DNA of 64,000 nucleotides from Synechococcus sp. ROS8604 (GTDB lineage Bacteria > Cyanobacteriota > Cyanobacteriia > PCC-6307 > Cyanobiaceae). The stretch lies in NCBI RefSeq assembly GCF_014279655.1, contig NZ_CP047946.1, forward strand, positions 1,612,001 through 1,676,000. Reading direction: 5' to 3'. The notes beneath the pieces are model-generated. The model did not search any database, was not told where the DNA came from, and saw only the letters and a list, made by a program, of their open reading frames with translations. The position numbers were made by a program, and so were the translations under genes. Shown piece after piece: positions 1-64,000 of the stretch; the first letter of the stretch is position 1; the number at the start of each line of letters is the position of its first letter.

Positions 1-2
1 TT

Positions 3-152
3 GGCCATCCCTTACCAGGAAGTCATAATCAGCCGGTATCACTGGCCGCAACGCATCTTTGCGTCACAAAAGACGCCGCAGGGTTTGCCGAGAGAGCCAC
101 GGCTTGGCTGGGGCAAAGGCCTTGCGTTGATCTGGTGAATCTGCAGCCATAG
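3..152 (+). CDS. murI: Glutamate racemase, C-terminal fragment
   Basis: An open frame enters from the left edge and stops with TAG at 150-152. It encodes about 49 residues ending FAERATAWLGQ..CVDLVNLQP. This looks like the C-terminal tail of glutamate racemase, which makes D-glutamate for peptidoglycan. The assignment rests on this short tail and on recalled gene order in marine Synechococcus, where murI precedes the solanesyl diphosphate synthase gene. The 37 bases between this stop and the next start leave little room for a separate promoter, so the two genes may be co-transcribed. The start lies outside the window. Confidence 0.6.
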   Translation, partial: GHPLPGSHNQPVSLAATHLCVTKDAAGFAERATAWLGQRPCVDLVNLQP

Positions 153-189
153 GTCTGCATTTCCTAGGATCTTTGTACCGAGGGGATTC

Positions 190-1161
190 ATGGCCACCGT
201 CACCGAGTTGCTGCAGCCGGTCGAGGCGGATCTTGAGATCCTGCTAAGCGACCTCCGCAGCTTGATAGGAGCCGGTCATCCGATTCTCCAAGCAGCTGCT
301 GAACATCTTTTCAGCGCTGGAGGGAAGCGCCTCAGACCTGGAATCGTGTTGCTGATTTCGAGGGCGCTTTCCGCAGACGGAGAGTTGAGCTCACGCCATC
401 GACGTCTGGCAGAGATCACGGAGATGATCCACACCGCTTCGCTCGTTCACGACGATGTTGTGGATGAAGCCTCAACACGACGGGGCGTTGAGACCGTCCA
501 CAGCCGATTCAATTACAGAGTGGCCGTTCTCGCTGGTGACTTCCTGTTCGCTCAGGCGAGTTGGCACCTAGCGAATCTCGACAACCTGGATGTCGTTAAA
601 TTGCTGAGTCGTGTGATCATGGATCTCGCTGATGGGGAAGTGAAACAAGGCCTGTTTCGCTTCGACACGGGCCAATCCTTTGAAACCTATTTCGAAAAAA
701 GTTACTGCAAAACAGCTTCATTGATTGCGAACAGCGCCAAAGCGGCTGGTATTTTAAGCGACTTGTCGGAGCCTCAGCTTGAGTCTTTGTATCACTACGG
801 CCGGCAGCTGGGTCTGGCTTTCCAGGTTGTGGATGACATCCTCGATTTCACTGGCAGTGATCAACAGCTCGGAAAGCCGGCAGCCAGTGATTTATCCAGC
901 GGTTATCTCACAGCTCCCGCTCTTTACGCCCTGGAAGAGCGTCCTGCTCTGTCCGGTTTGATTGAACGCGAATTCAGTGAAGAGGGTGATCTTGAAACCG
1001 CTTTGGCGTTGGTTCGCGAGTCAGAAGCCATTCCTCGCACCCGAGAACTGGCCAAAACGTTTGCGCGCGAAGCCCGCGAAGCCTTGGATTGGATGCCCGA
1101 ATCCCCATCACGGTCTGCCTTGCTGGAGCTACCAGATTTCGTGCTTAGCCGTCTGTACTGA
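190..1161 (+). CDS. sds: Solanesyl (polyprenyl) diphosphate synthase
   Basis: This 323-residue protein is a trans-polyprenyl diphosphate synthase. Such enzymes extend allylic diphosphates with isopentenyl diphosphate; in cyanobacteria the long chain is the plastoquinone side chain. Visible motifs are GKRLRP (45-50), the first aspartate-rich motif DDVVDE (88-93, followed by RRG) and the second, DDILDF (215-220). The length is normal for the family. The ATG at 190 has an AGGGG stretch about five bases upstream. Its 3' end overlaps the convergent HAD gene by 17 bases. Chain length cannot be read from the sequence alone, so solanesyl is assigned from the cyanobacterial context. Confidence 0.9.
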   Translation: MATVTELLQPVEADLEILLSDLRSLIGAGHPILQAAAEHLFSAGGKRLRPGIVLLISRALSADGELSSRHRRLAEITEMIHTASLVHDDVVDEASTRRGVETVHSRFNYRVAVLAGDFLFAQASWHLANLDNLDVVKLLSRVIMDLADGEVKQGLFRFDTGQSFETYFEKSYCKTASLIANSAKAAGILSDLSEPQLESLYHYGRQLGLAFQVVDDILDFTGSDQQLGKPAASDLSSGYLTAPALYALEERPALSGLIEREFSEEGDLETALALVRESEAIPRTRELAKTFAREAREALDWMPESPSRSALLELPDFVLSRLY

Positions 1162-1849
1162 GGCTGTGCCGGAGTTGCTCCTCTCCCTGGCCCAAGCTGG
1201 TGATGAGCGTTAAACGAGGATGTTGCATCGCAGGGGGTTGGATTACAGCGTTTTCACTGAGCGTTTCGACCAACTGCCAGACCCAACAGCCTGCCGCTAA
1301 GGCCGACTGACAACCCGCGTGTGAATCCTCAAAGACCCAGCAATCACTGGGAGACAACCCCAGCCTTTGGGTTGCTAGCAGATAGGGATCAGGAGCTGGT
1401 TTTCCTGCACGCAGGTCCATGTCATCGCCCAACACACGGCTTTGAATTAAATCCAACCAAGGGTGGCCGGTGATTTTGTAGAGCAGCGATGCCTCCTTGC
1501 TGCTGGTGACCAGCACCATGGGCAAATGCTGGGAACTGCAAAACCGGATCAGTTGCTCAGCGCCCGGAACCGCTGGAGCCTCAGCGACTAAACGCTTGGC
1601 AATGGGCTCCCGCGCTTTTAGGAGTTGCTCCGCTATGACTGACTGCTTCAACCATGAGCAAACCAAGTTGGCATTGTCATCCCGGCGACGTCCCTTCAGC
1701 TGTTGAAGTTGCTGCGTCGAGAGGGATCCGTTGAAGCACGCTGCCGCTGCTTTCCAAGCCTCTGCCTGCAACGGTTCGGTATCCAGCAGGAGACCATCAA
1801 GATCAAACAGGCATGCTTTTGGTGCTGACAAGGATCCAGCCTTTGGCAT
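1145..1849 (-). CDS. HAD-superfamily hydrolase (beta-phosphoglucomutase/phosphatase-like)
   Basis: A HAD phosphatase of about 234 residues. Motif I is DLDGLLLDTEP, with the nucleophile and acid/base aspartates near residues 16 and 18. Motif II is the VTSS region, the motif III lysine is in GKPAPDPYL, and motif IV is VFEDSHAG. The helical cap between motifs I and II places it in subfamily I with phosphoglucomutase and phosphoglycolate-type enzymes; the substrate is unknown. The ATG at 1849 was chosen because the frame stays open further upstream only by running into the divergent acs gene. About 100 bases separate it from acs. It converges on sds with a 17-base overlap. Confidence 0.8.
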   Translation of the reverse strand: MPKAGSLSAPKACLFDLDGLLLDTEPLQAEAWKAAAACFNGSLSTQQLQQLKGRRRDDNANLVCSWLKQSVIAEQLLKAREPIAKRLVAEAPAVPGAEQLIRFCSSQHLPMVLVTSSKEASLLYKITGHPWLDLIQSRVLGDDMDLRAGKPAPDPYLLATQRLGLSPSDCWVFEDSHAGCQSALAAGCWVWQLVETLSENAVIQPPAMQHPRLTLITSLGQGEEQLRHSLSTDG

Positions 1850-1949
1850 CGTTGCCTGATCACTGTTCTGTGGATTCTGACAACGCGACTGGTGCGGATG
1901 CAGAAAGCGTCGATATTGTTGTGCTGTCAGTGCATTTGAGCAGCAGGCG

Positions 1950-3920
1950 ATGAGTGAGGGTTCCACCATTGAGAGCGTGCTTCAAGAACAACGGGTCTTT
2001 GATCCACCAGCGGATCTCGCCAGGGATGCGCGAATTTCTGGGATGGAGTCCTATCTCGCTCTAGCTGAAGCGGCCAAATCTGATCCAGACACGTTCTGGG
2101 GAGACGCAGCACGGCGTGAACTGCACTGGTTTGAACCGTTTCACACCGTTCTCAACTGGGACAACCCTCCCTTTGCGCGCTGGTTTGAGGGGGGGACGAC
2201 CAATCTTTCCTACAACTGTCTTGACCGGCATCTCAATGGACCCAAGGCCAACAAGACAGCCCTGATCTGGGAGGGCGAGCCCGGGGATGTGCGCACCTTC
2301 ACCTACCAGGAGCTGCATGCTGAGGTGTGCCGTGCGGCCAACGCCCTCAAGGCCATGGGAATTGGCAAAGGCGACCTTGTCGCTCTGTACATGCCCATGG
2401 TGCCGGAGGCCGCCATCGCGATGCTGGCCTGTGCGCGCATTGGCGCTCCGCACTCCGTGGTGTTTGGTGGCTTCTCAGCGGAAGCCCTGCGTGATCGCCT
2501 CATCGATGGTGAAGTGAAAGCGGTGATCACCGCTGATGGCGGTTTCCGTAAGGACAAGCCCGTGTCGCTGAAGCCTGCGGTGAATGCAGCGCTTGCCGAT
2601 GGTGCTTGCCCAACGGTGAAGTCAGTGCTCGTCGTGAAACGCACCGACCAAGCGGTGGAGATGGTGCCTGGGCGAGATCAGTGGTGGCACGAAATCGTCG
2701 CCAATCAATCCGAAGCCTGCATCGCTGAGCCGATGGCGAGCGAAGACAGGTTGTTTGTGCTTTACACCTCTGGCTCAACAGGAAAACCCAAAGGGGTGGT
2801 CCACACCACCGCGGGTTACAACCTCTGGGCCCATCTGACGTTTCAATGGATCTTCGACATCCGTGACGACGATGTGTTTTGGTGCACAGCCGATGTCGGC
2901 TGGATCACCGGACACAGCTACATCGTCTACGGGCCACTGTCGAACGGCGCCACCACCGTGATGTACGAGGGTGCTCCTCGACCCTCCAAGCCAGGCGCAT
3001 TCTGGGAGCTGATCCAGAAACATCGCATCAGCATTTTCTACACCGCTCCAACGGCCATTCGTGCCTTTATGAGGAGTGGCCGTGCGGTACCAGATCAATA
3101 CGACATGAGCAGCCTCCGCCTGCTTGGCACCGTCGGGGAGCCGATCAATCCTGAAGCCTGGATGTGGTATCGCGATGTGGTGGGCGGTGAGCGCTGCCCC
3201 ATCGTCGACACCTGGTGGCAAACCGAAACCGGTGGCGTGATGATCAGCCCCCTTCCGGGAGCAACCCCCACCAAGCCTGGCTCTGCCACCTTGCCCTTGC
3301 CTGGGATTCAAGCCGACATCATCGATGCAGAGGGCAATAGCTGTGGACCCAACGAAGGCGGGTACCTGGCGGTGCGAGCGCCCTGGCCAGGAATGATGCG
3401 CACCGTTCATGGAAATCCCCAACGTTTCCGAGAGAGTTACTGGGAAGCGATTCGTCCTGCAGATGGATCGCACCTTTACTTCGCTGGTGATGGGGCACGC
3501 CGGGATGACGACGGCTATTTCTGGGTGATGGGGCGTGTGGATGACGTGATCAACGTCTCTGGCCACCGTCTGGGCACGATGGAAATCGAATCGGCCTTGG
3601 TAAGCCATCCCTCCGTCGCTGAAGCCGCCGTGGTCGGTCGGCCCGATGATCTCAAGGGTGAGGGCATCGTCGCCTTCGTCACGTTGGAACTTGGACGAGA
3701 GTCCAGCGACGCCCTCGTTGCAGAACTCCGAGCCCATGTTGGGAAGGAAATTGGTCCGATTGCAAGGCCAGACGAGATTCGCTGCAGCGATGCCTTGCCT
3801 AAAACGCGTAGTGGCAAGATCATGCGCCGGATTCTGCGCGCTCTCGCGGCCGGTGAGGAGGTCACTGGCGATACCAGCACGCTGGAAGATCGCTCCGTTC
3901 TTGATCGTTTACGCAGCTAA
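1950..3920 (+). CDS. acs: Acetyl-CoA synthetase (AMP-forming)
   Basis: A 656-residue acyl-adenylate-forming enzyme that activates acetate to acetyl-CoA using ATP and CoA. The P-loop-like motif [15 protein letters not shown] sits near residues 271-285, the adenylate-binding core WWQTETGG is in the middle, and the C-terminal catalytic lysine is in [11 protein letters not shown]. That lysine is the site usually controlled by acetylation in Acs. The W-rich [12 protein letters not shown] segment and the full length fit acetyl-CoA synthetase rather than other AMP-ligases. It is divergent from the HAD phosphatase. A long hairpin follows the stop at 3931-3966. Confidence 0.95.
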
Positions 3921-3930
3921 AGCCAACCAA

Positions 3931-3966
3931 CCCATGCAGGAGCAGCCTTGGCTTTTGCTGCATGGG
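3931..3966. terminator. Intergenic hairpin between acs and the TerB-like gene
   Basis: A 9-bp inverted repeat (CCCATGCAG ... CTGCATGGG) lies just after the acs stop and before the end of the convergent TerB-like gene. It has no clear T-run on either strand, so it may be a weak terminator or an mRNA 3'-end stabiliser. Confidence 0.35.
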
Positions 3967-3973
3967 AGACCAC

Positions 3974-4450
3974 TTAAATCATCGGGAAATCTGGTGGTAG
4001 AAGCGCTTGATCGGGCCATCCATCCTTTCCATAAATGGCGTCCAAAATCACGTTGAGAAGCGAACGCTTCTGTTGGAGCTCCTCTTTTGCAGCCCATTGA
4101 ATTTCACTTAATTCTTCGTCCGAAACTTGAAGAGCTTCAATCAACTCGCGATAAGCCAAACGCTCTTTTGGATTGATATCCGATTCATCGCCTGGATTCC
4201 TTGACACGCCTGCCACCAAGCAAGCCACTCTCACCGCTGTGCACTGATCGGTGTGATTTGTCAGCAACGTGGCGAGCTCTGTCAAACTCTGTGGCCGATT
4301 GGGCCTGTCATCAGGGGTGGCTTCCTCGAGATAGAGGCGCCCAGGCAAGTCTTTGAGCAAACGATCTTCCTCATCAGAAATGCTGCCATCACTCAGAGCG
4401 ATGCATCGCGCAATCTGAAGAAGAACGTTTTGTGTTTTGTTGTCGCTCAC
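3974..4450 (-). CDS. TerB-like acidic helical protein, conserved hypothetical
   Basis: A 158-residue acidic, helix-rich protein. The N-terminus (ARCIALSDGSISDEEDRLLKDL) resembles the first helices of TerB/tellurite-resistance-like domains, which often carry a D-G-x-(I/V)-x-x-x-E pattern. It is a paralogue of the protein at the right end of the window (63401 onward). Both share the ending SDIN..E...FR.I.EA........I.WAA.EELQ. The biochemical role is unknown. It converges on acs. No membrane segment or signal peptide is visible. Confidence 0.65.
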   Translation of the reverse strand: MSDNKTQNVLLQIARCIALSDGSISDEEDRLLKDLPGRLYLEEATPDDRPNRPQSLTELATLLTNHTDQCTAVRVACLVAGVSRNPGDESDINPKERLAYRELIEALQVSDEELSEIQWAAKEELQQKRSLLNVILDAIYGKDGWPDQALLPPDFPMI

Positions 4451-4475
4451 AACGATCTGAGAAGAGCTTTCTCAA

Positions 4476-5219
4476 TCATCGCTGACGTTCAATACCGAGT
4501 CCCACGTTGCCAATGGATTGAATCAGTTCTCCGATCACCCTGGCTCTAGACGGATCATCGGCCCAGTCCCCCAGGAGCCCCTGTCGAAGGCCAGCACTGG
4601 CAGGGGTGAGGTGATCTCCCTTCATGGGTACAAACTGACTTTGATCACCGGAACGATTGCTTAACGCCTGCATCAAGTCCTGGCTCTGATCCAACTGATC
4701 AGCCCCAAAGCGGATCACCAGGTTGTGGGGCTGGAGGTAATAACGTTCGATCAAGCGCAGAGTTTCCTCAGGTCCAGGGCTGAATTCCGTCACCACGCCA
4801 AGGCTTGGCGCCAATGTGCCAAGCAGAGGAATCGAGCGTTCAGCGGTGAAGTTGTTGAAACTCAAAGCGGCCATCGCCAGACTGTTTCTCCCTCCGTCCG
4901 GGGCCAACAAATGCAGCTTGCAGCCCAAGCTGTGGCCCACACGGACCGGAACAAGATCTTTGCCTAAGCGCCGATGAAGCGCTGATCGACAGGCGCGTAA
5001 GGCCTGCCAACCCTCCCGCGCCTGCAGTTGATGATCAAACCCAGGGACGTAACTCCAGGCGTGAACCGCAAGCTGACGAGCCGCCAACCCTTCCAACAAC
5101 CGTCGGTAACTGATCTGGGGATTGGTGGCTAGGTAGCTCCCCCCAATAAATTCAACCAACCCTTTTGCGGAAGCAGGCCAGAGGCACCAACAGCCCTGTT
5201 GTCGCTGCCAGCGGCTCAT
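4476..5219 (-). CDS. DUF1350 family protein (alpha/beta-hydrolase-like)
   Basis: A 247-residue protein of the cyanobacterial and plastid DUF1350 family. It shows an alpha/beta-hydrolase pattern: an FIGGSY turn near the N-terminus and a nucleophile-elbow-like VGHSLGCKLHLL segment in the middle, followed by a late GDHLTP that could supply the catalytic histidine. The substrate is unknown. Its ATG overlaps the peroxiredoxin stop upstream by four bases (ATGA at 5216-5219), so the two are probably translated together. This family is common in oxygenic phototrophs; a link to oxidative-stress handling is inferred only from the gene pair. Confidence 0.8.
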   Translation of the reverse strand: MSRWQRQQGCWCLWPASAKGLVEFIGGSYLATNPQISYRRLLEGLAARQLAVHAWSYVPGFDHQLQAREGWQALRACRSALHRRLGKDLVPVRVGHSLGCKLHLLAPDGGRNSLAMAALSFNNFTAERSIPLLGTLAPSLGVVTEFSPGPEETLRLIERYYLQPHNLVIRFGADQLDQSQDLMQALSNRSGDQSQFVPMKGDHLTPASAGLRQGLLGDWADDPSRARVIGELIQSIGNVGLGIERQR

Positions 5220-5674
5220 GCTTTGGACAGCTCCTTCACGATCCGCTCGGCTTCACGCACGTGCGCCGGACCATCAAGCATGTTGTTGAAAATATGGCGA
5301 ATCGTTCCCTCGGCATCGATCACATAGGTCACCCGTCCTGGAAGCAATCCCAGAACTTTGGGAACCCCAAAACGCGTGCGTAGCTGCTGCCCCTGATCAC
5401 TGAGGAGGGGGAACGGCAACTGATAACGCTGAGCGAATTTGCGATGGCTCACGGCATCGTCGCTGCTCACACCCCAAACCACAGCACCAAGGGCCTCGAG
5501 TGAGGAATGGATATCGCGAAAAGCACAAGCTTCTGCCGTACATCCAGGGGTGTCGTCTTTGGGATAGAAAAACAACACCAACACCTTGCCTTGCAACTCT
5601 TCGCGACGTCGCATCACGCCGTCTTGATCTTCGAGGGCAATCTCTGGTGCCCGGTCTCCGATCGTGAGAGCCAT
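5216..5674 (-). CDS. bcp: Thiol peroxidase/peroxiredoxin of the BCP/PrxQ type
   Basis: A 152-residue peroxiredoxin of the bacterioferritin-comigratory-protein (PrxQ) class, which reduces hydrogen peroxide and organic hydroperoxides. The catalytic motif FFYPKDDTPGCTAEAC contains the peroxidatic cysteine, with a second cysteine four residues later as in atypical two-cysteine PrxQ. The start MALTIGDRAPEIAL (ATG at 5674) is preferred over longer frames because family members begin at that point. It is first in a pair with the DUF1350 gene. A compact divergent promoter region separates it from the exonuclease gene. Confidence 0.9.
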   Translation of the reverse strand: MALTIGDRAPEIALEDQDGVMRRREELQGKVLVLFFYPKDDTPGCTAEACAFRDIHSSLEALGAVVWGVSSDDAVSHRKFAQRYQLPFPLLSDQGQQLRTRFGVPKVLGLLPGRVTYVIDAEGTIRHIFNNMLDGPAHVREAERIVKELSKA

Positions 5675-5758
5675 GGGGTAAATCAAGAATTTCAGGCACC
5701 CTAGGAAGCACCTAGGCCTAGACGGGAGAATGGTTTTAAGAATGAACGAGCTGCAGTG

Positions 5759-6550
5759 ATGGAGTCGGGGGCTGTTCCTGGTCAGTTGAATCTTCTGGGT
5801 GAATTTGAGATGGAGGAGCCGCAACCTCTCCCCGTACCAGAAGGAGAAGCAGGCGATCCCTCCCCAGCGCACACCCTGTTGATCCTCGATACGGAAACCT
5901 CTGGCTTAGAGCCTGAAGAGCATCACTGCCTTGAGATCGGGGCGATTTTGTTTGATGTACCAAGCCGGCAGATCTTGGCCCAGATGTCCTGCCTCTTGCC
6001 CGTTGATTCCAATGCGGCGGAGGCTATCAACCGCATCCCAGCCGCCGTTACACGTCTGCCCCAACCCTGGAAACCAGGGCTGGACTACTTCCAGGAATTG
6101 CTGAACGCAGCCGACCTACTGGTGGCACACAACGCAGCCTTCGACCAGCAGTGGTTTGGCAGAGGGTCTCTTCCTGCCACCGATCGTCCTTGGCTCTGCA
6201 GCATGGAGGACATCCGTTGGCCTGCCGAAAAACAACTCAGGCCCCGCCCTTCCGTTCGAGACTTGGCCCTCGCCTACGAGATTCCAGTTTGGGCAGCCCA
6301 TCGCGCACTGACCGATTGCATCTATTTAGCCGAAGTATTCCGCCGTTGCGATCAACTTGAAAAGCTGATTGAACGAGGACGGGAACCCCGTTCCCTGATG
6401 CGAGCGCAGGTGTCCTACGACGATCGCCAACTCGCTCGTGAAGCGGGATTCCGCTGGAATGACCCCGTGAAGGGGGCCTGGACAAGACGTCTGAGCGCAC
6501 GAGAAGCAGCAGAACTGCCTTTTCCAGTGGTGGCTCAAGACGCGGTTTGA
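5759..6550 (+). CDS. DnaQ-like 3'-5' exonuclease
   Basis: A 263-residue DEDD-family exonuclease. Exo I is ILDTETSGLEP, Exo II lies around LLVAHNAAFDQQW, and Exo III is HRALTDCIY, so it is of the DEDDh type. After the nuclease domain is a short C-terminal extension (ARE.GFRWN....GAWTRRL) like that found after ExoX/DnaQ-like domains. It could proofread or trim DNA or RNA; it is not fused to a polymerase. The GTG directly before the ATG (5756) is an alternative start. It is divergent from bcp. Confidence 0.8.
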   Translation: MESGAVPGQLNLLGEFEMEEPQPLPVPEGEAGDPSPAHTLLILDTETSGLEPEEHHCLEIGAILFDVPSRQILAQMSCLLPVDSNAAEAINRIPAAVTRLPQPWKPGLDYFQELLNAADLLVAHNAAFDQQWFGRGSLPATDRPWLCSMEDIRWPAEKQLRPRPSVRDLALAYEIPVWAAHRALTDCIYLAEVFRRCDQLEKLIERGREPRSLMRAQVSYDDRQLAREAGFRWNDPVKGAWTRRLSAREAAELPFPVVAQDAV

Positions 6551-6632
6551 AGCCAAGCATCCAGTTTTGTTTCAGCAATCCGAAGCCACATAGGGGATTT
6601 TTCACGAAGAAGGTCCGCGGCATCAGGCTGTC

Positions 6633-6646
6633 AGTACGGTTGTTCT
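6633..6646 (+). promoter_or_regulatory. Candidate LexA box upstream of the 88-residue gene
   Basis: AGTACGGTTGTTCT fits the published cyanobacterial LexA consensus RGTACNNNDGTWCB at every specified position. It lies about 53 bases before the ATG at 6699. Binding has not been shown; a single 14-base match can arise by chance, but its placement is right for a promoter operator. Confidence 0.5.
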
Positions 6647-6698
6647 CTAACTACGGCTCAGCGTGCAGAGACCTCTCAGCCACTGCGAATTCCGGAGC

Positions 6699-6965
6699 AT
6701 GGATCCCTTGCGGCGTCGCCTGCGGCGCTGGCAACAGGTGCGCACTTGGGCTCGTTTAATCCGAGAAGCGGAATCTCTTTGGCACGTGGATGTTCGTGAA
6801 TTAAGGCGGCTTGGAGCGATTGAACTTTCACAGTTGCTAGAGGAAGTCCCTCCAATGCAGCGCATCCGAGTCAATCGTTGGCTCAATCGCTATTCCGTCG
6901 CAACGCGCTTGATTTGCCCTCAAAACTACAAAACCAATCAGCTTCAAGACACGCCCAACGCATGA
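6699..6965 (+). CDS. Small basic conserved hypothetical protein
   Basis: An 88-residue protein, strongly basic and arginine-rich at the N-terminus (MDPLRRRLRRWQQVRTWARL), then a helical acidic middle (ELSQLLEEVP) and a second basic helix (RIRVNRWLNRY). It resembles small conserved proteins of marine Synechococcus whose function is not known. The ATG at 6699 is used; an upstream in-frame ATG at 6663 would add 12 unlikely residues. A LexA-box match lies just upstream, which suggests DNA-damage control. No catalytic motif is visible. Confidence 0.6.
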   Translation: MDPLRRRLRRWQQVRTWARLIREAESLWHVDVRELRRLGAIELSQLLEEVPPMQRIRVNRWLNRYSVATRLICPQNYKTNQLQDTPNA

Positions 6966-7033
6966 CCATCCGGATCCATTGTTGAGATCTCACTGCTTCA
7001 AAAAAGCAGAAACTGAGGGAACTGATAACCAGT

Positions 7034-7052
7034 CCTTAATGCATCCTTTAAT
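7034..7052 (+). promoter_or_regulatory. Candidate Pho box upstream of pstS
   Basis: CCTTAATG-CAT-CCTTTAAT: two related 8-mers separated by 3 bases, the geometry of cyanobacterial PhoB/SphR boxes (consensus close to CTTAACCT repeated). It ends about 48 bases before the pstS ATG, as expected for activation under phosphate limitation. This is a match by eye, not a tested site. Confidence 0.5.
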
Positions 7053-7100
7053 TGGTAATGAAGATCAGCATTTAAAACAAGCGGGCAGTGATTGCACAGC

Positions 7101-8105
7101 ATGCGTCGCCCTTTCCCGATTCGCTCATCCATCGCTCTTATGGGCGTGGCTGCAGGCCTCAGCCTTGCAGCGTGTACGAGCACAGAAAACAGCAAAAGCA
7201 ACATTGAAGGGAGTCTATCGGCAGCAGGAGCTTCCTTTCCAGCAGCGATTTATCAGCGTTGGTTTTCGGACTTAGCGCCGCAGGGAATCCAAGTCAATTA
7301 TCAATCCGTAGGTTCTGGGGCAGGTGTACGCCAATTCACTGCCGGCACAGTGGACTTCGGGGCTTCTGACAAGCCAATGAAACCCGAAGCCATTGCAAAA
7401 GTGAGTCGTGGTGTCGTGCAGATCCCAATGACAGCTGGTGCTATCGCCGTTGCATACAACAATGCAGGCTGTGAGCTAAAGCTGTCACAAGATCAATTAG
7501 CCGGCATCTTCTTAGGCTCGATCAAAAACTACAGTGAACTCGGATGCGATTCAAAAGCGATCAAAATTGTGCATCGCTCGGATGGATCCGGAACCAACTA
7601 CAACTTCACCAAACACCTTTCAGCAATTAGTCCTGAATGGAAAGACAATGTAGGCGCTGACAAATCTGTCCAATGGCCTTCGGGAATTGGAGCCAAAGGA
7701 AATGAAGGTGTGTCTGCTCAACTTCAACAAATCGATGGTGGCATTGGCTACGTCGAGCTGGCCTATGTGAAAGGGGATCTCCAAGCAGCGGCTGTGCAAA
7801 ATGGCTCAGGCGAAAAAGTTGTCCCCACGAACAAAACGGCCAGTGAAGCGCTGGGATCCATCGATCTCGGTCCAGATCTGATCGGTGGCAATCCAAACCC
7901 TATGGGTGGATATCCAATCGTGACGTTCACTTGGGTGCTGGCCTATGCCAACGAAAATGCTGAAAAGTTACCTCTTCTTCAGAAGACCTTTAACTACATG
8001 CTCTCGGACGAGGCCCAGTCCAAAGCTCCTGAACTTGGCTATGTTTCACTTCCTCCAGAAGTCATTAGTAAAGCCAAAGAAGCAGTTGCAACCATCAAGG
8101 AATAA
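7101..8105 (+). CDS. pstS: Phosphate-binding protein of the Pst transporter
   Basis: A 334-residue periplasmic phosphate-binding lipoprotein that delivers phosphate to the PstCAB transporter. The N-terminus is a lipoprotein signal with lipobox LAAC (cysteine at 25). Phosphate-contacting motifs AAGASFPAAIY, SVGSGAGVRQF, DFGASDKP and RSDGSGTNYNF are all present. The ATG at 7101 follows the Pho-box-like element at 7034. The pst permease genes are not next to it, as is common in picocyanobacteria that keep several scattered pstS copies. A strong terminator follows. Neighbouring arsJ/GAPDH and ptrA-like genes mark this as a phosphate-stress cluster. Confidence 0.95.
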   Translation: MRRPFPIRSSIALMGVAAGLSLAACTSTENSKSNIEGSLSAAGASFPAAIYQRWFSDLAPQGIQVNYQSVGSGAGVRQFTAGTVDFGASDKPMKPEAIAKVSRGVVQIPMTAGAIAVAYNNAGCELKLSQDQLAGIFLGSIKNYSELGCDSKAIKIVHRSDGSGTNYNFTKHLSAISPEWKDNVGADKSVQWPSGIGAKGNEGVSAQLQQIDGGIGYVELAYVKGDLQAAAVQNGSGEKVVPTNKTASEALGSIDLGPDLIGGNPNPMGGYPIVTFTWVLAYANENAEKLPLLQKTFNYMLSDEAQSKAPELGYVSLPPEVISKAKEAVATIKE

Positions 8106-8141
8106 TCCTTAGTTGAGCGACTTGTCAGGATAAAATAAGAG

Positions 8142-8169
8142 GGGGGAGAGTCGTTCTCCCCCTTTTTTT
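8142..8169 (+). terminator. Rho-independent terminator after pstS
   Basis: A perfect GGGGGAGA / TCTCCCCC stem with a 5-base loop, followed by seven Ts, 37 bases after the pstS stop. Confidence 0.9.
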
Positions 8170-8279
8170 ATTCAATGTGAAGTAGGAAATAATGACGACC
8201 CACACAAAGTGCATCATGAGCAGCAACAATGCCACAAGACATCCAATGGCAAGCAAATCAAAAGCAGCCACAATAGAAA

Positions 8280-9524
8280 CTAAAGTGGCTGCATGGATTG
8301 TCTAGACGGATAAGGCAATTTACAACTGCTCAAAAATGCCAATCCCACAAGAAGGCAAGACATCCACAAGCAAGCCTGCATACCTCCGACAAGAAAAATA
8401 GCTCCTGACAGCAAAGTACCCGTTAAACGTCCAGCGGCATTCGCCATGTAATAGAAGCCAACGTTGAGGCTTACGTTTTCGGAATCGGTATAAGACAGAA
8501 CCATGTAGGAGTGAATGGAGGAGTTCATTGCAAAAACAACACCAAACGCAGTCAATCCAGCAGTGATAGCAACCGACACATCGACTTCACGCCAAAGAGC
8601 AATCGCGATGAGAGCCGGTATCGCCGTTAATAGGGCACTCCAAAACTGCACAGAGGAAACCCCAGGTGGAGTGGTCTTTCCCCAAAGACGACGCAATCCA
8701 GGAGCAGAACCCTGAACAATGCCGTAACCGATCACCCAAAGGCCTAAAAAGCCTCCAATTTCCCAGAAGCTCCAGCCCAAAGAGGCCTCTAGAAAAACGG
8801 GCAAAGCCACCACAAACCAGACATCTCTGGCACCAAACAAGAAAAAACGAGCCAATGACAAGACATTGATTCCTTGGGATTTGGAGAAGAGGGACGACAA
8901 AGAAGGCTCATCCTTCATCTGTCCAAAATCCCCTGGCAAAGCCAAGGTTGGCAGGAATGCCAATGCCAAACCTGCTGCCAACAAACCAACGGCAAAATTG
9001 AAACCAAAAGAGGTTAAAAGCAAACCACCAAGAAAAAAACCAACCCCCTTGAGAGCATTTTTGGATCCAGTAAGAATGGCAACCCATTTAAAAAGTTGTA
9101 GATCCCCGGTCTGAACATCATCATGAACGGGAACCACAACCTTAATAGCACTTTTAGCACTCATTTTGTTGAGATCCTTCGCGATACCGCTAACCGCCTG
9201 AGCGACCATCACATAGGTCACACTCAACAACTTTGGCCAGCTGGCAGCAACAGGGATCAACATCAACAACGCAAAGATCTGCAGCAACGTGCCAACCCAC
9301 AACGTGAAACGCAGTCCAGACCGAGCACCAATCAAACCACCATAAAGATTCGTTAGGATCCCAAAAAACTCATAAAAGAGAAACAGAAAGGCAATTTCAA
9401 GTGTGGAATATCTAAGCTCGTGAAAATGAAACAGAACCAACATACGCAACGCTCCATCAGTGAGCGTAAACGCCCAATAATTAGCAGTCACGATGCTATA
9501 TTGCTGCAGTGAAGAGAGCCTCAT
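8280..9524 (-). CDS. arsJ: ArsJ-like MFS transporter (organoarsenical efflux)
   Basis: A 414-residue major facilitator with about twelve hydrophobic segments. It resembles ArsJ, the exporter of 1-arseno-3-phosphoglycerate. The assignment is strengthened by overlap with a GAPDH gene: its ATG overlaps the GAPDH stop by four bases (9521-9524). ArsJ works with a dedicated GAPDH that makes the unstable arsenylated product, giving arsenate removal. Arsenate enters through phosphate uptake, so the place beside pstS and a phosphate-regulated activator makes sense. Substrate is inferred from family and context; the protein itself shows only MFS features. Confidence 0.85.
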   Translation of the reverse strand: MRLSSLQQYSIVTANYWAFTLTDGALRMLVLFHFHELRYSTLEIAFLFLFYEFFGILTNLYGGLIGARSGLRFTLWVGTLLQIFALLMLIPVAASWPKLLSVTYVMVAQAVSGIAKDLNKMSAKSAIKVVVPVHDDVQTGDLQLFKWVAILTGSKNALKGVGFFLGGLLLTSFGFNFAVGLLAAGLALAFLPTLALPGDFGQMKDEPSLSSLFSKSQGINVLSLARFFLFGARDVWFVVALPVFLEASLGWSFWEIGGFLGLWVIGYGIVQGSAPGLRRLWGKTTPPGVSSVQFWSALLTAIPALIAIALWREVDVSVAITAGLTAFGVVFAMNSSIHSYMVLSYTDSENVSLNVGFYYMANAAGRLTGTLLSGAIFLVGGMQACLWMSCLLVGLAFLSSCKLPYPSRQSMQPL

Positions 9525-10543
9525 TCCTCGAGAGAAGCTATATGAATGGCCAGATCAGCCATGCGTGAACTGTACCCCCACTCATTGTCATACCAGGCAT
9601 AAACCTTTACTTGCGTACGGTTAACAACCATCGTTGACAACGCATCAACAATAGTGCTTCGGTTGTCATTCACATAATCGACTGACACCAACGGGCGGGT
9701 TTCATAACCAAGAATGCCGCGAAGATCACCATTGGCAGCCGTTTCAAAGGCTCCATTAACATCCTCTATCGTCACATCCTTCTCCAATTCAAACACTGCA
9801 TCAGTGAGGGAAGCATTTAAGAGAGGCACACGCACCGCATGACCATTCAGCTTGTCCTCTAATTCAGGAAAAATTAGGCCGATCGCCTTTGCTGAACCAG
9901 TCGTTGTGGGGATCAGACTTTGCATGCAGGAACGAGCACGTCGCAAGTCATGATGAAAAGCATCCACAACAACCTGGGTATTGGTGACGTCATGCAAGGT
10001 CGTAATTGAGCCATGCTTAATCCCAAAACTGTTATGAATGACCTGAACAATCGGTGCTAAACAGTTAGTAGTACAAGAGGCAGCCGTAACAACTCTGTTG
10101 AGATTTGGATCATAAAGTTGATGATTAATCCCATAAACAACATTGATTATCTCAACACCATCAACAGATCCTTTTACGGGACAAGCAACAAGCAATCTCT
10201 TTAATTTTAAAGAATCTAACAACCTTTGAAGTGATTCTGATTGCTTATAGTTTCCACTACATTCCAGTAGCATATCCACCCTAGATAGAATCCACGGCGC
10301 ACTAGCTGGATCACTCTCTGTGCTAAACCGAACTGACTGATTGCCAATAAGAAACCCATTTGGATGCGGCAGAACCTCTGGATGCCAGCGCCCATGTACA
10401 GAGTCGAATTGAAGAAGGTGGGCAGCAGCAGCAGCGTCACCAGCGCAATCGTTTACATGAACAATCTCGATGCCTGAACGGCCCCATAATGCGCGAAAAA
10501 CAAGCCGACCAATCCGGCCAAAACCATTGATGCCAATACGCAT
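9521..10543 (-). CDS. gap: Glyceraldehyde-3-phosphate dehydrogenase, ArsJ-associated
   Basis: A 340-residue GAPDH. The NAD-binding start INGFGRIGR is at 5-13. The catalytic cysteine is in SCTTNCLAP (C157) and the active-site histidine in TLHDVTNTQ. It is full length with no missing catalytic residue. Because it is translationally coupled to arsJ, it most likely serves arsenate detoxification by forming 1-arseno-3-phosphoglycerate from glyceraldehyde-3-phosphate and arsenate rather than acting as the Calvin-cycle enzyme. A Pho-box-like element lies about 50 bases upstream. A general glycolytic role cannot be ruled out from sequence. Confidence 0.9.
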   Translation of the reverse strand: MRIGINGFGRIGRLVFRALWGRSGIEIVHVNDCAGDAAAAAHLLQFDSVHGRWHPEVLPHPNGFLIGNQSVRFSTESDPASAPWILSRVDMLLECSGNYKQSESLQRLLDSLKLKRLLVACPVKGSVDGVEIINVVYGINHQLYDPNLNRVVTAASCTTNCLAPIVQVIHNSFGIKHGSITTLHDVTNTQVVVDAFHHDLRRARSCMQSLIPTTTGSAKAIGLIFPELEDKLNGHAVRVPLLNASLTDAVFELEKDVTIEDVNGAFETAANGDLRGILGYETRPLVSVDYVNDNRSTIVDALSTMVVNRTQVKVYAWYDNEWGYSSRMADLAIHIASLEE

Positions 10544-10593
10544 CGAAACTAAAAAAAGAATCCATCCACACTTACTCGTCCCAAGCTCGAAGT

Positions 10594-10612
10594 GTGTTTA
10601 GAAAGGGTTAAA
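10594..10612 (-). promoter_or_regulatory. Candidate Pho box upstream of gap-arsJ
   Basis: Read on the minus strand: TTTAACCC-TTT-CTAAACAC, two 8-mers with a 3-base spacer, 51 bases before the GAPDH ATG. The second half is a weaker match than the first. The spacing is the same as in the other three elements of this island. Confidence 0.4.
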
Positions 10613-10723
10613 GGATTCCCCAGAGCAGGTAAAGATCAATCCAGACAGGTGGCGAGAGATCAAGATCAGAGCATAAAAGCGACATTGATGACCATTCAAG
10701 GGCTCAGCGCTAGAGACGAAGAC

Positions 10724-10742
10724 CCTTAAACAAACCATTACC
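10724..10742 (+). promoter_or_regulatory. Candidate Pho box upstream of the PtrA-like gene
   Basis: CCTTAAAC-AAA-CCATTACC, two 8-mers with a 3-base spacer, about 64 bases before the regulator ATG. In marine Synechococcus ptrA is reported to lie downstream of PhoB control, which fits, but this site is predicted by eye only. Confidence 0.45.
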
Positions 10743-10806
10743 AACTCTTTGCTCAGTGCTGAATGCAGCTCCATAGCCTTATCTCACACCACGAGCACAC
10801 TGCGAA

Positions 10807-11466
10807 ATGGTTTGCAGCCCTAGCAGCTCCAGCGGTTTTCTAGGAGATTTAGAGAACAGCTATCGACGTCGCTCCATTCATTTCGATGCAGGGGTCAACA
10901 TCCCTATGCTCCCAGAGCATATTTGGATTGTTGTACGGGGCATCGTGAAATTAAGCTGCCTGAATGAGCAAGGTGATGATGTGTTAATTGCGATTGCAGG
11001 TCCAAATGAACCCTTTGGTGATCCGCTAACACAACTCGACCTCTACCAGGCCACCACGCTTGATCGTTGCGACTTGCTTGGTCTATCGATTCAAGATGTG
11101 AATTCAACGCCTCATCTGGGCATCAATCTGATGAAGGCGATGATCAGAAGAACCCATCAGTCAGAAGCTCTCATTGCTCTTTTAGGACTGCGTGGTGTAG
11201 AAAATCGTGTAAAAAGTTTTTTAGAGTTATTAGCAGAAGATTATGGCAATCCATGCAACCAAGGGCTAAAATTAGATTTACGCCTTACACATCAGGAAAT
11301 AGCAAGTGCTGTCAGCACAACCCGAGTTACCGTCACAAAGGTATTAGGTCAACTCAAAGAGAGTGGTTGGCTTCAATATGATAGCCAACAAAAGATGATT
11401 ATAAGTCTTCTCCCGAAACCAAACAACCACCAACAGCAAAACAATCGATCAATTCAAGCCAAATAA
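10807..11466 (+). CDS. ptrA: CRP/FNR-family transcription regulator (PtrA-like)
   Basis: A 219-residue regulator. Residues 1-120 form a cNMP-binding-like beta-roll (WIVVRGIVKLS, PFGDPLT) without a clear conserved phosphate-binding cassette. A long helix follows, then a winged helix-turn-helix at about 160-190 (LTHQEIASAVSTTRVTVTKVL). The position beside pstS and gap-arsJ matches PtrA, the second-tier activator of the phosphate-stress response in marine Synechococcus. The tail is Asn/Gln-rich. It is divergent from gap-arsJ and convergent with the response regulator. The symbol rests on context and family, so a different CRP-type regulator remains possible. Confidence 0.75.
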   Translation: MVCSPSSSSGFLGDLENSYRRRSIHFDAGVNIPMLPEHIWIVVRGIVKLSCLNEQGDDVLIAIAGPNEPFGDPLTQLDLYQATTLDRCDLLGLSIQDVNSTPHLGINLMKAMIRRTHQSEALIALLGLRGVENRVKSFLELLAEDYGNPCNQGLKLDLRLTHQEIASAVSTTRVTVTKVLGQLKESGWLQYDSQQKMIISLLPKPNNHQQQNNRSIQAK

Positions 11467-11557
11467 ATACAAAAAAATTGCAAGCGAAAACACAAAACAT
11501 TTTAAACGTCCAAACCAATTATCTAGCAGTTAAATCAACAACCTCAACAACATATAA

Positions 11558-12271
11558 TCAGCAAAAGCGGTACCCAAAATCTCGAACCGTAAAGATCCTA
11601 GCTGGACTAGAAGGATTGACTTCAATTTTTTCACGCAGCCAACGAATATGAACATCAACCGTCTTTTTGTCACCGATATAGTCGACACCCCAAATCTGAT
11701 CAAGCAATTCGTCACGACTCCACACTCTCTTTGGGTGCTGCATGAACAACTCTAAAAGTTTAAATTCTTTAGGTGAAAGTTTAATATCACAGCCATCTCG
11801 AGAAGCCCTACATTCATCCGGAAAAAGTTTGAGATCACAGCATTCAAACTTTGCAGAAATAGGTGCCGCTCCACTTGATGGATGGCGCCGCAAAAGGGCT
11901 CTGCAACGAGCCAAAAACTCACGATATCCAAATGGCTTGATCAAATAGTCGTCTGCACCAACTTCAAGACCCATAACACGATCAGCTTCCGTATTTAAAC
12001 CACTAGTCATTAGAACAAGAGATTGATTATTTTGCATTCGAAGTTTTCTACAAAGGTCAAAGCCACTGACACCGGGGAGCTTACGATCAAGAATAATTAA
12101 CTCAAACTCTTCCTGCTGTAAAAGATCCCATGCAATCAATCCATCAGCCAAAGCTTTAACCTCGAATCCCTCCTCTTTGAGAACGCCACAGATGAGTTCA
12201 CGAGTTTCTTGATCTTGATCAACAACCAAGAGACGGGCGGCATTAGAAATGTCGAAAAAATCTGATGTCAT
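11558..12271 (-). CDS. OmpR/PhoB-family response regulator, orphan
   Basis: A 237-residue two-domain regulator. The receiver domain (about 13-125) has the phospho-acceptor aspartate in IILDRKLPG, the signalling Thr/Ser in LMTSG and the lysine in LIKPFG. The acidic pair that normally binds magnesium is D-Q (LLVVDQDQE) instead of D/E-D, which may weaken phosphorylation. The C-terminal winged helix (about 145-235) is typical (SPKEFKLLELFMQHP, DVHIRWLREKIE, TVRDFGYRF). No histidine kinase is adjacent. Its place between ptrA and the porin suggests a link to nutrient stress, but the signal is unknown. Confidence 0.85.
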   Translation of the reverse strand: MTSDFFDISNAARLLVVDQDQETRELICGVLKEEGFEVKALADGLIAWDLLQQEEFELIILDRKLPGVSGFDLCRKLRMQNNQSLVLMTSGLNTEADRVMGLEVGADDYLIKPFGYREFLARCRALLRRHPSSGAAPISAKFECCDLKLFPDECRASRDGCDIKLSPKEFKLLELFMQHPKRVWSRDELLDQIWGVDYIGDKKTVDVHIRWLREKIEVNPSSPARIFTVRDFGYRFC

Positions 12272-12537
12272 CTAGACTTGATCACTTCAGAAACTCCATC
12301 AAACCGAATCAAATTCAGTTTAGCCAACCATCCATAGCTCTGCACGTCCAATCCACATCCAGTGAGAGTGCAGTTAGAACGAGGCTCAAAACAGCAAGTG
12401 AGCAACATCGAATCATAAAGCGATGATGCACCACACATTAAAAAAGTGCTAAAGCTTCAATCCAGTCATCAACAATGAGACACCTCACCAACATGGCATC
12501 ACGAAAATAAAAACATCACTGACTAGATCGATGGAAA
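12272..12537. other. Intergenic region upstream of the response regulator
   Basis: These bases separate the response regulator start from the porin terminator. No reading frame of substance, repeat or convincing operator is visible. It presumably holds the response regulator promoter. Confidence 0.4.
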
Positions 12538-12568
12538 GAAAAGCCCTCTGCTTAAGCAAAGGGCTTTG
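12538..12568 (-). terminator. Rho-independent terminator of the porin gene
   Basis: On the minus strand a stem AAAGCCCT-TTGC / GCA-GAGGGCTTT is followed by TTCTTT, about 40 bases after the porin stop. Confidence 0.75.
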
Positions 12569-12607
12569 AAATCAACAAACTAAATCAAGACCAATCTCAA
12601 ACAACCT

Positions 12608-14260
12608 TTAGAATTTAAAGGTTGTTTGAATCAATCCACCAAAGATGTTGAACTGGCCGTCATAGCCGCTTCCGTTCGTTACTGTTTTTTGGGTAAGCTG
12701 CCCTTCAGGACGAGACAGATAGAACAATGCTGGGGTGATAGCAATGTTATCCGTCACCTGGAAGTTGTAATACAACTCGAAAGCATAGTTGCCATCATAA
12801 GGAGTATCACTACCTTTAAGTGCAGTAGCGAATGTAGGCTGACCAAAGGCGAAGCCAAGGGCATTGCCCTCCATAAATGCATCTTCCCACTTCAGACCTG
12901 TGAACCAACTCTGAGAAGTGGTGTAGCTGCCATCTACAATATTATCGCCATTAATTGTATTGATCGCCCAACCGACAGAGATCGAAGGAATAAATCCAGG
13001 ATCCTCTGGCTGCCAATAGGCATTTAGCGCGAAGCTATTGGAAGAGCGGCTATCGCTACCACCTTGACACTTGAGGTTGAAGTCATTGGCCTTTACGAAA
13101 GAAGTAGAGCGGCGCATGCCTGACTTGCACTGACCATATCTATAAGCAGCAGCTGCACCATATTGACCATTACCCCAACCAATTTGTGCAAGAAGGTTGG
13201 CGCGAGAATTATCTGTCATAAAACCACCTTCAGATGGATTAGAGTTATTTCCCTCTCCATCATCTGCAACATAGTTGGCACTAATGCTGAAACCAGGATC
13301 GCCCTTCGCAACATCTTGCTGCCAGTAAGCAGCAATTAGCTGACCTGTTTCCTTGTTATAAACGCCTGGAACACCTGCTACAGCAAAGAAATCGAGAATC
13401 TTTGCTCCACCTTTATTGTACTTAGAAGGCCACATTGCCAATGATTCGGTATTCCTTGCCAGGGCACCAGCAATGAATGTGAAATCCTTACCGACCGGGA
13501 ATTTATAATACAGACGATCAATAGTGACACTATTATCTGTCTTGGATGCGATATCCAGGGCAGTTAAATTACTGCCCGCACCACCAAATGCGGAATTCCC
13601 GAAGTTACCGGTACGAAGACGAGTACGTAACTTATCTTTGCCTGTGAAGCTGGTATCAAAGACTAAACGGTTGTCATAATTGAAGGTAAAAGCACCGTAT
13701 TCGCTGTTGTAGGCGTCAGCACCTCCCCCCTCTTTGTAAGCCCTACCTTTCCGGCTGTCTCCGCCAGCATTAACAGCACCAATCACGAAAGTGCTTTTGC
13801 CTTTCAACTTGGTAGTGGTGGAGAACTGAGTGGCTTCCAGTTCGCCAACGCGGGCCTCAAGTCCGTCAACACGGCCCTTGAGGATGGCGAGTTCCTTTTC
13901 AAACTCTTTCATCAGGCGCTTGAGCTCGTCGGTCACTTCGGTGACGCGGTCGAGACAGGCGTTCAACAGAGCAGCCGCTTCAAAGCGGGTCATCGCCCTG
14001 TTACCGCGGTAGGTGCCGTTGGGATAACCAGCAACACAGCCGTAGCGCTCGATCAGGTTGCTGAGTGCCTGATAAGCCCAGTCGGTTGGGTAAACGTCAG
14101 AAAACTGAGTGATGCTGGTGACTTGCTCGCGGCTGTTCGATGCAGAGCTGGCGGCGTAATCAGACACACCGTTGATATTGAGCTCAGTGGCATTCGCAGC
14201 CACAGGTGCCAGAAGGCCCAGGGCAGCTGGGGCCACCAGCAGTTGATGGAAAAGTTTCAT
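12608..14260 (-). CDS. som: Outer-membrane porin with SLH domain (SomA/OprB type)
   Basis: A 550-residue cyanobacterial porin. It has a signal peptide (cleavage likely after ANA, near residue 24) and an SLH domain at about 50-110 (FSDVYPTDWAYQALSNLIERYGCVAGYP). A coiled-coil linker follows at about 110-145 (LKRLMKEFEKELAILKGRVDGLEARVGELE), then an OprB-type beta-barrel ending with a C-terminal aromatic (TTFKF). The SLH and coiled coil tie the barrel to peptidoglycan. It passes small solutes across the outer membrane; the exact substrate is unknown. A Pho-box-like repeat lies about 155 bases upstream, so phosphate control is possible. Confidence 0.9.
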   Translation of the reverse strand: MKLFHQLLVAPAALGLLAPVAANATELNINGVSDYAASSASNSREQVTSITQFSDVYPTDWAYQALSNLIERYGCVAGYPNGTYRGNRAMTRFEAAALLNACLDRVTEVTDELKRLMKEFEKELAILKGRVDGLEARVGELEATQFSTTTKLKGKSTFVIGAVNAGGDSRKGRAYKEGGGADAYNSEYGAFTFNYDNRLVFDTSFTGKDKLRTRLRTGNFGNSAFGGAGSNLTALDIASKTDNSVTIDRLYYKFPVGKDFTFIAGALARNTESLAMWPSKYNKGGAKILDFFAVAGVPGVYNKETGQLIAAYWQQDVAKGDPGFSISANYVADDGEGNNSNPSEGGFMTDNSRANLLAQIGWGNGQYGAAAAYRYGQCKSGMRRSTSFVKANDFNLKCQGGSDSRSSNSFALNAYWQPEDPGFIPSISVGWAINTINGDNIVDGSYTTSQSWFTGLKWEDAFMEGNALGFAFGQPTFATALKGSDTPYDGNYAFELYYNFQVTDNIAITPALFYLSRPEGQLTQKTVTNGSGYDGQFNIFGGLIQTTFKF

Positions 14261-14412
14261 TTTCGGTCCTCACACCAAAAAATATTGAGGGAATGAACCC
14301 GCCAAAAGTTTATTCGGCAGACAAATAATAACCTGTATGCAAGACATCAACAGGCTGTATCCCTGATTACAAGCACTTCAAACCTCTCTTCTTTGCTGAT
14401 CTTTTACTAACA

Positions 14413-14431
14413 ATTAACTTGGTCTTAACCA
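14413..14431 (+). promoter_or_regulatory. Candidate Pho box in the porin upstream region
   Basis: ATTAACTT-GGT-CTTAACCA: two 8-mers spaced by 3 bases, the closest match in the window to the cyanobacterial Pho-box consensus. It reads in plus orientation whereas the porin is on the minus strand. The core TTGGT-N4-ACCAA is also an inverted repeat, so another regulator could use it. Confidence 0.4.
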
Positions 14432-14657
14432 AAATCGATTCAGGATCCTAATCGATTTAAACAAGGATTTTAAGCCAAGGAACCCATAACCATATAGAAC
14501 ACTTATTGAATCAGTCTTGAACAAGCTTCTTGCAACGCTTTCGCCCGCCAGCACGCTGTTCATAAGATTCGATCCTCAGCGGATTGGATCAGGCAAATCA
14601 GTGGCTCTGTTGTGAGCTTCCTGTCTGGAGTGAAGAACAAGGGAACGCGACAAGTCC
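14432..14657. other. Intergenic region between porin promoter and sipA
   Basis: Together with 14261-14412 this makes an approximately 400-base gap between the porin start and the end of sipA. Apart from the Pho-box-like repeat no gene, RNA or strong hairpin is evident. Confidence 0.4.
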
Positions 14658-14885
14658 TTAACGTTCCTCCTCTGCTCCATCGGGACATAAACGATTGATC
14701 GGAATTAAAAAGGTGCCTCGCCGAAAGCGCACAGCGGCAATTTCGAGGGGATGGAGAGCAACCACCGCTCCGGATTCATCACTGCCAACGAGATCGGAAG
14801 GCCGAAGCATTGGCATTGGATCTGCCGTTTTGAGATAGGGCATCGGGCTGATCAGTCGGACTTGGTCACCGATGGAAACGGTCAT
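14658..14885 (-). CDS. sipA: SipA, regulator of histidine kinase NblS (DUF3148)
   Basis: A 75-residue protein with the SipA signature: IGDQVRLISPMPYLKTADPMPMLRPSDLV, then VRFRRGTFLIP. SipA is a small SH3-like-fold protein that binds the conserved cyanobacterial kinase NblS/Hik33 and stimulates its activity, affecting the NblS-RpaB light and stress pathway. The length is typical. It is divergent from the bioY operon with 56 bases between the starts. The family call is secure; the partner in this organism is inferred. Confidence 0.88.
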   Translation of the reverse strand: MTVSIGDQVRLISPMPYLKTADPMPMLRPSDLVGSDESGAVVALHPLEIAAVRFRRGTFLIPINRLCPDGAEEER

Positions 14886-14941
14886 GACACCTGGGCAATC
14901 ACCCTCTCCTACAGCAGGATGGGGGCAGCTGTTATGTAGCC

Positions 14942-15514
14942 GTGCGGGCTCTTGCCACTTGGAGCGGCGCGATCGCGGGAATACTTCTCATTCTTGTGGG
15001 CAGTTTGATTCCTGCTGCCGTTTTGCTGCCCGTTGCAGAGATTCCTCCCCGATTGCTGAGTTTGCCCAGCACCTGGCAAGTGCCAGCACTCCTGCTGTGC
15101 GCCCTTGTCTGCGGCCCACGATCGGGCGTGATGGCAGCGGTTGCCTACATCACGGTGGGGTTGGTTGATCTTCCGGTCTTCCATGACGGTGGAGGTTTGG
15201 ACTACGTGCAAACCCCAGCCTTTGGCTATCTCGCTGGCTTTGTTCCAGCAGCCTGGCTCACGGGACGTCTTGCCCACCAAGCAGGGATGAACGACTCAGC
15301 GCGCCTCACGTTGGCGGGCATTGCCGGCGTCATCACAATTCAGCTATGCGGAATTCTTAACTTGCTTCTCGGAACGGTTTTGAGCCGTTGGAGTGAATCA
15401 CTTCCTGATTTGTTGTTCAGTTACAGCCTCGGTCCCTTATTAGCCCAACTGACGCTTTGCGTGGCCATTGCCCTCATTGCGCTGCCCATTCGTCGTTTGC
15501 TCTGGATCGAATGA
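14942..15514 (+). CDS. bioY: BioY-family biotin transporter subunit
   Basis: A 190-residue membrane protein with about six hydrophobic segments. The BioY family is the biotin-binding S component of ECF transporters (SGVMAAVAYITVGLVDLPVFHDGGG and TPAFGYLAGFVPAAWLTGRL). It starts at a GTG at 14942. It is first in a tight run: its stop overlaps the lspA start by four bases (15511-15514). No ECF ATPase genes are in the window, so it may work alone or with remote energising units. Confidence 0.85.
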   Translation: MRALATWSGAIAGILLILVGSLIPAAVLLPVAEIPPRLLSLPSTWQVPALLLCALVCGPRSGVMAAVAYITVGLVDLPVFHDGGGLDYVQTPAFGYLAGFVPAAWLTGRLAHQAGMNDSARLTLAGIAGVITIQLCGILNLLLGTVLSRWSESLPDLLFSYSLGPLLAQLTLCVAIALIALPIRRLLWIE

Positions 15515-15999
15515 TCAGCCGCAGCAACCGACTGATCCGGCGTCGCACAGTTGTGTTGATCAGCCTGTTGATCCTGCTGATGGATCAAGCGTCCAAATAT
15601 TGGGCTCGATTCCACCTGCTTCCAAATTTGTCGCAGCCATTCCTCCCAGGATTGCTGCAGTTGCGGCTGGTACGCAACACCGGTGCCGCCTTCAGCATGT
15701 TGAGTGACTCCACAGCCCTTCTCAGCGTTCTCAGCCTGCTCGTTTCGGTTGGTTTGCTGGGCTGGATCTGGCGATCCAAGCGACTTGATCTTTGGTTAGG
15801 TCTTGCTCTGGCCTGTCTGCTGGGAGGAACGCTGGGCAATGGCATCGACCGCTGGCAACTGGGATATGTCACGGACTTCCTCGAGCTCGTGCCATTCCGT
15901 TTTCCCATCTTCAATGGCGCGGACATCGCCATCAACCTCGCCGTCCTCTGCTTCGCCATCGACGCTCTCTCCCAACGCAATGGACAAGCGAAATCCTGA
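15511..15999 (+). CDS. lspA: Lipoprotein signal peptidase (signal peptidase II)
   Basis: A 162-residue inner-membrane aspartyl protease that removes signal peptides from prolipoproteins. Four membrane segments are visible. The conserved blocks are MDQASKYW, VRNTGAAFS, GNGIDR (first catalytic Asp) and FNGADIAIN (second catalytic Asp). The ATG overlaps the bioY stop. Its 3' end overlaps the next gene by 20 bases, indicating one transcript. Confidence 0.95.
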   Translation: MISRSNRLIRRRTVVLISLLILLMDQASKYWARFHLLPNLSQPFLPGLLQLRLVRNTGAAFSMLSDSTALLSVLSLLVSVGLLGWIWRSKRLDLWLGLALACLLGGTLGNGIDRWQLGYVTDFLELVPFRFPIFNGADIAINLAVLCFAIDALSQRNGQAKS

Positions 16000-18157
16000 C
16001 GGCCCCTGCTCAGCCCAACTGATCATTCATCAGGACGATCAGGAGGTTCGTTCCATTGCCTTGCATGGCGACGGCTATCGCATTGGCCGCGATGGTCCTC
16101 TGGAAGTGAGCATCGATCATCCAGCCGTCAGCCGCCAACACGCTGTGCTGCAACGTCAGGGGCGGCACTGGATCCTTCAAGATTTGGATTCCACCAATGG
16201 CTTGTGGTGGAAAGGCCGGCGGGTCAAGCAGCTGGAACTACGCGATGGAGACGTGGTTCAGTTCGCGCCCTCCCTAGACGCCACGGCTCCCTTTCTGCAG
16301 TTTGTTGACGCCGCAGGGCGACGTCGCCATCGGATCGAACGCTGGTTGGGCTTTTTCGTATTGGGATGCCTGGGCGGCGGTGGTGCTCTGCTGCTGCTCT
16401 CCCACATCACCATGCCGATCCGTGGGCAACTGGCACGCGTGCGCGGTCCGGTGGCCATCTACGACGGCAACAACCAACCGCTCGCCTCCGTTGACTCCAG
16501 TCGTCATCGCGAGCTCAGGTCGGTAAAGGCGTTCTCCCCTTTGCTCGTTGATGCTCTTCTGAGTAGTGAGGACAACCGCTTCTGGTGGCATCCGGGCGTC
16601 GATCCCATTGGCACGTTGAGAGCCTTCAGCACCAATTTGATCGGCGGACAGGTGCTGGAGGGAGGCAGCAGTCTCACGCAACAATTAGCTCGCAGCCTGT
16701 ATCCCAATTACGTAGGAGATGGAGACACCCTGGCGAGGAAATGGAAAGAGCTGCTTGTGTCCTTGCAGTTGGAAAGTCGCTTCAGCAAAAGCCAATTGCT
16801 GCTGAGCTATCTCAACCGCGTGTACTTGGGCGTTGGTTGGGGATTCGAAGATGCCTCACGCGTGTTTTTTGATCAATCCGCAGCAGATCTAAACGTGCAG
16901 CAGGCTGCACTTCTTGTGGGTTTATTGCCATCACCCAATGGCCACGATCCCTGTCAGTTTCCCCAGCGCGCTTTAAAAGCGCGTAATCGGGTGATCAACA
17001 AAATGGCCGATGGCGGTCGACTCTCCCTGGAGCAGGCGCGACTGGCGCGTCGTCAACCGATTCAGCTTGCAAAAGAGGCCTGCAGTCGGGAGCAGGTCAG
17101 TCGCTCAGCACCCTTCTACACCGATCAAGTGCGCCGAGACCTCAAAGCGCTAGTGGGTCCAGACGTGGCGGATGAAGGAAATTTCTTGATCGAAACGCAC
17201 TTAGACCCTGTTCTGCAATCTGTGCTGGAACGCCAATTGAGCGGTTTGTTGGCCAACAGCGGAACGCTGGGTGTTCAAGAGGGGGCTGCTGTTGTGCTCG
17301 ACAGCCGCACGGGCGGAGTTCTCGCCATCGCCGGAGGTCGTGACTACAACGCGAGCCAGTTCAACCGTGCCTCAATGGCGTTGCGGCAACCAGGAAGCAC
17401 CTTCAAACTCATCACTTACTTGGCGGCCCTGGAACAAGGCCTGAAACCCAACGACACCTTGGATTGCAGCCCCCTTCGCTGGGGAGGACAGCGCTTCGAC
17501 AGCACCTGTTCGGGCCAACTGACCTTGGCCAGTGCCTTCGCCTCAAGCCACAACACCGCAGCGCTGCGCTTGGCCCAACGCGTGGGCCTGGAGCAAGTGG
17601 TGAGCTTGGCAAAACGCCTGGGAATCACCACTCCCTTGGATCCTGTACCGGGGCTCGCTCTTGGACAGAGTGAAGTTCGCTTAATTGAGCTCACCAGTGC
17701 CTATGCCGCTGTGGCCAATGGCGGCATCTGGCAAGCGCCTACCACCATTCGTCGTTTGCTTGATGCTGAAACCTGCCGCTTGGATCGACCGAGTGGCTGC
17801 GGCAGCCTCAATGGACATAGCGGCATTGGTCATGACAGCACTGGGGAGCGCCAAGCGGCCCGTCGTGTGTTGAAGGGACAGACAGCGCAGCAAATGCAGG
17901 GATTGATGCGATCGGTGATTCGCAGCGGCACCGGCCGAGCCGCCTCGCTGGGTGGACAGGAAGGCGGAAAAACAGGAACCACCAACGATGGCCGTGACCT
18001 GCTGTTCATTGGCTATGAGCCGAGTCGCCATTGGGTGCTGGGAATCTGGCTGGGCAACGATGACAACAGTCCCTCAGCCAGTTCCAGCGCCGTAGCAGCC
18101 TCTCTTTGGGGCCGGATCATTCGTGCCGCAGGACAGGGCGGTGTGGCGGGCCGATGA
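15980..18157 (+). CDS. FHA-domain class A penicillin-binding protein (PBP1-like)
   Basis: A 725-residue bifunctional murein synthase with an unusual front domain. Residues 12-107 form an FHA phosphothreonine-binding domain (YRIGRDG, SRQHA, DLDSTNG). A membrane anchor spans about 122-141. The GT51 glycosyltransferase follows (SSEDNRFWWHPGVD, EGGSSLTQQLARSLY). The transpeptidase has SxxK in PGSTFKL, then SSHN and KTGT. It polymerises glycan strands and cross-links them in the periplasm, while the cytoplasmic FHA could dock a phosphorylated partner or kinase. It overlaps lspA by 20 bases and the next gene by 4. Confidence 0.92.
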   Translation: MDKRNPDGPCSAQLIIHQDDQEVRSIALHGDGYRIGRDGPLEVSIDHPAVSRQHAVLQRQGRHWILQDLDSTNGLWWKGRRVKQLELRDGDVVQFAPSLDATAPFLQFVDAAGRRRHRIERWLGFFVLGCLGGGGALLLLSHITMPIRGQLARVRGPVAIYDGNNQPLASVDSSRHRELRSVKAFSPLLVDALLSSEDNRFWWHPGVDPIGTLRAFSTNLIGGQVLEGGSSLTQQLARSLYPNYVGDGDTLARKWKELLVSLQLESRFSKSQLLLSYLNRVYLGVGWGFEDASRVFFDQSAADLNVQQAALLVGLLPSPNGHDPCQFPQRALKARNRVINKMADGGRLSLEQARLARRQPIQLAKEACSREQVSRSAPFYTDQVRRDLKALVGPDVADEGNFLIETHLDPVLQSVLERQLSGLLANSGTLGVQEGAAVVLDSRTGGVLAIAGGRDYNASQFNRASMALRQPGSTFKLITYLAALEQGLKPNDTLDCSPLRWGGQRFDSTCSGQLTLASAFASSHNTAALRLAQRVGLEQVVSLAKRLGITTPLDPVPGLALGQSEVRLIELTSAYAAVANGGIWQAPTTIRRLLDAETCRLDRPSGCGSLNGHSGIGHDSTGERQAARRVLKGQTAQQMQGLMRSVIRSGTGRAASLGGQEGGKTGTTNDGRDLLFIGYEPSRHWVLGIWLGNDDNSPSASSSAVAASLWGRIIRAAGQGGVAGR

Positions 18158-19749
18158 AGGGATCCAATCGCCTGATTTTGTTGGCTGCCGCAGGGCTGAT
18201 TCTCCTGCTGGTGCTTGGACTGGTGCTTCAGGCGATTCGCAATCTGCTCTGGGATCTCAGCTATATCCTTCCGCCCTGGCTGGTGGGTCCAGTGCTGCTC
18301 ATCGGCACCCTCCTGGTGCTTGCTTTTGTCATACAGATTGGCTGGCCCTGGTGGAAGGGATGGAAAAGCCGTCGCGGAGCCAACAACGCCAGCAGCACAG
18401 CCCCTTCACCGCCTGGGTCGCGTCGACAAGCAGCTGAACAGAGCCTGGAAAGCATTGATCGCCTTTTAGAGCGTCTTCAAGACGACGTAGCCCGGCAAGC
18501 GCTGCATCTGGAACGGGAACGCGTTGCCCGTGAATTGGCCCGCGGCGATTTGGTGGTGGTGGTGTTTGGCACGGGCTCCAGTGGGAAAACATCCCTGATT
18601 CGTGCCCTTCTCCAAGACATTGTTGGGCGTGTTGGAGCAGCAATGGGCTCCACAACCGGCAGCCAGACCTATCGGCTTCGCCTCAACAAGCTGGAGCGCG
18701 GGCTGCAATTGGTGGATACCCCAGGAATCCTGGAAAGCGGCCTTGACGGAAGAGATCGGGAACAGGAAGCCCGGGAACGCGCCAGCCGTGCCGACTTGAT
18801 GCTGGTGGTGGTGGATGGAGATCTTCGCTCTGCCGAATGGGATGTGGTGCGCAGCCTTGCGGGCTTGGGCAAGCGCTTGATGTTGGTCTTGAACAAATGC
18901 GATTTAAGAGGAGAGGAGGAGGAAAAGCGTCTACTGGCCTTGCTACGCGGACGTTGCAAAGGCCTGCTGGCTGCTGAGGATGTGATCCCAACCAGCGCCG
19001 CTCCCCAATCCTTGCCAAGACCTGGCCAAAAACCCTGGCAACCTCCTGCTGAGGTGGCGGTGCTGCTCCAACGCATGGCCGTGGTGCTGCACGCCGACGG
19101 CGAAGAGCTCTTAGCGGACAACATTCTTCTTCAATGCAGGACGCTGGGCGATAAGGGGCGATCGCTGCTCAACCGCCAGCGGCAGACCGAAGCGCGACGG
19201 ATCGTGGATCGTTACAGCTGGATTAGTGCTGGCGTGGTGGCAGCGACACCACTCCCCGGCATCGACTTGCTGGGCACCGCGGCAGTGAATGCCCAGATGG
19301 TGATGGAGGTCGCGAAGGTCTACAACGTGCAGTTAACCCGGGACAAAGCTCAGGAGTTGGCCGTCTCGGTGGGGAGAACCCTGGCAGGCCTCGGTGTTGT
19401 GAAAGGCGGGGTGGCCTTGATCGGCACAGCACTCAGTGTGAATCTGCCCACCCTGCTCCTGGGAAAAGCCGTTCAGGGCGTGGCTGCTGCCTGGCTGACG
19501 CGGATTGCCGGAGCCAGTTTCATCACCTATTTCCAGCAAGATCAAGATTGGGGAGATGGTGGCGTGCAGGACGTTGTGCAGCGGCACTACGAGCTCAACC
19601 GTCGCGATAGCGCCCTCAAGCGATTTCTCGACACCGCTCTCAGGCAGGTGGTGGAACCATTGCGCCAGACGGCAAAGAAGCGCTTACCACCCCAACCAGG
19701 GCCTCGGGCGGGGGAGGACGCATCGGGCCCCGGGCATCGAGAACCGTGA
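18154..19749 (+). CDS. Membrane-anchored GTPase with DUF697 domain
   Basis: A 531-residue Era/TrmE-like GTPase. Two hydrophobic segments (about 5-29 and 39-63) anchor it, followed by a coiled coil. The GTPase core has the P-loop GTGSSGKTS (139-147), DTPGI and NKCD. The C-terminal DUF697-type region carries further membrane-active helices (GVVAATPLPGIDLLGTAAVNAQMV). Such proteins are common in cyanobacteria; their job is not settled. The ATG at 18154 overlaps the PBP stop, so it may assist envelope growth. Its 3' end overlaps the convergent small membrane gene by about 110 bases. Confidence 0.85.
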   Translation: MKGSNRLILLAAAGLILLLVLGLVLQAIRNLLWDLSYILPPWLVGPVLLIGTLLVLAFVIQIGWPWWKGWKSRRGANNASSTAPSPPGSRRQAAEQSLESIDRLLERLQDDVARQALHLERERVARELARGDLVVVVFGTGSSGKTSLIRALLQDIVGRVGAAMGSTTGSQTYRLRLNKLERGLQLVDTPGILESGLDGRDREQEARERASRADLMLVVVDGDLRSAEWDVVRSLAGLGKRLMLVLNKCDLRGEEEEKRLLALLRGRCKGLLAAEDVIPTSAAPQSLPRPGQKPWQPPAEVAVLLQRMAVVLHADGEELLADNILLQCRTLGDKGRSLLNRQRQTEARRIVDRYSWISAGVVAATPLPGIDLLGTAAVNAQMVMEVAKVYNVQLTRDKAQELAVSVGRTLAGLGVVKGGVALIGTALSVNLPTLLLGKAVQGVAAAWLTRIAGASFITYFQQDQDWGDGGVQDVVQRHYELNRRDSALKRFLDTALRQVVEPLRQTAKKRLPPQPGPRAGEDASGPGHREP

Positions 19750-19840
19750 TCAGGGCCAAATAGGCCACGCCGATCAGCACAGAAACAATCCCTGTGACGA
19801 TGGCCACCCAGCGGCCGCGTTGCTGCTTGGGAGCCGCCAT
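19640..19840 (-). CDS. Small single-helix membrane protein, conserved hypothetical
   Basis: A 66-residue protein: basic N-terminus, one transmembrane helix (WVAIVTGIVSVLIGVAYLALITVL), then DARGPMRPPPPEALVG. It resembles small conserved cyanobacterial proteins with an ITVLDARGPM-type motif. Its start overlaps the decarboxylase stop by one base (TAATG), which supports translation as the second gene of that unit. It overlaps the 3' end of the GTPase on the other strand. Function unknown. Confidence 0.6.
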   Translation of the reverse strand: MAAPKQQRGRWVAIVTGIVSVLIGVAYLALITVLDARGPMRPPPPEALVGVVSASLPSGAMVPPPA

Positions 19841-21294
19841 TAGGGCCGAACCTCCACGGATTGATTCAGAGCGGATGCCAGTTGATCCAACAAACCGTCA
19901 TGGGTGTGGGGGTTACCAAGGACAGCCTTGAGATGATGCCGTCCCTGATGGAGCGGCCTCGACACCATGATGCCTTGGCTGAGCAAGAGCCGGCGTGTCT
20001 CGATCGACCAGCTTTCGTGCTGCTGGGCCTGTCCTCGTTGCGGCCGACAGGCGAGCACATGCAAAGGGCCCGAGAGAATCATCAGCCTGTTGGGATCCAG
20101 TTGTTGCTGGAGGTACTCACGGCGAGCAATCGCAGCGGACAACACCTGCTCAATTCCCGATTCACCAAGTTGCCGCAAACCAAGCCAGAGTTTGAGCACT
20201 TCCGCGGGACGGCTTCCCTGCAACCCCAGTTCTCCGCCGTGATCGTGCTCGAGGGCTGGCTCCATATAGGGAAGGCCTGTGGAGAAAGCTTCAGCCAGAA
20301 CGGAGGGATTGCGAACCAAGAGAAGCGATGAGGTCTTTGTAATGCCGAGAACTTTCTGAGGATTCACGGTGATCGAATCAGCGCGCGCAATCCCGTGAAG
20401 CAGATGGGTGGTGTGGGCGCTGAGAGCAAAAACCGCACCGATCGCCCCATCCACATGCAGCCATAGACCCAACCGACCGCAGAAATCAGCGATGGCAGAC
20501 ACGGGGTCGATGGCTCCGCGCACAGTGGTGCCTGCTGTTGCAACAACTGCGATACAAGGGCGTCCCTCGCTTGCAAGCGCTGCCAAGGCAGCCTCTAGTA
20601 GCTGCAGATCAATGAGCCCTTGCTCGTTCACTGGAATGGCACGAACACCATCCCGTTGAAGCCCCATGACGCGCGCTGCCTTGTGCCATGACACGTGCGC
20701 ATCAGCACTCACCACCACCACGGCCTCTGGGTTGTGGTCCAAGCCAGCGTGATGGCGAGCGGCAACCAAGGCGATCAAATTGCTGAGCGTGCCGCCACTT
20801 GCCGCAACACCAGAAGCCCCTGCAGGAAAGCCAATGCGCTCAGCAAACCAGGCGCAAAGCTGCCGTTCGAGATGACTCAAACTGGGAGACAGCTCTTCGG
20901 CCAAAAGGTTGTTATTCAGCCCGGCGCAGATCAAATCTGCAGCGATCGACGCACTCAACGGCGGCGGATCGAGATGGGCAATCGCCCCGGGGTGGGAAGG
21001 CTGAAACGCCCCATCCATCACCTGCTGAAGGTCATCCAGAAGTTGCTCCATGGAGCGTCCATGGGTCTGCGGAGCAGCATCTGGCAGCACTCGAAGTGCT
21101 GGCAAAGGACCCCTCTCAGCCGCCGAACCGATCCAGTTGCATAAGCGCTCGGAAGCACCCTCCAAAAACTGAAGGAGTTGAGGGTCAAGCGCATCGGGTG
21201 AAGCAAACGCCGAAAGAGCGACCGGTTCAGGATTCCTTGAAGGTCCGACCAAGAAGACAAGATGGGGAATGATCATTGTCCCCTGTGGTGGCAC
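19840..21294 (-). CDS. PLP-dependent group II amino acid decarboxylase
   Basis: A 484-residue fold-type I decarboxylase of the family of L-2,4-diaminobutyrate, glutamate and aromatic amino acid decarboxylases. Visible are GVAASGGTLSNLIALVAARH (cofactor phosphate binding), HVDGAIGAVF (aspartate pairing with the pyridine nitrogen) and SITVNPQKVLGI with the Schiff-base lysine, where NPQK replaces the usual NPHK. The substrate cannot be fixed. It may start at the GTG (21294) or at the ATG at 21276. It is divergent from tadA and likely co-translated with the small membrane gene. Confidence 0.85.
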   Translation of the reverse strand: MPPQGTMIIPHLVFLVGPSRNPEPVALSAFASPDALDPQLLQFLEGASERLCNWIGSAAERGPLPALRVLPDAAPQTHGRSMEQLLDDLQQVMDGAFQPSHPGAIAHLDPPPLSASIAADLICAGLNNNLLAEELSPSLSHLERQLCAWFAERIGFPAGASGVAASGGTLSNLIALVAARHHAGLDHNPEAVVVVSADAHVSWHKAARVMGLQRDGVRAIPVNEQGLIDLQLLEAALAALASEGRPCIAVVATAGTTVRGAIDPVSAIADFCGRLGLWLHVDGAIGAVFALSAHTTHLLHGIARADSITVNPQKVLGITKTSSLLLVRNPSVLAEAFSTGLPYMEPALEHDHGGELGLQGSRPAEVLKLWLGLRQLGESGIEQVLSAAIARREYLQQQLDPNRLMILSGPLHVLACRPQRGQAQQHESWSIETRRLLLSQGIMVSRPLHQGRHHLKAVLGNPHTHDGLLDQLASALNQSVEVRP

Positions 21295-21339
21295 ATTGAA
21301 GGGCCGGCAGATCCCCCGACGCGCACAGCGAACAGCCTG

Positions 21340-21873
21340 ATGGTGCAGTCTCCAATCGACCTATCTCCAACGCAGATGCAAGCCTGGATGGGACGTTTGA
21401 TTGAACGCGCGCGTCGTTTCGGCGAACGGGGAGACGTTCCCGTTTGCGCCATTGTTTTGGATCAGCGAGGCCGCTGCATTGGCCATGGCATGAACCAGAG
21501 GGAGCTCAACAATGACCCGCTTGGGCACGCGGAGTTGATGGCCATTCGTCAGGCCTGCCTGTTGCAGGATGACTGGCGTCTGAATGACTGCACCCTGTTG
21601 GTGACCTTGGAGCCGTGTCCAATGTGTGCCGGCGCCTTGGTTCAAGCAAGAGTCGGACAGGTCATCTTTGCTGCCACGGACCCGAAGCGAGGAGCCTTGG
21701 GGAGCACGATCAACTTGGCGACTCACACCAGTGCACACCACCGAATGTCCGTGATCGGTGGTGTGCGGGGTGAAGAGGCGAAAGTGATGCTGTCGGGCTG
21801 GTTTAAGCAGCAACGGCGACGTTCTGTCGGAACTGGGGAAGCTCCGTTTCAAACAGATTCAACAACCTGCTGA
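21340..21873 (+). CDS. tadA: tRNA-specific adenosine deaminase
   Basis: A 177-residue zinc deaminase that converts wobble A34 to inosine in tRNA-Arg(ACG). The zinc and catalytic motifs are HAELMAIRQA (His and Glu) and PCPMCAGAL (two cysteines). DPKRGALGS and the C-terminal basic tail are also typical of TadA. The ATG at 21340 is chosen; family members begin shortly before the MGRLIERAR helix. Its end overlaps the convergent aminotransferase by about 70 bases. Confidence 0.93.
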   Translation: MVQSPIDLSPTQMQAWMGRLIERARRFGERGDVPVCAIVLDQRGRCIGHGMNQRELNNDPLGHAELMAIRQACLLQDDWRLNDCTLLVTLEPCPMCAGALVQARVGQVIFAATDPKRGALGSTINLATHTSAHHRMSVIGGVRGEEAKVMLSGWFKQQRRRSVGTGEAPFQTDSTTC

Positions 21874-23002
21874 CGTTCTCGGGGTTGGAGTTGTAGCCCA
21901 TCAGTCCGATTCGCCAGATTTTTCCAGCAAGGACACCAAGGCCGCCACCCACTTCAATGCCGTGGTTGTTGAGCAGATGTTGCGTGAAGGCCTTGCCATC
22001 CACATCATTTGGGATACGAACGGTGGTGAGTGTGGGCAGCCGAAGCTCCTCGGGCACATGCATTTCGAGACCGATCGCTTCCAAACCAGACCAAAGCGCC
22101 TCAGCGTTGCTGCGGTGACGGGCCCAAGCCATATCCAAGCCCTCTTCTGCCAACAGCCTGAGCGCTTCACGCATGCCGAAATTCATATTGACCGGTGCTG
22201 TGTGGTGATACACGCGGTCACTGCCCCAGTACTGATTGAGAAGGGAAACATCGAGATACCAATTAGGCACCTTGTCTTGCCGTGCGGCGAGCTTCGCTTC
22301 AGCGCGGGGTCCCATGGTGAATGGACCAAGACCTGGAGGGCAGCTCAGTCCCTTCTGACTACAGCTGTAGGCCAGGTCCACCTTCCATTCATCGAGATAG
22401 AGGGGGACCCCACCAAGAGAGGTCACGGTGTCGAGCAGGAGCAAGCAATCGTGCTTGCGGCAGAGATCTCCGATTCCTTCCATCGGTTGACACACGCCGG
22501 TGGAGGTTTCGGCATGCACCATCGCCAAGATGGTGGGCTTGTGCTCAATCAGAGCCGCTTCAAGCTCTTCCTTGGTGAAGGCTTCACCCCAAGGCTTTTC
22601 GATCACCTTCACATTGGCGCGGTAACGACCGGCCATGTCCACAAGGCGGTTCCCGAAGTAGCCCTTGACAGCGACCAGAACGGTGTCGCCGGGTTCAACC
22701 GTATTGGCAAGCGTTGCCTCCATGGCAGCGCTCCCCGTGCCGCTCATCGGCAAGGTCAAGCGGTTGTCGGTCTGCCAGGCATAGCGAAGAAGCTCCTGCA
22801 CTTCGCCCATCAACTCCACATAAAGCGGATCGAGATGGCCAATCGGAGTCCGAGACAAAGCCTTGAGCACCGTTGGATCGGCGTTCGAAGGTCCTGGTCC
22901 GAGCAGCAAACGATCGGGAGTGCTGATCGGGGCAATGGCCCTTCGGTGGGACGAGTCAACCGACAGGGGGGAATGCGTCGTCGCCAAAGCCACGGTAACC
23001 AA
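21803..23002 (-). CDS. Class V aminotransferase (alanine/serine-glyoxylate type)
   Basis: A 399-residue PLP enzyme of the alanine/serine-glyoxylate aminotransferase family. The N-terminal LLLGPGPSNADPTVLKAL, the MSGTGSAAMEATLANTVEPGD segment and SCSQKGLSCPPGLGP with the Schiff-base lysine are characteristic. In cyanobacteria it turns photorespiratory glyoxylate to glycine. Amino donor preference cannot be told from sequence, and class V enzymes acting in hydrogenase or purine routes look similar. It is likely monocistronic, converging on tadA. Confidence 0.87.
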   Translation of the reverse strand: MVTVALATTHSPLSVDSSHRRAIAPISTPDRLLLGPGPSNADPTVLKALSRTPIGHLDPLYVELMGEVQELLRYAWQTDNRLTLPMSGTGSAAMEATLANTVEPGDTVLVAVKGYFGNRLVDMAGRYRANVKVIEKPWGEAFTKEELEAALIEHKPTILAMVHAETSTGVCQPMEGIGDLCRKHDCLLLLDTVTSLGGVPLYLDEWKVDLAYSCSQKGLSCPPGLGPFTMGPRAEAKLAARQDKVPNWYLDVSLLNQYWGSDRVYHHTAPVNMNFGMREALRLLAEEGLDMAWARHRSNAEALWSGLEAIGLEMHVPEELRLPTLTTVRIPNDVDGKAFTQHLLNNHGIEVGGGLGVLAGKIWRIGLMGYNSNPENVSRLLNLFETELPQFRQNVAVAA

Positions 23003-23096
23003 CTAATGGCGTGCAGCCTACGCATGGACAGGCCTGAAAAGGGAGCAAAACAGTTGCTTTGCAACGCCTCTTGTAACGAGATCAAGGATGGAGCGC

Positions 23097-23621
23097 TTAA
23101 CGCTGGCTGATGTCGTTGGCGGAAAGACCTGAGGCCAGATGGTCGAAGGGCTTGCGAAGCATCAGGCAATCGCTCGGACTTGATCCCTCCGCCACCATGC
23201 GCTCGCAGAGAACATCGGCAAGCAGGATCATGCTGCGAACCGTGGGACCGGTGGGAACACCCAGGCTCTTGTAGGTGTCGTCCAAGCCGTTCAGCACCCG
23301 TTCATTCAGGATCGTGCTGTCGTCGGCAATCAGGGCGTAACTGGCGTAACGGAGGAAATAATCCATGTCGCGCAAGCAAGCTGAAAGCCTCCGTGTGGTG
23401 TAGGCGTTGCCACCAGGCAAGAGCAGTTCAGGGTCGCCTACAAACAGTCTTTGGCTGGCTTCTCTTACCAGCTCAGTCGCTTCGCGATTGATGAGCTCCA
23501 CGGCCTTGAGTCGTAGCTCTGCTTGGCCGAAATAACCCTCGATCCGATCGATGGCCGATCGATCGAAATAGCGACCCAATTGGTCGTAACGGCCGATCAA
23601 CCCGGTGATGGCATCACGCAT
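23097..23621 (-). CDS. apcF: Allophycocyanin beta-18 core subunit
   Basis: A 174-residue phycobiliprotein of the beta-18 (ApcF) type, a special subunit of the phycobilisome core that helps pass energy to photosystem II. It starts MRDAITGLIGRYD as ApcF proteins do. The bilin-binding cysteine is C82 in RRLSACLRDMDYFLRYASYAL, and GGNAYTTRR (71-79) contains the asparagine methylated in beta subunits. It stands alone, separated from the main apc cluster, as is usual for apcF. Its presence shows the organism uses phycobilisomes, excluding Prochlorococcus. Confidence 0.92.
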   Translation of the reverse strand: MRDAITGLIGRYDQLGRYFDRSAIDRIEGYFGQAELRLKAVELINREATELVREASQRLFVGDPELLLPGGNAYTTRRLSACLRDMDYFLRYASYALIADDSTILNERVLNGLDDTYKSLGVPTGPTVRSMILLADVLCERMVAEGSSPSDCLMLRKPFDHLASGLSANDISQR

Positions 23622-23854
23622 GATGGGGGACGCTAGGGATCACTGGCTGGAAGGTAACACCACAAAGGCGGGCAGAACGCTTTCATCACCAGGGATCCAA
23701 GGAATTTGACAGAAACGGTTACCAAGCGCTGACCCGCGCCTCACCCAAAGACCTGACCAGGAGGGCGGCGGCGGCAAAAAGTGCGCGTTGATACAAAACC
23801 GTGTCAGATCGATGCCTACGGTTACGCGAGATACTCTCGGCTGCAGCCTCAACC

Positions 23855-25276
23855 ATGGCTAAAACTGCTCAGGACGTCCTCCGTCAGATCAAGGACGAAG
23901 GGATCGAGCTGATCGACCTCAAATTTTCCGATCTGCACGGCAAGTGGCAACACCTCACCGTGTGCTCGGACATGGTCGATGAGGATGCCTTTCGGGAAGG
24001 CCTGGCCTTTGATGGATCCTCCATACGCGGCTGGAAAGCGATCAACGCTTCCGACATGTCCATGGTTCCAGACCCCGCCACGGCATGGGTGGATCCGTTT
24101 TATCGCCATAAGACCCTCAGCCTGATCTGCTCGATTCAGGACCCAAGAACGGGTGACCCTTATGAGCGTTGTCCCCGTGCATTGGCACAGAAAGCGTTGG
24201 CTTATCTCTCCAATACAGGGCTGGCAGACAAGGCATTTTTTGGTCCAGAGCCTGAATTTTTCCTCTTCGATGACGTTCGCTACAACTCAAGCGAAGGTGG
24301 GTGCTTCTACAGCGTCGACACCATTGAGGCTGGCTGGAACTCCGGACGGGTGGAAGAAGGCGGGAACCTCGCCTACAAAATCCAAACGAAGGAAGGTTAT
24401 TTTCCTGTAGCACCAAACGACACAGCGCAAGATATCCGCTCTGAGATGTTGTTAATGATGGCCCAATTGGGGATCCCAATTGAGAAGCATCACCATGAAG
24501 TTGCTGGTGCCGGTCAGCACGAATTGGGAATGAAGTTCGACGAACTCATTCAAGCTGCCGACAACGTGATGACCTACAAGTACGTCGTCCGCAACGTGGC
24601 CAAGAAGTACGGCAAAACAGCAACCTTCATGCCGAAGCCTGTCTTTAATGACAACGGCACAGGCATGCACGTGCACCAGAGCCTGTGGAAGGGTGGTCAG
24701 CCCTTGTTCTTCGGGGAAGGCACCTACGCCAACTTGTCTCAAACAGCCCGTTGGTACATCGGCGGAATCTTGAAGCATGCTCCAAGCTTCCTGGCCTTCA
24801 CCAATCCCACCACCAATAGCTACAAGCGACTCGTCCCAGGATTTGAAGCACCGGTCAATTTGGTGTATTCAGAGGGCAATCGATCTGCCGCCGTTCGAAT
24901 CCCCCTCACCGGCCCGAGTCCAAAGGCCAAGCGCTTGGAATTCAGATCCGGGGATGCGTTAGCCAATCCCTATTTGGCCTTTGCCGCCATGATGATGGCT
25001 GGTATCGATGGCATTAAGAACCAGATTGATCCTGGTGATGGCTTCGATGGTGACCTGTTTGAACTTCCCGCAGAGCAGCTCAAGGACATCGCAACCGTTC
25101 CTGCCTCTCTGAACGGAGCTTTAGAAGCTTTGAACGCTGATCATCACTACTTGTTAGAGGGTGGTGTTTTCACCAAAGACTTCATCGACAACTGGATCAA
25201 CATGAAGTACGAAGAAGTGCAGCAGCTGCGTCAGCGGCCCCATCCCCACGAATTCACCATGTACTACGACGCCTGA
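23855..25276 (+). CDS. glnA: Glutamine synthetase type I
   Basis: A 473-residue GSI, the main ammonium-assimilating enzyme (glutamate + ammonia + ATP to glutamine). Signatures: FDGSSIRGW, the metal-binding region [28 protein letters not shown], and NRSAAVRIP near the active-site flap. The ATG at 23855 begins the usual [17 protein letters not shown] strong canonical NtcA site was not found in the 230 bases upstream; a GTTN8TAC at 23821-23834 lies too close to the start for standard activation. A terminator follows. Confidence 0.97.
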
Positions 25277-25319
25277 TCGAAACGGTTCCGTAGCACTCAG
25301 GCCTCAAACAAGCCTCCTA

Positions 25320-25347
25320 ATGATCCTCCTAATGGGGATCATTTTTT
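25320..25347 (+). terminator. Rho-independent terminator after glnA
   Basis: Stem ATGATCC / GGATCAT with a run of Ts, 44 bases after the glnA stop. Confidence 0.85.
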
Positions 25348-25525
25348 ATGGGCACAGATCGGATTAAAGCTGTCAAGCCTACTGCGAAATTAATGAGAAA
25401 AAGGAATAGAAGTAACAGACCCTACAGTGATGAATGCCCTGCACACCTTGCTATTCATTTGAATCGCAATGTTGATTCAAGACATGATCCATGGCTCAAC
25501 CCTCCAATGGATTCAGCCTGATCGT

Positions 25526-25771
25526 TCATACCTGCGTGGAGTCCTGAAGCAAAATCTGAAGCTTCTCCAGAATGTTGTCTCGCACTTCCGGATCTCCCAC
25601 CAAACTCAATTCTCCAGTGAGAGGCCACCAGTTCAGCTTGAGATTGCTGACGCCGTCGTCAAAGAGAGCAAGCTCATAGGCACCTTTATGTTGCCAATGA
25701 CATGGAACGCCCAATTGCGCGACCAACGCCTGCAACTCCTCCAAAGTCCCTTGAAAATCCATCGAAAACAT
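25526..25771 (-). CDS. Small conserved hypothetical protein
   Basis: An 81-residue soluble protein: MFSMDFQGTLEELQALVAQL, then CHWQHKGAYELALFDDGVSNLKLNWWPLTGEL and SLVGDPEVRDNILEKLQILL. The pattern helix, beta-meander, helix resembles small proteins of marine Synechococcus with an NWWP-TG motif; the role is unknown. ATG at 25771 (or 25762) is taken because the longer upstream part is hydrophobic, AT-rich and unlike the rest. It is divergent from the EF-hand/arginase unit. Confidence 0.6.
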   Translation of the reverse strand: MFSMDFQGTLEELQALVAQLGVPCHWQHKGAYELALFDDGVSNLKLNWWPLTGELSLVGDPEVRDNILEKLQILLQDSTQV

Positions 25772-25938
25772 AAACCAGAATTCTAATATCTTTACCGTGA
25801 ATAGAAAATTTGTAGCCAAAGCGACAATTCTGTAGAGGTTATTAACAAATAATATTAGTGTCAACAGTCCAACGTCACTTGTGATGCTCGGAGTTGAGTC
25901 ACTTCAGGTCCTATCCATGCCCACTCTGTTGTACTTGC

Positions 25939-26184
25939 GTGTCAATAATCCCTCTCGAAAACGAGCTTTCCTCTCTCTTCTCCCTCTTTGAAGTAAACGG
26001 CGATGGAGCTATCACTCCCACCGAGGTGAATCAAGTGCTCACCTCAATGGCGGGAATCATCGCTGAACAGGAAGCCAAGGCCCTTCGCCAGTTCATGGAT
26101 AGCCCAAGTGACGTCAGCCGAGAAGACTTTCTGAGCTGGGCAAGCAAGCAGCCTGGGCTGGGCTGGGAACCCATCAGTTGTTGA
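25939..26184 (+). CDS. EF-hand protein, probably the 5' part of the arginase gene
   Basis: An 81-residue stretch holding one good EF-hand (LFEVNGDGAITPTEV) and one degenerate one (FMDSPSDVSREDFLSW). In calmodulin-like domains EF-hands come in pairs, and the next two lie at the start of the following frame. It ends ...GWEPISC* at 26184, overlapping the TTG-started arginase frame by seven bases in another register. No Shine-Dalgarno sequence or ATG begins the next frame. This may therefore be the N-terminus of one four-EF-hand arginase interrupted by a one-base loss, or a separate coupled gene. The start is uncertain: GTG at 25939, or TTG at 25894. Confidence 0.6.
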   Translation: MSIIPLENELSSLFSLFEVNGDGAITPTEVNQVLTSMAGIIAEQEAKALRQFMDSPSDVSREDFLSWASKQPGLGWEPISC

Positions 26185-27461
26185 GAGATCTGTTTCAGCT
26201 TGTCGATACAGATGGGAGCGGCTGGCTCAGTCACGACGAGCTTTCGTTGATAGTGTCTCTGCTGGGCACACCAGAAGCATCCATCGATTCCCAGGAGTTG
26301 CTGGAGAGGCTTGATCGCGATGGGAACGGACGGATCCGCGTTGATGAGTTTTTAACCCTGCTGGAAGACCACAACCGCCTCAATTGCTCCCTTGCAGACC
26401 TCAAACGCTTAAAGAAAAGCCTGGTGCAGATCAGCAGCACGGCTGGGCTGAGTGGAGTCAGTCTTGTGGAGGTGGACTGTGACCTGGGAGCGGGGAAACC
26501 CGGCGCAGGTTCAGGCATTGAAATGTTCAAAAGTGCTGTCAAACACCAGCAAGATCTCCAAAAAATGAGCGCAGGCTTGATCGCCGAGATTCGAGAGGGA
26601 AAAACACCATCGGCCCATGCCGCTACCACAGGAAAAAGCACCACACCCCACGCTCGTCACATCAAAACCATCGCTGGCGTGATGCAGGACGCAGCGAATT
26701 TGGTATGCAGCACGCTTCAGCAGCAGAGCTCCCCAATCGTCCTTGCGGGAGACCACTCCACCGCCGCCTCAACCATTGCAGGGATCCGTCGTGCCCATCC
26801 ACAGTCGCGGCTTGGGGTGATCTGGATCGATGCCCACGCTGATATTCATTCCCCCTTCACGACCCCTTCGGGGAATATGCATGGGATGCCCTTGGCGATC
26901 GCCTGCGGGCACGACAATCTTTCAGAGGCGATCAATGATCCAGAGCCTGTCACCCGACAACTCTGGAAGGATCTGCAGCAACTGCACGGTTTCGAATCTG
27001 CAGCGATCGACTTCCGTGATCTGATTTATGTCGGCGTCAGAGACACCGAGGCCGCTGAGGATGTCACCTTGGCCAGCCACTCCATACCAGTGATCAGCAC
27101 CGAGCAGGTCAGACGTAAGGGAGCCATTCAAGCTGCCAATCACTGCCTCTCCTGCCTCTCCCACCTCGCCGACGTGGACCTGATTGATGTGACCTTCGAT
27201 GTGGATGCGATGGACTCAACCATCTGCAAAGGCACAGGCACCCCCGTTCCTGGGGGGCTCTGGGCGCACGAGGCCATTCTCCTGCTCCGCCCGCTTCTCT
27301 CCGATCCCAGGGTCTGCTGCTGGGAAATTTGTGAAATCAATCCCTACCTCGATGAACTGAACACCCTGGCGGAACTCTCTTTGGGAATCTTCCGGGCTGG
27401 GCTTGAGGTTCTTGGAGAGCGGTTCAGCTCACCCTCTTCATCCTCATCCCATGCAAGCTGA
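26178..27461 (+). CDS. EF-hand arginase/agmatinase-family ureohydrolase
   Basis: A 427-residue ureohydrolase with an N-terminal EF-hand pair (VDTDGSGWLSHDEL and LDRDGNGRIRVDEF). The binuclear-metal site is complete: AGDHST, WIDAHADIH and VTFDVDAMDSTI, followed by CKGTGTPVPGGL. These enzymes release urea from arginine, agmatine or guanidino compounds; TGTPVPGG is arginase-like, but the substrate is not proven. EF-hands suggest calcium control. The frame opens only with TTG and without a ribosome site, so it may depend on the preceding frame. It overlaps the urea transporter gene by 11 bases, linking urea production with transport. Confidence 0.85.
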   Translation: MLRDLFQLVDTDGSGWLSHDELSLIVSLLGTPEASIDSQELLERLDRDGNGRIRVDEFLTLLEDHNRLNCSLADLKRLKKSLVQISSTAGLSGVSLVEVDCDLGAGKPGAGSGIEMFKSAVKHQQDLQKMSAGLIAEIREGKTPSAHAATTGKSTTPHARHIKTIAGVMQDAANLVCSTLQQQSSPIVLAGDHSTAASTIAGIRRAHPQSRLGVIWIDAHADIHSPFTTPSGNMHGMPLAIACGHDNLSEAINDPEPVTRQLWKDLQQLHGFESAAIDFRDLIYVGVRDTEAAEDVTLASHSIPVISTEQVRRKGAIQAANHCLSCLSHLADVDLIDVTFDVDAMDSTICKGTGTPVPGGLWAHEAILLLRPLLSDPRVCCWEICEINPYLDELNTLAELSLGIFRAGLEVLGERFSSPSSSSSHAS

Positions 27462-29046
27462 CGCCCCTTCGGTGTACGAGCTTCTGCAAGCTCTCCTACC
27501 GCCGCCGCCCGCGCCTTTAGGACGAAAGGGGTTATTTGCTGAACAGCATTTCCGGGCGGGGCCCTGGGAAAGCGGTCTACGCAGCTTTTCCCAAGTGATT
27601 TTTATCAACCATCCCCTCAGTGGTGGCCTGCTGCTGCTGGCCTTTCTGATCCAGTCACCTTGGATGGCTCTCTTGGCTGTCTTGGGGATGGCTGCAGCAA
27701 ACGCCGTTTCCAAGCTGCTGAATCTTGGCCAAAGCCTGCGCGATCAGGGAATCCACGGCTTCAACGGTGCCCTTGTGGGATGCGCCGCGGCAGTTGTAGC
27801 TGACTCCAGATCCGTGGTAGATACCGGGCTGATCGCAGTGTTCGTAGCGTTCGGAGGCGGACTCACAACGCTGATACTCGAACTGTGGCGACGCCTCTTT
27901 CATCTCCGCGGAGACCCGCCGGCGCTCACCCTGCCGTTCTGCCTGATCACCTGGGGACTGGTGGCCTTGGTGAGCCCTCAAATGCCAGACAGCATCGAGA
28001 CGGTGAAAGCGGCGGCTTCGCCTGGCTCAGTTCAGGCATTGGCTTTCGGCCTTCCCCACAGCTTCGGACAGGTGTTTCTCTGTTCCGACCTGGTCAGCGG
28101 ATGGCTCGTTCTCCTGGCAGTTGCGGTCGCAAGCCCCATCGCCGCCGCGCTCGGAGCGTGTGGCGCCCTGATGGGAATGATCACCGCCTTGGCAAGCGGA
28201 GCTGACAGCGCTGCTGTAGCCCAGGGGTTATGGGGTTACAACGGCGTTTTGGTGGCGATCGCCCTTGGCGGAATCTTCCACGTGCCCGGACGCAGAACCC
28301 TGGTCATGGCTCTCATCGGAGCCGGGTTTGCCAGCCTTGTACAGGGTCTACAGGGGAGGTTGATGGGCAGCCTGCCAGCGCTCACTCTGAGCTTCGTGCT
28401 CACAACCTGGATGCTGCAGCGTCTGGCTGGCCGAACCCTGCCGGCACTGATTCCTGTGGCCCTGCATGCCGTTGTTAGCCCTGAGGAACACCGCAAACGG
28501 TTTCTGGTGGCGAGTGAATTGTTAGGAAGCTTCCGCCGCAACTTGCGACAGAGGCTGGACGGCATGGCCCCCAACGCTGGGGGGGAACAGACTCAAAGCG
28601 AGCTGAACAGCGAGATACAAGCTCTTTTTGATGAGCTCGACCTGAACCGTGATGGCCAGCTCAGCCTTGAGGAGCTACGCCATGCGCTGTTGTCAGGCGG
28701 GACGAGCAAGCAAAGCCATCAGCGCCGAACCTCATCCCTCAACGATCAACTAACGGCAACGATGGCGTCGATGGATCTCAACGGTGATGGCCACATCGAC
28801 TCCGCTGAATTCAGCCAGCTCATCCAACGCTTGCAACGACTCCGGCAGGGAGAAGAACGGCTGCTGCTGTACTTAATGCCCGTTGATGCCAATGGCAATG
28901 ATCGTCTCGATCAAGAGGAATTAACGCGTCTCCTGCAAAGCATCGGCCAACCACCCCTAAGCGCCGGGGAACAAGCGTTGGTGTTCCCAAACCAGCAGAA
29001 AAGTCTTAGCTGGCACGATTTCGTGGATCGCTTGTTGTTGAGCTAA
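27451..29046 (+). CDS. Urea transporter (UT/SLC14 type) with C-terminal EF-hands
   Basis: A 531-residue protein. Residues about 1-345 are a urea-transporter channel domain with two related halves (INHPLSGGLLLLAFLIQSP, GIHGFNGALVGCAAA and, later, GLWGYNGVLVAIALGG). About 395 to the end is a calmodulin-like region with three good EF-hand loops (DLNRDGQLSLEE, DLNGDGHIDSAE, DANGNDRLDQEE) and one degenerate loop. It should move urea passively across the membrane, with calcium modulating the flow. The ATG at 27451 lies inside the arginase gene, so the two are translationally linked. The EF-hand fusion is rare for this family, as far as I know. Confidence 0.88.
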   Translation: MQADAPSVYELLQALLPPPPAPLGRKGLFAEQHFRAGPWESGLRSFSQVIFINHPLSGGLLLLAFLIQSPWMALLAVLGMAAANAVSKLLNLGQSLRDQGIHGFNGALVGCAAAVVADSRSVVDTGLIAVFVAFGGGLTTLILELWRRLFHLRGDPPALTLPFCLITWGLVALVSPQMPDSIETVKAAASPGSVQALAFGLPHSFGQVFLCSDLVSGWLVLLAVAVASPIAAALGACGALMGMITALASGADSAAVAQGLWGYNGVLVAIALGGIFHVPGRRTLVMALIGAGFASLVQGLQGRLMGSLPALTLSFVLTTWMLQRLAGRTLPALIPVALHAVVSPEEHRKRFLVASELLGSFRRNLRQRLDGMAPNAGGEQTQSELNSEIQALFDELDLNRDGQLSLEELRHALLSGGTSKQSHQRRTSSLNDQLTATMASMDLNGDGHIDSAEFSQLIQRLQRLRQGEERLLLYLMPVDANGNDRLDQEELTRLLQSIGQPPLSAGEQALVFPNQQKSLSWHDFVDRLLLS

Positions 29047-29238
29047 GCAATGGTGACAATAAAACAACTCCACAAAAATCCTGATAGCAGCCTAGTGATT
29101 AACTGAGCTTTCAATGAGAAGACTCACCAATCGTTCGCTTGCTGTTTAGATAATCTCAGACATCAACATGATTTGGGTTATTGTGATTGCAATAAAATAA
29201 TGGCAAAGGCCATAGGGACATCCTCCATTCACCAGCCC

Positions 29239-29631
29239 ATGAAACCCCTGGTCCCAATCTCCGCCACGTCACTGTTCTTGTTCACGGCACTCTGCTGGGC
29301 TCCTCCATCAGCACAAGCACAATGGCAAGGCGTCAATGAAAAAAAGTGGGCAGAATTGATCGAATCCGACATCCAAAAGGGAGCATCGGCAGAAACAATT
29401 TGCACAAATTCCACGAATTTTGCGACAACATCCACTGAAGATTCCTTTAAAAATTGGGCTTCGTCGATAGCACAAAAATATTGCACCGAGGGAGTCACAA
29501 AAACAGAAGCAACGGCTCCCATTGCCAACAATGAGGAAGAATGCCGTCTCGACAGTTCCGACATCTACAGAATCAGCCTTGGAGAAAAGGTTCACAAGAG
29601 CAACAAGGGATGTTGGTCTTCATTCAATTGA
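29239..29631 (+). CDS. Secreted hypothetical protein
   Basis: A 130-residue protein with a signal peptide (MKPLVPISATSLFLFTALCWAPPSAQA, cleavage near AQA) and a cysteine-containing mature part (KGASAETICTNS, IAQKYCTEG, EEECRLDSSD, SNKGCWSSF). The four cysteines suggest disulphides in the periplasm. ATG at 29239 places the signal peptide at the N-terminus. No homologue is recognised. Confidence 0.55.
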   Translation: MKPLVPISATSLFLFTALCWAPPSAQAQWQGVNEKKWAELIESDIQKGASAETICTNSTNFATTSTEDSFKNWASSIAQKYCTEGVTKTEATAPIANNEEECRLDSSDIYRISLGEKVHKSNKGCWSSFN

Positions 29632-29718
29632 ATGCATGAACCCACTCAACATCCAAGGCACAAAATAGATCCCATCGCATTCTCTTTTCTCGTTAACGTG
29701 AGTTCACTGGTAAATCCG

Positions 29719-29895
29719 ATGACGATTCCATTTGGCGAGCACCAACCATCGGATGGGCAATCATCTCAGCTGTTCACTCCGCGCCTACGCAAATGGCTTG
29801 ACGAGCGCTTGAGACATCTTGCAAGCCAACAAAGAATTCAAGATGCCAGAGCTTTGCGTAGCGAATTCTCCATTGAGGAGCTGTCCACAGGCTGA
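29719..29895 (+). CDS. Small hypothetical protein
   Basis: A 58-residue protein, MTIPFGEHQPSDGQSSQ then a basic helix (LFTPRLRKWLDERLRHLASQQRIQDARALRSEFSIEELSTG). The amphipathic helix looks like real coding sequence, and similar small basic proteins occur in marine Synechococcus, but no function can be given. A longer in-frame start exists at 29632. Confidence 0.45.
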   Translation: MTIPFGEHQPSDGQSSQLFTPRLRKWLDERLRHLASQQRIQDARALRSEFSIEELSTG

Positions 29896-30059
29896 CTTTT
29901 GAGTGGCTGCGCTTCCGCAGAGTCGAGCAGGCCAGTGATGGAGAAGCGAATAAACTCTGTTTGCAGTGGGGTTCCAATCACAAAAGGCATTCATCAATAA
30001 ACCTCAATACGAGCCGATTCAAGAACCAACAAACCATATAGCTTTAAAAGCAACACCAT

Positions 30060-30266
30060 CTATGAACCATTTCTCTTGGCGATCCATTCACCAAGTGGTA
30101 CAGCGATCAAACCACCAACACCCAACCAGACAATCCAGAAACCAATAAAGACCAAACCCGTTGGCTCTTTCGGCAATGGTAAGTAGCGGTAATCATATGG
30201 AAACGAAAATGCCCACAGCCAATAAAAAACCTTGACTGAATTAGGCAGAGATTGGCTACTAAACAT
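30060..30266 (-). CDS. Small membrane protein, hypothetical
   Basis: A 68-residue protein with an aromatic N-terminal part (VFYWLWAFSFPYDYRYLPLP) and one transmembrane helix (GLVFIGFWIVWLGVGGLIAVPL), ending GEWIAKRNGS. Coding is likely because of the well-formed helix with a basic end. Function unknown. Confidence 0.45.
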   Translation of the reverse strand: MFSSQSLPNSVKVFYWLWAFSFPYDYRYLPLPKEPTGLVFIGFWIVWLGVGGLIAVPLGEWIAKRNGS

Positions 30267-30473
30267 CTAAAACGCAACAAGTCTTTAAGCGGCGAAGTTT
30301 AACGCATTCAATGCTCAGAGATGTTGTCGCTAAATGCCCGCCCTCAAAGACCATAATTGTCTTACTATTGCAAATCTTGACTGATATCAATGCCAAGCGA
30401 TTGCGGGAAGTTTGGGATCTTAACCAGTCCCTTTTGAGCGTCTCAATAAACATCCAAATAGACTGGTGATGTC

Positions 30474-30740
30474 TCAGCTGTGGCGAAGGTGAGCCATGGC
30501 GCTGTCGTGAAGATGCTTTTGATGCGCATGGCGATTCGCCCAAACGCGCTGTTGAGCCTGAGCGCTATTGGAATCAAGAAGATCTGGATGTCCCTCGAGC
30601 TGAGCCTGACTCGATTGGCTCAACCTTTGCTCATGGGCGTGATGATCGGCCCAGGCGAGAAACTCAACAGCGGCCTTCTGGTGACGCTCCAGCACATTGC
30701 CGCTGTAATCAACCGGGAGAGAACGAAGAACGGCTTTCAT
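30474..30740 (-). CDS. Small His/Gln-rich hypothetical protein with an internal repeat
   Basis: An 88-residue protein. Two related stretches, WADHHAHEQRLSQSSQAQL and WANRHAHQKHLHDSAMAHL, form a degenerate repeat of about 35 residues. It is rich in His, Gln and Ala. The plus strand carries an overlapping open frame, but that one lacks a plausible protein pattern and would run into the methyltransferase gene. No homologue is recognised. The histidines might bind metal, which is a guess. Confidence 0.4.
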   Translation of the reverse strand: MKAVLRSLPVDYSGNVLERHQKAAVEFLAWADHHAHEQRLSQSSQAQLEGHPDLLDSNSAQAQQRVWANRHAHQKHLHDSAMAHLRHS

Positions 30741-30891
30741 GATGCAAGGCCTCGTTTCGATGCAAACATTCTGTATCGGTTGATACGAAATTTTCATCCG
30801 CTTCACAATTCTTGCCGGAATGGCCTGATTTGCATCCTCGGTTGGATGGCCTCATCCATTGAAATAGGCGTATCGATCCAACTACAGCCCA

Positions 30892-31947
30892 ATGGCGTCG
30901 AGCCTGACCGAAATCGCCTACCGCACCATCCAGCAGGGCCGGAGCCTGGCAGGACTGGCGCATAAGGAGCTGAGCACCAAAGCCATGGAGCTGTTGGCAC
31001 CCGATGTCGTGCCCAGCACAGAACCGGTTCCCGACGCCTTGACCAATGAATTGCGACGCTCCTTGAACGCCCTTCAGGACATCGATTGGCAGGAGTCAGA
31101 ACAGGGGCTTTATCCGTCGTCCCTGCTGTTTGATATCCCCTGGTTGGAGTGGGCCGAGCGCTATCCCCGCGTGTGGCTTGACCTACCCTCAAATTGGGCC
31201 AGGCGACGATCACGCAACGTCCAAGACATTCCCAATACGCACGACAAAGAGCTCTACCCGGATTACTACCTCCAAAATTTCCATCATCAAACCGATGGGT
31301 ATCTCAGCGATCATTCCGCTGAGCTCTACGACTTGCAAGTCGACATCCTGTTCAACGGGTCCACAGACTCGATGCGCCGCAGGCTGATTGCCCCTTTGAA
31401 GCGTGGCTTGAAGCGGTTTAGTGATCGCCCAGACGCCAGTCTTCGCATCCTCGACGTAGCGACGGGAACCGGTCGGACGCTTCACCAGATTCGAGCGGCT
31501 CTACCAAAGGCCTCACTCTTTGGCCTGGACTTGTCTGAGTCCTATTTGCGTCAGGCCAATCGTTGGCTCAACAAGGGAAGCGACAGCCTTGTGCAGCTGC
31601 TTCAAGGCAATGCTGAATCCATGCCCTTTGGTGACGAAAGCATGCAGGCGGTGACCTGCGTTTTCCTCATGCATGAGCTTCCTGCTGAAGCGCGGCAGGC
31701 GGTTCTTAATGATGCCTATCGATTGCTTGAGCCCGGTGGAGTACTTGTTCTCGCCGACTCCATTCAGCTCAAAGATTCACCGCAGTACAGCGTGGCGATG
31801 GATAACTTCCGACGGATCTTTCACGAGCCTTTCTACCGAGATTTCATTTCAGATGACATCGAATCACGCCTGAGCAACGCTGGCTTCACAGGGATCTCAG
31901 CTGAATCCCATTTCATGATGAGAGTTTGGACTGCCAACAAGCCTTGA
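30892..31947 (+). CDS. SAM-dependent methyltransferase
   Basis: A 351-residue class I methyltransferase. The SAM-binding motif I is ILDVATGTGRTLHQI near residue 185, then FGLDLSESYLRQA (motif II), GNAESMPFGDESMQAV and the post-motif region YRLLEPGGVLVLAD. An N-terminal domain of about 150 residues precedes the catalytic part (LLFDIPWLEWAERYPRVWLDLP). Resemblance to UbiE/COQ5-like methyltransferases is clear, but the acceptor (quinone, pigment or lipid) is unknown. The ATG at 30892 begins the frame directly. Confidence 0.8.
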   Translation: MASSLTEIAYRTIQQGRSLAGLAHKELSTKAMELLAPDVVPSTEPVPDALTNELRRSLNALQDIDWQESEQGLYPSSLLFDIPWLEWAERYPRVWLDLPSNWARRRSRNVQDIPNTHDKELYPDYYLQNFHHQTDGYLSDHSAELYDLQVDILFNGSTDSMRRRLIAPLKRGLKRFSDRPDASLRILDVATGTGRTLHQIRAALPKASLFGLDLSESYLRQANRWLNKGSDSLVQLLQGNAESMPFGDESMQAVTCVFLMHELPAEARQAVLNDAYRLLEPGGVLVLADSIQLKDSPQYSVAMDNFRRIFHEPFYRDFISDDIESRLSNAGFTGISAESHFMMRVWTANKP

Positions 31948-32022
31948 AGTGATTCCCTGACACACCCTTCTTCAGGGCGACCAACGCCCCATAAGGTGCA
32001 GGAACCCTTGCCGAGGGCTTTG

Positions 32023-32334
32023 ATGATCAACCCTTTTTATGTTCGCTGGCTTCAAGGCTGGACATTTCAGTTGGTCCTAATGGAAGGCAAAGTGCAAGTG
32101 GAGGCGCATGGATTTGGAATCTGTATTCGTACATCCCTTTTGCACGGAGAAACACCTCAGGATGCTGCTGATCGTCTCGTTCTTGAAGAAGACACGCGGC
32201 GCCACGCACTGCATCAAGCTTGGTTGAAAGGCCAGGCTGTTCCTGCCGACCACAATGAACTTCCTTCTTCTGAAGGGCCTCTCACCGCGCCTGAATCGCT
32301 TGTGATTGTTCATCACAAAACGCTGGTTGGTTAA
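32023..32334 (+). CDS. Conserved hypothetical protein
   Basis: A 103-residue soluble protein: MINPFYVRWLQGWTFQLVLMEGKVQVEAHGFGICIRTSLLHGETPQDAADRLVLEEDTRRHALHQAW shows beta-strands then an acidic helix. It looks like the small proteins shared among marine Synechococcus, but no function can be named. ATG at 32023 is preferred to an earlier in-frame start at 31996. Confidence 0.55.
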   Translation: MINPFYVRWLQGWTFQLVLMEGKVQVEAHGFGICIRTSLLHGETPQDAADRLVLEEDTRRHALHQAWLKGQAVPADHNELPSSEGPLTAPESLVIVHHKTLVG

Positions 32335-32349
32335 ACCCAGGGATGCACT

Positions 32350-32622
32350 TTAGCTGCCCGACGACAGCTTGGCCAAGACAAATCCAATCAATACTCCAGG
32401 GCCTCCCCAGCGAAGCGAACGCCAAAACTTTGGGGCCGTTGTTGGTTTGAAAATCCATTCAAATTCATCTTGCTCTTCAACAACTTGTTGAAGCAGGTTG
32501 CGACGTTGCAATCGTCGCCTTGAACGGACATCGTTGGCTTCCCAACGCCTCGGCTGAATGTGAATCAGAGCGGCCAGGGCGTGTAACGGACGTAGCTGTT
32601 TGTGACGGGAACCTGATGCCAT
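32350..32622 (-). CDS. Small membrane-associated hypothetical protein
   Basis: A 90-residue protein: basic N-terminal half (RRRLQRRNLLQQVVEEQDEFEWIF) and a C-terminal hydrophobic segment (WGGPGVLIGFVLAKLSSGS). It may be tail-anchored. ATG at 32622. Converges on the gene at 32023. Function unknown. Confidence 0.45.
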   Translation of the reverse strand: MASGSRHKQLRPLHALAALIHIQPRRWEANDVRSRRRLQRRNLLQQVVEEQDEFEWIFKPTTAPKFWRSLRWGGPGVLIGFVLAKLSSGS

Positions 32623-32696
32623 GAAAGCGCTCACTGTGCACGTCACAGCCATACACGTGAAGCATCAGGATAAATGAAACCGATCGTCAGAAGACC

Positions 32697-32951
32697 ATGT
32701 CAAAGGCTGAATCGCGCTGGCCAGAATCCGCCCCTGAACTGGCGCAGGAGCTTCATCGTTGCTTGAGTCTTGGCGACCGTGACTGGCATCGATTAAAGAC
32801 CGATGCCGACCGTCGCAGCGCTGAACTGATGGCTGCTGCTCTCTCTCAACTCATCCAGGGTGGAGAGCGCAACGATGTTGAGGAGCTCACCGAGCAAGCA
32901 CTGCGCTGGATCAGACGGGAACTGAAAGACCCTGGCTGTCCGCATCGTTGA
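32697..32951 (+). CDS. Small conserved hypothetical protein
   Basis: An 84-residue helical protein (SAPELAQELHRCLSLGDRDWHRLKTDADRRSAELMAAALSQLIQGGERNDVEELTEQALRWIRRELKDPGCPHR). It is of a type seen throughout marine cyanobacteria with no assigned role. Its 3' end overlaps the convergent RsbW-like gene by 41 bases. Confidence 0.65.
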   Translation: MSKAESRWPESAPELAQELHRCLSLGDRDWHRLKTDADRRSAELMAAALSQLIQGGERNDVEELTEQALRWIRRELKDPGCPHR

Positions 32952-33480
32952 GGGAGGTCACGCGAGACACGGGACGGCGGCATGCCAACTGAACGCGATT
33001 CCCGCGTCGACTCCAGCGCACATCGTCAAAACACTGATAAATCAAAAACAAGCCACGGCCTTGATTGGCTTCGATGCACTCAGGAAGCTCACCGAGACGT
33101 GCATGGGTGGGGACTCCTTCCCCTTCATCCTGAATCTGCCAAATCATCCATTGAGGCGTGAGGATGCGGCGCACACGCAAACACTTGTTGGGATCGCCTG
33201 CGTTCCCATGACGCACAGCATTGACGAGAGCTTCCTGAAGACCGAGCTGCAAACGACCGGTTGTCTCATCACAGTCCACGGGATCGAGAAGCAACTCCAG
33301 CAAGGGAGAGAGTTGCAGCGTGGACGGAAGAATGAAATCAGCCCAGCGCGTTCGTTGAAACGAGGGGGTGAGATTAAAACTGAACGACCCTGAAGTCGAT
33401 CCAAGCCGCGATGACATCAGGACCGAAGCATTCTGTTTTGACCATACCCCTTGATCTGGTCCATGCCACAGCGCATTCAC
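32911..33480 (-). CDS. RsbW-like anti-sigma factor ATPase (HATPase_c)
   Basis: A 189-residue GHKL ATPase of the serine-protein-kinase/anti-sigma type. The N box is LGLQEALVNAVRHGN, the G1 box DEGEGVP and the G2 box GRGLFLI. Such proteins bind and phosphorylate an anti-anti-sigma factor or bind a sigma factor. The GTG start at 33480 follows the gun4 stop directly (TGAGTG), so the two genes are coupled; ATG at 33417 is an alternative start. No partner anti-anti-sigma gene is nearby. Confidence 0.8.
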   Translation of the reverse strand: MNALWHGPDQGVWSKQNASVLMSSRLGSTSGSFSFNLTPSFQRTRWADFILPSTLQLSPLLELLLDPVDCDETTGRLQLGLQEALVNAVRHGNAGDPNKCLRVRRILTPQWMIWQIQDEGEGVPTHARLGELPECIEANQGRGLFLIYQCFDDVRWSRRGNRVQLACRRPVSRVTSLNDADSQGLSVPV

Positions 33481-34194
33481 TCATTGACGAGCAACCAGGG
33501 ACGGATGGTTGAGAAGGGCATCGATCAGTCGAACACCACGAAGCTGGTTAACCAGAGGCATATGACCCTCAGGAGCCTTCAATGACCAATCGAACGCCTT
33601 CGGATAACGCGTCCAGACTCCTTCCTTCTTCCAGCCAATCCGAGGCCAAAGCTTGTCGTAACGACCATTGAGAGTGGCCAGCAAACGGGCCTGCACTGTG
33701 AACCCAAACCGGCCTTGGGAGTAGGCGATCCAAAGACGATCCATCGTGACAAGGTCCAGCCCACTCATGGTCAAGACTTCGCTGAAATAGACGTATCCCC
33801 GCCGTTCAGCCAGCTCTCCGGCCAGCTTGCGAAGAAAAACGCTGGTGAGGCGATCAGCCTCTTCAAACCGTTCTTCGAGAAGGGCCTGCTGAAGGGGGGA
33901 ATAATCCAGATCGGATTCCGAACCTGTGGCAAACCATCCCCCAGAAGCACCGAAAAGAGGACCCAGGGCCGACGGTTGATGACGATGCAGGGTCTGCAAA
34001 ATCCAACCAGCAGCCCACTCGTCTCCTTCATGATCAAAGGAAGCAAGAGCAGCCGCACCCATGGCAGCCAGCTGATCAGCCGCTTTCTCGACTGCTGGGA
34101 TCAAGGAGCGTTTTTGTCGTGAAGAGCCACTGGAGAATTTCTCTAGAAGCTGGTCGACGCTGAGATCGGATGAAGAAGAAAGACCAGAAAGCAT
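33481..34194 (-). CDS. gun4: GUN4-family tetrapyrrole-binding protein
   Basis: A 237-residue protein with an N-terminal helical domain and a C-terminal GUN4 core: DYSPLQQALLEERFEEADRLTSVFLRKLAG, then DLVTMDRLWIAYSQGRFGFTVQARLL and WPRIGWKKEGVWTRYPKAFDWSLKAPEGHMP. GUN4 binds protoporphyrin IX and its Mg form and stimulates magnesium chelatase at the entry to chlorophyll synthesis. The RFGF..Q and GHMP motifs are intact. It is co-directional and contiguous with the RsbW-like gene. Cyanobacteria often have several GUN4-domain proteins, so whether this is the chelatase cofactor itself is not certain. Confidence 0.85.
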   Translation of the reverse strand: MLSGLSSSSDLSVDQLLEKFSSGSSRQKRSLIPAVEKAADQLAAMGAAALASFDHEGDEWAAGWILQTLHRHQPSALGPLFGASGGWFATGSESDLDYSPLQQALLEERFEEADRLTSVFLRKLAGELAERRGYVYFSEVLTMSGLDLVTMDRLWIAYSQGRFGFTVQARLLATLNGRYDKLWPRIGWKKEGVWTRYPKAFDWSLKAPEGHMPLVNQLRGVRLIDALLNHPSLVARQ

Positions 34195-34234
34195 GACGTA
34201 CTACCGGCTCTAACTGGCTCGGCGTTATCCCACT

Positions 34235-35290
34235 ATGTCAGGGATGGGATCCACAAACGTGAGCGATATCGATCAGTTTCGAGAAGCGCGCGGAACGCTG
34301 GTTGATGTGCGCACCCCCTCGGAATTTGCACAGGGCCATTGGCCTGGAGCCATCAACATCCCTCTGTTTGACGATGAACAGAGGAGCATCGTCGGTCGCA
34401 CCTACAAACAAAAGGGCCGGAAAAAGGCCATCGAGCTCGGCCTGAGCTTCACTGGCCCAGCCCTTGTTGATCTTTCCAAAGCTCTAACAAAGGCGGCTGG
34501 AGGCACAGACCAGCCGCTTCGGCTCTATTGCTGGCGGGGAGGGATGCGCTCGAACAGCATGGCTTGGCTCGCGGCTCTCCAGGACCATCCCACCCTTGTT
34601 CTCGAAGGTGGATACAAGGTGTATCGGCGCTGGGTGCTCGAACAATTTGAACGCCGCTGGCCCATCCGGCTGCTTGGTGGAAGAACGGGCACGGGAAAAA
34701 CCGATCTGCTGATCGCCTTGCAAACTCACAACGTGGCTGTGGTGGATTTGGAGGGGATAGCTCATCACCGTGGAAGCAGCTTCGGTGGTCTTGGTCAACC
34801 CCATCAGCCCAGCACTCAGCATTACGAGAATGAACTGGCTGAAGCCCTAAATGGCTACGGGAAACAACACGCTCCTCAAATTTGGCTGGAAGCCGAGAGC
34901 TCCTCTGTGGGCTGCTGCCGCATCCCAAGGGCACTATTCGAGCAAATGCAGCAGGCACCGGTGCTCGAAATTCGACGCAGTCTCGATGAGCGAATTGATC
35001 AGCTCGTGGATGTTTACGCCTGCCAAGACGCCGATGATCTATGCAAAGCGACGGAACGCATCCAGCGCAGACTCGGACCTCAAAGGACGCAAGCGGCTTT
35101 AGAGGCGATCAAAGATCAGCGCTGGCGCGATGCCTGCAGCGAGATGCTCGACTACTACGACCGCTGCTACGACCACGAGCTCAAGCAAGCCCGCGACACA
35201 GCCAATCTTGATCTCAGTGGCCGCAATCCGCACGATGCGGCAATCGAACTGCTTAACACCGGACGCGTTGTACCGATCGAAGCCCCTTAA
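34235..35290 (+). CDS. mnmH: tRNA 2-selenouridine synthase (MnmH/SelU)
   Basis: A 351-residue two-domain enzyme. The rhodanese domain (about 8-135) has the catalytic cysteine in YCWRGGMRS (C99); the P-loop domain starts with [10 protein letters not shown] (148-157). MnmH first geranylates 2-thiouridine at the tRNA wobble position, then exchanges it for selenium from selenophosphate. No selD is in the window. It is divergent from gun4. Length and both motifs are typical. Confidence 0.93.
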
Positions 35291-35319
35291 GATCCCGCGT
35301 AGGTATTGGAGCAGCATTG

Positions 35320-35691
35320 ATGGCAGACGGAAGCAAGGCAGTGATCCAGTTCCTGCGCGGCGTGGATGAACCCGTTGTTCCTGACATCCGCGTGACACGC
35401 AGTCGTGATGGACGAACTGGTCAGGCCATCTTCGTGTTTGAACAACCCGAGGCCCTAGCTCCTGAAGTGATGGAAGCCATCACAGGCGTGTTCATGCTCG
35501 ATGAAGAGGGCACGCTCGTCACGCGAGAGGTGAATGGCAAGTTTGTGAACGGCAAACCAAGCGCCTTGGAAGCCACCTACACCTGGAAGAGCGAGCAGGA
35601 TTTTGAGCGTTTCATGCGCTTCGCTCAGCGATATGCCGATTCCTCAGGTCTTGGTTATTCCCAGGATTCGGGCGAAGCTGCGCAGGATTAG
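35320..35691 (+). CDS. psb28: Photosystem II assembly factor Psb28
   Basis: A 123-residue Psb28, which binds PSII assembly intermediates at the stromal side of CP47 and helps chlorophyll-protein biogenesis. Family core: [49 protein letters not shown] and [21 protein letters not shown]. The ATG at 35320 directly follows another ATG. The last 30 residues lie in a 91-bp segment repeated at 37361, where the same frame runs on to a different C-terminal tail. The present ending (SGEAAQD*) may thus be secondary. Confidence 0.95.
35590..35680 (+). repeat. 91-bp direct repeat, copy 1 (within psb28)
   Basis: Encodes the 3' part of psb28. It matches 37361-37451 base for base except for G versus A at 35670/37441. 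The copies are in the same orientation, 1771 bases apart, flanking the aldehyde dehydrogenase. Confidence 0.98.
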
Positions 35692-35748
35692 AGATAGATC
35701 ACCGGTCTGCCGCTCCATTGCTAACCCTGAAACTTAAGAGTTAATCCT

Positions 35749-37128
35749 TTGATCCTGTCCATCGACGAACTCCGCCGCATGCAGGACAGCGTGGGTCGAG
35801 GTCTCACCCGAACTGATACTTGGCGACGAGACCAATTGCTGCGCCTCAGCGAGCTGGTTGAACAACACGAACAGGAGGTGATTGAAGCCCTGGCGGCAGA
35901 TCTGGGCAAACCCCCAACCGAAGCCTTCTTCGAAATTGTTGCGCTGCGCCAGGAACTCAAGCTGGCCCAGCGCCAACTTCGCAGATGGATGAGCCCCCGG
36001 CGCGTCACGGTCCCCCTGGCACAGCGTCCTGGCCGAGCGGATGTCATCCCAGAACCGCTGGGCTGCGTCCTGATCATCGGTCCCTGGAACTATCCCTTCT
36101 CTCTGACGCTTCAGCCCCTGATCAGCGCCCTTGCCGCCGGAAACACCGCGGTTCTGAAGCCATCCGAACACGCACCGGCGATCGCAGACTTGATCAGCCG
36201 TCTGATTGCAAAGCACTTCGAACCTGAGGTTGTTCGTGTCGAACAGGGGAATGGAAGCGTCGCAGAGGCGCTGGTTGCCCTGCCATTCGATCACATCTTT
36301 TTCACCGGCGGTGGCGCCATCGGGCGCAAGGTGCTCGAAGGAGCCGCGGCACATCTCACCCCGGTGACTCTGGAACTTGGCGGGAAAAGTCCGGCCCTTG
36401 TGCTTGGAGGTGCGGATATGACGGTGAGCGCACGGCGACTGATCTGGGGCAAAGCACTCAATGCCGGCCAGACCTGCATTGCGCCGGATCATCTGCTCGT
36501 GCAGCCCGGGCTGAAGGCAGCGCTGCTGAAGGCCATGGCCTCAGCTCGCACCGACATGTACGGAAGCGACCCCCTGGCGTCGGAACAACTTGCCTGCATC
36601 GTCAACGACCGGCAATTTCTACGTCTGGAAGCCCTGCTGGAAGAAGCGCAGCAGGAGGGTCGCGTCCTGATCGGCGGAGAGATCAACCGTGATCAGCGGC
36701 GCATCGCTCCGACGGTGATTCGTGTTGACGACCGCCGCGATCCCCTAATGGCCGATGAATTGTTCGGTCCCTTGCTGCCGGTGCTGGAGCTGAAGGACCT
36801 AACCCAGACCTTGGCCGAGATCCGCCAGGGTCCCAAGCCCTTGGCGCTCTACCTCTTTGGAGGCAATGAGGCCCAGCAGCAGGAAGTGCTGGAAACCTCG
36901 AGCTCCGGTGGGGTCTGCTTCAACGATGTGGTGATGCAAGCAGGAGTGCCGGATCTGCCCTTCGGCGGCGTGGGCGGCAGCGGCATGGGCAATTACCACG
37001 GCCAGGCTGGCTTCGACACCTTCAGCCATGCCAAGTCTGTACTGCGACGGCCCTTCCGCTTGGATTTCAAGCTGCGGTATCCCCCCTACCGCATTGATCT
37101 CAACCTGTTGAGGCGGTTTGCGGGATGA
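35749..37128 (+). CDS. Aldehyde dehydrogenase (class 3-like)
   Basis: A 459-residue NAD(P)-dependent aldehyde dehydrogenase lacking the long N-terminus of class 1/2 enzymes. Motifs: IIGPWNYPFSLTLQPLISALAAGNTAVLKPSE (cofactor binding), FTGGGAIGR, the catalytic base in LELGGKSP and the nucleophile in NAGQTCIAPDH. The C-terminal basic, hydrophobic tail fits the fatty-aldehyde type. It starts at TTG 35749. It lies between two copies of the psb28 3' end, so it was probably inserted here. In cyanobacteria this class can oxidise fatty aldehydes or lipid-peroxidation products; the substrate is inferred. Confidence 0.9.
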   Translation: MILSIDELRRMQDSVGRGLTRTDTWRRDQLLRLSELVEQHEQEVIEALAADLGKPPTEAFFEIVALRQELKLAQRQLRRWMSPRRVTVPLAQRPGRADVIPEPLGCVLIIGPWNYPFSLTLQPLISALAAGNTAVLKPSEHAPAIADLISRLIAKHFEPEVVRVEQGNGSVAEALVALPFDHIFFTGGGAIGRKVLEGAAAHLTPVTLELGGKSPALVLGGADMTVSARRLIWGKALNAGQTCIAPDHLLVQPGLKAALLKAMASARTDMYGSDPLASEQLACIVNDRQFLRLEALLEEAQQEGRVLIGGEINRDQRRIAPTVIRVDDRRDPLMADELFGPLLPVLELKDLTQTLAEIRQGPKPLALYLFGGNEAQQQEVLETSSSGGVCFNDVVMQAGVPDLPFGGVGGSGMGNYHGQAGFDTFSHAKSVLRRPFRLDFKLRYPPYRIDLNLLRRFAG

Positions 37129-37360
37129 CGAGACAAAGATCCCGAACTTCCCTGCCGCTGCAGTCGCTCTAAGTGACTGGCGCTTTGAGACTGACACGGT
37201 CTTTTTCGAGCAACGGACTTCTTGACTCCGATGACATCGAAGCAAGCAGCCGACATTGGAGTCCACCGCCCACGGGTGAGTGCAGGCCTTGGACGCCAGA
37301 GGCTTCCGCAAGGCACACCTAAACGACATCTCGGCCCGCTAGCGCATCATCAGCAGGACA
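37129..37360. other. Non-coding stretch between aldehyde dehydrogenase and psb28 copy, with a possible HTH remnant
   Basis: No intact gene. A plus-strand frame from 37231 to 37374 reads MTSKQAADIGVHRPRVSAG..., resembling the helix-turn-helix of XRE-type antitoxins (QAA..LGV..PRVS). It has no upstream half and runs into the repeat, so it is at best debris. It would fit an element brought in with the aldehyde dehydrogenase. Confidence 0.3.
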
Positions 37361-37451
37361 AGCGAGCAGGATTTTGAGCGTTTCATGCGCTTCGCTCAGC
37401 GATATGCCGATTCCTCAGGTCTTGGTTATTCCCAGGATTCAGGCGAAGCTG
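37361..37451 (+). repeat. 91-bp direct repeat, copy 2
   Basis: Second copy of the psb28 3' segment at 35590-35680, with one mismatch. Confidence 0.98.
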
Positions 37452-37477
37452 TAGAAAGTGATAACGCAAAAGGGTGA
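37361..37477 (+). pseudogene. psb28: Truncated psb28 3' end (second copy)
   Basis: The segment at 37361-37451 repeats the psb28 3' end with one mismatch and keeps its frame. The frame then goes on to a new tail, VESDNAKG, and stops with TGA at 37475-37477, overlapping the GTG start of the next gene (37474) in a GTGA. Thirty-eight codons remain with no start of their own. Such tight stop/start coupling is typical of an original operon, so this copy probably marks the ancestral end of psb28 before the insertion. Confidence 0.85.
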
Positions 37478-38553
37478 AGCTTCAACACTGGCTTGGACTT
37501 TGTGCCGTTCTGGCAACAGGTCTGCTGCTCTGGAGTCTGCGTGAAGTCCTAATCCACTTGTTCGCGGCCATTGTTTTGGCAATGGCGCTGTGCACCCTTG
37601 TTGGAGCCCTGCGTCAACGCTGGAATATTCCCAGGCCTCTGGCTCTTTTGGCCTGTGTTTTCGGTCTCGTGGTGATGGTTGCTGTTGGCTTAACCGTGAT
37701 CGTGCCGCCCTTTACGAGCCAGTTTCAACAATTAATTCTTCAGCTGCCATCGGCGGCAAAAGCCCTGAAAGAACTGCTTTTGCAGGCTTTTTCATCGGTT
37801 AGCTCAATGGTTTACGGCAGTGGGAGTTCTAGTAATTGGAGCGAACTACTCTTTCCCAAAGGTTTGGCGGATAGTCCAGGCGGGCCTGCGATTGCCTCAA
37901 GCGTGACTGGAGGATTTCTCAGCCTTCTTGGCTTGGCAGGCAATGTTGGCAGTGGTCTGCTGCAGCTTCTTTTCGTCGTTGCCGTCACCTTGATGGTGGC
38001 GGTCCAACCCCATTCGTACAAGAACGTTGGCATCCAGATGTTGCCGTCCTTCTATCGAAGACGAGCTCGCGTCATCCTCAACATGTGCGGCGATGCCCTC
38101 AGCAGCTGGATGATCGGCGTGTTGATCAGTTCGGTTTGCGTCGCTGTTTTGGCGGGCATCGGGCTTTCACTCCTAGGAGTGAAGCTCGTGATGGCCAATG
38201 CATTGCTTGCGGGATTGCTCAACGTGATTCCCAATGTGGGTCCCACGCTGAGCACGGTCTTTCCGATGTCCGTTGCTCTCCTCGATGCTCCTTGGAAAGC
38301 ATTGGCTGTCTTGGGGCTCTACATCGTGATTCAAAACCTTGAGAGCTACGTCATCACGCCTTCTGTGATGCAGCGCCAGGTCAATTTGCTTCCAGGGCTC
38401 ACCCTTGCAGCTCAATTCATATTCACCGTTCTGTTCGGTCCGCTTGGCTTGTTGCTCGCTCTGCCTTTAGCGGTTGTCTTGCAGGTGCTCATTCGGGAAG
38501 TCGTCGTTCACGATCTTCTTGACCCCTGGAAGCGGCAGAAACTGGCCTCATGA
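37474..38553 (+). CDS. AI-2E family (PerM-like) transporter, first of two
   Basis: A 359-residue polytopic membrane protein of the AI-2E/PerM family, with about eight hydrophobic segments and the family's LLNVIPNVGPTLSTVFP motif near the C-terminal half. Some members export autoinducer-2 and others exchange sodium for protons; the function here is unknown. The GTG start at 37474 overlaps the TGA of the psb28 remnant. The stop overlaps the next paralogue's ATG (38550-38553). Confidence 0.8.
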   Translation: MKLQHWLGLCAVLATGLLLWSLREVLIHLFAAIVLAMALCTLVGALRQRWNIPRPLALLACVFGLVVMVAVGLTVIVPPFTSQFQQLILQLPSAAKALKELLLQAFSSVSSMVYGSGSSSNWSELLFPKGLADSPGGPAIASSVTGGFLSLLGLAGNVGSGLLQLLFVVAVTLMVAVQPHSYKNVGIQMLPSFYRRRARVILNMCGDALSSWMIGVLISSVCVAVLAGIGLSLLGVKLVMANALLAGLLNVIPNVGPTLSTVFPMSVALLDAPWKALAVLGLYIVIQNLESYVITPSVMQRQVNLLPGLTLAAQFIFTVLFGPLGLLLALPLAVVLQVLIREVVVHDLLDPWKRQKLAS

Positions 38554-39617
38554 ACGCACGCACCCTGCTGATTGCCCTCACATCCATCCTGCTCACACTG
38601 CTTCTATGGCAGCTGCGCTGGGTGCTGCTGATTCTGTTCGGAGCCGTCGTGTTGGCCGTGACCCTCGACGTTCCGATTCAGAAGTTGATGCAACGCTTCA
38701 GGCTCAAACGGCCCGTTGCGCTGTTGCTGGTTCTGGTGAGCTTGTTCCTCGGTGGAACCTTGGTGGTTCAACTTCTCCTGCCTGAACTGCTGGGTCAATT
38801 CGAACAACTCACTGCGCTATTGCCCAATTTGATCGACAAAATCAAGTCGATCATCGCCACGCAACCAAGCCTGGCAGACCTCAATATCAGTCCCTCTGAA
38901 TCGCTGAGCTGGACAGGAATTCAGCCCGTTGGGGCACAGCTACTTGGTTATGCCGGTGGTGCTGCCAACGGCTTGATTCAAGTGCTCCTAATGAGTCTGC
39001 TGGCGATTCTGCTCGCGCTCGATCCCAATTCTCATCGGCAGATGCTGATCGCCGTGAGTCCACGCCCTGCACGGGCTCAGGTCACGGAATTGCTGGATCG
39101 CTGCCGTGAAGCTCTGGGTGGATGGCTTGCCGGCATGACCATTTCAGCGACCGCGGTGTTTGTCCTCACCTGGACAGGGCTTGCCCTTCTTGGTGTCCCT
39201 TTGGCCCTGCTCAGCGGCTTGGTGTGTGGCTTGCTCACCTTTGTCCCCACGATTGGGCCTTCAGCCGCGACCCTTGTGCCGATGGGGATTGCCCTGCTGA
39301 TCTCCCCAACCCTGATGGTGCAGGTGTTGGTCTTGCGACTTGCACTGCAAAACCTAGAAGCTTTTGTCGTAACGCCTGTGCTGCTGAGTCGGACGGTGAA
39401 TCTCTTGCCAACGGTTGCACTGACCGCCCAGCTCAGCCTGGGAGCCCTGCTCGGGCTGCCAGGCGTACTGCTCGCGTTACCGCTGGTAGTGGTGCTACAA
39501 GTGATCATGCAGCAAGTTGTGATCAGGCAGATCATGGATCGCTGGGAGTTATCCCCCGTATTGCCATCCCGTGCCGCTGAGCTCGAGGGCAGCAGCGTCA
39601 CGGTGGAGAACCGCTGA
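38550..39617 (+). CDS. AI-2E family (PerM-like) transporter, second of two
   Basis: A 355-residue paralogue of the preceding gene, with the equivalent LLTFVPTIGPSAATLVP motif and the same helix arrangement. Tandem position and the four-base overlap point to an old duplication with co-translation, perhaps forming a hetero-oligomer. Its 3' end overlaps the convergent flavin reductase gene by 69 bases. Confidence 0.8.
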   Translation: MNARTLLIALTSILLTLLLWQLRWVLLILFGAVVLAVTLDVPIQKLMQRFRLKRPVALLLVLVSLFLGGTLVVQLLLPELLGQFEQLTALLPNLIDKIKSIIATQPSLADLNISPSESLSWTGIQPVGAQLLGYAGGAANGLIQVLLMSLLAILLALDPNSHRQMLIAVSPRPARAQVTELLDRCREALGGWLAGMTISATAVFVLTWTGLALLGVPLALLSGLVCGLLTFVPTIGPSAATLVPMGIALLISPTLMVQVLVLRLALQNLEAFVVTPVLLSRTVNLLPTVALTAQLSLGALLGLPGVLLALPLVVVLQVIMQQVVIRQIMDRWELSPVLPSRAAELEGSSVTVENR

Positions 39618-40031
39618 TTTCACTTGGCCAAGAAACACGGTGTGATCACCATGGGCAAGTTCCCCCACGAGCTCACACTCCACGGCACCCAAAGCATCCT
39701 TCAGGATCGGTAAACCCAGCTCGCCCGTTGTAAAAGGTGCGGCATCAAACCGACCGCCAACCGCTTGCTGGGGCTTGAAAAACACAGCAGCTAAATCCTT
39801 CTGATCAGCTGCCAACACGTTGAGGGAGAAGCGGCGCGTGCGTTGAATCATGCCGTTACTGGTGCTGTCAGCACGTACAGCCATCACCACGAGGGGTGGA
39901 TCGAACGATCCCTGCGTCACCCAACTCGCGGTGAACCCGTTGACTTGATCCCCTTCTGCAACACCGCAGATGAACAAGCCATGGGGGATTTTTCTAAGGA
40001 GGACTTTCTTGGCGTCGAGATCAAGCGACAT
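39549..40031 (-). CDS. Flavin reductase-like FMN-binding protein
   Basis: A 160-residue protein of the flavin-reductase-like family: VLLRKIPHGLFICGVAEGDQVNGFTASWVTQGSFDPPLVVMAV, then RRFSLNVLAADQKDLAAVFF. It resembles the stand-alone or C-terminal flavin reductase domain of cyanobacterial flavodiiron proteins, which bind FMN and use NAD(P)H. No flavodiiron core is nearby. ATG at 40031. It converges on the second PerM gene. Confidence 0.8.
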   Translation of the reverse strand: MSLDLDAKKVLLRKIPHGLFICGVAEGDQVNGFTASWVTQGSFDPPLVVMAVRADSTSNGMIQRTRRFSLNVLAADQKDLAAVFFKPQQAVGGRFDAAPFTTGELGLPILKDALGAVECELVGELAHGDHTVFLGQVKSAVLHRDAAALELSGTGWQYGG

Positions 40032-40063
40032 TGTGTATTCGAGGCGGACTTCCAACTTAGGAG

Positions 40064-40279
40064 TCAGGGCTCAGACCGACGCACGGGTCGGTAGTGACGC
40101 CACATGGAGGGAAGAAGAACGATGACCACCACTGCAAGGAGATGGTGCCGAATCGCAAAAATCAGGCTGGTCAGCGTGAGGTGATCCACCAGAAGCTGAA
40201 GCTCCACCCGTAGATCCAACAGAGCAAGAACGCCCAACAGCAGGGGAACCCAGCGTTGGGATGGAGAGCTGGGTGTCAT
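40064..40279 (-). CDS. Small membrane protein, conserved hypothetical
   Basis: A 71-residue protein with two hydrophobic segments (WVPLLLGVLALLDLRVELQLL and LLAVVVIVLLPSMW) and a basic end (RHYRPVRRSEP). It lies only seven bases after the secF stop in the same direction, so it likely belongs to the secDF transcript. Similar small proteins occur in related strains. Function unknown. Confidence 0.55.
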   Translation of the reverse strand: MTPSSPSQRWVPLLLGVLALLDLRVELQLLVDHLTLTSLIFAIRHHLLAVVVIVLLPSMWRHYRPVRRSEP

Positions 40280-40286
40280 GGCCAAA

Positions 40287-41288
40287 TCACGCACCCGCCG
40301 TGCGTTGCCTTGGCCAGATACTGAGAAGGGAAGGGGCCAGGGCGATGCTGGACCAGCTGCCCACAATCACGCCGATCGCAAGCGCCACTGCAAACCAAAA
40401 CAAGGTGGAACCGCCAAACAAAATTAAACCCAAGAGCGGTAGCAAGGTGGTGCCACTGGTGTAAAGGGTGCGGGTGAGCGTGGCGGACACAGCACGATCC
40501 ACCTGAGCATCCAGGGGTAGGTCACCATCTTCGCGTTGGCGTTCGCGGATGCGGTCAAACACCACCACGGTGTCATTCACGGAATAGCCAGCGATGGTGA
40601 GAAGCGAAACAGCAAACAAACTGTCGACTTCCAAACCACTGATCAGTCCAAGCCAGGCGAAGACACCACACACAATCAACACGTCATGGCCTAAGGCCAC
40701 GAGTGCCAAAACGGCATAACGTCCGTCGTAGCGAATGCTGATGTAGAGGGCGATACCGGCAAACGCGACCAGCAAAGAGATCAAACTGCTGCGCAGCAAC
40801 TGACCACCAAGGCTGGGGCCAATCGTGTCAACCGATTGACCACCCACTTCAAAGGGACCCGCAATGGGCTCAAGAACCTCGATCACGGCTTGTCCTTGGA
40901 AAGCGCTTAACGCTGGCATGCGCACCACCACCGATTCCCCTCGATCCAGCAACTGAACCCGAGCCGAAGAAAGATTGGGGAGGGTGCCGGAATCTTGATC
41001 GCTTCCTTCCGCAGGCAGGGTGAGGCCTTCAAGCTTCTGCTGGATATCGATGGCCTTGATGTCTTGGCAATTGTCTTTGCACAAGCGCTCGAGCTGGATT
41101 TTGGTTCCACCTGTGAAATCGAGTCCAGGCCTTAAGGGGGAACGAATCTGAGGATTCGTCCAGCTCAGCACCAAACCCAGCGCGCTGATCAACAACACCA
41201 TCACAGAGATCAACCAAACCTTGCGCCGTTGTCGACTCAGAGGAAAACGCAAAGGGCGTTCTTGACCAGTTGGAGAGGACACAGCCAT
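40287..41288 (-). CDS. secF: Protein translocase subunit SecF
   Basis: A 333-residue membrane protein with six predicted membrane segments and a periplasmic domain between the first and second (GLDFTGGTKIQLE). The second half holds the RND-like AGYSVNDTVVVFDRIRE motif. With SecD it uses the proton gradient to help proteins exit the SecYEG channel. It is three bases downstream of secD, in the same operon. Confidence 0.95.
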   Translation of the reverse strand: MAVSSPTGQERPLRFPLSRQRRKVWLISVMVLLISALGLVLSWTNPQIRSPLRPGLDFTGGTKIQLERLCKDNCQDIKAIDIQQKLEGLTLPAEGSDQDSGTLPNLSSARVQLLDRGESVVVRMPALSAFQGQAVIEVLEPIAGPFEVGGQSVDTIGPSLGGQLLRSSLISLLVAFAGIALYISIRYDGRYAVLALVALGHDVLIVCGVFAWLGLISGLEVDSLFAVSLLTIAGYSVNDTVVVFDRIRERQREDGDLPLDAQVDRAVSATLTRTLYTSGTTLLPLLGLILFGGSTLFWFAVALAIGVIVGSWSSIALAPSLLSIWPRQRTAGA

Positions 41289-41291
41289 GGC

Positions 41292-42782
41292 TCAAACAGC
41301 GGAGGAAGGCAGCTGCCTTGCGGGCAGAAAATTGGTGGGGCGGCGCAGCGATTGATAGCCCATCAAGAAGCGCAAGAGCGTGCGCGTGCAAGTCAGTGCC
41401 GTGAACAGGCTGAGCAGAACACCGATTCCAAGCGTTGCCGCAAAGCCTTTCACCAGACCGGTTCCAAGAAAAAACAGCGCAGCGCAACTAATCAGCGTGG
41501 TGATGTGACCATCAACGATTGAGGAGAAAGCTTGAGAGAAGCCTGTTTCGATCGATCGGATCAAGGTATTTCCTCGACGTAATTCGTCTTTGATGCGCTC
41601 AAAGATCAACACGTTCGCATCCACGGCCATACCAATACTGAGGATGAATCCGGCCGTTCCTGGCAACGTGAGGGTCACTCCGATCAGCTCATAGGCCGCC
41701 AGGTTGAACAGGGCGTAAAGACTGAGTGCCAGAACTGCCACGACACCTGCCAGTCGATAAACGAGCAGCATGAAAATGGCGACCAACACCAAACCCGCAA
41801 GTGCGGCGATCAGGCTGCGACGCACATTTTCGGCGCCAAGAGTGGGTCCAATCGTGCGCACCTCAAGGATTTCTACCGGCAAAGGGAGGGAGCCTCCGCG
41901 AATTTTGACTTCTAGGTCGCGAGCATCTTCTGCGGTGAAGTTTCCAGTAATGACAGCGGAACCACCTGTAATGCCAGCGGCTTTGAACTGCTCACCCACT
42001 CCCGCTTCGCTAATTGAGGACCCATCAAGCACGATTCCGAGCAGACGCCCGGTGCCTGCGATTGAGCGGGTGAGCTCTGCAAATTTGTCACCACCCTCTC
42101 GATTGAAGTTGAGCGTCACTTCCCAGCTGCTGCCGTTTTGCTGCTGTTGACGCCCAGCAGTGACGAGATCCTTACCGGTGAGTCCCGCCGGCTCGAACCG
42201 ATCCACAATTTCTTCGTTGGCACGAGCCAGCAGCTGTTCCAGCTGCTCTTGTTCAGAATCAGCAGTTCCTTCAAGACCCAACTCTTTTTGGGCCTTGGCT
42301 AACTGCTTAGGGGAGGGGTCATCGTTTTGATCGCCTGAATCAGAGTTGTCCTTGCTTTTGTTCAACTCCAGCACGCTTTCCAATTGAGCTCTTAGCTGCA
42401 TCAATCCCCGCAATTCCTCATCAGTGCCAGGTTTCTGCGCTCTGAACTCAAGCAACGCTGTACTTCCAAGAACTTCAGCTGCTCTGGTGGGATCAGTTTC
42501 TCCGGGAAGTTGTAAAACCAATTGATTGTCTCCAACGGTTTGGAGAGTCGACTCGGCGACACCCAAGCCATTGACGCGGCGATCCAGCACGGCTTTCACG
42601 GCTTCCAGCTGCTCGGGTTTCACTTTGGTGATTTCACCGGAGGGCTGCACTTCCAAAGTGAGTTGACTCCCACCACGGAGATCTAACCCAAGCTCTAGAG
42701 GAAAACCGGGACTGATAAGAATCGATCCAGCAGCGATGGCCAGAGCGAGGATGAGGGCAAACCACCCCTGTTGACGGGCCAT
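41292..42782 (-). CDS. secD: Protein translocase subunit SecD
   Basis: A 496-residue partner of SecF. The start GLDLRGGSQLTLEV, the large periplasmic domain, and the IGMAVDANVLIFERIKDELR motif in the membrane half are typical. The periplasmic insert near residues 130-180 is rich in acidic residues and Asn/Ser, as often in cyanobacterial SecD. It follows pdhB by three bases, so pdhB-secD-secF form one unit. Confidence 0.95.
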   Translation of the reverse strand: MARQQGWFALILALAIAAGSILISPGFPLELGLDLRGGSQLTLEVQPSGEITKVKPEQLEAVKAVLDRRVNGLGVAESTLQTVGDNQLVLQLPGETDPTRAAEVLGSTALLEFRAQKPGTDEELRGLMQLRAQLESVLELNKSKDNSDSGDQNDDPSPKQLAKAQKELGLEGTADSEQEQLEQLLARANEEIVDRFEPAGLTGKDLVTAGRQQQQNGSSWEVTLNFNREGGDKFAELTRSIAGTGRLLGIVLDGSSISEAGVGEQFKAAGITGGSAVITGNFTAEDARDLEVKIRGGSLPLPVEILEVRTIGPTLGAENVRRSLIAALAGLVLVAIFMLLVYRLAGVVAVLALSLYALFNLAAYELIGVTLTLPGTAGFILSIGMAVDANVLIFERIKDELRRGNTLIRSIETGFSQAFSSIVDGHITTLISCAALFFLGTGLVKGFAATLGIGVLLSLFTALTCTRTLLRFLMGYQSLRRPTNFLPARQLPSSAV

Positions 42783-42785
42783 GAA

Positions 42786-43769
42786 TCAGAGCCCCGTGCG
42801 CACGATGGCCTGGGCCGTTTCCACGATTTGGTGGGGCTGAATAATTGTCAGATTTTCAAGGTTGCCGTTGTAAGGCGTGGGAATGTCCTGGCTGGATAAG
42901 CGAATGGGCCTGGCATCGAGATCGTCGAAGCAATGCTCCGTGATCAGGGCAATCAGTTCAGCTCCGATGCCACCGGTCTTCATGCACTCCTCCACCACGA
43001 TCACCCGATGGGTCTTACGGATGGAGCGAGCGATCGTTTCCATATCGAAGGGCTTGAGACTGATCAGATCGATCAACTCAGCATTGATGCCATCCGCTTC
43101 CAGCTGCTCCACAGCTTTCAAGCAATGGTGGCGCATACGTGAGTAAGTCAGGATCGTGACGTCACTGCCCTCTTTCACCAGATCCGCCTGATCCAAAGCA
43201 CAGGTGTAATCACCTTCTGGCAATTCTTCTGTGAGGTTGTATAGCAACACATGCTCAAAAAAGAGCACGGGGTTGTTGTCGCGAATCGCAGCTTTCATCA
43301 GCCCCTTGGCATTGGTGGGCGTGCTGCAAGCCACGATCTTGATGCCAGGCACGGCATGGAAATAGGCCTCAAGGCGCTGGCTATGTTCAGCTCCCAGTTG
43401 GCGGCCCACCCCTCCTGGTCCACGCACCACGGTGGGAATGGTGAAATTTCCCCCACTGGTATAGCGGAGCATCCCCATGTTGTTGGAGATCTGATTGAAG
43501 GCCAGCAGCAGGAAGCCCATGTTCATGCCCTCCACGATGGGCCTCAGGCCTGTCATGGCTGCACCGACAGCCATGCCCGTAAAACTGTTTTCAGCAATCG
43601 GTGTGTCGAGCACACGCAATTCGCCGTATTTCTCGTAGAGATCCTTTGTGACCTTGTAGGAGCCGCCGTATTGACCGACGTCTTCCCCCATCACGCAAAC
43701 GTGGGGATCTCGGGCCATCTCCTCGTCGATGGCCTCACGAAGTGCGTTGAAGAGAAGGGTCCCTGCCAC
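42786..43769 (-). CDS. pdhB: Pyruvate dehydrogenase E1 component, beta subunit
   Basis: A 327-residue E1-beta (transketolase-like pyrimidine-binding half). It makes acetyl-CoA together with E1-alpha, E2 and E3. Conserved features: [37 protein letters not shown], and the C-terminal VVEEC(M)[10 protein letters not shown]. It heads the pdhB-secD-secF run. Coupling metabolism to Sec in one operon is a known arrangement in picocyanobacteria rather than a functional link. Confidence 0.93.
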
Positions 43770-43831
43770 GGCGTTGCTGCAATCCCGGCCAAGCCGGCGT
43801 GAGTGGCCAAGCTATCTCAGCAACGAAAAAA

Positions 43832-43927
43832 TCAGCCTCCTGCGGCAAACGTTGTGAGCAGGAGCACCGAGAGGAGTAACCCCGGAGAAAGCAGCAGGAT
43901 CAGCTGACCAAGATCATGGGGAGTCAT
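43832..43927 (-). CDS. 31-residue membrane microprotein
   Basis: A short minus-strand frame, MTPHDLGQLILLLSPGLLL then SVLLLTTFAAGG, with one transmembrane helix. It sits in an otherwise empty 200-base gap between pdhB and the DUF3082 gene, in the same direction as both. Small conserved proteins starting MTP.D.GQL are recalled from marine Synechococcus. No function is known; a subunit of a membrane complex is possible. Confidence 0.55.
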   Translation of the reverse strand: MTPHDLGQLILLLSPGLLLSVLLLTTFAAGG

Positions 43928-43969
43928 CACCAATAACCGCCTATGGCAGTTCAGGACAGAGATCTGAGG

Positions 43970-44302
43970 CTAGACAGCATCGGCTTCTTTGCCTGTAAAA
44001 AGACTGCGAAGAAACACAAGAAACAGGCCAATCCCAACAAAGGAAAAGCTGAAAGTGGCGAGGAAAGACATTCCGATCAACAACGTTTTCAACGCTGAGG
44101 CAATGCTTACAGCGGTGGCAGAACTGAACGTGGGTGGACGGTTTGCGAAATAGGTCACCATCCCTTTGCTCAATCCGAGGCTGATCCAGCCCATCAGCAA
44201 ACTTGTGAGTGAGCCTGATAAGAAACTAAGAGGACCCTTCTTGCGTTTTGGAGGAACCTCTGGCGTCTCGCTTTCACTGCTGCTCATCTCACTCCTGCTC
44301 AT
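43970..44302 (-). CDS. DUF3082 family membrane protein
   Basis: A 110-residue protein of the cyanobacterial DUF3082 family: acidic Ser-rich N-terminus, then [30 protein letters not shown] and [28 protein letters not shown]. Two to three membrane segments are visible. The ATG at 44302 overlaps the ispE stop (ATGA), indicating coupling. Function unknown. Confidence 0.75.
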
Positions 44303-45231
44303 GGCATCAGCTTGGCGCCATGAACCAAAAATGAACAACTCCAGGCATCCAAACCGGCTTGCGCGAACCCATCACGGGCCGCATTCAACGCCTGATCAGC
44401 ATCCAGTCGATTGGCAAACAGGGCGAAGCAACTCGGCCCTGAACCACTCATCGCCGTTCTCAGCTGCCCAGGAAGACCCTGAAGCAAACGAAGGGCCGTT
44501 TGCACAGAGGCTGTTTGAGGTGCCACTACATCCTGTAAGTCATTGCGCAGCGGAGGCGGCTCAGCCGTTCGAAGCGGATGCAACCACGGGGCTGCACGCA
44601 ATTGCTGCCGCCGTTGTGCAAAAGCGTCTTCATCGCACAAATAGTGGTCGCCCTTGAGACGACGACACTCGCCATAGGCCCAGGGCGTCGAAACACTCAC
44701 GCTGGGATCTTTCACCAGCACCACTCCGAAAGACTGCGCTGCTGCGGGGACGGATTCCAAACATTCGCCTCGGCCGAAGCAGAGCTGACTCCCACCGGCA
44801 AGACAAAACGGCATGTCGGAGCCAAGTTCCGCAGCCATCGCGAGTAACTGATCCTGGCTGTGTCCGAGACCCCAGAGCGTATTCAGCGCCAGCAGAGCGG
44901 CAGCACCATCACTGGAGCCTCCAGCAAGACCAGCACCAATGGGAATGCGTTTGCGCAGATGTAGATGAGCGCCAAGCTCATGAAAACCAGAGCGCTGCCG
45001 GAGCAGTTCGGCGGCACGCATCACCAGATTGTCGTTGCCGCAACTGAGTCCAGGCTGATCACAGCTGAGCTGAATCAAGCCATCAGCGCTGTTGGAACAG
45101 TCCAGCTGATCAGCGAGGTCGATGCTTTGCATCACCATCGCCAATTCGTGAAACCCATCGGATCGCTGACCGAGCACCTCAAGGTGGAGATTGATTTTGG
45201 CGGGAGCGGTGACGCGAATGGTGGCGGTCAT
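44299..45231 (-). CDS. ispE: 4-diphosphocytidyl-2-C-methyl-D-erythritol kinase
   Basis: A 310-residue GHMP kinase that phosphorylates CDP-methylerythritol in the plastid-type MEP route to isoprenoids. Motif 1 is [22 protein letters not shown], the ATP-binding GHMP motif is [18 protein letters not shown] and motif 3 is [14 protein letters not shown]. It is complete. It lies four bases after rsmA in the same operon, an arrangement widely kept in cyanobacteria. Confidence 0.95.
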
Positions 45232-45235
45232 CCGA

Positions 45236-46069
45236 TCAAGCAGCAGGGTCGAACTGATTCAAACCCTTCGCTAAAGCAACCCAGGCTTCTGGTGCCACCT
45301 CCTGGGGTCGTTGCTGAAGGCTGATCCCCGCCTCTTCAGCCACCACTTGCAACTGATCCGGTGCACACAACGGGGCCAAGGTGTTGCGCAGCATTTTGCG
45401 TCGACTCAAGAAGGCCATCTTCAGCAGACGTTCCACTCCACGGGCCAGGGCAGGAATAGGACGCCGTTCGGAAGGGAAGGGATCGATACAGATCACCTCG
45501 GACTGCACTTTCGGTGGTGGTTGAAAGCAGCGCGGGGGCACAGGGCAGACGTGGCTGCACCGTCCCAATAACTGCATGCGCACACTCAAAGCACTGAAAT
45601 TGCGGTGGCCAGGACGGGCGCGGATGCGTTGAGCAACCTCGTGTTGAACAAGCAAAACCAGCCGTTGATAGGACGGTTCAACGGGACGATCAAGACGACC
45701 GATCAAACGCTCCAGCAGGGGCCCAGTGATGTTGTACGGAATATTGGCCACAACTTTGTTGGCCGGTTCCCCATCAGACAGGTCCAAGGGAACCGAGAGA
45801 ACATCTCCCTCTTGCAAGGAAAACTTTGGATGGCCTCCAAAAGTCTCCTGAAGCCCAACGACTAGGTCACGGTCAAGCTCCACCGCATGGATCGCAGCTG
45901 CCGCTGAGGCCAGGAGACGATCGGTCAGAGCCCCGCGACCGGGACCCACCTCAAGGACGCGATCCCCGTCTTCTAGTTCGGCGGCCTCAACGATTCGATC
46001 CAGCACTCGCTCATTGATCAGCCAGTGCTGGCCAAAACGCTTGCGGGCCGTGTGCCCTGAAAAAGTCAT
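45236..46069 (-). CDS. rsmA: 16S rRNA dimethyladenosine transferase
   Basis: A 277-residue KsgA/RsmA that dimethylates A1518 and A1519 of 16S rRNA. N-terminal [22 protein letters not shown] motif [16 protein letters not shown], and the catalytic [11 protein letters not shown] are intact. ATG at 46069 ([13 protein letters not shown]) is used; a start nine bases earlier is possible. It precedes ispE. The plus-strand kinase gene begins just beyond. Confidence 0.95.
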
Positions 46070-46131
46070 GACATTCACAGCGTTGCTTCACTGTGCCCTA
46101 TGCAGGATTGATCGACTGGGGCGACGGCGTG

Positions 46132-46746
46132 ATGGCAAAGGTTCCTGTGGTTTGCATCACTGGCCCGTCCGCGGTTGGGAAAACCAGCTTCAGCCTGAAA
46201 CTGGCTCAAGCCCTGGGCGCGCTCAACATTGAAGTGCTCGTGATCTGCTGCGACAACTACTACAGGCACCATTGGCTCCCCCACCCACGGTTCGGATTTG
46301 ACACCCCGGCGGCCATTGACAGCGACGCGTTACGAACGGAGCTGGATCAGGTCAGCCATCACGCCGCAAGCAGCTTGCGCACTTACGACATGTCGACGCG
46401 TGATGTTGCATGCAAACCCCTGAATCAGAGCTACCAGCTTGTTTTGCTCGAAGGGGCCTATGGGCCGCAAGACCTGCTGAAGGATGGCTCGATCACCGCG
46501 CTGTTCTATCTCGAAGCCCCCTTGCTGCTGCGCATGATTCGACGGCTTAAACGGGATAAAGAAGAGCGCGGTCGGAATCCCATTCAGATCATCCAACACA
46601 TGCTGATGCACATGATTCCTGGTGAACGCGCCTTTATCCGCCCGCTGCGATCGGTTTCGGGGCTTGTTGTCAGCAACCCTCACCAGGGTCACCATGCTGC
46701 GATTGCGCTCATCCAGGCCCTGATGACTGAATCATCAGCAAGGTGA
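46132..46746 (+). CDS. Uridine kinase-like P-loop kinase
   Basis: A 204-residue P-loop kinase of the uridine kinase/phosphoribulokinase class. The Walker A motif is GPSAVGKTSFS. DNYYRHHWLPHP is a variant of the DDFY substrate motif, and LVLLEGAYG is the Walker B region. A lid with arginines (RRLKRDKEERGRNP) follows. It probably phosphorylates a nucleoside or sugar; the substrate is unknown. GTG at 46093 would extend the N-terminus by 13 residues. It is divergent from rsmA. Confidence 0.75.
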   Translation: MAKVPVVCITGPSAVGKTSFSLKLAQALGALNIEVLVICCDNYYRHHWLPHPRFGFDTPAAIDSDALRTELDQVSHHAASSLRTYDMSTRDVACKPLNQSYQLVLLEGAYGPQDLLKDGSITALFYLEAPLLLRMIRRLKRDKEERGRNPIQIIQHMLMHMIPGERAFIRPLRSVSGLVVSNPHQGHHAAIALIQALMTESSAR

Positions 46747-47136
46747 TCACCGACTCATGTGATCGAGCCCGTCGATGCGGATCCAACGCACGCAATGTCT
46801 GTGCACTGGAAGTGCTACGAGAGCCAGCACAACTTCGAAATAGCAGTTCTCACTCCAGGGGTTGGCGGATTGCCAGCAGGACACACTGCGGGCCAAACGC
46901 CTCCGTTTGGCTTGATGAAAGGCAGCGATACCCGAGCCATCCAACCCTGAACGGCGACGCGCCTTCACCTCAACCACCAGCATTCGGGTGCTTGGCAGAG
47001 ACTGTTTTGTTAGGAGCAGATCAATTTCTCCATACCGACAGGTCCAGTTTTGTTCCAACAAGCGCCATTGATGCGCCAGCAAAATCTGTTTGACATAGCG
47101 CTCTGCTTGAGCACCTTGCGCTTGAGAGTTGGGCAT
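46747..47136 (-). CDS. yraN: YraN-family (UPF0102) endonuclease-like protein
   Basis: A 129-residue protein of the YraN family with the PD-(D/E)XK-like core: GAQAERYVKQILLAHQWRLLEQNW, RYGEIDLLL, and MLVVEVKARRR. The family has a Holliday-resolvase-like fold, but its role is not settled. ATG at 47136 is used. Its end abuts the uridine-kinase-like gene (convergent, no overlap). Confidence 0.85.
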   Translation of the reverse strand: MPNSQAQGAQAERYVKQILLAHQWRLLEQNWTCRYGEIDLLLTKQSLPSTRMLVVEVKARRRSGLDGSGIAAFHQAKRRRLARSVSCWQSANPWSENCYFEVVLALVALPVHRHCVRWIRIDGLDHMSR

Positions 47137-47235
47137 GAAGGCACGGCGTGACGACATGCTTTCAACCATTCCCCCAATCAACCTGGCTTCAATGCACAGC
47201 TTGAGGGCTATAAACCTTAAAGATTGAATCGTTGT

Positions 47236-47835
47236 ATGCGCATCGCAATTAGCGGCACACATTCACAAGGAAAAAGCACATTCGTGCACGATTGGATTCA
47301 ACGGCATCATCACTACATTCGCGAAGAAGAGCCGTTTCGAGCGCTGCACCAGGAGGGCTATGACATTCGCTTTCGCCAAGAAAGCACGAGACTGCATAAC
47401 GGGATTCAGATGTACTACAACATCAGCAGGCTTATGAATTACCAGCAAGAAAATGACTGCGTTATTTTTGATCGCTGTCCCGTTGATTATATTGCTTATT
47501 CCCAGTACACAGCCAATCATAAAACCACTGACATCGACGACGAATTCGTTGAATCATTAGCAACAAGAGTGCGAAATTCTCTTCAACAACTTGATCTAAT
47601 CATCTTCTTACCGATGACGGACCATTGGCCAATTGCGATGGAAGATGACGGAATTCGCCCGATTGACCTCCCCTATCGCGATGAAGTTGATTCCATCTTT
47701 AAAGAAATTTATAGGGATCATCGTTTCTCTGTGATGCCCATCAACAATCCGCCAGTCTTGATGGAGCTTTGGGGATCCAGGGAAGCTCGCCTAAACAGCT
47801 TGGAACAGGCAATTCAAGCCGAAAAAATAAACTGA
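47236..47835 (+). CDS. AAA_28-type ATP-binding protein / putative kinase
   Basis: A 199-residue P-loop protein: Walker A ISGTHSQGKST at the N-terminus and VIFDRCPVDYIAY (Walker B plus a DR-type motif as in nucleoside and nicotinamide-ribose kinases). The AAA_28 family is associated with NadR-like kinases, but no NadR-specific domain is present. It starts at ATG 47236. Codon use is more AT-rich than the neighbours, hinting at recent acquisition. Substrate unknown. Confidence 0.65.
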   Translation: MRIAISGTHSQGKSTFVHDWIQRHHHYIREEEPFRALHQEGYDIRFRQESTRLHNGIQMYYNISRLMNYQQENDCVIFDRCPVDYIAYSQYTANHKTTDIDDEFVESLATRVRNSLQQLDLIIFLPMTDHWPIAMEDDGIRPIDLPYRDEVDSIFKEIYRDHRFSVMPINNPPVLMELWGSREARLNSLEQAIQAEKIN

Positions 47836-47875
47836 TCTAAAAGTCCTAGACTGAACAACAGATGTCTCTCTCCCG

Positions 47876-48355
47876 ATGCGATTGCGCTTATTGGCTCCGC
47901 TGATGGTTCTTTGGGCCATGCTGGCCTTGCCGATGCAGCCGGCATTTGCCGCCATGGATTATGCCAAGCAGGTGTTGATCGGAGCCGATTTTTCAAACCG
48001 GGAAATGCAAGGTGTGACGTTCAACCTCACCAACCTTCGAGAAGCTGATCTTTCTGGAAGTGATCTGCAGGGGGCAAGCCTTTATGGGGCCAAACTTCAA
48101 GACGCCAATCTGAGCAACACCAATCTTCGCGACGCCACGCTGGATTCTGCGGTCTTTGACGGCACCAACCTCACCAATGCGGTGCTGGAGGATGCTTTTG
48201 CCTTCAACACGCGCTTTATCAACGTCACCGTTGAAGGCTCTGATTTCACCAACGTGCCTCTGAGAGCTGATGCGCTCAAGGTGCTCTGTGCCAACGCTGA
48301 AGGCGTGAATCCTGTCACCGGTCGAGACACTCGCGAGACCCTGGGCTGCTCATGA
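47876..48355 (+). CDS. Secreted pentapeptide-repeat protein (thylakoid-lumen type)
   Basis: A 159-residue protein. A signal peptide (MRLRLLAPLMVLWAMLALPMQPAFA, cleavage near AFA) is followed by pentapeptide repeats of the A(D/N)Lxx type (about residues 35-120: GADFS, EADLS, GASLY, DANLS, DATLD). The solenoid resembles lumenal pentapeptide proteins of cyanobacteria and chloroplasts. A closing domain has two cysteines (VLCANAEGVNPVTGRDTRETLGCS). The stop overlaps the next start by four bases. Molecular role unknown. Confidence 0.85.
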   Translation: MRLRLLAPLMVLWAMLALPMQPAFAAMDYAKQVLIGADFSNREMQGVTFNLTNLREADLSGSDLQGASLYGAKLQDANLSNTNLRDATLDSAVFDGTNLTNAVLEDAFAFNTRFINVTVEGSDFTNVPLRADALKVLCANAEGVNPVTGRDTRETLGCS

Positions 48356-48789
48356 GCTTTGATCCCCGCAGCCTGGAGCGGCTCAAGGAGTTGGGCCGTT
48401 CGTTGCCTGAGCCGATCGCACCGCCTCAACAGAACAAGGATCGGCCCGTCAAGGCGACCGAAAAACGCCATCGCATTGAAACCGAAGACAACCCTGAACG
48501 CCTGTTTCAGGAACTGATGAAAGCGAGCAGTGATGGCACTGTTCCTGAGCATTTGATGGCAAGGCTCAAGGAGGCTGAGCGCCACGTTGCAACTCAGAAC
48601 AAAGCCAAGGCAAAGGCGCAGGCTCAGGCGCTCCCGTCATCCCAGCCCTTATCTAGACAACCGCTTCGCGGTGGCCAGGGCAAAACAACCAGGCCCTCTC
48701 GACCCAAGGTGGCGGCTGGAAGCGAAGAAGAATCGCTGTATGTGGCCTTTGGCCAGCTTCTTTTGGAAGATGACGAAGACTGCGTTTGA
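48352..48789 (+). CDS. Hypothetical protein, Lys/Gln-rich linker
   Basis: A 145-residue hydrophilic protein: charged N-terminal helix (DPRSLERLKELGRSLPEP), a middle helix (NPERLFQELMKASSDGTVPEHLMARLKEAE), a low-complexity basic stretch (KAKAKAQAQALP) and an acidic end (FGQLLLEDDEDCV). Largely disordered. Start overlaps the pentapeptide gene, and rlmH follows 27 bases later. It is probably conserved in this genus; function unknown. Confidence 0.6.
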   Translation: MSFDPRSLERLKELGRSLPEPIAPPQQNKDRPVKATEKRHRIETEDNPERLFQELMKASSDGTVPEHLMARLKEAERHVATQNKAKAKAQAQALPSSQPLSRQPLRGGQGKTTRPSRPKVAAGSEEESLYVAFGQLLLEDDEDCV

Positions 48790-48816
48790 GTCCTGCATGC
48801 GTTGGGATCCTCAGGG

Positions 48817-49251
48817 ATGAATCCGTCTCGCTGCCGGATTATTGCCATCGGGAAAGTTCGCAAGAGCTGGGTTCAGGAAGGAATCGAGCTCTATCGCAAA
48901 CGTCTTCCTGGACTCACGATCGTTGAGTTGCGTGATGGCACTCCCGAAAAAGAAGCCGAATCGATTCGCCAGGCCCTGCGAAGCGATGAGTGGCCTGTGA
49001 TGTTGATGGAACAGGGTGAAACGCTGACGTCGATCAGCTTGTCTGAGCGACTCCGCAGCCTTGGATCGCAGCGACTTGCCTTCGTGATTGGCGGTGCTGA
49101 TGGCTTAACAGCAGAACTCAAGGCCCTGGCCCACTGGAAACTCAGCCTTTCACCGATGACCTTCCCCCATGAGCTTGCAAGACTCCTCTTGATCGAGCAA
49201 CTGTTCCGAGCCCAAGCGATCCAGCAAGGCAGTCCCTATCACCGTGCGTAA
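48817..49251 (+). CDS. rlmH: 23S rRNA pseudouridine1915 N3-methyltransferase
   Basis: A 144-residue SPOUT (knotted) methyltransferase that modifies pseudouridine 1915 of 23S rRNA on 70S ribosomes. Family features: [34 protein letters not shown] and the C-terminal [24 protein letters not shown] at 48817. Third gene in the run starting with the pentapeptide protein. Confidence 0.93.
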
Positions 49252-49335
49252 CCAGGAAATATCATTGTTGGCCTCCTACTTGTCGTGATGCTGTCTTCAG
49301 ATCAAGCATCGATCCCATCTTTGGAGGCAGAGAGC

Positions 49336-50019
49336 ATGGAGCCAAAAAGTATTTTGTGTTTTGGAGACTCCAACACCTGGGGAATGGCGCCTGATGGGAG
49401 TGGTCGCTTGCCCTTTGAAACTCGCTGGCCCAATCGACTACAACAGATTCTGAATCAGCAAAACCCTCATCATCAAACCTGGACTGTCTTTGAACAAGGC
49501 TTGAATTCAAGAACTTGGGTCATGGATGATCCCCTAGGTGCGGTTAATTATGGTGGCGACTACAGCTGCAACGGCAGGCAAGACTTGCCCATGATTCTCC
49601 ATAGCTGCAAGCCTCTTCATGTTGTCATTCTTGCGCTTGGATGCAACGACTGCAAAAATCATCTAAATCTTTCTGCCGAAGAGATCACTTCTGGAGCAAA
49701 AATCCTGATTCATGATGTGCGCATGTCCTATCAATGTGGACCACGTAATTCCAATCACCCCCCCGCGATTGTTTTAGTCAGTCCTGGAGTCATCCAAACC
49801 ACGCCACAATCTCTTGCGTGGGGATTTAAAGGAGCAACTGCCAAGTCCCGTTTACTTCCCTCTCTGTATCGCAACCTTGCAGAACAAGAGTCGGTGTGTT
49901 GTTTCGATCTACAAACTGTCGCTGAAACGTCTCCTCTAGACGGTGTTCACTTCGGTGCCGATCAGCAGGATCCCATTGCTGCTGGATTGGCAGCACTCAT
50001 CCCAACGATTGCATCGTGA
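49336..50019 (+). CDS. SGNH/GDSL-family hydrolase
   Basis: A 227-residue esterase-like protein. Block I FGDSNTWG carries the nucleophilic serine; block III is LGCNDCKNHL (GxND), and block V DGVHFG holds the Asp-x-x-His. The family includes arylesterases and lysophospholipases active on many esters; the substrate here is unknown. The start at 49336 (MEPKSILCFGDS) is preferred to longer frames because it puts the nucleophile close to the N-terminus as in family members. Confidence 0.82.
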   Translation: MEPKSILCFGDSNTWGMAPDGSGRLPFETRWPNRLQQILNQQNPHHQTWTVFEQGLNSRTWVMDDPLGAVNYGGDYSCNGRQDLPMILHSCKPLHVVILALGCNDCKNHLNLSAEEITSGAKILIHDVRMSYQCGPRNSNHPPAIVLVSPGVIQTTPQSLAWGFKGATAKSRLLPSLYRNLAEQESVCCFDLQTVAETSPLDGVHFGADQQDPIAAGLAALIPTIAS

Positions 50020-50052
50020 GGGCGTTTGAGCTCCCTGTTCAGCCTCCGTTCT

Positions 50053-50454
50053 CTATGACGCCTCCAGGACGCTGAACGTAATCGGCTCAAATTTGGCGAT
50101 GCTCACACTCCAACAACGTGAGCTGATCGCTAGCAGTCCCCGCTGAAAGGCTGCGCTATCCCCTGTGGTGAGCCAGGTTGCTTTGAGAAGCGGTAAATCC
50201 TCAGGCAAATGCTCCATGCCAAGTTCGGCCATCAGCAAACTTCCGGGCCCCGCTTCGCGTTGCAAGGGTCCTTGATCACTGCGTTGCCAAACGCGAAGAA
50301 GGAGTTCCAAAGCCAGCTCACAGGCGATCTGCACAGGCACCCCCGCCTCATCTTGCGTCACATCCTGCGGCAGGGAGCGTCCCCCGAGGGGCATCGCCCG
50401 TTTTCCATTCTGCTCAAACAAGGCGATGGCAAGGAGGTAGGGAGAGTCGGCCAT
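50053..50454 (-). CDS. Conserved hypothetical protein
   Basis: A 133-residue protein with two helical halves (PVQIACELALELLLRVWQRS; LPLLKATWLTTGDSAAFQRGLLAISSRCWSVSIAKFEPITFSVLEAS). It is soluble, with no known motif. Codon use fits the neighbours, and the start MADSPYLLAIALFE is clean. Function unknown. Confidence 0.6.
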   Translation of the reverse strand: MADSPYLLAIALFEQNGKRAMPLGGRSLPQDVTQDEAGVPVQIACELALELLLRVWQRSDQGPLQREAGPGSLLMAELGMEHLPEDLPLLKATWLTTGDSAAFQRGLLAISSRCWSVSIAKFEPITFSVLEAS

Positions 50455-50511
50455 CAGCAGCAGCTTCAGAGGTGATCATCTTGATCGATTCGAACTCCGA
50501 ACCACGACTTT

Positions 50512-50551
50512 CGCCTGATGCCACAGCTTTGCGCCTAATGCCACAGCTTTG
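50512..50551 (+). repeat. 20-bp tandem repeat, two copies
   Basis: Two copies of CGCCTRATGCCACAGCTTTG lie head to tail (first copy with G, second with A at the variable base). The unit is short and may be a slippage duplication. Confidence 0.85.
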
Positions 50552-50694
50552 CGCCCACAGCAAACGCTCATAACTCCATACAGAAGAATCAGAACTGGGC
50601 TTACAAACGCTGGATCGGCCTGTTAGCGGCTCCAGACTCAAAGTACGGCTGATCCCAAGGCTCATGCCCATTGGACGTTACAACCGTCAGATTA

Positions 50695-50714
50695 AGTTAA
50701 CAATTTTGTTAACT
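50695..50714. promoter_or_regulatory. 20-bp palindrome upstream of the GAF gene
   Basis: AGTTAACAA-TT-TTGTTAACT: 9-bp arms with a 2-base centre, about 120 bases before the GAF gene start. It looks like the operator of a dimeric repressor or activator. The binding protein is unknown. Confidence 0.45.
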
Positions 50715-50835
50715 CTTACAAGCCAATAACGGAGAACAGCGCCAAGCTTCAGCCATACAAAATAAACTTTTATTTTGCTTTATGCACTTATAGCTATTTA
50801 CGCTCAAAACTATAGAATCAGCCAATGTTCATCAC

Positions 50836-51576
50836 TTGAAAAAGCCTGAAATTCCCATAAACGAGTCAGAAAGGCTGAAAGCGCTGAATGAGTATAGAAT
50901 TCTTGGCACAAAGCCTGAAGAAAATTATGACGATATCACCAAAATAGCTTCTTTAACTTGTGGTACTCCAATTGCTCTTTTGAGCCTTGTTGATTCAAAT
51001 CGTCAATGGTTTAAAGCCAAGGTTGGCATTGAGGCTGAAGAAACTGTTCGCGATTGGTCATTCTGCGCCCATGCGATTCACTCCTCCGAACCTTTAATCG
51101 TTGAAGACGCATTAAAAGACGAGCGATTCTTTGATAACCCTTTAGTGCGAGGTGAGCCTAAAATCAGACTGTATGCAGGCTTTCCTCTGCAAAATGACGA
51201 AAACCTCAGAATTGGCACGCTTTGCGTGATCGACAGAGAGCCCCATGGCCTGTCCGATACACAGTTCAACATCATGCAATCTCTGTCAAGACAAGCCGTT
51301 GCTTTTCTTGAATTGAGGAAGAGATCCATCAATTTAATTGAATCTTTCTGCTCACATACTGATGAAGGCAGCTTCATCTCAACATGTTCTTATTGCAGGA
51401 AAGCAAAAGATACTGAAGGGCATTGGCAGCATCTGGATCAGTATTTATCGACACGCACGAATTTAAACTTCAGCCATGGCATCTGTGATGCATGCATAGA
51501 AGAGCATTTCCCTGATGTCCTTGAGGTCTGGGAAACAGAAAAGAAGAGCAAGGACTTGCAAAATCCAACCCTATAA
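50836..51576 (+). CDS. GAF-domain sensor protein with C-terminal Cys-rich module
   Basis: A 246-residue protein. A GAF domain (about 30-165: DITKIASLTCGTPIALLSLVDSNRQWFKAKVG, FCAHAI, FYAGFPL-like YAGFPLQ) is followed by a short module with CSYC...EGHWQHLDQYL......SHGICDACIEEHFP. That module (ICSxCxxI/.DxxGxWxxxxxY....FSHGICxxC) is often seen at the ends of PAS/GAF signalling proteins and resembles a zinc-binding knuckle. No kinase or output domain is present, so it may be a ligand-binding regulator. It starts at TTG 50836. The gene is AT-rich relative to its neighbours, suggesting transfer. Confidence 0.8.
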   Translation: MKKPEIPINESERLKALNEYRILGTKPEENYDDITKIASLTCGTPIALLSLVDSNRQWFKAKVGIEAEETVRDWSFCAHAIHSSEPLIVEDALKDERFFDNPLVRGEPKIRLYAGFPLQNDENLRIGTLCVIDREPHGLSDTQFNIMQSLSRQAVAFLELRKRSINLIESFCSHTDEGSFISTCSYCRKAKDTEGHWQHLDQYLSTRTNLNFSHGICDACIEEHFPDVLEVWETEKKSKDLQNPTL

Positions 51577-51623
51577 GGGAAACCCTGCTCCGCTGGCATG
51601 GCCCGAGCCACAGCACAAGCACT

Positions 51624-51637
51624 AGAACGCTTGTACC
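51624..51637 (+). promoter_or_regulatory. Candidate LexA box upstream of umuDC
   Basis: AGAACGCTTGTACC matches the cyanobacterial LexA consensus RGTACNNNDGTWCB except for A in place of T at position 3. It lies 15 bases before the umuD GTG. SOS control of umuDC is expected, which raises confidence. Confidence 0.6.
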
Positions 51638-51652
51638 ATTAAGCGATCGTCA

Positions 51653-52108
51653 GTGTGCGCTTCCGTGAATTCGGATCGGATATCGCTTCAGCCACCCCAG
51701 CCTTTGCGACTCCAACGGAAAGGACTCAGCCTTCCTCTGGCGAGTGATCAGGTTGCCGCAGGGTTTCCCTCCCCTGCTGATGACTACATCGATGTGGGGA
51801 TCGATCTCAATGAACAACTCATTCGCCATCCAAGCAGCACCTTCTTTTTGCGCGTCAGCGGCGATTCCATGACGGGGGCGGGCATTCACCATGGCGATCT
51901 ATTGGTGGTCGATCGCAGCCTCGACCCTCGTCCCGGCCGAGTGGTGGTGGCTGTCCTGGATGGCGCCTTCACTCTCAAACGTCTCGCTCGCTATCGCGGC
52001 CAACTACGCCTGGAAGCGGCGAATCCTGACTATCCCCATTTAGACCTCCATCGTTGCGGAGATGTGCAGATCTGGGGCGTCGCGATTCACGTGATCCATC
52101 CTCTTTAG
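51653..52108 (+). CDS. umuD: UmuD-like self-cleaving SOS protein
   Basis: A 151-residue S24-family protein that, once cut with RecA help, forms the UmuD'2C complex. The predicted cleavage site is Ala36-Gly37 (QVAAGFPSPADDY). The catalytic dyad is Ser72 (VSGDSMTGAG) and Lys109 (AFTLKRL). Starts at GTG 51653, 15 bases after a LexA-box match. It precedes umuC by 16 bases. Confidence 0.92.
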   Translation: MCASVNSDRISLQPPQPLRLQRKGLSLPLASDQVAAGFPSPADDYIDVGIDLNEQLIRHPSSTFFLRVSGDSMTGAGIHHGDLLVVDRSLDPRPGRVVVAVLDGAFTLKRLARYRGQLRLEAANPDYPHLDLHRCGDVQIWGVAIHVIHPL

Positions 52109-52124
52109 CGCTCAGGTCGTCGCG

Positions 52125-53399
52125 ATGAACCAGGTCACGGCTCTGATTGATGCCAACAATTTCTACGCCTCGTGCGAGCAAAGCCTGGATCCAGCCCTGA
52201 TCGGCAGGCCAGTGGTGGTGCTCTCAAATAATGATGGCTGCATCGTGGCCCGTAGCGCGGAAGCACGCGCTCTTGGCATCGCCATGGGCACCCCCTATTT
52301 CAAAGCGAAGCGCCATCTGGAACAGCACAATGTTGTGATTCGCAGCTCGAATTACGCGCTCTACGCCGACATGAGTCAGCGGCTAATGAGTTTGCTGGAA
52401 AGCCAGGTTGAGGATTTGGAGATTTACTCCATTGATGAGGCGTTTGCCCGGCTGAACCGCCCCTCGGACGGAAATTTGCATCCATGGGCACAGCGGTTGC
52501 GAACCCTGGCTCGACGCAACCTCGGTTTACCCATTGCCATTGGTCTCGGGGCCAGCAAGGGACAGGCCAAGCTGGCCAACCGCCTGGCGAAAGTGGTGCC
52601 AGCCCACGCCGGACTCTTTGATCTTGGCTTGTGTCCTGATCCCGATCGCTGGCTGGAAACAATTTCCATTGAAGACGTCTGGGGCATCGGCCGCAAACTC
52701 GCCCTCTGGTGCCGAATGCGGGGAGTGGTCAACGCACGGGAGCTCCGTGATATGCCCAGTGGCTGCCTGCGCGCTAAGGCCGGCGTAGTGGGAGTTCGGC
52801 TGCAAAAAGAACTGCAAGGTCATGCCTGCCTACCGCTTGATCTCGACCCCTCTCCGAAGCAGGAAACCTGCGTAAGCCGCAGCTTCAGCCATCCGATTAC
52901 CAGCCTGGAAGAGCTCCGCGAAGCGATCGCCACCTATGTGGTGCGAGCAGCGGAAAAACTGCGCAAGCAACATCAACGCACAGCGGCTCTCACGATCTAC
53001 ACGCGCACGAGCCCATTCATTCCATCATTTTATAGCCGAGCTGCCAGCACCAGCCTCGATCTACCCAGCAACGACACGCGGGTGTTGTTAGCAGCTGCCT
53101 TACCTCTGGTGGAACGCATTTTTCAACCGCACCGTCCGCTGGCGAAGGCAGGTGTTCTGATGCAACACCTGCAGGGAATCGATCAACTGCAACAGCATCT
53201 ATGGGTGCCCTGTACGAAGGAAGAGCAGCAGAAACGGGAAAGCTTGATGGCAACGGTCGATCGTCTCAATCACCGCTATGGGCGAGGCACCGTGCAATGG
53301 GCCGCCTGCGGTCTGGATCCGAGCTGGGCCATGCGACGCGAACGGCTGGGTCGAGCCGCCACAACTCGCCTGAGCGACGTGCCTGTGGTGCAGGCATAA
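52125..53399 (+). CDS. umuC: UmuC-like Y-family DNA polymerase V subunit
   Basis: A 424-residue translesion DNA polymerase. Active-site motifs: ALIDANNFYASCEQ (first metal Asp), VVVLSNNDGCIVARS, and YSIDEAFARL (metal-binding Asp-Glu). The helix-hairpin-helix region (VWGIGRKLALWCRMRGVVNARELRD) and little-finger domain follow. With UmuD' it copies past DNA lesions at the cost of mutations. It is co-directional with umuD in an SOS operon. Confidence 0.94.
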   Translation: MNQVTALIDANNFYASCEQSLDPALIGRPVVVLSNNDGCIVARSAEARALGIAMGTPYFKAKRHLEQHNVVIRSSNYALYADMSQRLMSLLESQVEDLEIYSIDEAFARLNRPSDGNLHPWAQRLRTLARRNLGLPIAIGLGASKGQAKLANRLAKVVPAHAGLFDLGLCPDPDRWLETISIEDVWGIGRKLALWCRMRGVVNARELRDMPSGCLRAKAGVVGVRLQKELQGHACLPLDLDPSPKQETCVSRSFSHPITSLEELREAIATYVVRAAEKLRKQHQRTAALTIYTRTSPFIPSFYSRAASTSLDLPSNDTRVLLAAALPLVERIFQPHRPLAKAGVLMQHLQGIDQLQQHLWVPCTKEEQQKRESLMATVDRLNHRYGRGTVQWAACGLDPSWAMRRERLGRAATTRLSDVPVVQA

Positions 53400-53480
53400 A
53401 CAATGAATCTCTCAAAAAAATCCGAAAGAGCGCCGTTTTTCATCAACACCACAAACAAAGATCGAAGCCATTGGATTGAT

Positions 53481-54604
53481 TCAATGACCAGTCACCATAT
53501 CAGTCACAATCTGATTCCACTTCTTCTCTGGCATGTTCTTGAACATCCAATCACGAACCCAGCCTTTAAGATCACCATAAGTGGATACATCAAGGCCGCG
53601 TCGTGATTCCTTAATCACTGAATCTGCTGCATGCTTACGCACCACTTGGAACTCTTGAAATATGGCAGGAACTGAGCGACCAGAAGCCATCAAATCTGCA
53701 AGAAATGCAGCATCAGCAATCGCTGAGCAGGCTCCCATTCCGGCATAAGGACTGGTGGCATGGGCAGCATCACCAATCATCAAGACACGATCACGGTACC
53801 AAGGAGATAAGGCCAAAAGATCGCCAGCCTGCGTAGGCACCATTTGATCTTCATCAGTCCATTCCAGACAGGACTGGATCAGCTCAGGAAGAGGCTTCAT
53901 ACGCCTAAGAATCTGATCTTTTTTGGACTCAGTTGCACGAGGGATATAGTTTTTAAAAGCCACATACCAGCGGGTTTCACCATGCCCGAGATCAGCAACT
54001 CCTGCTTTCACCCCCGGCTGCCAAAACTCCATTTGAGTGTTCAATGGTAACAATGGAGGCCTTTGATTAATCACTGATATCCAACCACCAGAACCAAGCA
54101 TTCTGAGCTGAACTCCTGGATGAATAAACGTTCTAACAACACTATTAGAGCCATCACAGGCGATTAGAACATCACCTTGGTCCGAGCGACCATCAGCAAA
54201 AGTTGCGCTCGCCTGATCCTCAACACTAGAGACGGAACACATTCACTGCCAAGAATTAAATCATCACCGACCATTCTAGACAGCAATTCAGAAAGGCGAA
54301 ATCGATTAATTTCATAACTATCCGCTCCCTGCAATCGCGACATCGCACCGATTGGCATCTCACAGACAAATCTTCCCTTTCGACCATGGATCCGAAATGC
54401 TTCGAGGGGAGTGCCTACCCCATCAACAGGAACACCCAAGTCTTGCAAGATTTTGATCGCATAACTCCAAATCAGAAATCCTGTTTTCTGATTTGGAAAA
54501 TGATTATATCTTTCATGAACAGTGACAGGAATACCGTGCTTCTTAAGAGCTAAGGCAAGCGTGAGTCCAGCGATCCCTCCGCCTATGATCAATACCTTCA
54601 TCAT
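53481..54604 (-). pseudogene. FAD-dependent monooxygenase, frameshifted
   Basis: Two minus-strand frames together make one UbiH/zeaxanthin-epoxidase-like FAD monooxygenase. The first (about 54604 down to 54164) has the Rossmann motif VLIIGGGIAGLTLALAL; the second (54242 to 53481) has the FAD motif IGDAAHATSPYAGMGACSAIADA. They overlap by about 80 bases in different registers, with the break near 54225-54240, where ...GSECV joins ...SVEDQASATF. One lost or gained base explains this. The region is AT-rich and looks acquired. It could be a recent pseudogene or a base error; the second half has no good start of its own. Confidence 0.75.
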
Positions 54605-54900
54605 CAATCCCAGGAACTGGGCCCAGCAGGCAAACCAGCCAATCTGAGCATTTAAGAGAAATTTAGAGCATAAAAACATCCAAGATCAACATTAGCAACA
54701 ACAACTTAATACCTCCACCAGCAGCAGCTTCGACTACCCTGATGTTGTTCAAGCAAAGTGCCTATGGAAAGCCTCCTACGTCGCTGCCCAATCAGACGAT
54801 CATAATGCCAAACACACCGAATCAATTGGCAAAAAAACGATGATCTAAATGGCAACTCTAATGATCTTTCTTACCATACATACCAACGAATATTCAACAC
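54605..54900. other. Intergenic region
   Basis: AT-rich stretch of nearly 300 bases between the frameshifted monooxygenase and the next small gene. No gene, RNA or clear repeat was seen. Confidence 0.4.
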
Positions 54901-55203
54901 TTACAACGCATCTTGCAATAGCTGCACTTCTAATTCACGTCGACTCAGCAATAAAACCATGCGATATCCATGGCTGTTAAGACCTGTCTGTTCTCGCACA
55001 AGATCTGTGTGAGCTAGCGCCAGGCCACAGGTTTCAACAAATAAAACGGGAAGACTACCGGCATGACCACTCATGCCTTGAAGATCAAGAGCCTGACGAA
55101 CTGCTTGCTGTGCTTTCTCAGATCCCAATCGTTCCACAAAAGCAGGCCAGAGGTGGTTCACTGGCGTGTAGGTCGAGAAGTCAATCGTGGAATCAGCCAT
55201 CAA
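54901..55203 (-). CDS. Conserved hypothetical protein
   Basis: A 100-residue soluble protein: DSTIDFSTYTPVNHLWPAFVERLGSEKAQQAVRQALDLQGMSGHAG, then LPVLFVETCGLALAHTDLVREQTGLNSHGYRMVLLLSRRELEVQLLQDAL. It starts with ATG at 55203, overlapping the stop of the upstream gene by four bases, which supports both. Function unknown. Confidence 0.6.
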   Translation of the reverse strand: MMADSTIDFSTYTPVNHLWPAFVERLGSEKAQQAVRQALDLQGMSGHAGSLPVLFVETCGLALAHTDLVREQTGLNSHGYRMVLLLSRRELEVQLLQDAL

Positions 55204-55481
55204 ACGGGCAATTGCTCAATCGCGACTGCAATCATCTGAGGCGTCACCGTAATCACTTCAAGGGCATCCTGATTGTCAAGATAGGAATCAAAGGATGCGA
55301 AACGCTCAATACAGGGTTTAGCACCCTCGACAGCACACGCCTCGATCCAATCATTATTTTCAGGCTTCACCACCACAAAGGACTGAAGGGCTTCATCGAG
55401 ATCGCCACCATCGCCGATTCCTTCTCCATGCCAGATCGCTTCAAAAAATTCAGACATCGCTGAGGAGAGCTGTTCATCCAT
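55200..55481 (-). CDS. Conserved hypothetical protein
   Basis: A 93-residue acidic protein (MDEQLSSAMSEFFEAIWHGEGIGDGGDLDEALQSFVVVKPENNDWIEACAVEG..., ending MIAVAIEQLPV). The ATG at 55481 gives a compact protein; the longer frame adds unlikely residues. Coupled by ATGA with the gene at 54901. Pair of small proteins of unknown role. Confidence 0.6.
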   Translation of the reverse strand: MDEQLSSAMSEFFEAIWHGEGIGDGGDLDEALQSFVVVKPENNDWIEACAVEGAKPCIERFASFDSYLDNQDALEVITVTPQMIAVAIEQLPV

Positions 55482-55754
55482 TATTAGCCATGCAAGATTT
55501 CGAGGACTGTTGCAAGCTCTACGCAAGCGCAAACGCCATGGCGTGTGGTAACAGGCCCTGAGATCAGAGCTGCCGCAGCTGTTAGCGCATCGAGCTGAGT
55601 CACCCCAACAAGCGAGTTTGTGCGGCTCCAGGCTTGAAGAGAACTGGTCGCTTGCCCATCGCAATGACAAGATCAAATTAGTCTTTCACTGATTCCACCA
55701 ATCCACCAAAATAGTTTGCACTAGGTTTTAGATAGAAGCAAAAAAGATTGCCAA

Positions 55755-55781
55755 ATAAAAAGCCCTGCTACCTGCAGGGCC
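55755..55781 (-). terminator. Rho-independent terminator of the small secreted gene
   Basis: Minus-strand stem GCCCTG / CAGGGC followed by TTTTTATTT, about 50 bases after the stop at 55828. Confidence 0.75.
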
Positions 55782-55827
55782 AAAAAGACTGTCACTCGTT
55801 TATGCAGAACCAGTCTGTGCGGGCGTT

Positions 55828-56028
55828 TTATCGCTGGGTCTTCTGGTAAGCCTCCACAGCTCTAGCGATGCAGTCTTCGTCGGATTGAGTTGCTTCACTG
55901 TTTCCAGCTACAGCTGCGTTGCAGTTCTGAGTGATATGGCTCATGACTGAGTCAGGCACCCCAGGAGCAGCTGTAACAGCAATGGGTGCTGCAAGAGCAA
56001 CAACGAGTGTGGCGAGCGCAGTTTTCAT
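55828..56028 (-). CDS. Small secreted protein, hypothetical
   Basis: A 66-residue protein with a signal peptide (MKTALATLVVALAAPIAVTAA) and a short mature part with two cysteines (SHITQNCNAAVAG, SDEDCIARAVEAYQKTQR). A disulphide is possible. It has its own terminator, which supports expression. No function known. Confidence 0.6.
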   Translation of the reverse strand: MKTALATLVVALAAPIAVTAAPGVPDSVMSHITQNCNAAVAGNSEATQSDEDCIARAVEAYQKTQR

Positions 56029-56245
56029 TGGGCTTAAAAAACACCCTCAATGTCTAGCTGCAAAAAAACACTGCGGCATCATCGAGAAGGCCAAACGGAG
56101 GGTTCTCCGTCTCTGGTTGCCATCTTGAACACGCCGTCGAATCAAATGGCACATGTTCGCAATGAACCACTCGCGTTCCTCAAGGGACGAGGAACCCTGA
56201 TGTTGCGAAATCAAGACATAGAGGTGCTGGGCTAGCGCCAATCCA

Positions 56246-58327
56246 TCAAGCCGCAGGAGGAATGGATTCAGGGGGATTAGCAACAGCAACCTCATAACCA
56301 GCACAACGTTGTTGATCAAGATGCTGAATATGCTTCCTCTCGGAGTAATACAGCTCTTGCAATCGAAGTGCATCAGCATTCAATTGTTCAAACATCTCCT
56401 GAATACGACCTTCCATATCCACTGCCTCTGCCGTCGCTGTCTGGTCTTGCTCATTAGCAATGAGTGAAGCAATGCACCGTTCCAAAGTCTCAAGCCGTTG
56501 ACCACCCCAGGCTTCCAGCAGGTGACGGCAGCGTTTATGGCTTTTCTGTCGTTCCAAAATCGCCGCGGTGCCTCGCAAAACATCCATAGGACGCGCCAAC
56601 GCCAAACGCTGTAGCTCAGCGGGTTCCAAAAGTGGCGTCAACCTGGCGACCAAGGCACTGTTTTCCAGCAACAGCTGATCGGTGAGCAAACGGGGTAGAT
56701 CAAGGTCGGACAACTCATGACCAGGATCCGTCCCCCGACTGATTGCCTCCAACCGACCGGAGCCGATGTTGCCTTCCTCAAGATCGGTGATCGCAGACCA
56801 CAACAGACGGTGGTGCTGAAGGGCAAAGTCTTCCAACTCCCGTTGGCGTAATTCGCAACGCACCTGGGAGCGATGCATCGGACAATGCAAGTAAATACGC
56901 AGGATCTCGGCTTCACAACGCTCTCGCTGGCTGACTTCACCAGCCTTTTCATGCCGGGCTGAACGTCCATGCCAGCGCTGACCTTGCACCTGTTGGCGCA
57001 AGTCCTGCTCCAACTGCAACGCCAAACGGCCTTGACCACCGCTTAACCGCTCCGCAACTTGCTGGAGGTAGTGCGTGCGGATTGCAGATTGAGGCAGCTT
57101 GCCTAACAGCTCCACCAACCCGCTAACGGCTTGTTGGAACTGATCAGCCTTGGTCAGATCACGGTCTTCCAGCACCTGTTCGATCTGCCAATCGAGCCAA
57201 AGCGGGGCCTGATCAAGCAGGGCGCGATAGTCCCCAGCGCCGTGATCCTTGAGGTACTCATCTGGATCCTTCCCAGAGGGTGTGTGGAGCACTCGCAACT
57301 CCAGCTGTCCTTGAAGCGCAAGCTGCTCCACCTCACCGATCGCCCTGTTGGCAGCGCGGATTCCGGCACGGTCAGCATCAAAATTGAGAACGATGCGTTT
57401 GCCATCACTACATCGGCACAGTTGGGTGATCTGTTGACTGCTGAGGGCGGTACCAAGCGAAGCCACAGAGTTGGTGATTCCCGCCGCATGCAAGGCAATG
57501 ACATCGAAATAACCCTCCACCACCACCGCTCGATCGTCCTTGCGGATCGCATTAGCCGCCTGATCAAGCCCGAAGAGGTGCTTGCCTTTTTCAAAGACCT
57601 CTGTTTCCGGAGAATTCAGGTACTTGGGATCGCTGCCATCAAGGCTTCGACCGCCAAAACCGATGACCCGACCCTGCCGATCGCGAATCGGAACGATGAC
57701 ACGGCCACGGAAGCGGTCATAAAACCCGTTGCCGCCTTTCCGTGGAACAACCAGGCCCGCTGACTCAAGCAGCTCTGGCGATAACCCCTCTACGTGTTGG
57801 AGATGCTTGAGCAAACCATCCCACTGATCAGGGGCATAGCCGAGCTCAAAGGTCTCCATCGTGGCTTCGCTCAAGCCACGTTGATCGCGCAGGTAAGCCA
57901 GGGCATCGGCGCCCGATGCACTCTTGAGCTGACTGCGAAACCAACCTGAGGCGAGCGCCAGGGCACGATGTAAATGGTCACGCCGTGACAGTTGTTGACG
58001 GAGACGCTCCTGTTGAGGACCATCAACCGTTTCCACCGGCAGTTGATACCGGCGCGCCAAATCCAGAACAACGTCGCTGAAGCTCTGCCGTTGAAACTCC
58101 ATCAAAAACTTGATGGAATTGCCACCGGCTCCGCAGGAGAAACAGTAATAAAACTGCTTCTGCGGCGATACCGTCATCGACGGCTTGCTGTCGTCATGAA
58201 ACGGGCAAACACCAACGAATTCCCGTCCCTTTTTTTTGAGCACCACGTGCTCACCCACCACATCAACGATGTCGGCGCGCTCTTTAACGGCGTCAATGGT
58301 GCGGGGGTGTAGACGGGGCATCGCCAT
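56246..58327 (-). CDS. dnaG: DNA primase
   Basis: A 693-residue primase that makes RNA primers at the replication fork. The CHC2 zinc finger (C41, H44, C62, C65: VCPFHDDSKPS, YYCFSCGAGG), the TOPRIM core (VVVEGYFDVIALHAAGI, LNFDADRAGIRAA) and the long C-terminal DnaB-binding region are present. The start at the first M or at MPRLHPRTID (two codons later) is equally good. No rpoD or rpsU is next to it. Confidence 0.95.
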   Translation of the reverse strand: MAMPRLHPRTIDAVKERADIVDVVGEHVVLKKKGREFVGVCPFHDDSKPSMTVSPQKQFYYCFSCGAGGNSIKFLMEFQRQSFSDVVLDLARRYQLPVETVDGPQQERLRQQLSRRDHLHRALALASGWFRSQLKSASGADALAYLRDQRGLSEATMETFELGYAPDQWDGLLKHLQHVEGLSPELLESAGLVVPRKGGNGFYDRFRGRVIVPIRDRQGRVIGFGGRSLDGSDPKYLNSPETEVFEKGKHLFGLDQAANAIRKDDRAVVVEGYFDVIALHAAGITNSVASLGTALSSQQITQLCRCSDGKRIVLNFDADRAGIRAANRAIGEVEQLALQGQLELRVLHTPSGKDPDEYLKDHGAGDYRALLDQAPLWLDWQIEQVLEDRDLTKADQFQQAVSGLVELLGKLPQSAIRTHYLQQVAERLSGGQGRLALQLEQDLRQQVQGQRWHGRSARHEKAGEVSQRERCEAEILRIYLHCPMHRSQVRCELRQRELEDFALQHHRLLWSAITDLEEGNIGSGRLEAISRGTDPGHELSDLDLPRLLTDQLLLENSALVARLTPLLEPAELQRLALARPMDVLRGTAAILERQKSHKRCRHLLEAWGGQRLETLERCIASLIANEQDQTATAEAVDMEGRIQEMFEQLNADALRLQELYYSERKHIQHLDQQRCAGYEVAVANPPESIPPAA

Positions 58328-58348
58328 GTCTCCATTCTGCGAGCCCCA

Positions 58349-59323
58349 ATGCCGTTTTGGCTGTTCATGCGTGATGCGCCATGGTTGGCAGGTGTCGTCG
58401 AAACCACCATGCAGGGGCTGTTAGGCGCGATACGAGGCAGTCAATCTTCGAAAGAGTGGCGAGCCTGCGGTGCCCTGATCGCCTGTGCGTTGGCGTTCAG
58501 TTTGATGACCGTTTGCGTGAAACACCTTGGGGGACGGCTGCCAGTGGCAGAAGTCGTGCTGGTGCGCTCCCTGATCAGCATTGCCATCACCATGGCGATG
58601 CTGCGTCGTCTCAAGGTCTCGCCCTGGGGCGAACAACGTGGGTTGTTGTTGATCCGTGGAGGATTAGGGACCGCCGCGTTGTTGTGTTTCTTTGAGGCCC
58701 TCGCTCGGCTTCCACTCGCGGCAGCAACCCTGCTGCAATACACCTACCCAACGCTGACGGCACTAGCTGCATGGTTGCTATTAGGCGAGCCGATCCGACG
58801 CCGAATCGGCATCGCTGTGTTGCTAGGCCTAGTAGGGGTCACATTGGTGGTGCAGCCGGAATGGGTCGGGGGCACGATGGGAAGCCTGCCCGCCATGGCG
58901 GCACTGATTGGCCTCGGTGGTGCGTTGCTGACGGCACTGGCTTACGTGAGTGTGCGCCAGCTATCGGTTCAAGAGCACCCTCTAGTGATCGTCTTTTACT
59001 TTCCCCTGGTGTCTGTACCTGCAACGCTGCCCTTGCTATGGGGCCAAGCCACGCTGTGGCCCAATCCAACGGAATGGCTCTGGCTGATCGGGGTTGGATT
59101 GTTCACTCAGATCGGACAGATCTGGTTAACAGAAGGCCTATCCGCCCTGCCTGCAGCCCGCGCCACCTCGATTAATTACGTCCAAGTGGTATTTGCATCC
59201 CTGTGGGGCGTGTTGTTTTTTGCTGAGCCGATTACGAGCGCTGTAGTGCTTGGAGCCTTGTGCGTCTTGGGGGCAACGTTGATCAGCCTGAGCGCCAGGA
59301 CGGCTCGAAAAGCAGAAGCCTGA
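58349..59323 (+). CDS. EamA/DMT-family permease
   Basis: A 324-residue drug/metabolite transporter with about ten membrane segments in two EamA halves (CALAFSLMTVCVKHLGGRLPVAEVVLVRSL; FFEALARLPLAAATLLQYTYPTLTALAAWLLLGEP; later WLTEGLSALPAARATSINYVQVVFASLWGVLFFAEP). Substrate unknown; S-adenosylmethionine or amino acid export are known for relatives. The N-terminal start is uncertain: the first 35 residues precede the first helix. Divergent from dnaG with only 21 bases between. Confidence 0.8.
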   Translation: MPFWLFMRDAPWLAGVVETTMQGLLGAIRGSQSSKEWRACGALIACALAFSLMTVCVKHLGGRLPVAEVVLVRSLISIAITMAMLRRLKVSPWGEQRGLLLIRGGLGTAALLCFFEALARLPLAAATLLQYTYPTLTALAAWLLLGEPIRRRIGIAVLLGLVGVTLVVQPEWVGGTMGSLPAMAALIGLGGALLTALAYVSVRQLSVQEHPLVIVFYFPLVSVPATLPLLWGQATLWPNPTEWLWLIGVGLFTQIGQIWLTEGLSALPAARATSINYVQVVFASLWGVLFFAEPITSAVVLGALCVLGATLISLSARTARKAEA

Positions 59324-59347
59324 AGCCTTTCGAACCCGGAATCAGAG

Positions 59348-59782
59348 CTAATCAATCGGCAAAGGATGGGTCATCCAATCCTGAGAGGTCCCATCACTCG
59401 AACCAACCGGTTGGGCTAGACGCCAGCTTTGGCCCCGTTCACCTCGCTCTAAAAAGAGCTCAAAAGGACTATCTACACGCACGGAATCAGAGGGAAGTCT
59501 CCAATCGAATCGCCCAGTGAGATGGATTCCACGTTGCTCACCGAGCCGGATCGATTCCTGCTCTTCCACGCGCACACGACTCACTTCAGGCACACCAACG
59601 GGCTCTAACTCCAGGGAGCGAGCAATCGCTGTTTGGGTTAATTGAATTTGAAGCCCCAGCGCTTTCAGCAACACACCACGTGGAGGTTGATCGGATGGTC
59701 CACATCCGGTTAATCCAAGGTTCAGTAGCAACACCATGCAAACAACGAAAAAACCTTGCGTGCAGCGCTTGAGCGCTGTCAT
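59348..59782 (-). CDS. Lipoprotein, conserved hypothetical
   Basis: A 144-residue lipoprotein. The signal (TALKRCTQGFFVVCMVLLLNLGLTGC) ends in lipobox LTGC. The mature part shows beta-strand content (ESIRLGEQRGIHLTGRFDWRLPSDSVRVDSPFELFLERG). ATG at 59782 puts the signal at the N-terminus. Similar lipoproteins are recalled from marine cyanobacteria, with no known role. Confidence 0.65.
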   Translation of the reverse strand: MTALKRCTQGFFVVCMVLLLNLGLTGCGPSDQPPRGVLLKALGLQIQLTQTAIARSLELEPVGVPEVSRVRVEEQESIRLGEQRGIHLTGRFDWRLPSDSVRVDSPFELFLERGERGQSWRLAQPVGSSDGTSQDWMTHPLPID

Positions 59783-59986
59783 CCAAACATTCAGGCTTGG
59801 CAGGACAGGCAGCATGAGCAGTTGGGGGTGTTCCGTAACCACGGCATAACTTCGCAGTCCTGCCAATTAATACAGAGCACGATAGTTGCCAATTGGATCA
59901 CTATTGATGGCCATAGAGCAGTGGCGGAGCATAAAAAATCCGCACGAGGCGGACGAATGCTGAATCATTGCTGAGACAAGACCCAA

Positions 59987-60256
59987 TTACTTTTTCTTGG
60001 CAATCCGTACAGATTGAGGATTGAGAGGGCAGGCCAAGGCGTGAAACGGTTTGTGATGACCTTCAAAAATCAAACTCCCCATCGGTTGAGCATGAGCGGT
60101 ATGGATTTCCATGAGCGAAAGTTTGGCTGCATTCGTTCTACAAACTCGTTGAGCAAGCTGCGATAGGTACAACCGCCCATCCATGCGGTTGCGGGACCAC
60201 TCTGACAAGGCTGATCGGAGGCTGGAATCAGGAAAAGAGCAATGGTCAGAGGGCAT
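59987..60256 (-). CDS. Hypothetical protein
   Basis: An 89-residue basic frame with cysteines (CRTNAAKLSLMEIHTAHAQP, FHALACPLNPQSVRIAKKK). The core RLYLSQLAQRVCRTNAAKL may start at 60184. Coding is plausible but not strongly supported. Confidence 0.35.
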   Translation of the reverse strand: MPSDHCSFPDSSLRSALSEWSRNRMDGRLYLSQLAQRVCRTNAAKLSLMEIHTAHAQPMGSLIFEGHHKPFHALACPLNPQSVRIAKKK

Positions 60257-60935
60257 CTAGGGGAACCAATCAAGACACCACCGCTACACAAGAGAGATGC
60301 ATGTTTGACCGGTTTTCATGATCGCGATGGATTCAGTTTTGCCGTGTTGATGCCTTTCTTCAACAAAACATCGATCAACACTTGTCTGTAGCCATGCGCT
60401 GAATCGTCTAGCTGATGAGGCACGCCATTCCTAATTTCGGTGGTTTCTGCTGTGAAGGCAATGCGCCTTTACACCGATGGCAACGCTGCACGGCTACCGC
60501 AAACTATGGGCATCGAGATCGGAGGCGCTTTGACAGACGACACTCCACCTGAGTTATCAGCAGAAGCAAGCTGACTTCAGGTCCCTGCTCCAACAGTCTC
60601 AACAAGACGTGGGTTGTTCCTTTGGTAGGCAATGCCTTGCGCGCCACGCCAATCGATGCTCCAACTGCACCGTCCTAGGTGCCCCAAGGAGAAAACGACC
60701 CCACACCTAGAGCCCCGGCCCCAGGTGATCCTGCAGACAGTCGCTTCGCACCAATCTTTCAGTTCACTGTTTTCGATACGAGGTTCAGGCTTCCGCGATA
60801 CAGATTCACTGATTAATGGTCTGCGATATGCATAAACGAGCGAGTTAGGCCGTCTTTCCTATCTGGGAGGGGCGGCCTCTCTTCATGGATGAGCCGTGGT
60901 GATCAACAGCTGGATCCAGGTCTCTGATGCGCAGC
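60257..60935. other. Intergenic region with decayed or short frames
   Basis: Nearly 680 bases without a convincing gene. A 37-codon frame at 60461-60574 (MRLYTDGNAARLPQTMG...) and a 67-codon frame at 60632-60835 are open but show no family pattern. The region may hold gene remains or an unrecognised small RNA. Confidence 0.4.
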
Positions 60936-61331
60936 TTATCCCCCCCTTCGTTCTCCGAGCACGAAAGGGTTGTAGGCGATCGAAATGCCGAACTCTTCAG
61001 CAAATTCAACCACCCTGCACCAGGCGCGGGCGGTCTGAACAGGGCGATCATTCGAGGGCCTCATGATTCCAGTGAGAATCACAGGAGCCTTTCCGGTCTG
61101 CAATGACATCTCCAATAACTCCCAACCCACATCGGCCTGAATGGCATCGGCTCGGTACGTAGGAGCAACATCGAGGGACCCCACGAAAAATCGCTTCAGA
61201 CTGGTATCCCAAGCGTAAGAAATGTCATAACGAGCCAAAAGATCAGCGGCTACAGCCCAGGACGAATCCAGTCGTAGCCAGTGGCGGTCCAATGCAGATA
61301 CATCCTGGCGGCCATGCAGATTGCATCCCAT
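60936..61331 (-). CDS. Conserved hypothetical protein
   Basis: About 131 residues from ATG at 61331 (MGCNLHGRQDVSALDRHWLRLDSSWAVAADLLARYDISYAWDTSLKRFFVGSLDVAP..., ending FVLGERRGG). It has a mixed alpha/beta look with evenly spaced aromatic residues, suggesting a folded protein. A longer start at 61430 is possible. No motif is recognised. Confidence 0.5.
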   Translation of the reverse strand: MGCNLHGRQDVSALDRHWLRLDSSWAVAADLLARYDISYAWDTSLKRFFVGSLDVAPTYRADAIQADVGWELLEMSLQTGKAPVILTGIMRPSNDRPVQTARAWCRVVEFAEEFGISIAYNPFVLGERRGG

Positions 61332-61423
61332 CCGTTCAACTCTGACAAGCAGGGACGCTCCGCCAATGTCTCTGCGTTCTTTCTCAGTCTTCAGCAGGGT
61401 GTGTATCGCTACAAACAAAACCA

Positions 61424-61492
61424 TGGACATGCAAGATCCTTTGCGCAGCGGCGTCGAGCTGCTGACAAAAGGGAGAGCACGAGCGGCCTGAG
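61424..61492 (+). CDS. Possible 22-residue microprotein before a terminator
   Basis: A very short plus-strand frame (MDMQDPLRSGVELLTKGRARAA) ends inside the first arm of the terminator at 61479. It is offered only because the terminator has no other plus-strand gene. Confidence 0.2.
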
Positions 61493-61510
61493 AAACCGCT
61501 CGTTTTTTTG
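61479..61510 (+). terminator. Rho-independent terminator, plus strand, without an obvious gene
   Basis: Stem ACGAGCGG / CCGCTCGT with a 9-base loop and a T7 tail. The minus-strand reading has no T-run. It implies a plus-strand transcript across 61300-61480. Confidence 0.75.
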
Positions 61511-61624
61511 GCCTGTTTTTTTAGGGTAAAGATGGCTGACTAACAGAAGCCGATGGGACAGGTTTCTAAGCATCAACGAAACGACTGACAGGCCTTTACA
61601 TCACACCAAAAAGGAACGGTGAAA

Positions 61625-62146
61625 TTAATGGTTCATGACCTTAAGTAATCGCTCTGCAGCAGTCGGATCAATGGGGAGACCCTGGGGGTTTAAGAGCCCG
61701 AGTTGCACCAGCAGTCCAGCCTGATCCCAATAAATGTGCTCGTAGGCCACCTTCTCGTCTTGAAGGCCAACAATGACAACAAAAGCGATCGTTACTTTCC
61801 TCCCAGTGGGTTCCACTGCGGGAAGAAGGTGTTCGATTTTTTGGGTGTGGGTAAATTTGATCACCACCTCATCCACGAGGCGCTCTCCATCAATGGTTCG
61901 TGACACCGGCACGAATTCTGCATCGGGTGGAAAGAACTGGCCGATTAACTGTTCTGCATAAAAGCGACGAACGCCTTCTTGACCCACTCCGCCTGAACCG
62001 GAACCAAGGTTAAGGAGATGCGGACTATCCACCATGGTTTCCATGGTGGCATCCAAATCTGCTGCAAGCTCTGCCTGCACGTGCGCATCAAACAGTTCAG
62101 AGGCAAGGAAGTGACCAGCTTCAACAGATGCGATTATTTTTGACAT
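61625..62146 (-). CDS. SnoaL-like (NTF2-fold) protein
   Basis: A 173-residue protein of the SnoaL/NTF2-like superfamily: ELFDAHVQAELAADLDATMETMVDSPHLLNL, GVRRFYAEQLIGQFFPPDAEFVPVSRTIDGERLVDEVVIKFTHT, then VVIVGLQDEKVAYEHIYWDQAGLLVQLGLL. These cone-shaped barrels serve as small-molecule isomerases, hydrolases or carriers; the role here is unknown. Coding and fold class are well supported. Confidence 0.8.
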   Translation of the reverse strand: MSKIIASVEAGHFLASELFDAHVQAELAADLDATMETMVDSPHLLNLGSGSGGVGQEGVRRFYAEQLIGQFFPPDAEFVPVSRTIDGERLVDEVVIKFTHTQKIEHLLPAVEPTGRKVTIAFVVIVGLQDEKVAYEHIYWDQAGLLVQLGLLNPQGLPIDPTAAERLLKVMNH

Positions 62147-62215
62147 GGCATTCCACTATCTTTTTGTTTTAAAAAAGTAGCTCTAGCTTCGCCTCCCCGT
62201 CAGCCCCCTAGCGTT

Positions 62216-62446
62216 TCACCCCATCTCGGGTGCCCAGCCTGCTCTGCTCTGCCAGGTAGGTGCCCATAGCTTGCAAGTCTTGGTGAGGTGCTGGCCCTGC
62301 TGCAGCTGCTGCTGCCGGATGTTGCAAGCAACCAGCGTGTGGCAGTGCTGATCAACACCATGCCTGAAGTGCTGGCACGCCACGCACACATTGGAACACC
62401 GGCAGTTCTGCAGCTCCCGATCATCCACATAGCTCCACTCCTCCAT
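62216..62446 (-). CDS. Small Cys/His-rich conserved protein
   Basis: A 76-residue protein with metal-binding-like spacing: CRCSNVCVACQHF, then HGVDQHCHTLVACNI and KTCKLWAPTWQ. Seven cysteines and four histidines suggest a zinc or iron-sulphur site. The alternative frame over the same bases is Ser/Arg-rich and unlikely. It resembles small conserved proteins of marine picocyanobacteria of unknown function. Confidence 0.6.
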   Translation of the reverse strand: MEEWSYVDDRELQNCRCSNVCVACQHFRHGVDQHCHTLVACNIRQQQLQQGQHLTKTCKLWAPTWQSRAGWAPEMG

Positions 62447-62817
62447 AACCCCCTCGCTTTAGTACAGACGTACTAGCCTAAAGGGTGGAAGTCGTGGCGC
62501 TGGAGTCCGCAACAGCCACCCCCTCACGAGACACGCTGAACGCAGGCAAAGATTTGCCGGAGCGAACCCACCACACCGGCGCTGGTGAACGCCCAACCAG
62601 AGACAGCGGCCAGGGAACGAAGCAGCAGTCAAAACGAAGAGACAAAAGAAAACCCCGCCAAAGGCAGGGTTTCTCGACTTCTTAACAGGCGTGTTGCCTT
62701 GTTTCCACTCCGCGAAGAAGCACTCCTCACAAATCAATTGTGCTTTGCGATTGGCGCTGTGCCACTTTCTGCCAACACTTAGGTGACTGTTACAAGATTT
62801 CTGGATTTAATAGCACC
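62447..62817. other. Intergenic region upstream of Yfr1
   Basis: No convincing gene. It contains a hairpin at 62648-62674 and, near its right end, an A/T-rich -10-like stretch preceding the Yfr1 start. Open frames over this stretch lack protein-like pattern. Confidence 0.4.
62648..62674 (-). terminator. Hairpin with T-rich tail
   Basis: On the minus strand AAACCCTGCC-TTT-GGCGGGGTTT (one mismatch) is followed by TCTTTTG. No gene is visible upstream on that strand, so it may end a small RNA or be an orphan. Confidence 0.4.
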
Positions 62818-62882
62818 GTCAACCATGACAAAGGATTGACTCCTCACACCCCCCAAAGAAGGCTTCGTCGCCTTCTTTTTTT
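62818..62882 (+). ncRNA. yfr1: Yfr1 small RNA
   Basis: A short trans-acting RNA of cyanobacteria. The 5' stem is GTCAACC / GG(A)TTGAC with a bulge, then the ultraconserved single-stranded motif ACTCCTCACACCCCCC (62839-62854) and a terminator stem AAGAAGGC / GCCTTCTT plus T-run. Yfr1 pairs through that motif with mRNA 5' regions, for example of outer-membrane porins in Prochlorococcus, and represses them. The som porin at 12608 is a candidate target here, though no pairing was worked out. Confidence 0.85.
62856..62882 (+). terminator. Terminator of Yfr1
   Basis: Eight-base stem AAGAAGGC / GCCTTCTT, loop TTCGTC, then a run of Ts; it forms the 3' end of the RNA. Confidence 0.88.
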
Positions 62883-62980
62883 ATGCCTGCTACCTGGAGA
62901 CCCACAAGCAAAACAGCCGGGCTTTACCTTTCGTTACAAATGGCCTAGGCTTTGTTTCATAAAGAAAAAAGCCCCATCCG

Positions 62981-63112
62981 ATGACCGATTACTCAACTGC
63001 CATCTTTGGCCTGATCGCCTTCACCGGAATTGTTTCCGCTGCCGTGGTCTACATCCTTGCCCAGCCTTCCGATCTGCCAGTCGTGAAGAACGCAAAAGCA
63101 TCTCAAAACTGA
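62981..63112 (+). CDS. 43-residue single-helix membrane protein
   Basis: MTDYSTAIFGLIAFTGIVSA then AVVYILAQPSDLPVVKNAKASQN: one transmembrane helix and a polar C-terminus. The arrangement resembles low-molecular-mass subunits of thylakoid complexes, but it matches no subunit I can name. It lies 98 bases after Yfr1 and just before another microprotein. Coding is supported by the clean helix. Confidence 0.6.
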   Translation: MTDYSTAIFGLIAFTGIVSAAVVYILAQPSDLPVVKNAKASQN

Positions 63113-63146
63113 GCCCCCTACTGAACACTCCTTACCGGTTCAACCC

Positions 63147-63242
63147 ATGGACACCCAAGATCTTCTCGTGCTTCTCGTGAGCTTCGGGACCGCCTGCTTC
63201 GCTCTTAATATCTACAAATTGAATCAAGCGCCTCAACAGTGA
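63147..63242 (+). CDS. 31-residue single-helix membrane protein
   Basis: MDTQDLLVLLVSFGTACFAL then NIYKLNQAPQQ, one short helix with an N-terminal acid and a C-terminal lysine. It follows the previous microprotein by 34 bases and shares its terminator, so the two probably form one transcript. Unknown function. Confidence 0.55.
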   Translation: MDTQDLLVLLVSFGTACFALNIYKLNQAPQQ

Positions 63243-63340
63243 GCCTTACAAAGCTTCACCAGCCTATTGCTGTATGTAAATCGTTCCTTGGGCGGGATCT
63301 GCGAATGAACGTCGCTTGAGTGAGCGATCTTCCAATTAAT

Positions 63341-63374
63341 AAAAAAAGATCTCTTTCCGAGGAGATCTTTTTTT
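63341..63374. terminator. Bidirectional terminator
   Basis: AAAAAAAGATCTC and GAGATCTTTTTTT form a long stem with an 8-base loop (TTTCCGAG). Both strands have a T-run, so it can end the microprotein transcript and the TerB-like gene. Confidence 0.88.
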
Positions 63375-63400
63375 ATGCCGGAAATTTCCTTTAAGTCGCG

Positions 63401-63928
63401 TTAGCCGAGCCAACTTAAAAGCACCTGCTTTAGAGAAGGAATGTTCCATTTTTGCAGCTCTTCATCTGCCGCCCACTGAATAGCCCGAACCCGTTCTTCT
63501 GGGTAATGAAAGGCCTCAGTGATCTTTCGAAAAAGAGCGAGCTCTTGGGCATTGATGTCTGACAAATCATCTTGATCTCTGGAGACCATGGCCGTGAGAT
63601 AGGCCAACTTGACGGCAAGATCTCGTTCTTCCTTAGACTTGAGTGCAATCAAGCGCTTGAAAAGATCATCATGCTCAATCCGCTGAGTACTTCCCCTTGC
63701 CACGCTGATGTTGCGTGACGGCAATGAATAACCTTCAACCAAACGGTTTTTCAAGGCATCACGATCTTCCTGAAGGCCATGGCTATCAATAAGAGACAGG
63801 ATCAATTCCTCTTCTTCCTGAGACATTGAGCCATCGCAGTAGGCAACCTCCTGGACAAGCTGAAGCAGGGTTATGGAGCTACTATCGTTCATCTTCAAGG
63901 CATCTTCTTCCCGACCTTCTAGCATCAT
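63401..63928 (-). CDS. TerB-like protein, second paralogue (start may lie outside)
   Basis: About 175 residues, acidic and helical: LLQLVQEVAYCDGSMSQEEEELILSLIDSHG near the N-terminus, and SDINAQELALFRKITEAFHYPEERVRAIQWAADEELQKW at the end, matching the protein at 3974-4450. ATG at 63928 or 63892 are candidate starts. The same frame stays open to base 64000, reading ...VPLPILNVDYETPFYEEMMLEG, so the gene may start beyond the window. Function unknown. Confidence 0.65.
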   Translation of the reverse strand: MMLEGREEDALKMNDSSSITLLQLVQEVAYCDGSMSQEEEELILSLIDSHGLQEDRDALKNRLVEGYSLPSRNISVARGSTQRIEHDDLFKRLIALKSKEERDLAVKLAYLTAMVSRDQDDLSDINAQELALFRKITEAFHYPEERVRAIQWAADEELQKWNIPSLKQVLLSWLG

Positions 63929-64000
63929 CTCTTCGTAAAATGGGGTCTCGTAATCGACATTGAGGATTGGGAGGGGGACACGACATTTGCCGAGAAGAGC

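Follow-up and report, generated by a model that had tools for sequence, protein, structure and literature searches.

Arginases (EC 3.5.3.1; PF00491, TIGR01229) such as RocF and human ARG1 hydrolyse L-arginine to ornithine and urea. Two of their sites, Asn130 and Asp183, recognise this substrate by its carboxyl and amino groups (PMC9224512). GdmH (Synechocystis Sll1077), a guanidine hydrolase that releases urea and has Thr97 and Trp305 as its specificity residues, belongs to the same ureohydrolase superfamily and has no reported EF-hands. Substrates of cyanobacterial ureohydrolases are extremely difficult to assign by sequence (PMC2242806). Among urea transporters, a survey found none in cyanobacteria except those of the ABC type (PMC10392092). 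Calmodulin-like EF-hand fusions of bacteria have also been surveyed, with cyanobacterial examples joined to an enzyme or a membrane domain, and the main text of that survey mentions neither urea nor arginase (PMC7016017). A search of open-access full text, which is weak evidence of absence, returned no published account of a system of EF-hand arginase and urea transporter in cyanobacteria.

Picocyanobacteria are abundant marine phototrophs. We describe a conserved two-gene cassette of these organisms in which an arginase-clade ureohydrolase and a predicted UT/SLC14-type urea channel, both with EF-hand modules of the kind covered by the fusion survey, are paired beyond chance. The families are known and their arrangement is new; in the genome analysed here the enzyme side is broken. 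Our best reading, to which we give even chances, is that a guanidino-compound hydrolase that senses calcium is paired with a passive urea channel that calcium regulates.

Gene content of the locus

The window, i.e. the whole stretch of 64,000 nucleotides that was analysed, lies in a complete cyanobacterial genome of 2.88 Mb. The features of the locus are listed in Table 1.

Table 1. Positions of the genes and sequence features of the locus within the window.
Feature	Position	Strand	Remarks
78-aa 'LNWWP' protein	25529..25762	-	Transcribed away from the enzyme gene; ten-row alignment
Enzyme, split-off first part	25939..26184	+	GTG start at 25939, stop TGA at 26182-26184; corresponds to residues 1-75 in the unbroken enzyme (500 aa) of a relative
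EF-hand 1 of the enzyme first part	25990-26025	+	Loop EVNGDGAITPTE; a degenerate EF-hand 2 also lies in the first part
(CTGGG)x3	26153..26167	+	5-bp tandem duplication that breaks the frame; x2 in G030 and G013 (DNA alignment)
Enzyme, main part	26178..27461	+	Two canonical EF-hands and arginase-clade ureohydrolase domain
EF loops of the enzyme main part	26205-26240, 26313-26348	+	
Ureohydrolase domain	26457-27365	+	
Overlap of enzyme end and channel start	27451..27461	+	11 bp; identical in G030, G029 and G004
UT/SLC14-type urea channel (predicted)	27451..29046	+	Intact; start ATG at 27451; UT domain 27571-28416; C-terminal calmodulin-like tail
EF loops of the channel tail	28639-28674, 28774-28809, 28885-28920	+	Three canonical loops, then a degenerate fourth

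The protein encoded at the end of the locus is a predicted UT-type urea channel. It matches PF03253 with an E-value of 1.2e-64 (218.8 bits against a Pfam cut-off of 25), while its score with the bacterial Yut model TIGR03441 is well below the cut-off. Aligned with human UT-A2 and UT-B, it keeps the repeated pore motifs SQV..N.P.SG, TLPF, GQV/I, GLW.YN and TLSF. Its nearest solved structures are the human, bovine, zebrafish and Desulfovibrio urea transporters, and the best structural matches of its AlphaFold model are solved urea transporters, followed by calmodulins and calmodulin-like kinase domains. The channel thus shares its UT domain, its fold and its pore motifs with dvUT, bovine and human UT-B and human UT-A, and differs from them in that its C-terminus is extended by about 150 residues, which form a calmodulin-like EF-hand tail (PF00036/PF13499, E about 1e-14). 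The first-pass annotation, which had read this gene as a UT/SLC14-type transporter ending in calmodulin-like EF-hands, is borne out, as is the 11-base overlap that it gave for the two genes. Among 400 sampled Cyanobiaceae genomes, 41 match the UT-type channel model, some as fragments, and the intact channels carry calmodulin-like tails; these matches disagree with the survey in which the ABC type was the sole kind of urea transporter found in cyanobacteria (PMC10392092).

The enzyme matches the arginase domain PF00491 (E=3.7e-44) and, ahead of it, the EF-hand model PF13499, with E=3e-10 for the pair adjoining the catalytic domain; the match of the first EF-hand (E=3.5e-4) does not reach the Pfam cut-off. 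These domains are the ones assigned by the first-pass annotation, which had placed them in a single frame from 25939; that frame ends at the stop at 26182-26184.

The 78-aa LNWWP protein has no Pfam or NCBIfam match. It is present in 35 of 41 genomes with the EF-tailed UT channel and in two of 39 others, counts in which kinship is ignored. It is possibly a third member of the locus. Copies of its gene include L045:7259-7492 and L047:11000-11239, among others, and in several genomes the gene adjoins PhnD/PhnE-like ABC-transporter genes instead.

Substrate of the ureohydrolase

All six metal ligands of arginases are kept in the enzyme (His101, Asp124, His126, Asp128, Asp232 and Asp234, in the motifs AGDHS, DAHAD and FDVD), as are the equivalents of the catalytic His141 and Glu277. 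Loop A has the same length as in arginases, and the closest solved structures, both by sequence and by fold of the model, are arginases. The enzyme thus shares fold, metal ligands, catalytic His and Glu and loop A length with RocF and human ARG1, and differs from them in its N-terminal calmodulin-like module, in the substitutions Asn130 to His and Asp183 to Glu, and in a sub-cut-off arginase score. GdmH is of a different clade and much less similar: the best arginase match reaches 141.5 bits, versus 56.7 bits for 7esr/7oi1, where the alignment covers a short stretch only. We call the enzyme an arginase-clade ureohydrolase; it should act on a guanidino compound, either arginine or a close relative.

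To the alternative that it is not an arginase proper and hydrolyses another guanidino compound we give even chances. In every clade sequence read at these sites, EF-bearing or not, Asn130 is replaced by His and Asp183 by Glu (rat/human numbering, by alignment); the canonical arginases encoded within the same phylum retain Asn and Asp. The set that recognises the carboxylate and amino groups of arginine (Asn130, Ser137, Asn139, Asp181 and Asp183) is therefore incomplete clade-wide at 130 and 183, with Asp181 kept, and the substrate need not be arginine. With the NCBIfam arginase model TIGR01229 the window enzyme scores 178.2 bits, under the cut-off of 227.6, and a guanidine-hydrolase-like cluster that includes nickel chaperones is found near the gene pair of G004. 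Against a non-arginine substrate stand the arginase-length loop A, the retention of Ser137 (Thr in G383) and Asn139 in the clade, and the position of arginases as nearest relatives by sequence and fold. Human arginase N130Y, altered in a loop of kept length, is a further counter-argument, as it still accepts arginine only (PMC9224512). The TIGR01229 score far exceeds the enzyme's scores with the NCBIfam agmatinase and formimidoylglutamase models. The arginase-family label of the first-pass annotation holds for the domain (PF00491), while the name arginase is not established, since Asn130 and Asp183 differ. The cluster in G004 (L047:561-5506), close to the enzyme-channel pair, consists of a ureohydrolase gene together with hypA, hypB and SsuA-like ABC-transporter genes.

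Pairing of enzyme and channel across genomes

Profile searches of the 400 Cyanobiaceae genomes recovered the enzyme in 25, and 24 of these also carry the EF-tailed UT channel (41 of 400, fragments included). The sole enzyme genome without a channel match, G395, is 64% complete. Co-occurrence within the family is highly significant (one-sided Fisher p=1.6e-26, shared ancestry ignored). The order enzyme to channel on one strand is the rule, with the two genes overlapping by 11 bp at one extreme and standing a few hundred bases apart at the other, and the flanking genes vary. Close relatives of the window have glutamine synthetase there, G029, G004 and G026 have a mutY-like gene, and another genus has ABC-transporter genes. 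Because the Fisher test ignores shared ancestry, these changing neighbourhoods are the better argument for the pairing. Protein distances of enzyme and channel correlate with r=0.89 over 22 genomes, a value for which shared descent alone could suffice. Chance neighbours are rejected by the co-occurrence together with the conserved order. The earlier proposal that the two genes belong together, with homologues that never occur together as its counter-case, is thus well supported: enzyme and UT gene are nearly always adjacent, amid differing flanks.

The dependence is one-sided, and we give slightly less than even chances to a system centred on the channel, which would serve urease or other sources of urea, the enzyme being one optional source among several. 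About 17 of the 41 channel genomes have no enzyme, which argues for a role of the channel on its own. In three genomes the enzyme has been lost and the channel frame is still open: fragments of the enzyme remain in G020, part of it is deleted in G127 and it is broken in G248. The G020 channel stays constrained, with 31 synonymous against 16 non-synonymous changes. Urease occurs in most channel-bearing genomes; of 58 genomes tested, 49 have it, the window's among them. In the deep-branching family f28, outside the Cyanobiaceae, and the related UBA8803, the gene beside the channel is not that of the enzyme; a nucleoside hydrolase gene is close by in three of four cases (L126, L201 and L204, one confirmed by Pfam and the others assigned by likeness), and other urea sources may therefore be served. 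What speaks against a mainly channel-centred system is that the enzyme almost never occurs without the channel and that the pair stays adjacent amid different neighbours. Three genomes of family f28 in the phylum-wide sample have the EF-tailed channel; one of them, G598, also has the EF-bearing enzyme, and its two proteins, with three EF loops each, are encoded on different contigs.

EF-hand modules and proposed calcium control

Both proteins carry paired EF-hands with canonical 12-residue loops, as judged from Pfam models and from the loops of at least 30 homologues; since models and conservation agree, chance motifs are rejected. Two or three canonical loops are present in the tails of nearly all intact channels across divergent species, and three in most enzymes. 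The AlphaFold models (mean pLDDT 71 and 65, i.e. of limited confidence) show four helix-loop-helix units in each module, one of which is a degenerate EF-hand in the enzyme and one in the channel. The EF-hands that the first-pass annotation had seen in both proteins are therefore a trait of the family, from which three Cyanobiaceae members of the enzyme clade (G035, G374 and G366) depart, as does G720 outside the family, in having no EF loops. On the enzyme tree, EF status requires at least 3-4 changes; a single gain as the sole change is thus rejected, and one gain with several losses is compatible with the tree.

The modules might be purely structural, with permanently bound calcium or magnesium stabilising, oligomerising or anchoring the two proteins and no regulatory role. 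The degenerate EF-hand of each module fits this explanation, as does Glu in place of Asp at position 1 of EF loop 1 in the enzymes of the window and G004, and the enzymes of G035, G374 and G366 seem otherwise intact without the module. We nevertheless think it rather unlikely, since nearly all channels keep two or three canonical calmodulin-like loops across divergent species and the modules sit at opposite ends of two partner proteins, which suggests a shared signal.

A calcium-sensing hydrolase paired with a calcium-regulated channel would work as follows. A cytosolic arginase-clade ureohydrolase would release urea from arginine or a closely related guanidino compound, and the passive UT-type channel would carry the second calmodulin-like module as a cytosolic C-terminal tail. 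Both modules would sense an increase in cytosolic calcium, and in response the production of urea and its flux would go up or down together. Here we infer calcium binding, calcium control, the cytosolic location of the modules, the substrate and the direction of urea flow; gating of enzyme and channel by calcium is deduced from their sequences. A role for such a gate is suggested by the urea context. UrtABCDE, an active high-affinity ABC importer, also handles urea and is unrelated in sequence to the channel; a UrtA-type match was found in 50 of 51 genomes tested, including the window's, and UrtA is present in the same genomes as the channel. As most such cells have Urt and urease, an always-open channel would leak pumped urea and waste energy, and gating would keep the channel from leaking the urea brought in by Urt. 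That cytosolic calcium acts as a joint switch for an enzyme that frees urea from a guanidino compound and for a passive channel, the latter a previously undescribed calcium-regulated channel of the SLC14 type, is a tentative proposal that we hold with distinctly less than even confidence. If the tail does gate the channel, the system would exemplify, in bacteria, the control of nitrogen flux by calcium; it would also offer a natural setting in which to study SLC14 gating and provide a concrete target for calcium signalling in picocyanobacteria. The NtcA box is the usual nitrogen-control signal; upstream of the enzyme, NtcA boxes were not found above chance (1 versus 1.5 expected).

Reading-frame break in the window

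In G030, G013, G029, G004 and G009 the enzyme, EF-hand 1 included, is a single protein of 500-502 aa. In the window its frame is split because of a 5-bp tandem duplication, (CTGGG)x3 in place of x2, and one continuous frame is rejected, as the frame from GTG 25939 ends at TGA 26184. The first possible start of the second frame, TTG 26178, overlaps the stop of the first. The frameshifted gene may be inactive, or its product may be made from the internal start without EF-hand 1.

On the window branch (compared with G030, with G013 as outgroup) the main frame has 21 non-synonymous and 30 synonymous changes, a rate ratio of about 0.2. Marked relaxation of selection is not seen in this frame, and a ratio so far from neutral indicates that the break is recent or that the remainder still works; we suggest that the frameshift may be recent. 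The lack of a clear loss of constraint and the possible TTG restart at the stop would also suit an assembly or sequencing error, or a break that is bypassed so that the enzyme is made in full. We consider this improbable. The 5-bp tandem duplication has the form typical of slippage and not of a single-base error, and inspection by eye of the region near the stop of the first frame revealed no canonical slippery heptamer for programmed frameshifting. Five changes in the window enzyme hit positions that are invariant in five other sequences; the G030 branch has no such change. The window enzyme also has three residues inserted in frame just ahead of the metal-binding FDVD strand.

Further UT-type sequences

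A UT domain followed by a long C-terminal region is encoded in two further cyanobacterial genomes, each about 6 Mb in size (L050:3912-6077 and L051:7543-9708); in L050 this region matches peptidase family M23. The UT frame of G083 (L155:6307-8784) has about 275 extra N-terminal residues of odd composition, which may be a mere upstream open frame and not a fusion. In G009 a second UT copy is present in part (L170). A second, decayed trace of the locus is found in the window's own genome (L169), where a copy of the 78-aa gene with an inner stop (G000:C1:131018-131236) lies about 2.5 kb from a fragment of a UT EF-hand tail (133778-134080).
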